This document shows, piece by piece, positions 1 to 42,886 of a stretch of DNA of 42,886 nt; within the stretch, counting starts at the first letter, position 1, and every line of letters begins with the position of its first letter. This DNA is from Verrucomicrobiota bacterium. GTDB lineage: Bacteria; Verrucomicrobiota; Verrucomicrobiia; Verrucomicrobiales; Akkermansiaceae. Both the position numbers and the translations under genes were made by a program. The notes under the pieces are model-generated. The model was not told the origin of the DNA, made no database searches, and was given only the letters and a program-made list of their open reading frames with translations. The DNA is taken from positions 1-42,886 of the forward strand of contig WBXD01000004.1 in assembly GCA_008932935.1 (NCBI GenBank), given 5' to 3'.

Positions 1-1
1 G

Positions 2-718
2 CGCGGCGGCACCGAACGCTTCGAGCAAGTCCTCGACATCGTCCGAGACGTCGCCACCCTCAACATGGAAGTCTGTGTCACCCTCGGCGAACTCGGCCTA
101 GCCGAGGCCCAACAACTCCGCGACGCCGGCGTCACCGCCTACAACCACAACCTCGACACCTCCCCCGAGCACTACCCCAATATCGTCACCTCACACACCT
201 ACGAGGACCGCCTGCGCACCATCCGCAACGTGCAGGACGCCGGCATCGCCGTGTGCTGTGGCGGCATTCTAGGCATCAGCGAGACGATCACCGACCGCCT
301 GCGCCTGCTCGAAGTGATATCGAGCTTCAATCCCGCGCCGGAAAGTGTGCCGATCAACTCGCTCATGCCGATGCCCGGCACCCCACTGGCGGATAACCCT
401 CAGGTCGAACCCTTGGACCTGGTGCGCATGATTGCCTGCGCCCGCATCGCGGTGCCAGGCGCCAAGGTGCGCTTGTCGGCTGGACGCACCCGCCTCTCCG
501 ACGAAACCCAGACGCTGTGTTTCTACGCCGGTGCCAACTCGATTTTCTACGGCGAAAAACTCCTCACTACCGACAACCCAGAGACCGCCCACGACCGCGC
601 CCTGCTCGCTAATCTCGGCCTCCTCACCTTGGAGCCCAACACCGCCCTCGCCCCCCCGCAGGCCGATTCCACGCTCGCCGCTAACCCCAGCCAGCAACTG
701 CTAACGCCCACGCATTGA
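2..718 (+). CDS. bioB: Biotin synthase (radical SAM), 5' end cut by the window edge
   Basis: Frame stays open from position 2. The protein contains YNHNLDTSPEHYPNIVTSHTYEDRL, CCGGILGISE and SVPINSLMPMPGTPL, typical BioB blocks. Confidence 0.95.
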   Translation, partial: RGGTERFEQVLDIVRDVATLNMEVCVTLGELGLAEAQQLRDAGVTAYNHNLDTSPEHYPNIVTSHTYEDRLRTIRNVQDAGIAVCCGGILGISETITDRLRLLEVISSFNPAPESVPINSLMPMPGTPLADNPQVEPLDLVRMIACARIAVPGAKVRLSAGRTRLSDETQTLCFYAGANSIFYGEKLLTTDNPETAHDRALLANLGLLTLEPNTALAPPQADSTLAANPSQQLLTPTH

Positions 719-903
719 GCGCTTCGCCACATCACGATGCCAGCGTGGCAATCTATTCTAACGCCTACAATTTGCCGTTAGTAAAAGCGCGGCAATGAAT
801 CTGATCAGATCCCTGAGATGAATTGACTGTGATTTTTCCGGCTTAATAGCCATCAAAGCGATGAATTTCGTGGTTTTGCCGCGCGCAGCCACCAGCCTAT
901 CAG

Positions 904-2307
904 ATGAAGAAGGACGCTCCCCACCCGCCGGTGCCCGATTCCCGCAGTGACGACCACAGCCTGCCGGAGTCCTATCAAACCGTGTCCGTGCCGCATGCCA
1001 AGGCCGGTTTCTGGCGGCAATGGCTGGCGTTCTCGGGACCGGCCATTCTCATCAGCGTGGGATACATGGATCCCGGCAACTGGGGCACCGACCTCGCCGC
1101 CGGGGCACAGTTTAAATTCGGCCTCCTCTGGGTCGTGGCCCTGGCCAGCTTCATGGGCGTGATCCTGCAGGTGCTCTCGGCCCGACTCGGGGTGGCCACC
1201 GGCAAGGACCTCGCCCAATGCAGCCGCGATTTTTACCCGCGCTGGATGCGCTGGCCTAACTGGCTCACCATGGAACTCGCGGTGATTGCCACCGACCTGG
1301 CGGAGGCGCTGGGCAGTGCGGTGGCCTTGAACCTGTTGTTTCACATCCCCATTCCCTGGGCCATTGTCATCACCGCCTTTGACGTGCTTCTGCTGCTCTC
1401 ACTGCAGGGCATGGGCATGCGCATGATCGAAGCGGTGGTGAGCGTCTTCGTGCTGACCATCGGCGTCTGTTATGGCATCGAAATTTTTGTCCTGCCACAG
1501 ACCCAACCGGCATTTGCGGATATGGCCGCGGCGCTGGTGAGCCCGGACCTGCGCCAGGCCGGGATGATGGTGGTGGCCATCGGCATCATCGGCGCTACGG
1601 TCATGCCGCACAATCTGTTCCTGCACTCCGCTCTGGTCCAGTCACGCAAATTCGGCCGCGATGACAACTCAATCCGCACCGCCATCAAGTTCAATACCGT
1701 CGACGCCGCCGTCGCGCTGAGCATCGCGTTCCTCGTTAACGCGGCCATCCTGGTGCTGGCAGCCACGGTTTTCTACGGCAAGCAAAGCGTGGTCGTGGCG
1801 GGCGGTCAGGCCGTGGCCTTCACGCCCGATAGCGACTGGATTCGCATCGCGCACCTGACCTTGGCACCGCTGCTGGGCACGACGGCGGCGAGCACGCTAT
1901 TTGCCGTCGCGCTGCTGGCCAGCGGTCAGAGCAGCACCATCACCGGCACCCTGGCTGGGCAGGTGGTTATGGAAGGTTTTATGAACTGGCGCATTCGTCC
2001 GTGGCTGCGGCGGATGATTTCACGACTGCTAGCCGTAGTGCCGGCGATAGTCATCGTAGGCGTGCGCGGCAGCGGCGGCATCACCGACTTGCTGAATTTG
2101 AGCCAGGTCCTGCTCTGCATGATCCTGCCGTTTGCGATGTTTCCACTGCTGCAGTTCACCTCGTCGCGCAAAATAATGGGCCAGTGGCGCAACGGTTGGC
2201 CGCTGTTGATTCTGGGCTGGACCAGCGCCATTTTGATCACCGCGATGGATCTTTACAGCCTACCCGAATCCCTCAAAGAAGCCTGGCGCATCATCGTCGG
2301 CCGCTGA
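904..2307 (+). CDS. mntH: Nramp family divalent metal (Mn2+/Fe2+) transporter
   Basis: 467 aa, with SVGYMDPGNWGTDLAAGAQF and GATVMPHNLFLHSALVQSR, the Nramp DPGN and MPHN motifs. Confidence 0.93.
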   Translation: MKKDAPHPPVPDSRSDDHSLPESYQTVSVPHAKAGFWRQWLAFSGPAILISVGYMDPGNWGTDLAAGAQFKFGLLWVVALASFMGVILQVLSARLGVATGKDLAQCSRDFYPRWMRWPNWLTMELAVIATDLAEALGSAVALNLLFHIPIPWAIVITAFDVLLLLSLQGMGMRMIEAVVSVFVLTIGVCYGIEIFVLPQTQPAFADMAAALVSPDLRQAGMMVVAIGIIGATVMPHNLFLHSALVQSRKFGRDDNSIRTAIKFNTVDAAVALSIAFLVNAAILVLAATVFYGKQSVVVAGGQAVAFTPDSDWIRIAHLTLAPLLGTTAASTLFAVALLASGQSSTITGTLAGQVVMEGFMNWRIRPWLRRMISRLLAVVPAIVIVGVRGSGGITDLLNLSQVLLCMILPFAMFPLLQFTSSRKIMGQWRNGWPLLILGWTSAILITAMDLYSLPESLKEAWRIIVGR

Positions 2308-2337
2308 CGCCTGGCCGCCCCCCCCACCCTCAATCCC

Positions 2338-2766
2338 ATGTATCAAAACATCCTCGTCGCTCTCGAAAACGGCCCCGCCGATGAGACCATCCTGCCCCAC
2401 GTCGTGCAACTGGCTCAACACTTCGGCTCCCACCTGCTGCTGCTGCATGTCGCCGATGGCTGGGCCGCACGCAATTTCAACCAACTCGAACTCGCCGAAT
2501 CCGAGGAGATGAAACAAGACCGCGCCTATCTGGAAAAAACCGCCGCCGACCTGCGCGACCGCAACCTATCCGTCACTACCCACCTTGCGCTGGGCAACCC
2601 GCCCACCGAGATTCTCAAATTTGCCGCCGCACAAAGCTGCGATCTGATCGCCGTCACCAGTCATGGCCACCGGTTTTTTGGCGACCTGTTTCATGGCAGC
2701 ACCATCACCCAAGTACGCCATCACACTCACATTCCCCTGCTCGTCCTGCGCGCCAAAAAGATCTAA
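2338..2766 (+). CDS. Universal stress protein (UspA family)
   Basis: 142 aa: MYQNILVALENG...CDLIAVTSHGHRFFGDLFHGSTITQVRHHTHIPLLVLR. Lies directly downstream of the Nramp gene. Confidence 0.9.
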   Translation: MYQNILVALENGPADETILPHVVQLAQHFGSHLLLLHVADGWAARNFNQLELAESEEMKQDRAYLEKTAADLRDRNLSVTTHLALGNPPTEILKFAAAQSCDLIAVTSHGHRFFGDLFHGSTITQVRHHTHIPLLVLRAKKI

Positions 2767-2798
2767 CACTTCTAACTTATCGCCCGAATTACCAAGCC

Positions 2799-3782
2799 AT
2801 GAAACACCGCACATTCCCCTGCCCTTCTCTCCCTATCTCTGAAATCGGCCTCGGCTGCTGGCAACTCGGCGGCTCCGACTGGGGCTCCATTGATGACGCC
2901 AAGGCATTTGCTATCCTCGAGGCCGCCACGGCTGGCGGAATCGACTTTTTTGACACCGCCGACGTCTATGGTGCCGGCCGCAGCGAGGAGTTGATTGGGA
3001 GGTATCTCAAACAATCCTCCAGCCGGGTGTGTGTCGCCACCAAGCTCGGCCGGACGTCCGCGCTCTATCCGAATGGCTACACTGAGGCCACGGTGCGGGC
3101 CGCCACCGAAGCATCGCTGCGGCGTCTCGGCGTGGAGGCACTCGACCTAACGCAGTTGCATTGCATTCCTTCCGCCGTGCTGCAGCAGGGCGCGATATTT
3201 GATTGGTTGCGCCAATTGCAACAAGAGGGCAAAATCAAGCGTTTTGGGGCCAGCGTGGAATCCGATGAGCAGGCGCTCATCTGCCTAGAGCAGGAAGGAC
3301 TAGCCTCACTGCAAATCATCTTCAACGTGCTCCGTCAGAAACCTTCATTCCACCTGCTAGAGGAGGCCAAAAAACGTGGTGTGGCCATCATCGTGCGACT
3401 GCCCTTGGCCAGCGGCGTGCTCTCCGGGAAATTCACCCCGGCCACGGAGTTTCCCGCGACCGACCATCGCAACTATAACCGCGACGGAGCGGTCTTCAAC
3501 GTCGGGGAAACCTTTGCCGGCATCCCGTATGAAATGGCCCTCACCCTGTGCGACGAGATCCAGGCATTCCTTCCCGCTGGCTTCACCCTGGCACAAATGG
3601 CTCAGCGTTGGATCCTGGACCACGAGGCCGTCACCACCGTCATCACCGGCGCCAGTGGTCCGCAGCAGGTTATAGACAATGCCTCCGTCGCCGACCTGCC
3701 GCCGCTCTCTGCCCAACTACATGACTCGTTGCGCCGCTTTTACGAAGTGTCGGTTGCCAGTCACATCCGGGGGCCATACTGA
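2799..3782 (+). CDS. Aldo/keto reductase
   Basis: IGLGCWQLGG, GIDFFDTADVYGAGRSEELIG and VCVATKLGR are AKR motifs. Confidence 0.93.
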   Translation: MKHRTFPCPSLPISEIGLGCWQLGGSDWGSIDDAKAFAILEAATAGGIDFFDTADVYGAGRSEELIGRYLKQSSSRVCVATKLGRTSALYPNGYTEATVRAATEASLRRLGVEALDLTQLHCIPSAVLQQGAIFDWLRQLQQEGKIKRFGASVESDEQALICLEQEGLASLQIIFNVLRQKPSFHLLEEAKKRGVAIIVRLPLASGVLSGKFTPATEFPATDHRNYNRDGAVFNVGETFAGIPYEMALTLCDEIQAFLPAGFTLAQMAQRWILDHEAVTTVITGASGPQQVIDNASVADLPPLSAQLHDSLRRFYEVSVASHIRGPY

Positions 3783-3829
3783 GCGCTGCAACCGGTAGCA
3801 GCACTGGAGTGCTTTAAAAGCCAAAGAGG

Positions 3830-4873
3830 TTATTGCTTGTCCTTGTCGAAGGCAGCGTCGAAGGCGATTTTGCTCGACGGAAAGTCCACGCCGCGAACAA
3901 ACGCGCAAGCTTCCGCCGCGCCATGCATGCGCTCCATGCGAATGTCTTCCCACTCTACCGACAGCGGGCCGCGATAGCCAACGTCGTTGAGCGCGACAAT
4001 GATATCTTCGAACTCAATGTCGCCGTGTCCCAGAGAGCGAAAGTCCCAGAAGCGACGAGCATCACCAAAGTTAGTGTGACCACCGAATACTCCGACGCTG
4101 CCATCACCATGACTCCACCACGCATCCTTCATGTGAACATGGAAAATGCGCTCCGCAAACTCGCGGATGAATTTCACGTAATCCACTCCTTGATAGCCAA
4201 GGTGTGACGGGTCGTAGTTGAAACCAAAGCGCTTGTGGTTGCCCACCGCCGCCAGCGCGCGCTTGGCTGAGACGATATCGAAGGCGATTTCGGTGGGGTG
4301 TACTTCCAAGGCAAAGTTCACGTCGACCTTGTCAAACGCGTCCAATATCGGCAGCCAGCGCTTGGCAAAATCCGCAAAGCCCTTGTCATAATACGCCTGC
4401 GTGGTGGGCGGAAACCCATAGATGGAATGCCAAATGGACGAACCAGTGAAGCCGTTGACCACCGCCGGAAATTCGTCCTTACCCATGCGACTGGGCTTGG
4501 CATTGAAGAACGTGCGGGCCGCCTTGCCAGTGGCAATCATCTGCTTGGCTGCACGTTTGCGCACGCCCTCGGGACTGCCGTCCCCCCAGATCTGGGGCGA
4601 GAGGATCGCCTGGTGGCGCTCGTCTATTAAATCGCACACCGCCTGGCCCACCAAGTGGTTAGAAATGGCGCAACAGGTGAGTCCGTGATCGGCCAGCAAC
4701 TCCCACTTCTCCTTGACGTAGCTTTTCTTGGAGATGGCTGCGTCTACATCAAAGTGGTCGCCCCAACAAGCGAGTTCGAGGCCATCGTAACCCATCTCGC
4801 AGGCGAGCGGGGCAAGTTTTTCAAGTGGCAGATCGGCCCATTGGCCGGTGAAAAGTGTGACTGGACGTGACAT
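3830..4873 (-). CDS. Sugar phosphate isomerase/epimerase (xylose isomerase-like TIM barrel)
   Basis: 347 aa: [56 protein letters not shown]. Confidence 0.9.
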
Positions 4874-4949
4874 GACGGGTGGGGGTGTGGGGTTAGGTAC
4901 GATGAGCTTGTATGAAAAACACAGACCGAACTAAAGCATAAACTCAGTC

Positions 4950-5795
4950 TCAGCCAAGAATGTTGCGCCGTACTTGCTCCTCCCACTGGCCACGCATGTG
5001 CCGCCCCATGCGCGGATTCCCCAGCAGCCTCTCGCCGACCCGCGATACCGCCACCGGTCCGCGCGTGGCGGAGGTAACGAAGACCTCGTCCGCTCTATCT
5101 AGATCCTCCCGCTGTAATACCATCACCTCACAGGCTATTCCGTCGCGCGCAGCCAGTTCGAGCAACACCCCACGCGTAATACCGGCTAGACAGCCGGATG
5201 CCAGCGGCGGTGTTGCCACAACGCCGTCTCTCACGATGAAGATATTGCCCGTGGCAGCCTCGCACAACTCGCCCGCGGTATTGAAGAACACTGTTTCATT
5301 AAACCCGCCGCGCCGCGCCGCGTCTAGCGCTAACAGATTCTCGGCATACGCCGCGCACTTCAAGCCGGCCAGCGCCCCGCGCTCATTGCGCGGCCACGGG
5401 GCGAGCCCCAGCGCCAAGCTGGCGTGCGGCTCGACTAAGGGCGAGGCACTCATCCACACCAAGCGATCCGCTCCACTGGCTAAATCCGCCAGTGCGCCGG
5501 AACCCGCGGTGACCGTTAGGCGGAGGCGGGCTAACCCGGCCGTGAGTCCAGTAAGCTGCAACAGGCGCGCCATCGCCTCCGGCAAATCCGCAAACTGCTG
5601 CTGCGGAGGCAGCCAGCCCAGCCTCGCGCAACCTGCGGCCAACCGCGCGAGGTGACGCTCGCAAAACACCATCCTACCATCCATGCCTAGCAATGTTTCA
5701 AACAAGCCCAAGCCCAGCTGCGCGCCACGATCCTGCGGCGCCGCGGGAAAATCCCGTGCCGCCAGCCACTCACCGTTGCACCAGTACGTGCTCAT
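4950..5795 (-). CDS. Class IV PLP-dependent aminotransferase (aminodeoxychorismate lyase / branched-chain aminotransferase-like)
   Basis: 281 aa: GLGLFETLLGMDGRMVFCERHLARL, NETVFFNTAGELCEAATGNIFIV, DEVFVTSATRGPVAVSRV. Confidence 0.88.
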   Translation of the reverse strand: MSTYWCNGEWLAARDFPAAPQDRGAQLGLGLFETLLGMDGRMVFCERHLARLAAGCARLGWLPPQQQFADLPEAMARLLQLTGLTAGLARLRLTVTAGSGALADLASGADRLVWMSASPLVEPHASLALGLAPWPRNERGALAGLKCAAYAENLLALDAARRGGFNETVFFNTAGELCEAATGNIFIVRDGVVATPPLASGCLAGITRGVLLELAARDGIACEVMVLQREDLDRADEVFVTSATRGPVAVSRVGERLLGNPRMGRHMRGQWEEQVRRNILG

Positions 5796-5845
5796 TGGCA
5801 GCGAGCCTATGTGTACTCCACGAATATGTAAACCACGGAGCGCAT

Positions 5846-6064
5846 GCTCGCTTGGCTAGGCGGTGGCCAGCCACCGCACTCAAGGAGTGGCGGTTGCCAA
5901 CCGCCATGCCCATGCGCAGAGCAAGGGCAGCCGCATGGCGGCTTGCTCTTACGCGTCTCATGGGCAGCAGGGGGCACGCTGCCCCCGCTCCATGATGCGA
6001 CACACGCCAGCAAGCTGGCTTGCTTGGCCTGGCGGTGGCGAGCCACCGCACTCAAGGAGTGGCG
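5846..6064. repeat. Cluster of short GC-rich hairpins bounded by a ~48 bp direct repeat
   Basis: GCTTGGCTAGGCGGTGGCCAGCCACCGCACTCAAGGAGTGGCGG (5849-5893) recurs as GCTTGGCCTGGCGGTGGCGAGCCACCGCACTCAAGGAGTGGCGG (~6021-6064). GGGGGCA-CGC-TGCCCCC and GGCGGTT-GCC-AACCGCC hairpins lie between. Confidence 0.75.
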
Positions 6065-6137
6065 GGACAGATTTATCTTTTTCTCATTGGCAGGCGGCAG
6101 CAGTCTGATAGTGCCTTGTGGCAGATTGATACCCGCC

Positions 6138-7430
6138 ATGCGTTACCCGACCAATTTCCAGCAAAAATCCCTGTGGAACGCCGCCACCGGCTTGTCTATC
6201 CTCATTCTCGGCGCCTTGCTGGTGGCGCTCACTTGGCTGGTAGGTGCCATTTTCGGCTTCCTGCAACCCGTGCTTATCCCGCTGATTGTGGCGGGGATCA
6301 TCGCCTATCTGTTGGACCCAGTGGTGTGCTTTTTGGAACAGCGCGGGATGAGCCGTTTGTGGTCGGTGGTGACGGTGTTTGTGGTAATGCTCATCGGCAT
6401 TGCGCTGCTTGCTGCGACTGTTGTTCCGGCCATTCAGCGCAGCCGCCTAGCACTCAAGACACCCGTCGCAACTCCGCTCACGGCCACCTCTGCAACGGCT
6501 CCACCGCCTGCTACGACCGAATCCAACGACGCGAAACAACTCGCCCCCACCCTGGCCCGCTCGCTCCACGAATTACACAAGCGCCATCCAGGTGGCGTGC
6601 TGGGATGGGCTCTAACCGAAGCCACGGACCCCGGCGGGTCGCCGCCCGATGCTGACGGTGCGGCGGACCCCTTGGATTTTTTCTGGCGCACCAATGGCGG
6701 GCGCTTGTTGAATCAATACAAGGGGATCATCACCCAGACCGCGTGGACGTGGGTGACCGCCGGATCGTCCAAGGTACTTGGTATGTTAGGCCTGGTCATC
6801 GGCATGATCATGGTACCGGTCTATCTTTTTTTCTTTCTCAAGGATTCCGCCTCCATCCGCGATCACTGGCATGATTACGTGCCGCTGCAAGCTTCGGGCT
6901 TCAAAACCGGGTTGGTCAATACCCTGCAGGAAATCAACGGTTACCTCATCTCGTTTTTCCGCGGCCAGGTGTTGGTGGCGCTCATCGACGGCATCCTGGT
7001 GGGCATCGGCCTGGAAATCTACGACCTGCCCTATGGCTTTCTCATCGGCATTTTCATGGCCATTCTCGGCGTCATCCCCTACGTTGGCAGCATCCTGTGC
7101 ATGGTGCCTGCCTGCATCATCGGCTACCTGCACGCGCAGGGCTTGGCCCCCTTCGGCCTCAGTCCGTTGGCCTACGTGGGCGGCGTGCTGGCGATTTTTG
7201 TTGGCGTCCAACAAATAAACTCGCTGGTTACCGCCCCGAAGATTGTCGGCGATTCGGTTGGGCTGCACCCATTGACGGTGATTTTCTCGATGTTATTTTG
7301 GTCTTTGGTGCTGGGGGGCTTTGTCGGCACGCTGCTGGCAGTACCGTTTACCGCAGCCGTGAAAGTATTGTTGCGGCGCTTCATTTGGGAGCGCCAGTTG
7401 CGAGACGACGCGCTCGATGACTTGGCGTAA
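6138..7430 (+). CDS. AI-2E family transporter / permease
   Basis: Start set at ATG 6138 because the 5844 ORF start runs through the repeat cluster. PVLIPLIVAGIIAYLLDPVVCFLE, GMIMVPVYLFFFLKD and FVGVQQINSLVTAPKIVGDSVGLHPLTVIF are family motifs. Confidence 0.9.
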   Translation: MRYPTNFQQKSLWNAATGLSILILGALLVALTWLVGAIFGFLQPVLIPLIVAGIIAYLLDPVVCFLEQRGMSRLWSVVTVFVVMLIGIALLAATVVPAIQRSRLALKTPVATPLTATSATAPPPATTESNDAKQLAPTLARSLHELHKRHPGGVLGWALTEATDPGGSPPDADGAADPLDFFWRTNGGRLLNQYKGIITQTAWTWVTAGSSKVLGMLGLVIGMIMVPVYLFFFLKDSASIRDHWHDYVPLQASGFKTGLVNTLQEINGYLISFFRGQVLVALIDGILVGIGLEIYDLPYGFLIGIFMAILGVIPYVGSILCMVPACIIGYLHAQGLAPFGLSPLAYVGGVLAIFVGVQQINSLVTAPKIVGDSVGLHPLTVIFSMLFWSLVLGGFVGTLLAVPFTAAVKVLLRRFIWERQLRDDALDDLA

Positions 7431-7443
7431 TGCGCGGCCCGGG

Positions 7444-9045
7444 CTACTCGCTGCGGCGCTCACGGATGGCTTTTTCCGCGGTTTCTATCCGCACCAGCAA
7501 CTCCGGATCCGCCCCGGCACGCACGGCGTTGAGGACGGGCAGACTGGCACTGCCGCCCACCTTGCCGAGCATATGCACGGCGGAATTGCGCAGCCCACCG
7601 CTGAGGTCCTTGAACTGACCGATGAGGGACGCCTCAATCGGAGTCCCCAATTCGACATAGTACGGCTCCCAGGTGCCCGAATCCGCCAGCCACAAGTTGT
7701 TGAGGATGGGAATGATAGAGACGCGTTTGGCTTTCACCAGCAAGGCGATCATCTCCCGAGGCACGGTCTTCTTGGCGGCCACCAGTTTGCGCAGCGCCGC
7801 TTCGGCGGCCTCCGCCGCCGTAGTGCTCTCGTCAGCCCAGCGCATCAGTGCCCGACACAAATCCTCCTTGAATTCCACCCCCTCGTCCCTCAACAGGACG
7901 ATGAGCCGCCGGCTGATGTCATTGCGGTACATTTTGGGCGGGGCGTCTGCCAGACGTTTGACAGCGGCTTGTACCCGCTCCAAATCGATGCATTCCAATT
8001 CCCGCTTGTTGAGCTCGTAAAATGCCGGGTCATCTTTGTCCGCGAGTTTGTCCATCGGCCCAGCGAGAAAGTTGCCGTTATTAACCCGAATTTCGATCAC
8101 GTCAATTTCCCGGTAGATTTGGCTCAGTTCGCCCAAAGGTGCTGCCAACTCGGCCAGCTTCTCTATCGGCATGCTCACCCCGGTCACCACCATCAGATAG
8201 TCATTGCGTCCGCGCGGATAGGGATGCGACGCGGGCTCGGCGTCGGCCGCTCGCAACAGGTAATCGCGCACCAGCAGTTTGTTGCTTTCGTCAAGCCCGC
8301 GCAGCCACAAGCCGTAGGCATGGCGGCCGCCGCCTTCCCGGGCCAGGCGGGCATTTTGGCTAACCAGCGGATCGGTGCCGATGAGTTGCCTCAGCTGGGA
8401 GACCCGGTCCGGCGCGTTACCCGCTGCCCGCCCGTGCGGAGCAGGCTCGTTGTTTGCCACCGCCTTGGCATGAGCCGTGGCATCGGCTGCGCCATCAGTG
8501 AACACCAGCGGCAGCGGCAGCAACACCCCACTGCACAGCAACGAAAACAACAGCGCCGTCTTGCGCGAGCGGGGGTTGGCATAAATCAACAGCAGCGTGG
8601 CCAGCACCGAGCCGAACCCCGCCATCATCAGCCGGCTCGCAGTGGTCATCCCGTCCAGCACGCCGCCACGCGTCGAACCTAACAATAGCATCAGCGCCAG
8701 CACCACCACACCGCTCACGGCCGCCGCTCCGGCAATCATCCGTAACGGCGCCACCGGCTCGAAACTCGACGCGTCCGCATGATCCGTGTAGCTGATGGTT
8801 TGTAGGCCTTCGGGCACCGACGCCACAATGGGCACCCGCTGGTAGCGGTTGAGCGAAAGCTGCGGATGTTCGCCCGGGTAAAATTTGCGTGAGCGCAAAA
8901 TCACCTCGTCGGTAATCCTGAAGCGTTGCTCGCATCCACCGCATTCCACCGTGCGTTCGCGAAGATCAGCGCCCACCTTGAAGCGCTGGCCACAACTCGG
9001 GCAGCGAATCAGCAGCGGCGGGGTCTCGTCGGGAGGGGATTCCAT
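7444..9045 (-). CDS. Membrane protein with an N-terminal double-CxxC zinc ribbon and a HEAT-like C-terminal region
   Basis: 533 aa. IRCPSCGQRFKVGADLRERTVECGGCEQRFRI, two clusters of TM helices, then helical repeat-like sequence. Confidence 0.75.
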   Translation of the reverse strand: MESPPDETPPLLIRCPSCGQRFKVGADLRERTVECGGCEQRFRITDEVILRSRKFYPGEHPQLSLNRYQRVPIVASVPEGLQTISYTDHADASSFEPVAPLRMIAGAAAVSGVVVLALMLLLGSTRGGVLDGMTTASRLMMAGFGSVLATLLLIYANPRSRKTALLFSLLCSGVLLPLPLVFTDGAADATAHAKAVANNEPAPHGRAAGNAPDRVSQLRQLIGTDPLVSQNARLAREGGGRHAYGLWLRGLDESNKLLVRDYLLRAADAEPASHPYPRGRNDYLMVVTGVSMPIEKLAELAAPLGELSQIYREIDVIEIRVNNGNFLAGPMDKLADKDDPAFYELNKRELECIDLERVQAAVKRLADAPPKMYRNDISRRLIVLLRDEGVEFKEDLCRALMRWADESTTAAEAAEAALRKLVAAKKTVPREMIALLVKAKRVSIIPILNNLWLADSGTWEPYYVELGTPIEASLIGQFKDLSGGLRNSAVHMLGKVGGSASLPVLNAVRAGADPELLVRIETAEKAIRERRSE

Positions 9046-9195
9046 TGGTCAGCCCCACTATGCATGCACATCCAGCCAACGCAACGCCTAACGTCGCAGA
9101 ACATCGGCTCATTCGACCCGCGGGGTTTTTTTCACGGCCCGGAATTCAAGCCTTTACAAGCCGTCTGCAGCGGCTACTTTGCCCCCTCCAACACA

Positions 9196-9285
9196 GGAGA
9201 GGTGGTCGAGTGGTCTATGGCACCCGATTCGAAATCGGACGTGGCAGTGATGTCACCGTGGGTTCAAATCCCACCCTCTCCGCCA
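9196..9285 (+). tRNA. tRNA-Ser(CGA)
   Basis: GGAGAGG acceptor arm pairs with CCTCTCC, plus G and encoded CCA. Anticodon loop TTCGAAA, T-arm GTGGGTTCAAATCCCAC, long variable arm. Confidence 0.93.
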
Positions 9286-9485
9286 GCTGGTCTGCCGATG
9301 GCGCTGCTTGCGCCTTTCGTTGATTCTATGGGCATTCGTGCGTCTCTGGATTTTGTTGGTGATGCAGGGTTATGACTGGTGAAACGGCGGGTTGTCAGAA
9401 ATGCGTCAGAAATCGGCTGGTCATTCTGTCGCGGTTTGCGGGTGGCTTTGAACCCCGCCAGAGACGGCACCCCTTAAGCGAGGTC

Positions 9486-9638
9486 GCGCTGAATGGAGCT
9501 CGTCATGGGGCCGGTTGTCGAAGTGCGGGCCGGCCTCCGCCAGAAAGCGCTCGAGCCACTAGGCGGCGCGGCCACCCACGGGCAGCAGGCGGCCCTTATC
9601 GTTCCTGTCGTGGCGGATGAGCAGCGTGCGTGCGGGAT
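9486..9638 (-). pseudogene. Tyrosine recombinase/integrase fragment with an in-frame stop
   Basis: Minus strand reads NPARTLLIRHDRNDKGRLLPVGGRAA*WLERFLAEAGPHFDNRPHDELH, resembling the Xer/Int block LxIRxGKGxKxRxxPVGxRAxxWLxRYLxEARP. One TAG stop, no intact ORF. Confidence 0.6.
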
Positions 9639-9664
9639 TCTTCACATTTTATCTGTCACCATGT
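9633..9664 (-). repeat. Solo copy of the RAYT-associated motif (GGTGACAGATAAA)
   Basis: Minus strand TACATGGTGACAGATAAAATGTGAAGAATCC, against TACAAGGTGACAGATAAAAAGTCGAGAATCC at 28567-28598. Confidence 0.7.
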
Positions 9665-9707
9665 ACTGCGCTGGGCTTGGCGCGGGTTCATTCGCTTCGC
9701 ATGGGCA

Positions 9708-9810
9708 CTGCGGCCGGAGGCACGCAGTCACGGCCTGCCGCGAGACGCTGCAGCCACGCCACGTGGCTGCGCGCCTCCGGCCGCAGGCCGTGGCTGCCGC
9801 GTCTCGCGGC
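9708..9810. repeat. GC-rich element of interleaved inverted repeats, related to one at 36.8 kb
   Basis: CTGCGGCCGGAGGC (9708-9721) / GCCTCCGGCCGCAG (9773-9786); GCCGCGAGACGC (9737-9748) / GCGTCTCGCGGC (9799-9810); CAGCCACG-CCA-CGTGGCTG (9751-9769). Confidence 0.8.
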
Positions 9811-9880
9811 GCGTGCCGATAGAGCTCAGGTATTCTGAGTGTGGACATCCGCCGTGGCCTCCGCTACCCCTGCTCCCGCC

Positions 9881-10504
9881 ATGCCCGACTTTGCCCTGGA
9901 AGACGCCCTGCACGCCCGCGGGCTGGACTGCATCGCCGGGGTGGATGAAGCCGGACGTGGGCCACTGGCCGGGCCGGTGGCGGCGGCGGCGGTGATTTTG
10001 CCGGCAGGGTTTCGCGACCCGGGGCTGGATGACTCGAAAAAGCTCAGCGCTAAAAAACGCGCGGCGCTCTACCAAATACTGACGGAAGATCAGCTCGTGC
10101 GCTGGGCCGTCGCGCTGGCGTCGGCAGCGGAGATCGACGCGCTGAACATTTTGCGGGCGACGCATCTGGCGATGCAGCGGGCGGTGGCGGGGCTGGGGGT
10201 GACGCCGGACCATTGCCTGATCGACGGACTGCCGGTACGGGGGTTTCCGTGGCCGCACGACGGGATCGTGAAAGGCGACGGGCGTTCGCTGTCGATCGCG
10301 GCGGCGAGCATTGTCGCTAAGGTAACCCGCGACCGGCTACTGGGAGAAATTGACGCGGAATTTCCATTTTACGGCTTTGCTAGGCACCAGGGATATGGCA
10401 CAAAGGCCCATCTTGAAGCACTTCGGATTCACGGCCCTTGTCGCCACCATCGTCGCTCGTTTCAGCCGGTGGCTCAACTCGCCTTGCCACTTGGCGGGCC
10501 CTGA
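9881..10504 (+). CDS. rnhB: Ribonuclease HII
   Basis: CIAGVDEAGRGPLAGPVAAAAVIL, LDDSKKLSAKKR, IVKGDGRSLSIAAASIVAKVTRDR. ATG at 9881 preferred over the GTG at 9839. Confidence 0.93.
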   Translation: MPDFALEDALHARGLDCIAGVDEAGRGPLAGPVAAAAVILPAGFRDPGLDDSKKLSAKKRAALYQILTEDQLVRWAVALASAAEIDALNILRATHLAMQRAVAGLGVTPDHCLIDGLPVRGFPWPHDGIVKGDGRSLSIAAASIVAKVTRDRLLGEIDAEFPFYGFARHQGYGTKAHLEALRIHGPCRHHRRSFQPVAQLALPLGGP

Positions 10505-10883
10505 CGGCGAGCCGCACGACCGACAATGGCTGGGCCGCTACGGGGAAGACGTGGCGGCGGCCTGGCTGCGGGCCCATCACTGCCATATTTTGGCTAGAAA
10601 CTACCGCAATACACGGCGGGGGCGGCGTACCGGGGAAGTGGATATCATTGCCCGCGAACGGCGCCTGCTGTTGTTCGTCGAGGTGAAAACCCGCCATGAG
10701 TCCAGCAAGATCCGGCCCTTGGCCGCAGTGGATAAGGCCAAGCAACGACTCATCGAACGCGGTGCCAACGACTGGCTGCGGCGCTTGGGCACGCGCCAAC
10801 TGCCGTGGCGCTTCGATGTGATCGAGGTGTACGTTGCCGAGGGCAAGGTGCCACGGATCAACCGAGTGCGCGACGCGTTCTAG
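10395..10883 (+). CDS. YraN family (UPF0102) endonuclease-like protein
   Basis: LGRYGEDVAAAWLRAHHCHILARNYR...GEVDIIARERRLLLFVEVKTR, a YraN signature. Start uncertain (10350, 10395 or TTG 10491); it overlaps rnhB in another frame. Confidence 0.85.
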   Translation: MAQRPILKHFGFTALVATIVARFSRWLNSPCHLAGPDGEPHDRQWLGRYGEDVAAAWLRAHHCHILARNYRNTRRGRRTGEVDIIARERRLLLFVEVKTRHESSKIRPLAAVDKAKQRLIERGANDWLRRLGTRQLPWRFDVIEVYVAEGKVPRINRVRDAF

Positions 10884-10893
10884 CGGCTTCGCC

Positions 10894-10986
10894 AAAGACA
10901 CAAGACTTGAAGACGCAAGACTTGAAGACGCAAGACACAAGACGCAAGACACAAGACGCAAGACACAAGACGCAAGACACAAGACT
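10894..10986. repeat. Heptanucleotide array (AAGACAC / AAGACGC / AAGACTT variants)
   Basis: AAGACACAAGACTTGAAGACGCAAGACTTGAAGACGCAAGACACAAGACGC..., with a higher-order 14-mer AAGACACAAGACGC repeated about 4 times. Confidence 0.95.
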
Positions 10987-11029
10987 TGCAGTAGCGGGTG
11001 CTCTATCCCATGGTCGGAGGGCGAACTTC

Positions 11030-12055
11030 ATGGCGAACCTATCTGAATCTATGGCATGGCTGGCGCGGAGTGACGGCAGTGTCGTCATCGGCCGCGGCCC
11101 GTTTGAGGCGGTGGCGGAGATGCCGGCGAGCGCCACGGCGTTTTATGTGCGGGATTTCGCCTTGCTGGATCAGCACCCATGGAAAATCCCGGCGGCGCTC
11201 GAAGTGATCAGCAGCGGCGAATTTGCCGCGCAACATGCCGCCGAACCGCCCCCGCAGTGCCAGTGGCAAGCGCTGGATGCCGCGCCCTTTGCGGCGGTAT
11301 TTCACGAGGTGATGGCGGCGATTCACGCAGGGCGCTTTGAAAAAACCGTGCCGGTGGTGACCGAAACCGGGTGTTGCGAACACGCCCCCGGCGCCGCCAT
11401 CTCGGCCGCCATGGCCCGCCAAACCGCCCCGCTGTACTCGTTTGGCTGGTCGCAAGGCCACACCGGATTCGCCGGAGCCACCCCGGAATTGCTTGTTTCG
11501 TTGGTCGGCTTGCAGCTCGAAACCATGGCGCTAGCCGGCACCGCCCGCCGCGATGAGCGCGATGTATTCTCGGTGGATGAAAAGGAAATCCGCGAGCACG
11601 AATACGTCGCCCAATCCTTGGTCGCTAAACTCACCGATCTGGGCCACCTCCAGCGCCGCCCGCGCGACATCCTCGACCTCGGCAGCATCGTCCATTTCCT
11701 CACCCTGCTGCAACTCGATCTCCACCAGCCGCAATCCCCAGAGACCCTCGTCAAGCGCCTCCACCCGACCCCAGCCCTCGGCCCGCTGCCCCGCAATGCC
11801 AAAACGCTTGCCATGTTGTTGGAATGGCGAACCCGGCTCGGCTGCCCGGCCGAATTCGGCGCGCCTTTCGGCGTCTGGCATGACGGCCGATTCGATGCGG
11901 TGGTCGCCATCCGCGGCATCTGGTGGAACGGCCGCCAGCTCATCTTGCCCGCTGGCTGCGGCGTCATCGAGCCCAGCCGTCTAGTCAACGAATGGCGCGA
12001 GCTGCGCCTCAAGCGCGAAGCGGTCAAGGCGGGAGTGCGCATAACATCCACATGA
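11030..12055 (+). CDS. Chorismate-binding enzyme (isochorismate synthase / anthranilate synthase component I-like)
   Basis: GFAGATPELLVSLVGLQLETMALAGTARR, HPTPALGPLPRNA, GAPFGVWHDGRFDAVVAIRGIWW, LPAGCGVIEPSRLVNEW. ATG at 11030 lies 3' of the heptamer array. Confidence 0.88.
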   Translation: MANLSESMAWLARSDGSVVIGRGPFEAVAEMPASATAFYVRDFALLDQHPWKIPAALEVISSGEFAAQHAAEPPPQCQWQALDAAPFAAVFHEVMAAIHAGRFEKTVPVVTETGCCEHAPGAAISAAMARQTAPLYSFGWSQGHTGFAGATPELLVSLVGLQLETMALAGTARRDERDVFSVDEKEIREHEYVAQSLVAKLTDLGHLQRRPRDILDLGSIVHFLTLLQLDLHQPQSPETLVKRLHPTPALGPLPRNAKTLAMLLEWRTRLGCPAEFGAPFGVWHDGRFDAVVAIRGIWWNGRQLILPAGCGVIEPSRLVNEWRELRLKREAVKAGVRITST

Positions 12056-12086
12056 ATCGCCTGAATCTAACGCCGGGGTAACGGAC

Positions 12087-13577
12087 TTATCTAACATCTG
12101 GAGCGAGGTCCCTGAGCTGCCTCGAGAAAACCATCAGCAGCAGCCCGGCAGCGACGGGCAGAGCGGCGATTTTCAAATACATTGCCGACCAGTGTTGGAT
12201 GCCATCGGAGGTCAGGGCTCCGGCTAACAACCCTGCGAGGAGGTTGCCCAGCGCCGACGCCAGAAACCACAGTCCCATCATTTGCCCGATGAGTTTGCGC
12301 GGCGCCAACTTGGTCACCGCGCTGAGTCCGACCGGACTCAGGCACAGTTCGCCGATGGTATGAATCAGATAGGTGGCCACCAGCCACACGGGCAGCACCT
12401 GACTGCCGGTAGCTGCCACGCCCGCCGCGGCAGCCATGACGCCAAAGCCCAGCGCCAAAAACAACAGGCCGAAGCCAAACTTCATCGGGATCGAGAAATA
12501 CCACTTGCCGCAGGCCAGCGCCACCCACAACGCGGCCATCACCGGTGCCAGCGCAATGACAAACACCGCACCCAACGATTGGAACCATCCCGCCGGAATT
12601 AGCAGCCCCGTGCTGCCGATCGCACGCTCAGTATGGCGCTCGGCAAACAGATTGAATGAGGAGCCCGCCTGCTCAAACCCGGCCCAGAACAACGCCGCCG
12701 CCAAAAACAACACCAAGATGAGTAACACCCGGCGCTGCTCCACCCGGTCCAACCCCAGCAAAAAAAACACGTGGGTGAAATACACCACCGCGATGAGCAC
12801 AATGCCAAGTGATGCAAAACGCGCCACGGCCGGCGGATAGATAACGATCATCCCGGCCAGGCACAACCCGCTCACCGCGGCCACCACCGCCACCGTGGCG
12901 GCCACAACCCCGATGCCCACCCGGCCGACACGTTGGAGCGGCGGCGGGGCGGCTCCGATATTTCCTAGCAAGTGTCGTGTCCACCGGAACTGTCCCAGAC
13001 CCAGAACCATGCCGACACCAGCGGCGGCAAAGCCCCAATGCCAGCCAAGGCGTTGAGCAAGATAGCAGCAGACAAGCGGACCGAGCGCCGCGCCAAGATT
13101 CACGCCCATGTAAAAGATGGTGAAGCCGGCATCGCGGCGGGCCCCGCCTTCCGGATAGAGTTCGCCGACCAAGGCACTCATGTTGGGTTTGAGGATGCCG
13201 CTGCCGACCACCACCAGAACCAAGCCCAAGTAAAACGTCTGCGTCCACGGCACGGCCAGCGTGAAGTGTCCCAGCGCAATGATGATGCCCCCATACCACA
13301 CCGTCCGCTGGGCACCCCATATCCGGTCAGCCAGCCAACCGCCGGGCAGCGCCATCAGATAGACACCCGCCGTATAGAGGCCGTAGATGGCCGTGGCGAC
13401 CTCGTCGCTGAGGCCCATGCCGCCCGCTGCGGTTTGCCTAACCATAAAGAGAACCAACAGGGCGCGCATGCCATAATAGCTGAAGCGTTCCCACATCTCG
13501 GTGAAAAACAGCGTGCGCAGCCCCCGCGGATGGGGCGACGCAATGACCACTGGCGAGACTGCGGACAATTCACTCAT
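12087..13577 (-). CDS. POT/PTR family proton-dependent oligopeptide transporter
   Basis: RTLFFTEMWERFSYYGMRALLVLFM, GGWLADRIWGAQRTVWYGGIIIALGH, GSGILKPNMSALVGELY, IGELCLSPVGLSAVTKLAP. Start overlaps the upstream stop as ATGAGTGA. Confidence 0.93.
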   Translation of the reverse strand: MSELSAVSPVVIASPHPRGLRTLFFTEMWERFSYYGMRALLVLFMVRQTAAGGMGLSDEVATAIYGLYTAGVYLMALPGGWLADRIWGAQRTVWYGGIIIALGHFTLAVPWTQTFYLGLVLVVVGSGILKPNMSALVGELYPEGGARRDAGFTIFYMGVNLGAALGPLVCCYLAQRLGWHWGFAAAGVGMVLGLGQFRWTRHLLGNIGAAPPPLQRVGRVGIGVVAATVAVVAAVSGLCLAGMIVIYPPAVARFASLGIVLIAVVYFTHVFFLLGLDRVEQRRVLLILVLFLAAALFWAGFEQAGSSFNLFAERHTERAIGSTGLLIPAGWFQSLGAVFVIALAPVMAALWVALACGKWYFSIPMKFGFGLLFLALGFGVMAAAAGVAATGSQVLPVWLVATYLIHTIGELCLSPVGLSAVTKLAPRKLIGQMMGLWFLASALGNLLAGLLAGALTSDGIQHWSAMYLKIAALPVAAGLLLMVFSRQLRDLAPDVR

Positions 13578-16500
13578 GGCTCTGCCGGTCCGCACTGGCT
13601 TCCAGCGCTGCAATCTGGATGCGGCCCGAGTAAAAATCATCGAACAGGGCGTAGGCCTCCGGATCGTATTTCTTCAAGCCGTCCTTGCCATTCTCGGGCT
13701 TGGGTCCCTTCATGCCCATATCGCCGAAGGTGCCTAAATACCACATTGTCAGTTCGGCGAAAAACTCATCGGGATTACTAGCGGCATAGGAGCCGACCCA
13801 GAGGTTGTTCTTGATTGAGCGCTCGCGCTGCTCGTCGAAGCGCTTGCGAACCTCGGCGGTAATGCCGGCATTGCGGATGTTGTGAGCGAACTCATGAATG
13901 CAGATGTCGCGTCCATGGTAGTGATCCTTGTCGAGGCGCAGCAGGTTTTCCTCGCCGCAGGATGTCAGCAACCCGCCGAGTCCACGGGTGCGCTCGTCCA
14001 CCGTCTTACCGCCGTATGAGTCAATCTTCTGGCCCTTCATGTGGCGGTGTTCCGGTAGGTCAGACGTCACCTGCTCCTTGCCAATGATATGCAATTGCGC
14101 GCCGGCCACAACCAAATTGGCGAGCACCACCGGTTGATGCTCCATGAGCATGTCCAGCCGCTGGTACGCCTCGCGCAAGGCGGCGTCGCTCACGACCGCG
14201 TGGGCCTTGATGGGAATGCCGTGATAGTCGAGTTGTTTGGAGAAAAACTCCTTCTCCGGCGGCGCGATCGCTTGAATGGCAGGCATTGCCTCGCGGCGGA
14301 TCATACGCAAACCAAACACCGCGGCGATCTCATTGCCCCCCGTCGCTTCAAACCGCAGGGTGACCTTGCTCTTGTCTTGCAGAGCCGCAGCGGGCAGCGG
14401 GTACTCCACATCGAAAAACTGCTGCGGCCCCCGCTGCTCAATAACCTGCTCGGCAACCTTCTTGCCATCTAGCAAAATGTCGAACGTCCGTTTGCGCCAT
14501 TCATCGCGCGTGTAAGTCGCCACCAACGCCATCGGCTTGCCTGCCTCCACCGGCATGTCAAACGAGAACCACTTGCTGCCACGGCGGCAGGCCCGGCCCA
14601 TCACGCGGTCCGGCGCGGTGTCCTCGCCTTGTTGATGGAAGTCGCGCTCGGGTTGCATTTCACCGGGTTGCACGAAGGCCACGGTGGCGGCTTCCAGTTT
14701 GAGTTGGCGTTCGCGTTGGCGGGCGATGTCTGCGGACTTTTCCTGCCAACTTTGCGGCGTGAACAAATCCCAGTAGGCCGCATAACGATGCCGTTGTAAT
14801 TGATAGAACGGCATCAGCTCCACCTCCGCATCGCGACCGACGCCGATACTGCGGAACACTCCCGCTTGTCCAGCAACCGGCTTGAGCCATTCATCGATCG
14901 GGCGGCCGGCTGCGACGAACACCGGAACGGCCTTGGGGTCCACGGCGGGGGTGCCGGGCCCGGTCACTGCGCCGAGCTTGCCGGCTAACACCAGCGGCCC
15001 CCACAAGATGGCGACGCGATTGGCATTGTCGGGCAAGGGTTCAAGCTGCAGCGACTTGGGCAAGGCGATTTCCACCGTGTCGCCATCGTGCCAAGTGCGG
15101 CGCAATTCCACAAAACTGCCCGTGTTGGCGGGGACGTCCGCCGGTGCTTTGCCGGGTACGGTTAGACCGTTGATTTTCACCGCAAAGCCAGCACCCGCCC
15201 ACCATGGCTTGCGCAGCGCCAAGGTGAATTCCTTGGCCGCGGCCAGCTTGAGATGCAGGCTAGCCGCTTCACCTAACGGGAAATCTGTGCGCATTTCCAG
15301 CTTCACCCCGGCGGCCTGCCAGGTGGCGGTGGACGGCACATAGAGGTTGATCCACAGTTGGTTGCCATTCTCATGATAGATACCGTCGCCGTGCAAGGCA
15401 TGGCTTTCCATCCCACTGCCGACGCAGCAGGTGAAGCTGCCTAACATATCCGAGTATTCCCGCTCCACACCGCGGCCCACCGGCACCATGTAGCAGGTGG
15501 AGCCATTCTGCGGATCGATCGAGCCGAGAATGTGGTTGAACAAGGCGCGCTCCTGGAAATCCGCATAGGCGGCGGACGGCGCATAGGCGAACAGGCGCCG
15601 GGTCAGCTTGAGCATGTTATAGACATTGCAGGTCTCAGCGGTGCGCCCGTCGATGCGATCGTTGAAGTGATCGGGCTCGCCGAAGTATTCGTCCTTGCCG
15701 TCGCCGCCGGTGGCATAACTGTGATGGTGGGCTACGCGCTCCCAGAAGAACGTTGCGGCCGTTAGATCCGCTGCGTCACCAGTGGCGGCATAGCGTTCCA
15801 TCGAGCCGAGGAGTTTCGGAATCTGGGTGTTGCCGTGCTTGCCCGCCAGAATGTCCTTTTGTTGCTGCAGTCCGTCGGTGATGATGTGATGTTCGAACTT
15901 GCGCGACAAATCCAGCCAGCGCGCATCGCCGGTGTCGACATAAAGGTCCACCATCACCTCGTTCATGCCACCAAACTCGGTGTTGAGAATAGATTGGATC
16001 TGCGCCGCATCCAGCTTGGCAAACACCCGCTCGGCCCACGCCGCAAACTTGACCTCAAGCTCCAACGCCGTCTTGCTGCCGACAAAGCGATAGGCATCGC
16101 GCAGCCCGGCATACGTCTTGTGCAACACATAATACGGCGACCACATGCCGTTGAGATCAAATCCACCGGAGTGAATCTTGCCCGCCGCCACTTCCTGCTC
16201 GAAAATGCCCGCCGCATCGCGCCCCTGAGCATCGGTCAAAGCGCCGAGGTAGCCGGTGCCGCGCTTGTCCTGGACTTCCTTGAATTGCGAGACGAGTTGC
16301 TCGGCGCGCTGCTTGAAGCGCTCATCGCCGGTGGCCGCATACATCAGGCTCACCCCCGAGAGGTAATGGCCGGCGATGTGCCCGGTCAATTGTTTGCCTT
16401 CCACTGAATCCCAGCCGCCGTAGCCTTTCGCCTTGGCCTCGAGCCCTGCTCGCAGGCGGTAGCCGGCAACCAACCGGTCAATATCTAACGAAAGAAGATA

Positions 16501-16662
16501 CTCGCCATTAAGGTCCTGCGCCTGCTTGAGCGGACCGCCGGTTAGACGGACCGCGCTCAGCGGCAGCGCACGTGCCAGGGCGGGCGGCGGGGTGGGATTA
16601 GGAGCGGCATGGACGATGGCAAGGAGAGTCATCTGACAAGTGAGCAAGCGATTCAAGGACAT
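13570..16662 (-). CDS. GH127-like (DUF1680) putative beta-L-arabinofuranosidase with a C-terminal HExxH zincin-like domain; signal peptide
   Basis: 1030 aa. GH127 Zn/Cys motifs TAETCNVYNML and GSFTCCVGSGMESHA. C-terminus has DICIHEFAHNIRNAG and a downstream NPDEFFAELTMWYLG. Confidence 0.85.
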   Translation of the reverse strand: MSLNRLLTCQMTLLAIVHAAPNPTPPPALARALPLSAVRLTGGPLKQAQDLNGEYLLSLDIDRLVAGYRLRAGLEAKAKGYGGWDSVEGKQLTGHIAGHYLSGVSLMYAATGDERFKQRAEQLVSQFKEVQDKRGTGYLGALTDAQGRDAAGIFEQEVAAGKIHSGGFDLNGMWSPYYVLHKTYAGLRDAYRFVGSKTALELEVKFAAWAERVFAKLDAAQIQSILNTEFGGMNEVMVDLYVDTGDARWLDLSRKFEHHIITDGLQQQKDILAGKHGNTQIPKLLGSMERYAATGDAADLTAATFFWERVAHHHSYATGGDGKDEYFGEPDHFNDRIDGRTAETCNVYNMLKLTRRLFAYAPSAAYADFQERALFNHILGSIDPQNGSTCYMVPVGRGVEREYSDMLGSFTCCVGSGMESHALHGDGIYHENGNQLWINLYVPSTATWQAAGVKLEMRTDFPLGEAASLHLKLAAAKEFTLALRKPWWAGAGFAVKINGLTVPGKAPADVPANTGSFVELRRTWHDGDTVEIALPKSLQLEPLPDNANRVAILWGPLVLAGKLGAVTGPGTPAVDPKAVPVFVAAGRPIDEWLKPVAGQAGVFRSIGVGRDAEVELMPFYQLQRHRYAAYWDLFTPQSWQEKSADIARQRERQLKLEAATVAFVQPGEMQPERDFHQQGEDTAPDRVMGRACRRGSKWFSFDMPVEAGKPMALVATYTRDEWRKRTFDILLDGKKVAEQVIEQRGPQQFFDVEYPLPAAALQDKSKVTLRFEATGGNEIAAVFGLRMIRREAMPAIQAIAPPEKEFFSKQLDYHGIPIKAHAVVSDAALREAYQRLDMLMEHQPVVLANLVVAGAQLHIIGKEQVTSDLPEHRHMKGQKIDSYGGKTVDERTRGLGGLLTSCGEENLLRLDKDHYHGRDICIHEFAHNIRNAGITAEVRKRFDEQRERSIKNNLWVGSYAASNPDEFFAELTMWYLGTFGDMGMKGPKPENGKDGLKKYDPEAYALFDDFYSGRIQIAALEASADRQSHE

Positions 16663-16679
16663 GATGGTAGGGGGGGGAT

Positions 16680-19577
16680 CTAATTAACTTTCCACTCGGA
16701 AATCCCGCCGGAGCGGCCGCCGAGCTTGGCTTCCAGTTTGATGGCGGTGGTCGTCACCGTTGCGAAGTTGACCACATTGAACTTGTCTTTTTCCAAGCCG
16801 TAGGGGGAGGAGTTTTTGCATTCCAGCCACTTGTCTCCCGCCTTGTAGTAAAGCTTCCACGACACCGGGGTGGTGGTGCCGTCCTCGTCGATGAACCAGT
16901 ACACCTCGGACTGCGAGATCGTCTTGGCTTTGTCAAACTTCCAGATGACATATTCCGTGCTGTTGGACTGCGGCCACCATGAAAAATGCGGCACCGACTT
17001 GTCATTGGACGCCTTGGGCACCAAACCGTCCCACATTGCCGACATCGGCATCGCCGGATGGGTGGCCGATGCGATGGGCTCTTGGAACGCGGCCCATTCC
17101 TTGGCCTCTGGGCCGTCACCTATCCGCGGCAATTGGGACACCCGCAGGCGGCCTGCGCCCATCGGAATCATGGATATCGTCTCAAGCGCGGCGCTGCTCT
17201 TGATCGGGCTCGTTTGCAGGGCGTCGATGGTGCCCCAGTAATTTTCAGTCCAGTTAGGGATTTTTTTTGCCTGAGCCAGCAACTCGATGGGTGCTTGGTC
17301 CCACTTGAAGGGTTGGTTGTCGGCGGGCCAGGGCTTGGTGACCACCTTGAATGATTTTGCCGGGTCGGCCTGAGCGATGACCAAGCCGTAATTCCAGGGA
17401 CTGCCCGCGAGAATTTCCCAGGCCGCCCACTTGCGTTTTTGCTCGGTCCGATAGGGCAGATATTTCTCGGCGATTTTCACCGAGAACGTTAGCGGGCCGC
17501 GATCTACCGACACCGCGTTCTTCTGCTTCGCCCAGGTCTTGACCTTGACGTCCATCGGCAACTGGATAGCGAGCTTGTCGCCGTTGGCCCAGACCCGCTC
17601 GATCATGACCAGTGACTTCGGCTTGGCCTCGATCTTGAGAGGCTTACCGTTGAGCGTAATCACGGGCGCGTCACACCAACCGGGAATGCGGACGTAAAGC
17701 GGGAAGTGCACGGCCTTGGGCGTGGTGAAGGCGAAATTCACCGCGCCATCGAATGGATAGTGGGTGTCTTCGACGATGTTCACCGTGGTGCCATCGCCGA
17801 CTTTGGCGGCAATTCGGTTAGGAGCGTACATCACCGCACACAACCCGTTGCCGGGGGTGGCCTGCCACAGGTTTTGGGCGAAATACGGCCAGCCCATGCC
17901 GGAGTTATGCTGGCAGCAGCGATGGTTGTAGGGGTCCATCGCCTGCATATCGCCGGCGTCGGCCAGGATCGGATACTTGCTGCGCTTGTCGGAGTTCACT
18001 TGGTTGGGTGACGTCAGATAGCGCAGCGCCTTGCCGTCGGCGGTGAACGATGCGGGCAGCGTGTTGAAGGCGATATTCTCGCAGCGGTCGGCCCAGGTCA
18101 GGTCGCCGGTGATGCGCAACAACATCTGCTGCGACAGCATCATGTCCACCGAACCGCAGGTTTCTATCGCATTCTGCGGATCGGTGTAGCCGGGGCGGGC
18201 GAATTCGTCGCCGCCAAACATGCCGCCCGGCACCTGGCCGTAGATGTCATGCAGCGAGTCGTAATTGCCGTAGGCCGCAGCCAGATGCTTCGGATCCTTG
18301 CTTTGTATATAGAATTGGCCGGGCTTGCGGAAGCCCTGCGAGTAATCCACGTTGTGGCCACCTTCGACCTTGCCGCCGGTCCACGGCGCACCGGTGCGCA
18401 TCAGCTTGGCCGTGAGATCCAGCAGCTTGTTGTCGCCGGTAATATTATATAGCCAATAGACGCTGTCCATGTTGTCGCCATTGCGCGGAAACTGCCAGCC
18501 GCCGGCAAAAAACTTGTTGTCCGGCACGCTCAGCTGCCATGCGAAGTAGCGCGTCATCAGCCCGATGATGCGCTTGTCACCGGAGTATTCGTAGTAGGAC
18601 CGCAACGCGAAAAGCATGCTCATGTTAGGCATGAAGTCCGGCGCGAGAAAGCCGGGTTTATAGATGACGCCGGGCATTTTCCAGCTCAGGCGTGCGACCG
18701 CCCCGCCGCCCAGTTGCAAGAACTCGAAACGGAGCGGATATCTCTTGCCCGCCTCAAGGTGGATCGGCTTGGTCGCGCAAACCGTCAGCGGCGCCTGAAA
18801 TTTCCAGTTGTCAATGAGTGCCTCGCCGTTCACCCATAACCTCGCCCCGTCATCCGTGCAGGCCGAAAACGTGTAGTCACCCGTCTTCTTCACCGTGACA
18901 AACCCGGTCCAGCGCGCGCTCCATTGTTTGTTAGGCATGCCTTCCATCGGCGGCTGCTCGGCCCAGTCGAAATCCACCGCCGCATCGACGCGAGTGGCCT
19001 TGAGGTCCTTCAACTCGACGTCGGCAAAATACTCACCGCGCAAGCCCGGCTTGCCATCAGGAGTGCTCAGCAACTCAGCGGGCACTGGCGGATGGATCGG
19101 CGCAAATAAGTTAGCCTGGGTGCCGAAGTAACCAAACTCGGTCTGGCTGGCGATCATGCTCTCAATCCATGGCTGCGCCTGTTTCACCAACTCCTTGTCA
19201 TCCAGCACGTACGCCAGCGCCGCAAAGCCGCGGAACCAATACGGCACTTCTTCCCAGCCGTTGTTGCCCAGGCCGTCCTTGTCGAGCCAAGCGTTGCCCT
19301 GCGGGTTGCAGAACTGACTGATTTCGGTGAGATGGCCGGTAAAGCCATCGCGCTCAAGTTCCAGCTGAGTGCGCAGCCAGCCCTGCGGCTTGATGCTGCC
19401 AAACGGCAGGCTCACCAACGGGCTGGGCAGCAGCGGCTGGCGGTTGCCACCGTAGTACGCGTTGCACGGCTGGCTGGTGTCCGGCCGCTCCACGGTCTTG
19501 ACGAGCGCCTCCGCGCCTCGCAGCGGGCCAATCGTCACCACCAGCGCGGCGACACTTGTTATGAGGTATGTATTCAT
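16680..19577 (-). CDS. GH127-like (DUF1680) putative glycoside hydrolase with an inserted PA14 domain; signal peptide
   Basis: 965 aa. NAIETCGSVDMML and NHRCCQHNSGMGWP match the GH127 ExC...CC pattern. PA14-like insert GLRGEYFADVELKD...DYTFSACTDDGARLWVNGEALIDNW...YPLRFEFLQLGGGAVARLSW. Confidence 0.83.
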   Translation of the reverse strand: MNTYLITSVAALVVTIGPLRGAEALVKTVERPDTSQPCNAYYGGNRQPLLPSPLVSLPFGSIKPQGWLRTQLELERDGFTGHLTEISQFCNPQGNAWLDKDGLGNNGWEEVPYWFRGFAALAYVLDDKELVKQAQPWIESMIASQTEFGYFGTQANLFAPIHPPVPAELLSTPDGKPGLRGEYFADVELKDLKATRVDAAVDFDWAEQPPMEGMPNKQWSARWTGFVTVKKTGDYTFSACTDDGARLWVNGEALIDNWKFQAPLTVCATKPIHLEAGKRYPLRFEFLQLGGGAVARLSWKMPGVIYKPGFLAPDFMPNMSMLFALRSYYEYSGDKRIIGLMTRYFAWQLSVPDNKFFAGGWQFPRNGDNMDSVYWLYNITGDNKLLDLTAKLMRTGAPWTGGKVEGGHNVDYSQGFRKPGQFYIQSKDPKHLAAAYGNYDSLHDIYGQVPGGMFGGDEFARPGYTDPQNAIETCGSVDMMLSQQMLLRITGDLTWADRCENIAFNTLPASFTADGKALRYLTSPNQVNSDKRSKYPILADAGDMQAMDPYNHRCCQHNSGMGWPYFAQNLWQATPGNGLCAVMYAPNRIAAKVGDGTTVNIVEDTHYPFDGAVNFAFTTPKAVHFPLYVRIPGWCDAPVITLNGKPLKIEAKPKSLVMIERVWANGDKLAIQLPMDVKVKTWAKQKNAVSVDRGPLTFSVKIAEKYLPYRTEQKRKWAAWEILAGSPWNYGLVIAQADPAKSFKVVTKPWPADNQPFKWDQAPIELLAQAKKIPNWTENYWGTIDALQTSPIKSSAALETISMIPMGAGRLRVSQLPRIGDGPEAKEWAAFQEPIASATHPAMPMSAMWDGLVPKASNDKSVPHFSWWPQSNSTEYVIWKFDKAKTISQSEVYWFIDEDGTTTPVSWKLYYKAGDKWLECKNSSPYGLEKDKFNVVNFATVTTTAIKLEAKLGGRSGGISEWKVN

Positions 19578-19780
19578 GTTCGGTTGCTCGTCGAGAGGAC
19601 CGCCACTTGTCGCCTGAGGTTCATGCCCAAGGTTGAGGCCATCGCTGCGCCGCCCATGAGACAGCGGCCCGGCGCAGCATACAATGGTTATTCCGCGAAT
19701 TTATTGCCCGTTTTGCGCAAACCCCGCGCCGAATCTAACACCTATGGACGTCCCCGGCCGGCGGCGGCATGCTCGATGTC

Positions 19781-19867
19781 ATGGAACTAACACCTACATC
19801 CCCCCCCTGGCAGCGCATCGAGTCGCTCACCGAGGAAGTGCACCGCCACATCCTCGCCACCGTCTGA
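19781..19867 (+). pseudogene. Possible 5' fragment of an unidentified protein gene (28 aa)
   Basis: MELTPTSPPWQRIESLTEEVHRHILATV*, protein-like composition, ends 12 bp from the oppositely oriented oxidoreductase fragment. Confidence 0.35.
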
Positions 19868-19878
19868 CGCTGGCTGCA

Positions 19879-19986
19879 CTAGGCGTCGCACGCTTGCTTC
19901 ACCGTATGAAAGACGTTGGCAAGGGCGCGGCCCATGAAGCCATAGCCGACCAAGCCGATATGGAGTATTTTGATGATGCAGAGCGA
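19879..19986 (-). pseudogene. 5' fragment of a Gfo/Idh/MocA family oxidoreductase
   Basis: Minus strand, directly after the isomerase stop: IIKILHIGLVGYGFMGRALANVFHTVKQACDA*, the N-terminal Rossmann GxGxxG of this family. No start codon and no remaining body. Confidence 0.6.
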
Positions 19987-21027
19987 TTATTCGCTCCAGC
20001 CGTGGGTTGCACGCACCTGGAGCATTGCGGCTAGAATGTTAGACCAGGTATCGGCCTGCCTCATCACGTCGTTAGAGAACATGCAGCCGTCCCAACAAAT
20101 GTGGCGGAGCCGCCGGGTGAGTGTGGCGGCGTCGTCGCGCAGCCAGTAACCGGCGTCGCGCACGATATCGAGCTTGCCGTTGGGATCATTGGCCAGACAA
20201 TGGCGGCCGGTCTGGTCGTGAGTGCCGCTGCCCTTGATGGTGGCGTCGTTCTGGGCGACGTGAAAATCCAGCGTCCACGGGCGCAGCGCATGGGTCATTT
20301 CGCGTAGGGCGGCGGCGAGGGCCTCGGGTTCCCAGTTGAAGCATGGCGGCACGATGCGATGTTCCGGGGCGTTGGTGCCCAGCGCGTAGTGCAGGGTGTG
20401 GGCCATATCGGCCTGGAAGCCGACGAGTTCGGGGCAGGCGACTTCCTCGAGGAGTTGGAGCATGTCCTTCCAACTGTGCATGCCTCCCCAACAAATTTCC
20501 CCCTCCGCGGCCAGTTGCTCGCCATGGTCCGCGGCCACCTTGCCCGCCTCGCGGAACGTTGCGGCGATTTTGCTGGTATTGGCTTGCGGATTTTCGGCCC
20601 ATTCGGCGGTGCCGCAAGCCGAGTCGATGCGAATGAGACCATGTGGGCGGAGTCCTACCTCACGCAGGCGGGCGCCGATGCGGCAGGCCTTGCGGACCTG
20701 GCCGACGAAATTGGCGCGCTCCTCGGTGCTGCCCATGGCCGAGCCGCCGCCGGTGGGCGACCACACTGGGGCCACCAGCGAGCCGACGACAAACCCCTTG
20801 GCCTGGATCTTGGCGGCGAGCGCCTTGATGTCATCGTCGCTGCTATCAATTGAGACATGTGGGTCGTACAAAAACAGGTCCACGCCATCGAACTTGACGC
20901 CGTTGACCTCCGCACTGGCGGTTAGGTCGAGCATGGTGTCGAGGTCGATGCAGGGTTCGCTGCCGGGGCTGCCCTTGCCGACGAGGCCGGGCCACATCGC
21001 ATTGTGAAGCTTGGGGTAGTTGTGCAT
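19987..21027 (-). CDS. Sugar phosphate isomerase/epimerase-like TIM-barrel protein
   Basis: 346 aa: [70 protein letters not shown]. Confidence 0.82.
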
Positions 21028-21207
21028 GGGGTTCGGGGGGGAGCGTGCAATCCTTCACGCGGACTGCAAGAAGCCTCCTACTTAGGAAATTGCCCGGATT
21101 TTTCAACTCTTTTCTAGCAGCCTGCTGAGGCGTTTCCGGGGCATGGCTTTCCCGGTGAGGAAGTTATCCCTTTCGGTGTAGCCAAGCAGGTGGCGGACGT
21201 CACGGGC

Positions 21208-21245
21208 GGGTTTCAACCCCTCCCGCGGGGATTGGGTTGAAACCC
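21208..21245. repeat. Perfect 12-bp inverted repeat (hairpin)
   Basis: GGGTTTCAACCC (21208-21219), 14-nt loop, GGGTTGAAACCC (21234-21245), about 40 bp upstream of the histidine kinase start. Confidence 0.9.
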
Positions 21246-21284
21246 ACCGCAGTTTCAACCACACTGCGCGCGCCGCTGCCCACC

Positions 21285-22502
21285 ATGACCCCGAACACGA
21301 TCCTCCTCACTCTCGCCGCTCTCTGCCTACTCGCATGGGTGCTGCGCCTGCGCACCACCATCCACCGCCTGCGCCACCCGCAACACAGCCAACACAGCCA
21401 GGATTTGCGCGCGCTGGCCGCAGCCCGCAGCGAACGCGACGGCCTGCTCAACGCCTTTCCCGATGCCTTCCTCATCGCCGACGCCCAGGGCCGCGTCCAG
21501 CATTGCAACCAGGGCGCCAAATGCCTGTTAGGTCCGGTGCCGCTCATCGGCCGCACGGTACTCGAAGTGCTGCGCGATGCACGGCTCGCCGCGCCTTATT
21601 TGGCATGCCGCAACACCGGCGAGCCGAGCGCCGAGCACATCCTGCTGCCAGCCGAGGCCACCCCCGGCCGCTACCTTGAGCCCGGCAGCGGCGACTCGGT
21701 ATGGCTGGTGGATGCAGCGCCGTTGCCGCAGACCGGGGCGGCACCGCACATCCGGATTTTGTTGCGCGATCTATCCGCCGGGCACCAGTTGGAACAAATC
21801 CGCAAAGACTTTGTCGCCAACGCCTCCCACGAGTTGCGCACCCCCATCACCTTGGTCGATGGCTATCTGGAAACATTGTTGGATGCACCAGAAATGTTAG
21901 ACGACCGACCATCCGCGCTGCGCATTCTAGGCATCATGCGCAAGCACACCGAGCGCATCACCCGCATCATCGAGGACATGCTGCTCATCTCGCGGATCGA
22001 ATCGGGCGATGCCTCGATGCAGCGCATGGAGGAGTTCTCCCTATCCGATTGCGTGTGCGACATCGTCGACCGGCTCGAGTCGCTCATTCGCGCGCAAAAT
22101 GCCACGCTGGCCATCCAGCTCCACGATCCGGCTATCGCCCTCTACGGCGATCGGTTTTATTGGACGCAGATTTTGTTCAACCTCATCGAGAACGCCCTCA
22201 AACAAAACCCCACGCCCGGCCTGCGGGTGACCGTCCACAGCGCTGCGTGCAACGATGGCCTGCGCCTCGCCGTCATCGATAACGGCATCGGCATCCCCGC
22301 CGCCGATCTGCCGTTCATCTTCAAGCGCTTCTACCGGGTGGAAAAACACCACTCGCAAAACCAAATCAAAGGCACCGGCCTGGGCCTGTCCATCGTCAAG
22401 CGGGCCATCGAGGCCCACCGCGGCAGCATCACCTGCCAGTCCGCTCCCGGCGTGCGCACCAGCTTCGAGATCACCCTGCCCCGGCAAGCGCCACCGGCCT
22501 AA
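21285..22502 (+). CDS. PhoR-like sensor histidine kinase (TM, PAS, HisKA, HATPase)
   Basis: FVANASHELRTPITLVDGYLETLL, LFNLIENALKQN, VIDNGIGIPAADLPFIFKRFYRVEKHH, GTGLGLSIVKRAIEAHRG. Confidence 0.92.
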   Translation: MTPNTILLTLAALCLLAWVLRLRTTIHRLRHPQHSQHSQDLRALAAARSERDGLLNAFPDAFLIADAQGRVQHCNQGAKCLLGPVPLIGRTVLEVLRDARLAAPYLACRNTGEPSAEHILLPAEATPGRYLEPGSGDSVWLVDAAPLPQTGAAPHIRILLRDLSAGHQLEQIRKDFVANASHELRTPITLVDGYLETLLDAPEMLDDRPSALRILGIMRKHTERITRIIEDMLLISRIESGDASMQRMEEFSLSDCVCDIVDRLESLIRAQNATLAIQLHDPAIALYGDRFYWTQILFNLIENALKQNPTPGLRVTVHSAACNDGLRLAVIDNGIGIPAADLPFIFKRFYRVEKHHSQNQIKGTGLGLSIVKRAIEAHRGSITCQSAPGVRTSFEITLPRQAPPA

Positions 22503-25500
22503 CGGGTCCGGCGGTTTTGATAGGAGAGGATGCAACTAGCCACAATCCAACAAGCACCGACGAGGCCCACCAGCACCAAGCTACAGTATTTCAGGGTCTC
22601 CATTTCCAATTTAGAATGCCCCGGCCCGCTAGGCTTGGCAGCCTCCGCGCCGGGTTCCGACGGCTTGGCCCCGGCAAAGGGCAGCGGTTTTTCCAGCGCC
22701 AGGAAAATATTGCGGTAGCCCGGGTTGCGGTAGTCATTGCGGAAGGTCTCGGCTTCCCTGACTAATAAATCGATCCGCTCGTTGACAAAAAACTCGGACG
22801 CCGGACGCACCGCCGCGCGATCCGCCCACACTTTCATGGTTTCCACCTCGAGCTTGTTGCCATGGCGGGCGATTCTGGCGATGCGCGACACCAAATCGGC
22901 GGCCGCCTCGGGCGTTTCCGCACCGGCCGCCAGCAAGCGCCGCAGCCCCTCCTTGAGCAACTCGAAGCGCTCGGCTTGCGCCGGGGTCATCTCGCCGCGG
23001 CTATCGCGCATGGCATCGATGCGGCGCTGCAACCCGATGCGCTCCAACTCGAACGGGTTGCGCGTCGCCTGTGCCACCACCATGCCCTCATAAGCATAGC
23101 GCAAGGGCATGAACGCTGAGGGCACCGGCGCGCCGCCGTGCTCGCGGTTGAGCGGCACTTTGTCAAACAACGCCCGGTTCATCTCCCGATAAGGCACTAG
23201 CGCGCCAGCCAACAGCATTTGCGGCACCAGCAACAACGGCACTGCGGTGAGCGCCGCCCGCTCGGTCTTGACCACTGAGGAAACCACCAGCGCCAGCGCC
23301 GTGCCAGTCCATGCCGTGAGGGTCATCCACAGCCAATGCTCCATGACCATCCCGTAGATATCCAAATAGTAATTGCCCACCAGCACATACATCAGGCATT
23401 GGCCTGACGCCACCAATCCAAGGGCCACAAACTTGGCCGCCACATAGGAGGCCGCACTGCCCTGGCAATTGCGCTCGCGCCGCAGCATCGGCCGGTCCCG
23501 TAGCACTTCCGTCGCCGAGTTGGTCAGCCCGAGAAACATCGCCACCGTCACGCTCAAAAACAAATACGCCGGAATGTGCAGCGCGGTGGATAAAAGGTAC
23601 TCACCCGTCGGCGACGAGCGCAGCGTGATGGCGATCAAGGCTGCGAGCACCGGTGCTTCAATGAACATGCTGTAAAGCGTACCTCGATTCCTTGCCTTGG
23701 AAATCAACGAGCGCAGGAAATGCGTCGCAAACACCGCCAACGCCGTGCGCAGCTGCCGCTCAGGCTTGAGCGGCACCGGCAAGCCCGCCACCGCGCCCAC
23801 GTCGCTGAGGCGCGACGCCGGCACGGCTCCCGGTTGCAGCGAGCGCAACAAGGCGGCGCTCTCGAAGCGTTCCTGCCAGAAGGCCGGTGGGAAGCGCCGC
23901 GCGGCACCGGTATTGGACCCGCCACCGATGGCGCTGAGCGGCACTTCGAGCACATCGAACACGAAATCCGCCCCCTGTGCCGTCCCCCCTGCCAGCGAGG
24001 GATGGGCGATGCCTAACTCTTCACAGGTTTCGTGAAAATACTCCACCATCCCCGGCGGTGTGCCGAAGTACGCCAGACATCCACCACTATCTAACAGTAA
24101 TACCTTGTCAAACAAGCGCAGCACCAATGCCCCGGGCCGGTGCAGCGAGGCGATCACGATTTTCTCGCGGGCCAGCGAGCGCAGCGTCTCGGCCACATGC
24201 TCCGAGTCCTTGGATGAGAGCCCGGATATCGGCTCGTCAAACAAAAACACCTCAGCCCGGCTGCCCAGATCCAAACCCAAATTCAAGCGGCTGCGCTCAC
24301 CTCCGGAGAGCGTCTTGTCCCCTGCCGAGCCGACCCGCCGCTGGGCGATGGATTGGAGCCCCAGCTCCGCCAGCACGCTGTCCACCCGCCGCTCATGCTC
24401 CGCGAGCGCCAAGCCTGGGCGGCGGATCGTCACCGCGTGGCGCAGGTGCTCGCGCACCGTCAATTGCGGATTGAGCGCCTCCTCCTGCGGCATGTACCCA
24501 ATGAAGGGCACCAAGCGCTCGCGATTCTCGTAAAGGGCAATGCCATTGAGTTCGACCTTGCCGCGGGTCGGCTGCAGTTGCCCTGAGAGCACCGACAACA
24601 AGGTGCTCTTGCCGCTGCCGCTCGGGCCGATGATGCACAACATCTCGCCGCGCTTCACCTCAAAGTTGAGGTGGTCCAAGGCGCGCGTGCCAGTGCCGAA
24701 ATCGTGGAGCAAATCCTCCACCTGCAGCGACTCAATCTGCGTGCGCTCCTCATCGAGAAAGCATTCCCGGAACCGGCAGCGCACCGCTTGGCTGCCCGAC
24801 AAACGAATCAACGACCCGTCTACCAGCACCGCCGTGCCACGCACCAACTGGCCGTCCACCCAGATGGGGCCCTCACTGGACCTGACCTCTAACTCGCCCT
24901 CGGCACGCTCCGCGTCATAGCGGATAAACAGCACCACCCGCGGTGCCAACTTGGCACCTAGCAACAAATCCCCGCGTGACAACGCCGCTGCATCATTGGA
25001 CACTAGGTACTCCTGCCGGTCCCCCGCCAAGCGAAAACTCCGCCCGCTCTGGGTAGCGCGGCGCCTCAATTCATTAATCGAAAAACTCGCCCCCGCCGCA
25101 TCTCCCAGCCGCTCGTGATTGAGACAACGCACCATATCCCCCCTCTTCAACGGGCCGCGGTTCCCTGCATGCAGAGTCGTGTGGTGCAACGCCTCCACCT
25201 CGGCTTCCAGACCGAAACTCACCCGCAACAAGCTCAGCCGCCCGCGGTTGCGCGCGGCAGTGAGTCCCCCCTCGCCAGCCTCCAAATAAATCGCTGGCGT
25301 GTTACCAGTGCGTTTCACATTCAGGAAAAACATCAGGTCCTCATGGCTCAGCGTCCACCCCGGCACCACCAACGGTTGGCGCTCGCGCATCCGTAAAAAC
25401 GACCCGGTTTCCAACGAGCGCCCGCGAATCCACAAGGGTGCCACTCCGGTATTCCTAACCAACACCAATTCCCCGGTCCGATATACCCGGAATTCCTGGC

Positions 25501-26083
25501 CCTGCGCCACCGCCAGCGGCGGCAACACCACATCCGCCTCCGCCCCACCGAAAATCACCCGCTCAAACGGCAAGCCCTCACCGTCTGCCTCCCCGAGCAT
25601 CTCCCGCAAGATGGCGGCGCCGTAATCTGGCCGCCCCAAGCGCCGCATGAACACATCAAAGCTCGCCCGCCCCCGCTCCGAGCGGCCAGACGCATCCACC
25701 AAGGTAAATAATTCCAAGCCGACGGCCAGCTTGCCCGCATCATTCAAGGCGTCCTTCAACTCTGCGGACACGGCCTGCAGTGGCTGAGGATTGCGCACCG
25801 CTCGCTGCAAGCGCCGCCTTAACCACCCGTGATCCACCTCTGGAAATGCACTCCTCAACAAATCCAGAATCATGTCCGCCTCGGCCGGACTCAACTCGTC
25901 ATCCAGCGTCGCGAATGCCGCAAACGCATCCACCAACATCCCTACATGCGCATCGGTGCCAGGCCGCAACGCCCGCAGTCGCCCGATCCCTGGAATCGTC
26001 CGCAACCACCCCCATCGCATCCATTGCGGCGGGGTGAACTTGATTTCCTTGCCGTGAAAGTGCCAGGCCACGCCCCCATCCAT
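22499..26083 (-). CDS. ABC transporter (ABCG-like: ATPase + ABC-2 permease) with N-terminal TerB-like and FHA-like regions
   Basis: 1194 aa. Walker A GPSGSGKST, signature LSGGERSRL, Walker B VFLFDEPISGL, then ABC-2-like TM helices. N-terminal VDAFAAFATLDDELSPAEADMILDLL; FHA-like IWVDGQLVRGTAVLVDGSLIRLSGS. Confidence 0.87.
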   Translation of the reverse strand: MDGGVAWHFHGKEIKFTPPQWMRWGWLRTIPGIGRLRALRPGTDAHVGMLVDAFAAFATLDDELSPAEADMILDLLRSAFPEVDHGWLRRRLQRAVRNPQPLQAVSAELKDALNDAGKLAVGLELFTLVDASGRSERGRASFDVFMRRLGRPDYGAAILREMLGEADGEGLPFERVIFGGAEADVVLPPLAVAQGQEFRVYRTGELVLVRNTGVAPLWIRGRSLETGSFLRMRERQPLVVPGWTLSHEDLMFFLNVKRTGNTPAIYLEAGEGGLTAARNRGRLSLLRVSFGLEAEVEALHHTTLHAGNRGPLKRGDMVRCLNHERLGDAAGASFSINELRRRATQSGRSFRLAGDRQEYLVSNDAAALSRGDLLLGAKLAPRVVLFIRYDAERAEGELEVRSSEGPIWVDGQLVRGTAVLVDGSLIRLSGSQAVRCRFRECFLDEERTQIESLQVEDLLHDFGTGTRALDHLNFEVKRGEMLCIIGPSGSGKSTLLSVLSGQLQPTRGKVELNGIALYENRERLVPFIGYMPQEEALNPQLTVREHLRHAVTIRRPGLALAEHERRVDSVLAELGLQSIAQRRVGSAGDKTLSGGERSRLNLGLDLGSRAEVFLFDEPISGLSSKDSEHVAETLRSLAREKIVIASLHRPGALVLRLFDKVLLLDSGGCLAYFGTPPGMVEYFHETCEELGIAHPSLAGGTAQGADFVFDVLEVPLSAIGGGSNTGAARRFPPAFWQERFESAALLRSLQPGAVPASRLSDVGAVAGLPVPLKPERQLRTALAVFATHFLRSLISKARNRGTLYSMFIEAPVLAALIAITLRSSPTGEYLLSTALHIPAYLFLSVTVAMFLGLTNSATEVLRDRPMLRRERNCQGSAASYVAAKFVALGLVASGQCLMYVLVGNYYLDIYGMVMEHWLWMTLTAWTGTALALVVSSVVKTERAALTAVPLLLVPQMLLAGALVPYREMNRALFDKVPLNREHGGAPVPSAFMPLRYAYEGMVVAQATRNPFELERIGLQRRIDAMRDSRGEMTPAQAERFELLKEGLRRLLAAGAETPEAAADLVSRIARIARHGNKLEVETMKVWADRAAVRPASEFFVNERIDLLVREAETFRNDYRNPGYRNIFLALEKPLPFAGAKPSEPGAEAAKPSGPGHSKLEMETLKYCSLVLVGLVGACWIVASCILSYQNRRTR

Positions 26084-26189
26084 GCCAGAGCTTTAGCCAA
26101 CCAGCAAGAACTCCGCAAAAAAGGAGTTTTCTTTTTCCGGCTCTCGTTTACCCTCCCTCACGCCCGCTGGGCGCTTTGACCTGTCCACC

Positions 26190-28565
26190 ATGTCCGAACT
26201 ACCGATCCCCCCCCCGAACAACACTCCCAACCGCAGCACGGGCGACGCCAGCGGTTTCAATTGGCGTCTGTTGATCCTGCTGTCCGTGGCTTGCCTCATC
26301 CTCGGCCTCGCCTTTTTTAGCAACTCGCGGGCTGGCGCTGCCGCCAAAACCCTCAGTTATTCGGAATTCCGCGCCTGCTGGGACCAGGGCCGCGTGGTCG
26401 TCGATGACTCGAAATACCCGCTCAAGGTGATTACCACCGACAGCTCCTACGACGCGGAAATTAGCGGGTTCCTCACCCCGGAACAGAAGGAATCCAAGAC
26501 CTCCGAGACAAAAATCAGCAACTTCCACGTTCCGGTCAACCTCAGTCTCCAAAAGGACGAAATCACCGCCATCCTCGGCGATAAAATCCGCATCGAGCCC
26601 AAAGCCGCCGCCGATAAGCCCGAAACCACTGTCGATGCCACCGCCAGCGGCGAGACGCTCTCACTGCCGGAATTCCGCAAAGCCCTCGCCCTCGGCCAAA
26701 TCCAAGTCAAGGACGCCGCCAACCCGCTACGCATCCTCACCTTCCCAGACAACTCCCAGTCGGTGATACTCGGTACCCGCAAAGTGATTACCAACCTGGT
26801 TGACAAGCCAGCTGCCGACGGCAAAGCACCGACGGCCGCTCCCTTCACCGTCAGCGTTTCGGTGCCCATTCTCAGCGACGAACTCAAGCAACTCGTCAAG
26901 GACAAGGCGGTCTGGGAACGCCACAAAGATTACCTCGGCAGCGCCATCGTCACCTTCCTGCCGGTGTTGCTCATCCTCTTGCTGCTATTTTTCATGTTCC
27001 GCCAGCAAATGAAATCCGCCGGCCGTGGTGCCATGTCGTTTGGCAAAAGCAAAGCCCGCCTACTCTCCCAAGATCGCGTCAAAGTGACTTTCAAGGACGT
27101 GGCCGGCATCCAAGAAGCCAAGGAAGAGCTCTGCGAAATCGTTGAATTCCTGCGCGACCCACGCAAATTTCAAAAACTCGGTGGCTCCATCCCCAAGGGC
27201 GTGCTGATGGTCGGCGCCCCCGGCACCGGCAAAACACTGCTCGCCCGCGCCATCGCCGGCGAGGCCGATGTCCCGTTCTTCTCCATCTCCGGCTCAGACT
27301 TTGTCGAAATGTTCGTCGGCGTCGGTGCCTCCCGCGTCCGCGATATGTTCGAACAAGGAAAAAAAAACGCCCCTTGCCTGATTTTCATCGATGAAATCGA
27401 CGCCGTCGGTCGCCATCGTGGCCACGGCATGGGCGGCGGCCACGACGAACGCGAGCAAACACTCAACCAGTTGCTCGTCGAAATGGACGGCTTCGATACC
27501 CAGGAGGGCGTCATCATCATCGCCGCCACCAACCGCCCCGACGTCCTCGATCCCGCCCTATTGCGCCCGGGCCGCTTCGACCGCCAGGTGACCATCTCAC
27601 TGCCAGACGTCAACGGCCGCGAGGAAATCCTCCGCGTCCACGTCAAAAAAATCAAACTCGCCGCCGGAGTGGATCTATCAAAAATCGCGCGGGGCACACC
27701 CGGTTTTTCCGGTGCGGAACTAGCCAACCTGATCAATGAGAGCGCGCTGCTGGCGGCCCGCCGCGGGTTGAATGCGGTGACCCTCGACGAGATGGAGGAA
27801 GCCCGCGACAAAGTCCGCTGGGGCCGCGAGCGCCGCTCGTTGGCCATGTCCGAAAAGGAACGCATCGGCACCGCTTGGCACGAGGCTGGCCACGCCTACC
27901 TCAACATGGTGCTCCCCCACACCAGCCCACTCCACAAAGTGACCATCATCCCCCGCGGCCCCTACCTCGGTGCCACTATGTATTTGCCCGATGGCGACAA
28001 GTACTCGATCCAGAAAAAGGAAGCTCTCTCCAGCCTGGTGGTCACCATGGGCGGCCGCATTGCCGAAGGCTTTCACAGCGATGACGTGTCCAACGGGGCC
28101 TCCGGCGATATCCGCCAAGCCACCGCCCTGGCCCGCAACATGGTCTGCGAATGGGGCATGAGCGACAAACTCGGCATGATCGAATACGGCGAGGGCGACG
28201 CTCCTATCTTCGTCGGCCGCGGCGATACCGGACGCCACCCTAACTACAGCGGCCACACCGCCCAGCTCATCGACGAGGAGATTAAATTCTTCATCGACGA
28301 TGCCTTCCGCCAAGCCTCCGATATCCTCGCCGCCGCCCGCGACAAGATCGAAGTCATCGCCCTCGCCCTCCTCGAATACGAAACGCTCGACGCCACCCAC
28401 CTGCGCGACCTCATCGATACAGGCGTCATGCGCAACCCGCCCAACGTCCCCAAGCCACCCCCAGTCCCCGACGAACTGCGCGCTAAACCGGCTAAAATGA
28501 CCGCCGAAGACAGCCAACCCGATGACCACGGCCCAATTCCCAGCGTCGTCGGTGCGCCCGCTTGA
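26190..28565 (+). CDS. ftsH: ATP-dependent zinc metalloprotease FtsH
   Basis: [46 protein letters not shown], the second region of homology (SRH), [11 protein letters not shown]. 791 aa with an extended N-terminal region. Confidence 0.97.
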
Positions 28566-28566
28566 T

Positions 28567-28598
28567 TACAAGGTGACAGATAAAAAGTCGAGAATCCT
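28567..28598 (+). repeat. Left copy of the RAYT-associated motif
   Basis: TTACAAGGTGACAGATAAAAAGTCGAGAATCC, directly after the ftsH stop codon and inverted relative to the two copies at 29920-29992. Confidence 0.8.
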
Positions 28599-28784
28599 AG
28601 TTTGTACGGTTTTCAAGGTCAACTAATGATCTATTACCAAGCAACAAGGTGTTAGTCCAGTATTCGTAGACAGAGAAAGAACCTTAATAGCTGTGCACTC
28701 CAGCCTGCCGCATGGGGCGCTACCTAACAAGCCAATTGACATGCGCTCGCGGCGCGACTAACCCCGGCGAGATGTTGATGAGTT

Positions 28785-29882
28785 TCAGACCATCACGCGC
28801 AAATCCCTGGCGCTCCACAGCTGTCCCTTCGCACCGCTGCCGCTACCCTTCATCGCCCGCGCTCCATCCTTGCGCTTGGCGCTGAAGCGTTCCCTTGCCC
28901 GTGCAAATGCCTCGTTCACAAACTCCTTGCTGCCGATCACCGCCCCATCCGTGAAATACCTCACCCGGCAGTGCAACATTTGGGTCATTCCCAGATCCTT
29001 CAAGACCGTGCCGTTGCCTTTACTTTCTAACAAATCAGCCGAGTTCAGCATGTTTTTGGCCACTCGTTTTCCGGCTCCAGTCACGTCGGCCCGCCCAGGC
29101 TTGCGCCCCAAGGCCAAGCCCATCAGCCGTCGGTACAGACGCGATGCATCCTGCCATTGCTCCGCCTCTAAACCCACTCCCTGGTCGCAAAAATATGCTC
29201 GCACCAAGCCCTCGCGGGCTTTTTTCCCATTCCCTTTCCTCCCACCGCCAACCGCTTCTCCATAACTGCTCCAGCGGTAATCCTTGGGGTCTTTGACCAT
29301 CCCCGCACGCACCGGGTTGAGGTCGATATACGCCGATATCGTCCGCGCTGCCACCCCGCTTTCCACGATCACGCTCTTGAAGCGCTCTTCCCACAAGGTT
29401 CCTGACCGCGAATGCACTCGGTTAAACCACCGCGTGAAGCGAATCAACAAGCCCTTCATGAACTCACTCAAGTCATGCATCCGGTAGGTGAACCGGGCAT
29501 GAATGGCCGCCACCCGCTCCTTACCCGCTCCATCATCCGCGCCCATAGAACTCTTCCTCGCCTCCACCAATTCCGCTGCCACTCCCGCCACCACCACCTC
29601 GGAATATAGCCCGCCAAGACGTTGCAGTAATTCCTCGTCACTCAGCCCGCCATCCGCCATCCGCGGCACCTCCAATAGCAAATGGAAATGGTTAGACATC
29701 ACGCAATACGCCAAGACCCGGCAGCCTGAGAAATTCTCATACATCCGAAAAAACATCCGGAACGCCTCGCATTCCCTTTCCTCAAATACAAACTGCTTAT
29801 CTACCACTCGCGAGATACAGTGATATATCACCGGCTTCGTGCCCGAATCCTTCCAACCCGCCAGCCATCGTGACCTGCGCAT
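28785..29882 (-). mobile_element. REP-associated tyrosine transposase (RAYT, Y1/IS200-like HUH) gene
   Basis: VIYHCISRVVDKQFVFEERECEAF, CVMSNHFHLLLEVP (HUH-type motif), GLLIRFTRWFNRVHSRSGTLWEERFKSVIVES, AYIDLNPVRAGMVKDPKDYRWSSYGEAVGG. Confidence 0.92.
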
Positions 29883-29919
29883 ATTGCTACCGTACCACCG
29901 AAAACCCCACAATCCAATA

Positions 29920-29992
29920 GATTCTCTACTATTTATCTGTCACCCTGTAATGAAAACCCGATTCTCTACTATTTATCTGTCACCCTGTAATG
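29920..29992 (-). repeat. Two tandem 33-bp RAYT-associated motif copies (40 bp period)
   Basis: GATTCTCTACTATTTATCTGTCACCCTGTAATG occurs identically at 29920-29952 and 29960-29992. Confidence 0.93.
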
Positions 29993-30327
29993 GCGACCTT
30001 CTTCACGAAGCAAGCCTTCAAGCCGATGGCCATGCCATTCATTTTGCAGGAGATTTCGTGATCGCCATCGACCAAGCGGATGGGCTTTGACTTGGTACCC
30101 ACTTTGAGGACTTCCGACGCGCCCGTCAGTTTCAAGTCCTTGATCATGGCGACGATGTCGCCGTTTAAAAGCACGTTGCCATAGGCATCCTTGACGATGC
30201 GATTGGCGGAGGATTCATCCGCCAGGGCCTCCACTGGCCATTCGTGACCGCAGATGGCGCACTCAATGTGGCCGGAGTGGGCCAGGACTTGAGTCATTTC
30301 GCAGATCGGACAGGCCAGGTTGTTCAT
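29980..30327 (-). CDS. PhnA/YjdM-like zinc-ribbon protein
   Basis: MNNLACPICEMTQVLAHSGHIECAICGHEWPVEA...VKDAYGNVLLNGDIVAMIKDLKLTGASEVLKVGTKSKPIRLVDGDHEISCKMNGMAIGLKACFVKKV. Confidence 0.92.
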   Translation of the reverse strand: MNNLACPICEMTQVLAHSGHIECAICGHEWPVEALADESSANRIVKDAYGNVLLNGDIVAMIKDLKLTGASEVLKVGTKSKPIRLVDGDHEISCKMNGMAIGLKACFVKKVAITG

Positions 30328-30787
30328 GGGCGACAGCAGACACCACGCGCCAACCGACCTCAAGCGTTATTGCGTTTCTAACTGGCAATTGCAGTGCCGG
30401 TTTGGCACACCAGCGCCATTGGCCCCGAAGTTATCGACGCCCTTGCCCCTCGAATGCACTCGCCTAAGTGAAACTCAAAGAGCGGCAGTCCAACGCTGCC
30501 GATCGCGCAGCCTACATAAGTATCCGCCGCTGGATGCGGATCAACGGTCTGGCATGAGCCGCCTCCGCGCCAGGGTCAACAAGCACGTGGAAAAGGGTAC
30601 CTCTGTGACGCGCCCCCCCCCACGCACGCAGCCCTGCGGCGAGCTGTGGAACTGGATGCTCCTGCCCCGATGTCCAAGAAAAATCCAGATTCTCCGAAAA
30701 ACTGATGCTTTTCGCTTGGCAAGCCGACGTTCTTCTCGCAACTTGGGTGTCGACCCGCTTCTGGGTTGACCGAAACGACGCATCACC

Positions 30788-31042
30788 ATGGCTGTAGCTA
30801 TCCGACTCAATCGCAAAGGGACTAAAGACCGTCCTTATTACAAAATCGTGGCCGTAGACAGCCGCAAACGCCGTGACGGCGTCTATATCGAGCAACTTGG
30901 CACCTACGACCCGCTGGTCGAGGGCACCAATTTCAGCATCGATCTGGAAAAAGCCGACAAGTGGCTCTCGGTGGGTGCCAAAGCCTCGGAAACCGTGGCC
31001 AGCATCATCCGCAAGGCACGCACGGCTGCAAGCAAGGGCTGA
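30788..31042 (+). CDS. rpsP: 30S ribosomal protein bS16
   Basis: [43 protein letters not shown], canonical S16. Confidence 0.97.
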
Positions 31043-31137
31043 GACGCCCGGGCTTGCCGCAATTTGTTTTCACGGCCGCACTCCCACCGGGGGGCGGTCG
31101 TTTTGTTGTGTTTCCCTCCCCCACATCCCAAACCCCT

Positions 31138-32292
31138 ATGGCCACTGCCCCAATCATTTATCCCAACGTTGCAGCACTCGCCGATGTGATTGACCAGTTC
31201 AAATCCCAGTCCGCCACCACCCAAGCGCGACTCTCCGGCCTGTGCGGCTTCGATGGCTTTATCGATACCTTCGTACGCTTACAAACGCCGGCCTCGATGG
31301 CCGAATTCGGACCCAAGGTAGCGGCCGCAGCAGGCATCGCAGCATCCTACCCGGCGCAGCACCTGGGCGACAAGTTCGGTGGCAACGGTCCGCTGTTTGC
31401 CGCCGCGATGCATGACATCCACGGTGGGGCGATTGACGTCACCTACATCGGCGCGATGGGTGCCGGCGAGGTGCTGCCGATCTATCAGGAGGCACTGGGC
31501 CACAAGCTCAAGCGCCTGTACACGCTGGCGGCCCCGGCGCACACCACGTGCCTTGAGTTTACCGACGGCAAAGTGATGTTGTGTGACATGGCAACTTGTG
31601 CACAGGTGACTTGGGAGCGGCTGTTGGAATGTGTCGGCAGCGCGGCCCTCGACGCCGAACTGAAGACCGCCAGCTTCATCAGCGCGGTCAACTGGGGCAA
31701 ACTGCCCCATGCGGGCACCATCTGGAGCCAACTCGCGCAGCGCCTGGCCGACCTTGGCGTGCCTGCCAAGCAAGTGGTGTTTTTCATGGATTTGGCTGAG
31801 TTTGAGACGCGCCCGATGAGCGACCGGGAGGACTTGCTGGCCCGCCTAGAGCCGATCACCCGGCAATGCCGCACCATGCTGAGTTTCAACCTGAAAGAAG
31901 CGTGGCAAATGGGCGAGGTCTTCGGCGCAGATTATCACGGCCGCATGGAGCCTGCGGCGGTGACCGAACTCGCCGACTTGCTGCGCTCGTGCATCGCGGT
32001 GGACCGGGTGATCATTCATCCCAACAGTGGGGCGGCATGCGCCAGCGCCAGCGGCACGGTCTATGTACCAGGTCCGTTTTGCCGCGAGCCGCTCATTTCC
32101 ACTGGGGCGGGCGATAATTTTGGTGCCGGCTGCCTAGCTGCAGCGTTGCGCGGCTTCGATGACGCGACCATGCTGCTGGCCGGCAACTGTGCCAGCGGGC
32201 ATTTCGTCCGCTCTGGGCGTTCTGCGACGTTCCCCGACATGGTGCAATTGCTCGATGCCTGGGCCGCAGACTCCCTTGCTGAGCGCTTGTAG
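31138..32292 (+). CDS. PfkB family carbohydrate kinase
   Basis: GLCGFDGFIDTF, LGDKFGGNGPLFAAAM, GPFCREPLISTGAGDNFGAGCLAAAL (PfkB signature). ATG at 31138. Confidence 0.88.
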   Translation: MATAPIIYPNVAALADVIDQFKSQSATTQARLSGLCGFDGFIDTFVRLQTPASMAEFGPKVAAAAGIAASYPAQHLGDKFGGNGPLFAAAMHDIHGGAIDVTYIGAMGAGEVLPIYQEALGHKLKRLYTLAAPAHTTCLEFTDGKVMLCDMATCAQVTWERLLECVGSAALDAELKTASFISAVNWGKLPHAGTIWSQLAQRLADLGVPAKQVVFFMDLAEFETRPMSDREDLLARLEPITRQCRTMLSFNLKEAWQMGEVFGADYHGRMEPAAVTELADLLRSCIAVDRVIIHPNSGAACASASGTVYVPGPFCREPLISTGAGDNFGAGCLAAALRGFDDATMLLAGNCASGHFVRSGRSATFPDMVQLLDAWAADSLAERL

Positions 32293-32313
32293 AATGACTA
32301 CCCATACACCCCT

Positions 32314-34365
32314 ATGGCACGCTGGACATCACAAACCACTCATGCTGACGTCAGCACTTTCAACGCGAGTGCAAAAGAACAGCTAAAAATCAAAGCCCGG
32401 CAGAAGTTGCTGGCCGTGTTGAGCATCGCGGCGCTGCTGGTGGTTGGCTCAGGGGTGCGGCCCGCCTATCGGGAGTTTCGCCAGTACCGCATCAATCAAA
32501 ATCTGCAAGCGGCCCAAACCGCCCAGCGCCAAGGGGATTGGCGTGCTGCTCGCGACGCTGCTCGCAGTGTGTTGCTGGCACGCGCGGATATCGATGCCTA
32601 TCGCGTCTGGGCACGTGCCCTCGGCAAGCTCGGTTCGCCCATCACCTACATGGCCGTCGCCGAACTCTTCACCGATTCCCGCGCCACCCGCGAGGACTTA
32701 CTCGAGGCACTTGAGGTCATGGCTCTGCAAGCCCCGCAGGCCGTCGCGCTGAGCGCTTATGCCAGCTTGCCGAAGGACTTCCGCGACCAAGCAGCCTTCC
32801 GCGCCGCACTCGTGCCCTTGCTCATCCAACGCGGACAACTCGGACTCGCGGAAAATTGTTTGCGCGAGGTGGCACAACCTGACGACGGCCCCAAAGTCCG
32901 CCTCGCCTTGCTGCGCGTGTTGTGCAGCCGACCCAACAAGGGGCGCGTGGCGGAGGCTCGGCGGATTTTCGCGGAATTGCTCACCGCCCGAGCCGACACC
33001 GAAGCCTTGGCCGCACTGCTCGTCCTCGGCGAGGTGCCCGGCGGCCTGGCAGCAGGCGAACCGCTACCCGATCTCCCAGCTTGGCTCAAAAATCAGCCGC
33101 AAGCTACCGCTCAGCACCACTTGTTGGCCCTGCAGCCGGCTTTGAGTGAGCGCCCGGAGTCTACGTCGCGCATCTATGCCATGGCCGGCAAGCGCTTTCT
33201 GACCACCGATCCTGGGGTACTCGGTGCCTGGCTGCTGCGCCACGACCAAGCCGAGATGGCCAGCGATTTGCTCGCCGAACTCGCTACGACCAACTCCGAT
33301 GCCTTCATCGCGCGCCTAAACGCCCTGTTGCATTTGAAAAAGACTGCCGATATCACCGCCGCGCTGGCCACTCCCCCGGCCTCCGCAGACTTGGTCGAGA
33401 TCGAGATCGTGCAGGCCAACCTGGCCGCTGCCAAGGGCGACGCGATTGGCACCAGTGCCGCATGGACCCGCGCCCTCAACTACGCGGCCTACGATACCAC
33501 CCGCAACCGCTGCATCGAACTCGCCCGCAGTGCACAAAGCTTCGGCGCCACAGATGCCGCCGATGATGCCTGGGTCGCGGCGGTGCGCCTGGGCTGGGGT
33601 CAACTGCCGCCCTTCACCGACCTGCAGCCAGTATTTGCCTCGTTGATTGCCAAGGGGCGTTCGGAGGACTTGATGGCGATGTTCCGAACCCTGCTGCGCT
33701 TCGAGCCGCGCAACCCTGAATTGCTCAACAATGCCTATTATTTCGCCATGCTCCAGCACGTGCTGCCGGCCAGCCAAGTCGTTACAGTGCTAACCAAACT
33801 CATCGAGCGCGAGGATAAACCCGCGTACAATTCGACACTGATGATGGCCTACATCTTAGACGAACGTCCCGCCGACGCGCTGGCCCTGCTGCCGAAAGTA
33901 CGTGGCAGCAAAGACGTGGCACCCATGATGATTACCGCGCTCGAAGGCACCGCGCGAATGCTCAACGGCGACACTGAGGCCGGCTCCGCCTTGCTGCAAG
34001 ACGTCAACTGGCGCGATTTCATGGGCCAGGAGCGCATGCTTTTCCGCAGCGTGCTAGTGAAATTTGAAAATTCCAAGCTGGAGCTGCTGGAGTTAACTAG
34101 CCCCCCGGTGGCAGCCGACCCCGACGCGATGCCGATATGGCGCAAGGCGCTAGAGCACTTCGAAAAGGACCGTGCCGGAGACGTGCTGCCCGCGCTGCTG
34201 GCCCCGAAAATCCCCGGCGCCAATCCACCAGCCCCGCCCGTGGGCGTAGACCCTGAACAACTTCGCGCTTGGCGCAAGGCCAAAGCCGAGACCCGACACG
34301 AACGCAGCGGTGCCGCCCCGCCGCCCCTGCCTCCACCCGCCACGGGTAGTTTGCCGGCAAATTAG
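32314..34365 (+). CDS. Membrane-anchored TPR-like repeat protein
   Basis: 683 aa. One N-terminal TM segment (LLAVLSIAALLVVGSGV), then helical repeats such as AAQTAQRQGDWRAARDAARSVLLARADIDAYRVWARALG. Confidence 0.75.
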   Translation: MARWTSQTTHADVSTFNASAKEQLKIKARQKLLAVLSIAALLVVGSGVRPAYREFRQYRINQNLQAAQTAQRQGDWRAARDAARSVLLARADIDAYRVWARALGKLGSPITYMAVAELFTDSRATREDLLEALEVMALQAPQAVALSAYASLPKDFRDQAAFRAALVPLLIQRGQLGLAENCLREVAQPDDGPKVRLALLRVLCSRPNKGRVAEARRIFAELLTARADTEALAALLVLGEVPGGLAAGEPLPDLPAWLKNQPQATAQHHLLALQPALSERPESTSRIYAMAGKRFLTTDPGVLGAWLLRHDQAEMASDLLAELATTNSDAFIARLNALLHLKKTADITAALATPPASADLVEIEIVQANLAAAKGDAIGTSAAWTRALNYAAYDTTRNRCIELARSAQSFGATDAADDAWVAAVRLGWGQLPPFTDLQPVFASLIAKGRSEDLMAMFRTLLRFEPRNPELLNNAYYFAMLQHVLPASQVVTVLTKLIEREDKPAYNSTLMMAYILDERPADALALLPKVRGSKDVAPMMITALEGTARMLNGDTEAGSALLQDVNWRDFMGQERMLFRSVLVKFENSKLELLELTSPPVAADPDAMPIWRKALEHFEKDRAGDVLPALLAPKIPGANPPAPPVGVDPEQLRAWRKAKAETRHERSGAAPPPLPPPATGSLPAN

Positions 34366-34488
34366 GGTGCGCGGCGGCGCGTGGAAACCTCAGCCATCCC
34401 GATTTCTGAGGGATGACATGACCTCATGTGCCATTTGGCGGCACACCAGTGGCCGGTGGACCTCTCCGCCATGCGCGCCTAGCCCGCT

Positions 34489-34519
34489 GCGTGTATCCGC
34501 GTTCATCTGCGGTTAAAAC
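34489..34519 (+). repeat. Possible dispersed sequence: GCGTGTATCCGCGTTCATCTGCGGTTAAAAC
   Basis: Matches a recalled recurrent bacterial intergenic sequence (TCTGTGTTCATCTGTGGTTAAA-like). One copy in this window. Confidence 0.4.
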
Positions 34520-34801
34520 TTCTACTCTTCGTGCCTAAGTCAACGGTATCGAGCGGCCCGCCCTGCCCCCCGCCCTTCTTGCATTCACGTGGTTCTCTCG
34601 ACCACTATTCCACATGGGCGAAGCCACGACAGCAAGATCGTGGCTCCATAGCTTTGCGCAGATCTGACGAAATCGCCCGCGTTTTTGCTTGTGTATAAAC
34701 GGGGCGAATCCTATCTTCGAAAATCGAGATAGATTCAGAACGTGGGTCTGCTTGGATAATTGCCCGAGCCTGTGTTCGTCACATGGGCTTCGATAGATCC
34801 G

Positions 34802-36370
34802 ATGAAAATGCAATTGCACCGCACAACAAGCTCGCACCGCCGTGGTGCCCCACGCATTTTGCTGGTAACCCCGGAGATTACCAGCCTGCCCAACGGCATG
34901 GGCGATATGGCGCAAGGGTTGACGGCCAAAGCGGGGGGATTGGCCGACGTGTCGGCCTCGCTGGTGTCCGCGCTCTTTGATCTCGGGGCCGACGTACACG
35001 TGGCGTTGCCGCATTACCGACGGCTGTTCCGGATGGATATGGGTGCCCTCATCAGCGAGGAACTGCGGATGTACCACAGCAGACTGCCCAATACCCGCAT
35101 CCACCTGGCGGAAGACCGCATTTTCTACTACCGCGATGCGGTTTACGGCGGCTATCGGGACGAACTGGCAAAAATCGCCCTCGCCTTCCAGCGCGAGGTC
35201 ATCAACACCATCATCCCCCTCGTCAAGCCCGACCTGATCCATTGCAACGACTGGATGACGGGCCTCATCCCGGGGCTGGCCCGCCGCCTGGGTATTCCCT
35301 GCCTGTTCACCGTTCACAATATCCATAGCCACGACATGACCCTCGCCGCCATTGAAGACCGCGGCATCGATGCCGCGCAATTCTGGCCGCACCTCTATTT
35401 TAAACGCAGCCCTGGCAGTTACGAACAAGCCAGGGAATGCGTCCCAGTCGATTTTCTGGCCAGCGGCATTTTCGGTTCCACTTTCATCAACACGGTTAGC
35501 CCGACGTTTCTGAGCGAGGTGGTGGACGGCAAGCACGACTTTGTTCCCGGTCACATCCGCAATGAGATTGCGCAAAAATGTTACGCCGGGTGTGCAGCGG
35601 GCATTCTCAACGCACCGGATGCGTCGTACGACCCGGCGAGCGATGCGCATTTGGCGCAGACCTACACGGTGGAGACGGTTATTGCCGGCAAGCGGGCGAA
35701 CAAACTCGCCTTGCAGCACGAGCTCGGGCTTGAACTCAACCCCAATGCCCCCCTCTTCTTCTGGCCCTCACGCCTTGATCCCATCCAAAAAGGCTGCCAA
35801 CTCCTCGCGCACATCCTCTACGACATTATCGATGTGTTCCGCAATGAGGGTGTGCAGGTAGCCATCATTGCCAACGGCGATTTCCAGCAACCCTTCCACG
35901 ATATCGTGCGTTTCCACGGCCTCCAAGGCCGCGTTGCCGTCTGCGATTTCCGCGAGCGCCTCTCCCGCTTGGGCTACGCCGCCGCCGATTTCACGCTAAT
36001 GCCCTCACTCTTCGAACCGTGCGGCCTGCCGCAGATGGTCAGCACCGCTTACGGCTCGCTGCCCATCGTGCACGATACCGGCGGACTGCACGACACGATA
36101 CAGCACCTCAACTTGGCCGCTAACAGCGGCAACGGGTTCTCCTTCAAGAACTACGGTACCAACGGCCTGCGCTGGGCCATCGACGAGGCAATGATCTTCG
36201 CCAGACTGCCTCTGGCAACGCGTGCCTTGCATATCCAGCGCATCATGCGCGATGCTCGCAGCCGCTTTGATCATTCCGTGATGGCCAAACAATACTTCGA
36301 TATCTACGAGCGGATGCTGCAACGGCCCATCGTGGGGCTTGAGCAACCCGCCCCGAGCTTGTTCAAATGA
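34802..36370 (+). CDS. Glycogen/starch synthase-like glycosyltransferase (GT5)
   Basis: KAGGLADVSASLVSALFDLGADVHVALPHYRRLF, HCNDWMTGLIPGLARR, FTVHNIHS, LMPSLFEPCGLPQMVSTAYGSLPIVHDTGGLHDTI. Confidence 0.9.
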   Translation: MKMQLHRTTSSHRRGAPRILLVTPEITSLPNGMGDMAQGLTAKAGGLADVSASLVSALFDLGADVHVALPHYRRLFRMDMGALISEELRMYHSRLPNTRIHLAEDRIFYYRDAVYGGYRDELAKIALAFQREVINTIIPLVKPDLIHCNDWMTGLIPGLARRLGIPCLFTVHNIHSHDMTLAAIEDRGIDAAQFWPHLYFKRSPGSYEQARECVPVDFLASGIFGSTFINTVSPTFLSEVVDGKHDFVPGHIRNEIAQKCYAGCAAGILNAPDASYDPASDAHLAQTYTVETVIAGKRANKLALQHELGLELNPNAPLFFWPSRLDPIQKGCQLLAHILYDIIDVFRNEGVQVAIIANGDFQQPFHDIVRFHGLQGRVAVCDFRERLSRLGYAAADFTLMPSLFEPCGLPQMVSTAYGSLPIVHDTGGLHDTIQHLNLAANSGNGFSFKNYGTNGLRWAIDEAMIFARLPLATRALHIQRIMRDARSRFDHSVMAKQYFDIYERMLQRPIVGLEQPAPSLFK

Positions 36371-36475
36371 TTTCGGGTTGAATGATGCGGAGTGAATGCC
36401 GGGCGCAGCCCATCGGGTTGCCGTCTGGGCCGACGCACACAATCGAAGCAGCACGCAAATGCAGTACGCCTCCGC

Positions 36476-36742
36476 TCAGCGGCCTTCGGGGGCGGGTTCG
36501 TCGCCGAGGAGCTTGTCGAGCTCCACCACGCGTTCCCACGGGCAGCGGCGGCGTTGGTACTTGCGCCAGACCACGTCGCGCAGGGCTCGCCACACGTCCT
36601 CCGGGATCGCTGCGGGATCGAGCTTTTCCCAATCCGGATCAGTTTTCAAAGTGCTCAGAATCGTCCAGCGCTCCCCATGGTGGGTGGCCCTGTAATACCT
36701 GGGACCCTCGGCGGTGTGTTCGCGCCATTCGTGACTTTCCAT
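36476..36742 (-). CDS. Small uncharacterised protein
   Basis: 88 aa from ATG 36742: MESHEWREHTAEGPRYYRATHHGERWTILSTLKTDPDWEKLDPAAIPEDVWRALRDVVWRKYQRRRCPWERVVELDKLLGDEPAPEGR. Composition looks coding. Confidence 0.65.
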   Translation of the reverse strand: MESHEWREHTAEGPRYYRATHHGERWTILSTLKTDPDWEKLDPAAIPEDVWRALRDVVWRKYQRRRCPWERVVELDKLLGDEPAPEGR

Positions 36743-36794
36743 GGCCGGAGGATATTCGGACGCCGCCAGCAACGCAAGGCCGAAGAAACCGCGG

Positions 36795-36895
36795 CCGTGA
36801 TGCCTGCAGGCCGCATGGCTGCGGCGTGGTTGCTGCGTCTCGCGGCAGGCCGTGACTACGCGCCTCTAGCTGCAGCGCCCATGCGAGGTGAATAC
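36795..36895 (-). repeat. Second, inverted copy of the 9.7 kb GC-rich element
   Basis: Minus strand TCGCATGGGCGCTGCAGCTAGAGGCGCGTAGTCACGGCCTGCCGCGAGACGCAGCAACCACGCC, against TCGCATGGGCACTGCGGCCGGAGGCACGCAGTCACGGCCTGCCGCGAGACGCTGCAGCCACGCC at ~9697-9760. Confidence 0.85.
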
Positions 36896-36927
36896 AGCGA
36901 GCGTTCGATGCATTAGAGGCAAGGCGC

Positions 36928-37314
36928 TCAAGGTGAGGCACTGGGCAGGGACTGCTGCCAAGCGTTGATGGCGGCGAGGGTTTGTTCCCAGACGACCTGC
37001 AGATCGGCGTGGATGGCGGCGGCCTGCACGGGCGAGAAGTCCCCCAGCTCTTCCAATCGGGCGAGCTGGGAGGTCATGGCAACACAGCCGAAATAGGCGA
37101 CCAAGCCTCGCAAGCCGTGGGCACGGGCGCGGGTTTGAGGGACATTACCTTCCTGGATGGAGGCGCTGATCTGGGCCATCTGGTGGGGAATATCTTCAAT
37201 CACCTCGGCGAGCAGCTTGAGGTAATCGGCAATACCAATGACCGCGAAGGTCTCGAGCTGGTGATAGTCGAGGAGCGGGTCTTGCGGAGGCTGGCCTGAA
37301 TTGATGGATCCCAT
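36928..37314 (-). CDS. Hpt (histidine phosphotransfer) domain protein
   Basis: 128 aa. IADYLKLLAEVIEDIPHQMAQISASIQEGNVPQTRARAHGLRGLVAYFGCVAMTSQLARLEELG, with the Hpt His in the RAHGLRG context. Confidence 0.85.
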   Translation of the reverse strand: MGSINSGQPPQDPLLDYHQLETFAVIGIADYLKLLAEVIEDIPHQMAQISASIQEGNVPQTRARAHGLRGLVAYFGCVAMTSQLARLEELGDFSPVQAAAIHADLQVVWEQTLAAINAWQQSLPSASP

Positions 37315-37434
37315 GGCAGAAGTTTGTTAGTTTTGGGACGCTTGCAGGCTGCGGCAGAAGCGGCGAAGCTACGGGTGGTTGGTATACTTGGCAAGCTCAA
37401 ACCGCGTGCAGGTGATCGCATGGCAGGCGGGGTT

Positions 37435-39054
37435 TCAATCCCTGTGTGGCAGCCATTTGTCGAGTGCGGTGGCGAACATTTGTGGGGATACCGGCTTGCT
37501 GAGGTAATCGTCCATCCCCGCCTCTAGGCACTTCTCGCGGTCGCCGAGCATGGCATTGGCGGTCATGGCAATGATGGGCAAGCGAGGGTGGCCGGAGGCA
37601 GCCTCGTCGCGGCGGATTTGGCGGGTGGCCTCCATGCCGTCCATGACCGGCATTTGCACGTCCATGAGTACCAAGTCATAACTCTGTGAAACGAGGGCCT
37701 GGATGGCCTCCGCGCCGTTGGCCACGGCGTCGGCACGCAGCCCCAGATGCTTAAGGATGCTCAGGGCCACCTGCTGGTTAGTGAGATTGTCCTCGGCCAC
37801 CAGGATATGGGCGTGGCGCTCGGCCAACAGATTGAGCAGTTCGTGGGCGGCGTTGCGAGTAGCGGTGGTGCGCGGCGGCAGTGGGCTGGCTTGTTTGCTC
37901 AGCCGCACGGTGACCCAGAACTCGGACCCTTGGCCCACTTCGCTGCTCACACCGATTTCGCCGCCCATCAACACGGCTAGCTGTTTGGCGATGGCTAGCC
38001 CCAGGCCGGTTCCGCCATAGCGGCGGGTGGAGGAGGCGTCCACTTGGCTGAACTTATCAAACAGCATGCCGAGCTTGTCCAGCGGGATGCCGATGCCCGT
38101 GTCGCGCACGCTGAAGCGCAGCAGCACCGCACGGGGCATCATTGTAACCAGTGCGGCGCTGATGGCCACCTCGCCGACATCGGTGAACTTGAAGGCGTTG
38201 TCGGTGAGGTTGGAAAGGATTTGGCGCAGGCGGCCTGGATCGCCGCGCAGCGCGGTGGGCACGGCGGGGTCGATAGAACAACGCAGCGCAATGCCTTTGG
38301 CACGGGCCTGCAGGGCGAGGGTGGCGGCGAGGTCATCGAGCAGGTTTGACAAATTGAAGTCATGCATTTCAAGCTCGAGCTTGCCGGCCTCGATTTTCGA
38401 GATATCCAAAAGGTCGTTGATCAAGCCAAGTAGCGCTTCGCCGCTGCTGCGCACGGTGCGGGCATAGCGCAGTTGATCGGCGTCGAGTTCGGTATCCAGC
38501 AGCAGGCCGGTGAGGCCGATGACGCCGTTGAGGGGGGTGCGGATCTCATGACTCATATTGGTTAGATACTCGCTTTTAGCAGTGCTGGCCAGTGCCGCCT
38601 GGGCGGCCACCTGGTTGGCGGTGGCGGTGGCATCGGCGAGGCAGTGGTTGGCGGCGACGAGTTGTGCAGCGGTGCGTTTGCGCGCAGCCAAAGCTTCGGC
38701 GAGAAACACGGTGCAGGCGATGGTAACGCCGAGGTAGGCGTGGAGCAGCAGCAGGGAATCCTGGTCGGTGGCCCGCACGAAGGGACTCGCGCCAATGCCG
38801 GTACCGATGGTGGCGAGGATAATAATGGCGGCGGCAGCGCTGAAGACGCCGCCCAGGCTAAAGCGCAAGGCCGCCCATAACAACAAGGGCATGAGTCCGT
38901 ACTCGAAGGGCATTCTGCGGAAAAACACCAACCAACAAAGCAGCAGCACTGCCATCCCCAGCACGGCGACTTCGACCGCGCGCCAGAGCTTGTTGGATAG
39001 GGCTGGAGGGCTCTGGGTCGCTGGTGGACTGCTTAAGTGAAATATCTTCTTCAT
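37435..39054 (-). CDS. Hybrid sensor histidine kinase-response regulator (membrane N-terminus, HisKA, HATPase, REC)
   Basis: [96 protein letters not shown] start overlaps the upstream stop (ATGA). Confidence 0.93.
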
Positions 39055-41213
39055 GAGGGGCATGGGGAGTCGGGGGTGCTTAGGTCATGCAGGCCGGGCT
39101 CAGGCCCAGGCAGCCATTTGCCCAGCACCTCCGCCAAGCCTTGGGGCGACACGGGTTTGCTGACGTAATCGTTCATACCCGCCTCTAGGCACTTGCTGCG
39201 ATCCCCCTGGATAGCATTGGCGGTCATGGCGATAATCGGCAACGATGGCTTGCTCGCAGTGGAGCGCAGGCGGCGGATTTGGCGCGTGGCTTCCAGCCCG
39301 TCCATCACCGGCATCTGCACGTCCATGACCACCAAATCGTAGGGCCTGGAGGTGACGGCGAAGACGGCTTCGGCACCGTTAGCTACCCCATCGGCTTGCA
39401 GGCCGAGGTGTTTAAGAATGCTCAAAGCGACCTGCTGGTTGGTGATATTGTCCTCGGCGAGCAGGACCGACGCCTTGCGCCCGGCCAAGACATTGCGCAA
39501 CTGGTGAGCAACGCTGCGGCGGGCGGCAGTGCGCGGCACCGCCTCTACGGTGCGTCTGGCGAGGCGGGCGGTGAACCAGAACTCCGAGCCTTGGCCCACT
39601 GTGCTACTCACGTCGATTTGCCCGCCCATGAGTTCGGCGAGTTGCTTGGAAATAGCTAGGCCCAGGCCGGTGCCACCGTATTGGCGGGTGGTCGACGCAT
39701 CCACTTGGCTGAACTTTTCAAACAGCATGCCGAGCTTATCGGCCGGAATGCCGATGCCCGTGTCGCGTACGCTGAAGCGCAGCACCACGTCGTGCTGGCT
39801 CATGTTCAGCGCCGAGACCTGAATAGTCACCCCCCCGGCATGGGTGAACTTGATCGCATTATCGGTCAAATTGCTGAGAATCTGGCGTAGGCGGCCAACA
39901 TCCCCCCGCAGCAGTGTGGGGACGGCCGGGTCGGCGCCACAGAGCAATGTGATCCCCTTATCGCGCACCCGCAGGGCTTGGGCTTGGGCGAAGTCCTCCA
40001 GCAGATTTGTCAGATCGAAGTCGAGGGCCTCGAGTTCGAGTTTGCCGGCCTCGATTTTTGAAATATCGAGAAAATCATTGATCAGACCGAGCAAAATTCC
40101 GCCACTGCTGCGGATGGTGTTGGCATAGCGCCGCTGCTCAGCGTTGAGTTCGGTATCGAGCATCAGGCCAGTGAGACCAATGACTCCGTTGAGCGGGGTG
40201 CGGATTTCGTGGCTCATATTGGCCAAGAACGCGCTCTTGGCGGCATTGGCCATCTCGGCTTGGGCGGTCAACTCGTTGGCGCGGAGGGTGGCGGCCTCAA
40301 GTTGGCGGTTGGTTTCAATGAGTTGTGTCTCAGCGTGCTTGCGCTCGGTGATGTCGCGCAGGAAAATAACTACCGGCAGCCCGTCGTCGGGTCGGCATTG
40401 AACGCTCACCTCCACGTCAAACGTGCTGCCGTCCTTGCGGCGATGGCGCGATTCGAAGCGCTCTTCGAGGTGGGCTTGGAGCTGTTGAATGCGGTTGGCG
40501 ATGTCATCAGTAGCGGCGGCGTCCTGCAACCCGGCGATGTGCATCCGCAGCAATTCCTCACGCGAGTAGCCGCTCATCCGGCAGTAGGCATCGTTGACTT
40601 CGAGCAGGCGGCCCTCGGCATCGACCAGCCAGAAGCCGTCCATTGCCGTCTGCAGGATGACCTGATGGCGTCTACCGCTCTCGCGCAGTGCCTGCTCGCT
40701 GGCTTTGCGGGCCAAATTTTCGACCTGCAAATCCTCCAATAAGTTGAGCGTGGCGCTATGGTTGTGGCGCAGCGCGGCGGTGCGCTCGTCAACCAAGCTG
40801 GCCAAGCGTGCATTGATATCCAGCTGGGCGGTGGCGGTCGCCTTGATTTTGGCCATCGCGCGCATCGTGGCGACGAGTTCGATTGGGTCAAGTGGCGTGG
40901 CAAGAACCCCCTCGCCCCCCGCTTCCAAGGCCTTCAGGCGATTCTCCTGTGCGGTCTCGAAGGAGGTCATAAAAACCACCGGAATGGCTCGCAGGGTCGC
41001 GTCTTGCTTGAGGTTGCAGCAGACCTCGACGCCATCCATGTCCGGCATGACGAGAGCCAGCAGAACCACGTCGGGATCTTCGCCGCGTGCCAAAGCCAGT
41101 CCCAGCGCTCCGCTGAGGGCACACAACACCGTGGCCTCCGGCAGTAAGTCGGTCAAAACCGCCTGCAGCGCCGTCAGATTGTCGGCATCGTCATCAATGG
41201 CCAGAATTTTCAT
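39051..41213 (-). CDS. Hybrid sensor histidine kinase (degenerate REC, PAS, HisKA, HATPase, REC)
   Basis: [13 protein letters not shown]...[13 protein letters not shown]...PAS...[29 protein letters not shown]...[18 protein letters not shown]...[21 protein letters not shown]. Start overlaps the upstream stop as ATGA. Confidence 0.93.
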
Positions 41214-41518
41214 ATTTCCCCCTTTCTCGGGCAAGGATTTGCCGCGACTTGCAGGTGGCTGGTGGCCACTTGCAAGGTGATTGGCAGCAGCAGGGTGAAG
41301 GCGGCCCCCTGGCTCGGCTCACTGGCCACCCTGAGGTCACCACCGGGCAAACGGGCGTATTTGCGGGAGATGAGAGACTCGCCCAGACCGCTCCTGGTCT
41401 GCTTCCAGAGATGATTCATTTCAAGCCAGGCCATGCTGCCAAGGGCTACCACCAACAGCAGCACGAGCCCCTGCCCAAGTCGCCATTGCGTGCTAATTTT
41501 AAAATCGTGCTGCTTCAT
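41210..41518 (-). pseudogene. Internally deleted sensor histidine kinase (TM start fused to HATPase C-terminus), 102 aa
   Basis: MKQHDFKISTQWRLGQGLVLLLVVALGSMAWLEMNHLWKQT joined directly to RSGLGESLISRKYARLPGGDLRVASEPSQGAAFTLLLPITL, the end of a HATPase domain. Confidence 0.65.
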
Positions 41519-41599
41519 AATTCACCCTTTACCCTACCTTACGCAGGAGCCACTGGCGGCGCAACGAATATCCGCAGCTTGCGGGGCGCGTACTCGGCT

Positions 41600-42169
41600 T
41601 CAGTCATGAACAATGCGGTATTTTTCCGCCTGACCGGTGGCTTGCAGCAAGGCATTGACCTCTTGCTTCAGCTCGATCATGTGTAATTCGCGGCCCACCG
41701 TCACCTTGTTGAAGCGTTCCAGTTCGGCACACTTCTCTCTCAGCTCCATCAGGCGCTGCTCGAGTTGCATGTTCGCGTGACTGATGGCTAGGTCAACTTG
41801 GCTTTTGTAAAGGGCCATTTCGATGACGATTTCCAGTTCGCGGTCCTCCACGGGTTTGAGGATATAGCCGTAGGGCTCAGCGAGTTTCGCCCGTTGCAGT
41901 GTACCACCCTCGGCGTAGGCGGTGAGAAAGACCACCGGGAGCTGGAAGCGCGAGCGCATTTCACCGGCCGCCGCGACGCCATCCATCAGGCCTTGCAGGC
42001 GGATATCCATCAATACCAACGCCGGCCGTCGCGTTTGCACCAACACCAGTGCCTCCTCGCCACTGGCGACGCTGCCGAGCACCCCGTAGCCCAGACGCAC
42101 CAAGCGCTCGGCGAGGTCCGCCGCCACGATGACCTCATCTTCAACAATCAATAGTTGGGGTTTATCCAT
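41600..42169 (-). CDS. Response regulator (REC) with C-terminal coiled coil
   Basis: LLIVEDEVIVAADLAERLVRLGYGVLGSVASGEEAL, ALVLMDIRLQGLMDGVAAAGEM, VVFLTAYAE, YGYILKPVEDREL, then a coiled-coil-like tail. Confidence 0.9.
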   Translation of the reverse strand: MDKPQLLIVEDEVIVAADLAERLVRLGYGVLGSVASGEEALVLVQTRRPALVLMDIRLQGLMDGVAAAGEMRSRFQLPVVFLTAYAEGGTLQRAKLAEPYGYILKPVEDRELEIVIEMALYKSQVDLAISHANMQLEQRLMELREKCAELERFNKVTVGRELHMIELKQEVNALLQATGQAEKYRIVHD

Positions 42170-42380
42170 GGGCACTCAATGCGTTCGCTCTCGTTGCTAC
42201 AATGGCACGTTATCAAGCGCCCCGCATCTGACTATCTGCAAGTTTCACAGTTCCTGAGCTCGGTGGAAAAAGTTAAGGCGAAAATACTTGACCTACCAGG
42301 CTTCAAGAGCCACCGGGCCGAGCCATCCAAGTCCAGGTTGAAGGCACCAACCGACTCGATACTGAACCAGTCGCACCACT

Positions 42381-42460
42381 AGAACATCCTGGCGTCTGCT
42401 AGGACATCCAGGAGTCTGCTAGGACATCCAGGAGTCTGCTAGGACATCCTAGCGTCCGTA
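42381..42460. repeat. 20-bp tandem repeat, about 4 units
   Basis: AGAACATCCTGGCGTCTGCT / AGGACATCCAGGAGTCTGCT / AGGACATCCAGGAGTCTGCT / AGGACATCCTAGCGTCCGTA. Confidence 0.93.
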
Positions 42461-42484
42461 CGGACATCAGGATGTCCTAGCAGA
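42435..42484. repeat. Nested palindrome A
   Basis: Perfect 16-bp outer stem TCTGCTAGGACATCCT / AGGATGTCCTAGCAGA enclosing the 12-bp palindrome GTCCGTACGGAC (42454-42465). Confidence 0.93.
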
Positions 42485-42580
42485 GTGGAGCCAGACGCGG
42501 ATCTTCTTTCAAGACTCACCAATTTCTGGAGGCCGTGCCGAGAAATGGTTGGCGATATCGCGACAAACCCGACTGCTCCG

Positions 42581-42621
42581 CTGGGACATCCTGGCGTCCG
42601 ATCGGACAGCAGAATGTCCTA
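42581..42621. repeat. Nested palindrome B, homologous to A
   Basis: GGGACATCCTGGC / AGCAGAATGTCCT imperfect outer arms around GTCCGATCGGAC (42596-42607). Confidence 0.85.
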
Positions 42622-42783
42622 ACGAAGTAGAGACCGCTGCGGAGCTTTTTCTGGAACCGGCCGATCTTGGGGACCGTCGTCGCAGGAACGTGGGCAAAAT
42701 TGCGATTTAAGCAGATTTGCTGGGGGCCGAAAGCCCGCAGCATCTGACAGGTGGTGGGCAAGCCCGCCGCGTTTGGGGCTACA

Positions 42784-42886
42784 ACAAGACACAAGACACA
42801 GACACAAGACACAAGACACAAGACACAAGACACAAGACACAAGACACAAGACACAAGACACAAGACACAAGACACAAGACACAAGA
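42784..42886. repeat. Heptanucleotide array (AAGACAC)n running off the window end
   Basis: About 14 near-perfect AAGACAC units with one single-base slip (ACACAGACAC near 42797). Confidence 0.97.

Follow-up and report, generated by a model that had tools for sequence, protein, structure and literature searches.

Two related palindromes close to one end of the analysed window (the whole stretch of DNA under study, 42,886 nucleotides) raise the question of what kind of element they belong to and how their arms remain complementary. The original prediction described a duplicated unit of about 130 bp with pairing apparently maintained, and offered a small structured RNA, a protein-binding array or a mobile palindromic unit as explanations. 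Direct inspection of the sequence bore out the two homologous palindromes at 42435-42625, with both stems and both inner palindromes. Copy A consists of a perfect 16-bp stem, in which 42435-42450 pairs with 42469-42484, enclosing GTCCGTACGGAC at 42454-42465, and copy B of an imperfect stem (42578-42625) enclosing GTCCGATCGGAC at 42596-42607. RNA folding compared with shuffled sequences gave z -9.3 for copy A and z -4.8 for copy B, and the covariance model matched copy B with 66.4 bits. Absent from the original prediction were a 20-bp unit resembling half an arm, repeated in tandem to the left of copy A, and the larger element, from about 42260 to 42780, in which the palindrome pair is embedded. 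The features of this region are as follows:

42260 to 42277, plus strand: degraded left terminal inverted repeat of a MITE, recognised by alignment with the undamaged end of L017 (C90 copy)
42270 to 42378, plus strand: left module of the element (blastn against L017 1246-1353, the C90 copy, 88% identity over 109 bp)
42379 to 42449, plus strand: 3.5 tandem copies of the 20-bp unit CTAGGACATCCAGGAGTCTG, similar to the palindrome's left arm (94% matches in Tandem Repeats Finder)
42435 to 42484, unstranded: palindrome copy A with its 36-bp family core at 42442-42477 (direct sequence, family pattern, folding)
42485 to 42577, unstranded: spacer separating the two palindromes, which begins with sequence homologous to the right flank of B (flank alignment against shuffles; tandem duplication of period 142)
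42578 to 42625, unstranded: palindrome copy B with its 36-bp core at 42584-42619 (direct sequence, family pattern, folding, covariance model)
42626 to 42780, plus strand: right module of the MITE (blastn of 42577-42780 against L006 1482-1687, the C23 copy, 89% identity)
42784 to 42886, unstranded: 7-bp tandem array (ACAAGAC)x15 reaching the contig end (Tandem Repeats Finder)

The cores of the two palindromes are offset, start to start, by exactly 142 bp, and their right flanks, already said to align in the original prediction, do so above dinucleotide shuffles over 40-105 bp (2/2000 at 40 bp; 0/2000 at 60, 85 and 105 bp). The doublet in the window is a tandem duplication of a 142-bp block comprising the palindrome and about 106 bp, in agreement with the duplicated unit that had been proposed, and the same 142-bp doublet occurs in the source-genome contigs C59 and C90 and as well in contig C250 of genome G036 and in WBXE01000062. 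The difference between TA and AT at the centre of the inner palindromes is real, but it provides no evidence for a stem: the centre states AT, TA and TT are uninformative in this respect because they are located where the loop of the hairpin would be.

Comparison with the rest of the source genome revealed the nature of the larger element. The window element maps onto source-genome MITEs at 82-89% identity, and its intact relatives carry 18-bp terminal inverted repeats, CATGCGCGTCAAGTTAAG, and no transposase gene. Four palindrome-bearing elements with paired CATGCGCGTCAAGTTAAG ends, the terminal inverted repeats being held in common with an insertion sequence (IS), were found in the source genome: C79 (277 bp, the smallest), C88 (313 bp), C90 (612 bp) and C23 (850 bp). 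A metagenome-assembled genome (MAG) from Lac Pavin has elements some 195 bp long that share these ends and contain the palindrome, the remaining interior being unrelated. Across 37 elements with these ends, identity between the two flanks reaches a sharp peak at 9 bp, where it is 0.769 as against 0.557 when ends are mispaired, and 11 of the 37 match perfectly. There is no peak at 7, 8, 10 or 11 bp, and the 9-bp target duplications are biased to CCNNNNNGG. Poor target duplications in the C90 copy (4/9 matches) and in the partner IS described below (5/9) speak against the reading as a MITE. The window copy keeps only the inner AAGTTAAG (42270-42277) of the left end, the outer ten bases being gone, and the array (ACAAGAC)x15 stands in place of the right end; the only ORF of at least 100 aa across the element reads through this array. 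Since the outer left end is lost and the right end is unrecognisable, the window copy is probably dead and immobile.

Several observations concern the surroundings and fillers of these elements. Heptanucleotide arrays (ACAAGAC / AAGACGC) are present in the window at 42784-42886 and at 10910-10985, and blastn matched similar arrays in L095, L023 and L115, which points to their dispersal in the genus. A 9-bp minisatellite (TTGCACCAC / TTGGACCAG) lies directly left of the palindrome in the MITEs (L017 1310-1490, L006 1430-1485, L009 1400-1490, L015 1430-1480), and its copy number differs widely between copies. Other MITEs, in L274, L276, L278, L279 and L288, share the IS4 ends but have unrelated interiors, several of them with large inverted repeats of their own; these ends appear to have taken up a wide variety of fillers. 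MITEs with these ends (L198 7715-7933, L274 1489-1670 and others) have inserted into GC-rich, nearly palindromic sites, such as AACCCCAACGGGGTT, the site reconstructed from L198, and these sites are possibly terminator hairpins.

A search for the exact MITE end in 73 genomes of the genus revealed one pair of ends 1,647 bp apart (genome G323, contig C400), identical to those of the MITEs and enclosing a single 466-aa protein. This protein matches DDE_Tnp_1 (PF01609) with an E-value of 5e-22 and the NCBIfam IS4 transposase model NF033592 with 181 bits against a cut-off of 115, and the Y(2)R(3)E(6)K motif is readable in the ORF as YGLRWRIEVIFKAWK. The first 40 bp or so at the left end of this partner IS recur at one end of the C79 and C90 MITEs (0/2000 shuffles). 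In its single DDE transposase ORF with the YREK motif and in its size the partner IS, as distinct from the window copy, resembles the IS4 family, and the target duplication of about one helical turn expected for that family is seen as the 9-bp peak over the 37 elements, the autonomous copy itself matching at the 5 of 9 positions given above. Its ends resemble and fit both the IS4Sa pattern (CA------T, duplications of 8-10 bp; PMC2266710) and the IS231 pattern (CAT-------AA--TAA, duplications of 10-12 bp; PMC2266710), and the duplication length of 9 bp fits IS4Sa. The partner IS belongs to the IS4 family and may fall in its IS4Sa or IS231 subgroup. The plasmid-borne relatives found are only about 25-28% identical. 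An IS4 transposase of the partner type had no match in the source genome (71% complete), G006, G029 or G036, and because of this result the MITEs of these four genomes may be relics rather than mobile at present.

The palindrome itself was traced with the 36-bp family pattern GGACATNCTNNNGTCCGNNCGGACNNCAGNATGTCC, allowing at most 3 mismatches, and with the reversed pattern as a control. Twenty places in the incomplete source genome match the pattern and none matches the control; 14 further places were found in three genomes of the same genus among 58 related genomes searched. The checks that came with the original prediction, on further copies, covariation and alignment of the flanks, were all run, and the observation survived them. 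In the GTDB collection the half pattern returned 62 stretches, nearly all from six MAGs of freshwater Verrucomicrobia/Akkermansiaceae (JAPLUI and JAPLUJ from Lac Pavin, WBXE, CAISTY, CAIZNN and CAIKDP), and four single matches elsewhere (Achromobacter, a gammaproteobacterium and two Streptomyces) look like chance. Among 289 genomes of the order searched with the covariance model, under strict filters and an even draw that may miss copies, G019 (same genus, sister family) was positive, and the matches in G140 and G216 were weak and unconvincing. The sister palindrome family in G019 (L169, L172, L174 and L177, near position 1501) has the form GCGACATnnnnnTGGTCCGATCGGACCAnnnnnATGTCGC, with a middle that varies but is mirrored. 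A row of several partial palindromes was seen on a Lac Pavin contig (L215 2730-2850). A viral origin was rejected, as none of the viral contigs carried the palindrome. None of the papers searched names this repeat or MITE in Verrucomicrobia, and the repeat family itself appears undescribed so far.

These data suggest that the feature probably belongs to a decayed MITE, non-autonomous and derived from an IS of the IS4 family, which carries an interspersed, genus-level palindromic repeat (36-48 bp). Of the three proposals, that of a mobile palindromic unit is the one supported, in the sense that an IS4-type MITE carries the palindromes and that they are dispersed. With the ends, the duplications and the partner IS all observed, an IS4-type transposase recognising the 18-bp ends presumably moved the MITE in trans, and insertion into GC-rich target sites would have generated the 9-bp duplication.

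Not every palindrome is found within a recognisable MITE (exceptions include L010, L094, L097, L220 and L235), and the palindrome may therefore have its own dispersal route or be older than the MITE. In its strongest form, which we regard as rather unlikely, this idea makes the palindrome an independent selfish or functional module with its own mechanism of propagation or selection, keeping its two-fold symmetry through mirrored mutation, occurring alone and in small arrays, and having found its way, as a hairpin passenger, into two or more unrelated backbones of IS4-type MITEs, which then spread it through lake Verrucomicrobia.

A similarly small chance is given to the idea that the palindrome is a REP-type element, mobilised in the form of a single-stranded hairpin by a transposase of the Y1 (RAYT/IS200-like) kind, the IS4 MITEs having merely captured it. 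The solitary palindromes without MITE ends recall REP doublets, as do the palindromes that occur in pairs at a spacing of 67 bp, with 31 conserved bp between them, on the CAISTY contigs L199 and L225 (L233 holds a variant); the source genome has 13 matches to Y1_Tnp genes and G036 has 42, and GTAG-type REPs have been reported in the verrucomicrobium O. terrae (PMC3733652). However, GTAG-type REPs flank and associate with RAYT genes (PMC3733652), whereas among all palindrome loci retrieved a Y1-like ORF lies near the palindrome at one place only, in contig C250 of G036 (L096, the same place as L197). Inspection of 33 copies and 65 further places found neither a GTAG nor a CGTC tag at one foot of the stem, and the element is two-fold symmetric. 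Given the missing tag and a linked Y1 gene at one place among the loci retrieved, membership in the RAYT/REP system is considered unlikely. The window itself holds a Y1_Tnp-like gene on the minus strand (29661-29831, in a 384-aa frame), and the HUH-type genes counted in the two genomes are unlinked to the palindromes.

The pairing of the arms was examined across copies. Over 33 aligned copies 85.5% of cells are paired and 10 pairs are changed on both sides, with 0-2 of 500 shuffles reaching pairing as high and slid controls far lower, the counts taking in related copies and the shuffle control leaving kinship in. The 22 Lac Pavin-type MITEs have 94.8% of cells paired, above controls, with one two-state C-G/A-U column and symmetric changes in the outer stem; their number of doubly changed pairs is unexceptional (47/500 shuffles as high). 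Symmetric, pairing-preserving change across copies and species is real, which backs the predicted maintenance of pairing, with kinship among the copies as a caveat.

Such pairing could be taken for a functional structured RNA (an sRNA or a cis-regulatory RNA) of about 130 bp per unit, favoured by the strong hairpin and by the support for its pairing. This reading of the original prediction is very improbable, as nothing beyond the hairpin sustains it: in the conserved tail the covariation term of the consensus fold is -0.03, so that a covariation-supported structure was found for the hairpin and not over the whole unit; no Rfam family came near its curated gathering score, the only matches being sub-threshold microRNA matches to the plain hairpin; and the palindrome has different neighbouring sequence in different MITE lineages. 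Integron attC sites have arms of the form RYYYAAC..GTTRRRY; the arms here, GTTAGGAC..GTCCTAAC, run opposite in sense, and this candidate was dropped.

The arrangement of the conserved blocks recalls a DNA site with two-fold symmetry, to be bound by a protein dimer or tetramer: four GGAC/GTCC half-sites alternate in orientation at intervals of roughly one helical turn. These blocks hardly vary among the 33 copies, the half-arm units in the window are tandemly repeated, and the 36-bp core of the 22 MITEs shows 7 changes in 748 letters when the two-state pair is left out, an exclusion chosen after seeing the data, vs 0.034-0.060 per site in the interior. With all columns included, however, the core equals the left interior in conservation (both 0.034), and its low divergence may reflect recent spread. 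Moreover, the non-conserved middle is also kept complementary, which is needless for a protein touching only the conserved blocks, and we consider a protein site of this kind decidedly unlikely.

For a palindrome carried by an IS4-type MITE, the reading preferred here, the upkeep of pairing can be explained in more than one way. According to published work, perfect inverted repeats that carry multi-base compensatory changes can arise by template switching (PMC8794818), and the mirrored arm changes could be explained equally well by hairpin selection or by template switching in replication. Whether as RNA or as single-stranded DNA, the palindrome can fold into a long hairpin, and the drift of arms that nevertheless stay complementary most likely reflects a mixture of arm-to-arm template switching and selection on the hairpin. 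A host function of the hairpin may be envisaged, for example in transcript protection or termination, roles that have been proposed for REP hairpins. Strong covariation in a dispersed palindrome need not imply a functional RNA: MITE copies at only about 6% flank divergence already show mirrored arm changes, and the dozens of young copies in one genome would offer a good natural test of template-switch upkeep of hairpins against selection.

Among known systems, the palindrome resembles the REP/BIME elements of the GTAG and CGTC superfamilies (PMC3733652) as a short extragenic palindrome present in tens of copies, as singles, pairs and small arrays. Unlike them it is longer (36-48 bp), two-fold symmetric, devoid of the GTAG/CGTC tag and of any RAYT linkage found, and often situated inside IS4-type MITEs. 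Bacterial MITEs are described as elements of 70-300 bp with 15-30 bp terminal inverted repeats and no coding capacity (PMC3733652). The element shares with them its non-autonomous nature, IS ends and target duplication, and MITEs often fold strongly; it departs from usual MITEs in the length of the source-genome copies (up to 850 bp) and in a long internal palindrome common to backbones with otherwise unrelated interiors. MIC231 elements are IS231-derived mobile insertion cassettes, and, although no passenger gene is seen here, they are likewise non-autonomous, bounded by the ends of an IS and flanked by a target duplication. The element is thus a new family of a familiar sort, an interspersed hairpin repeat in IS4-type MITEs of freshwater Verrucomicrobia rather than a new kind of gene or RNA machine, and it adds an IS4-type MITE family to a poorly described freshwater verrucomicrobial genus.
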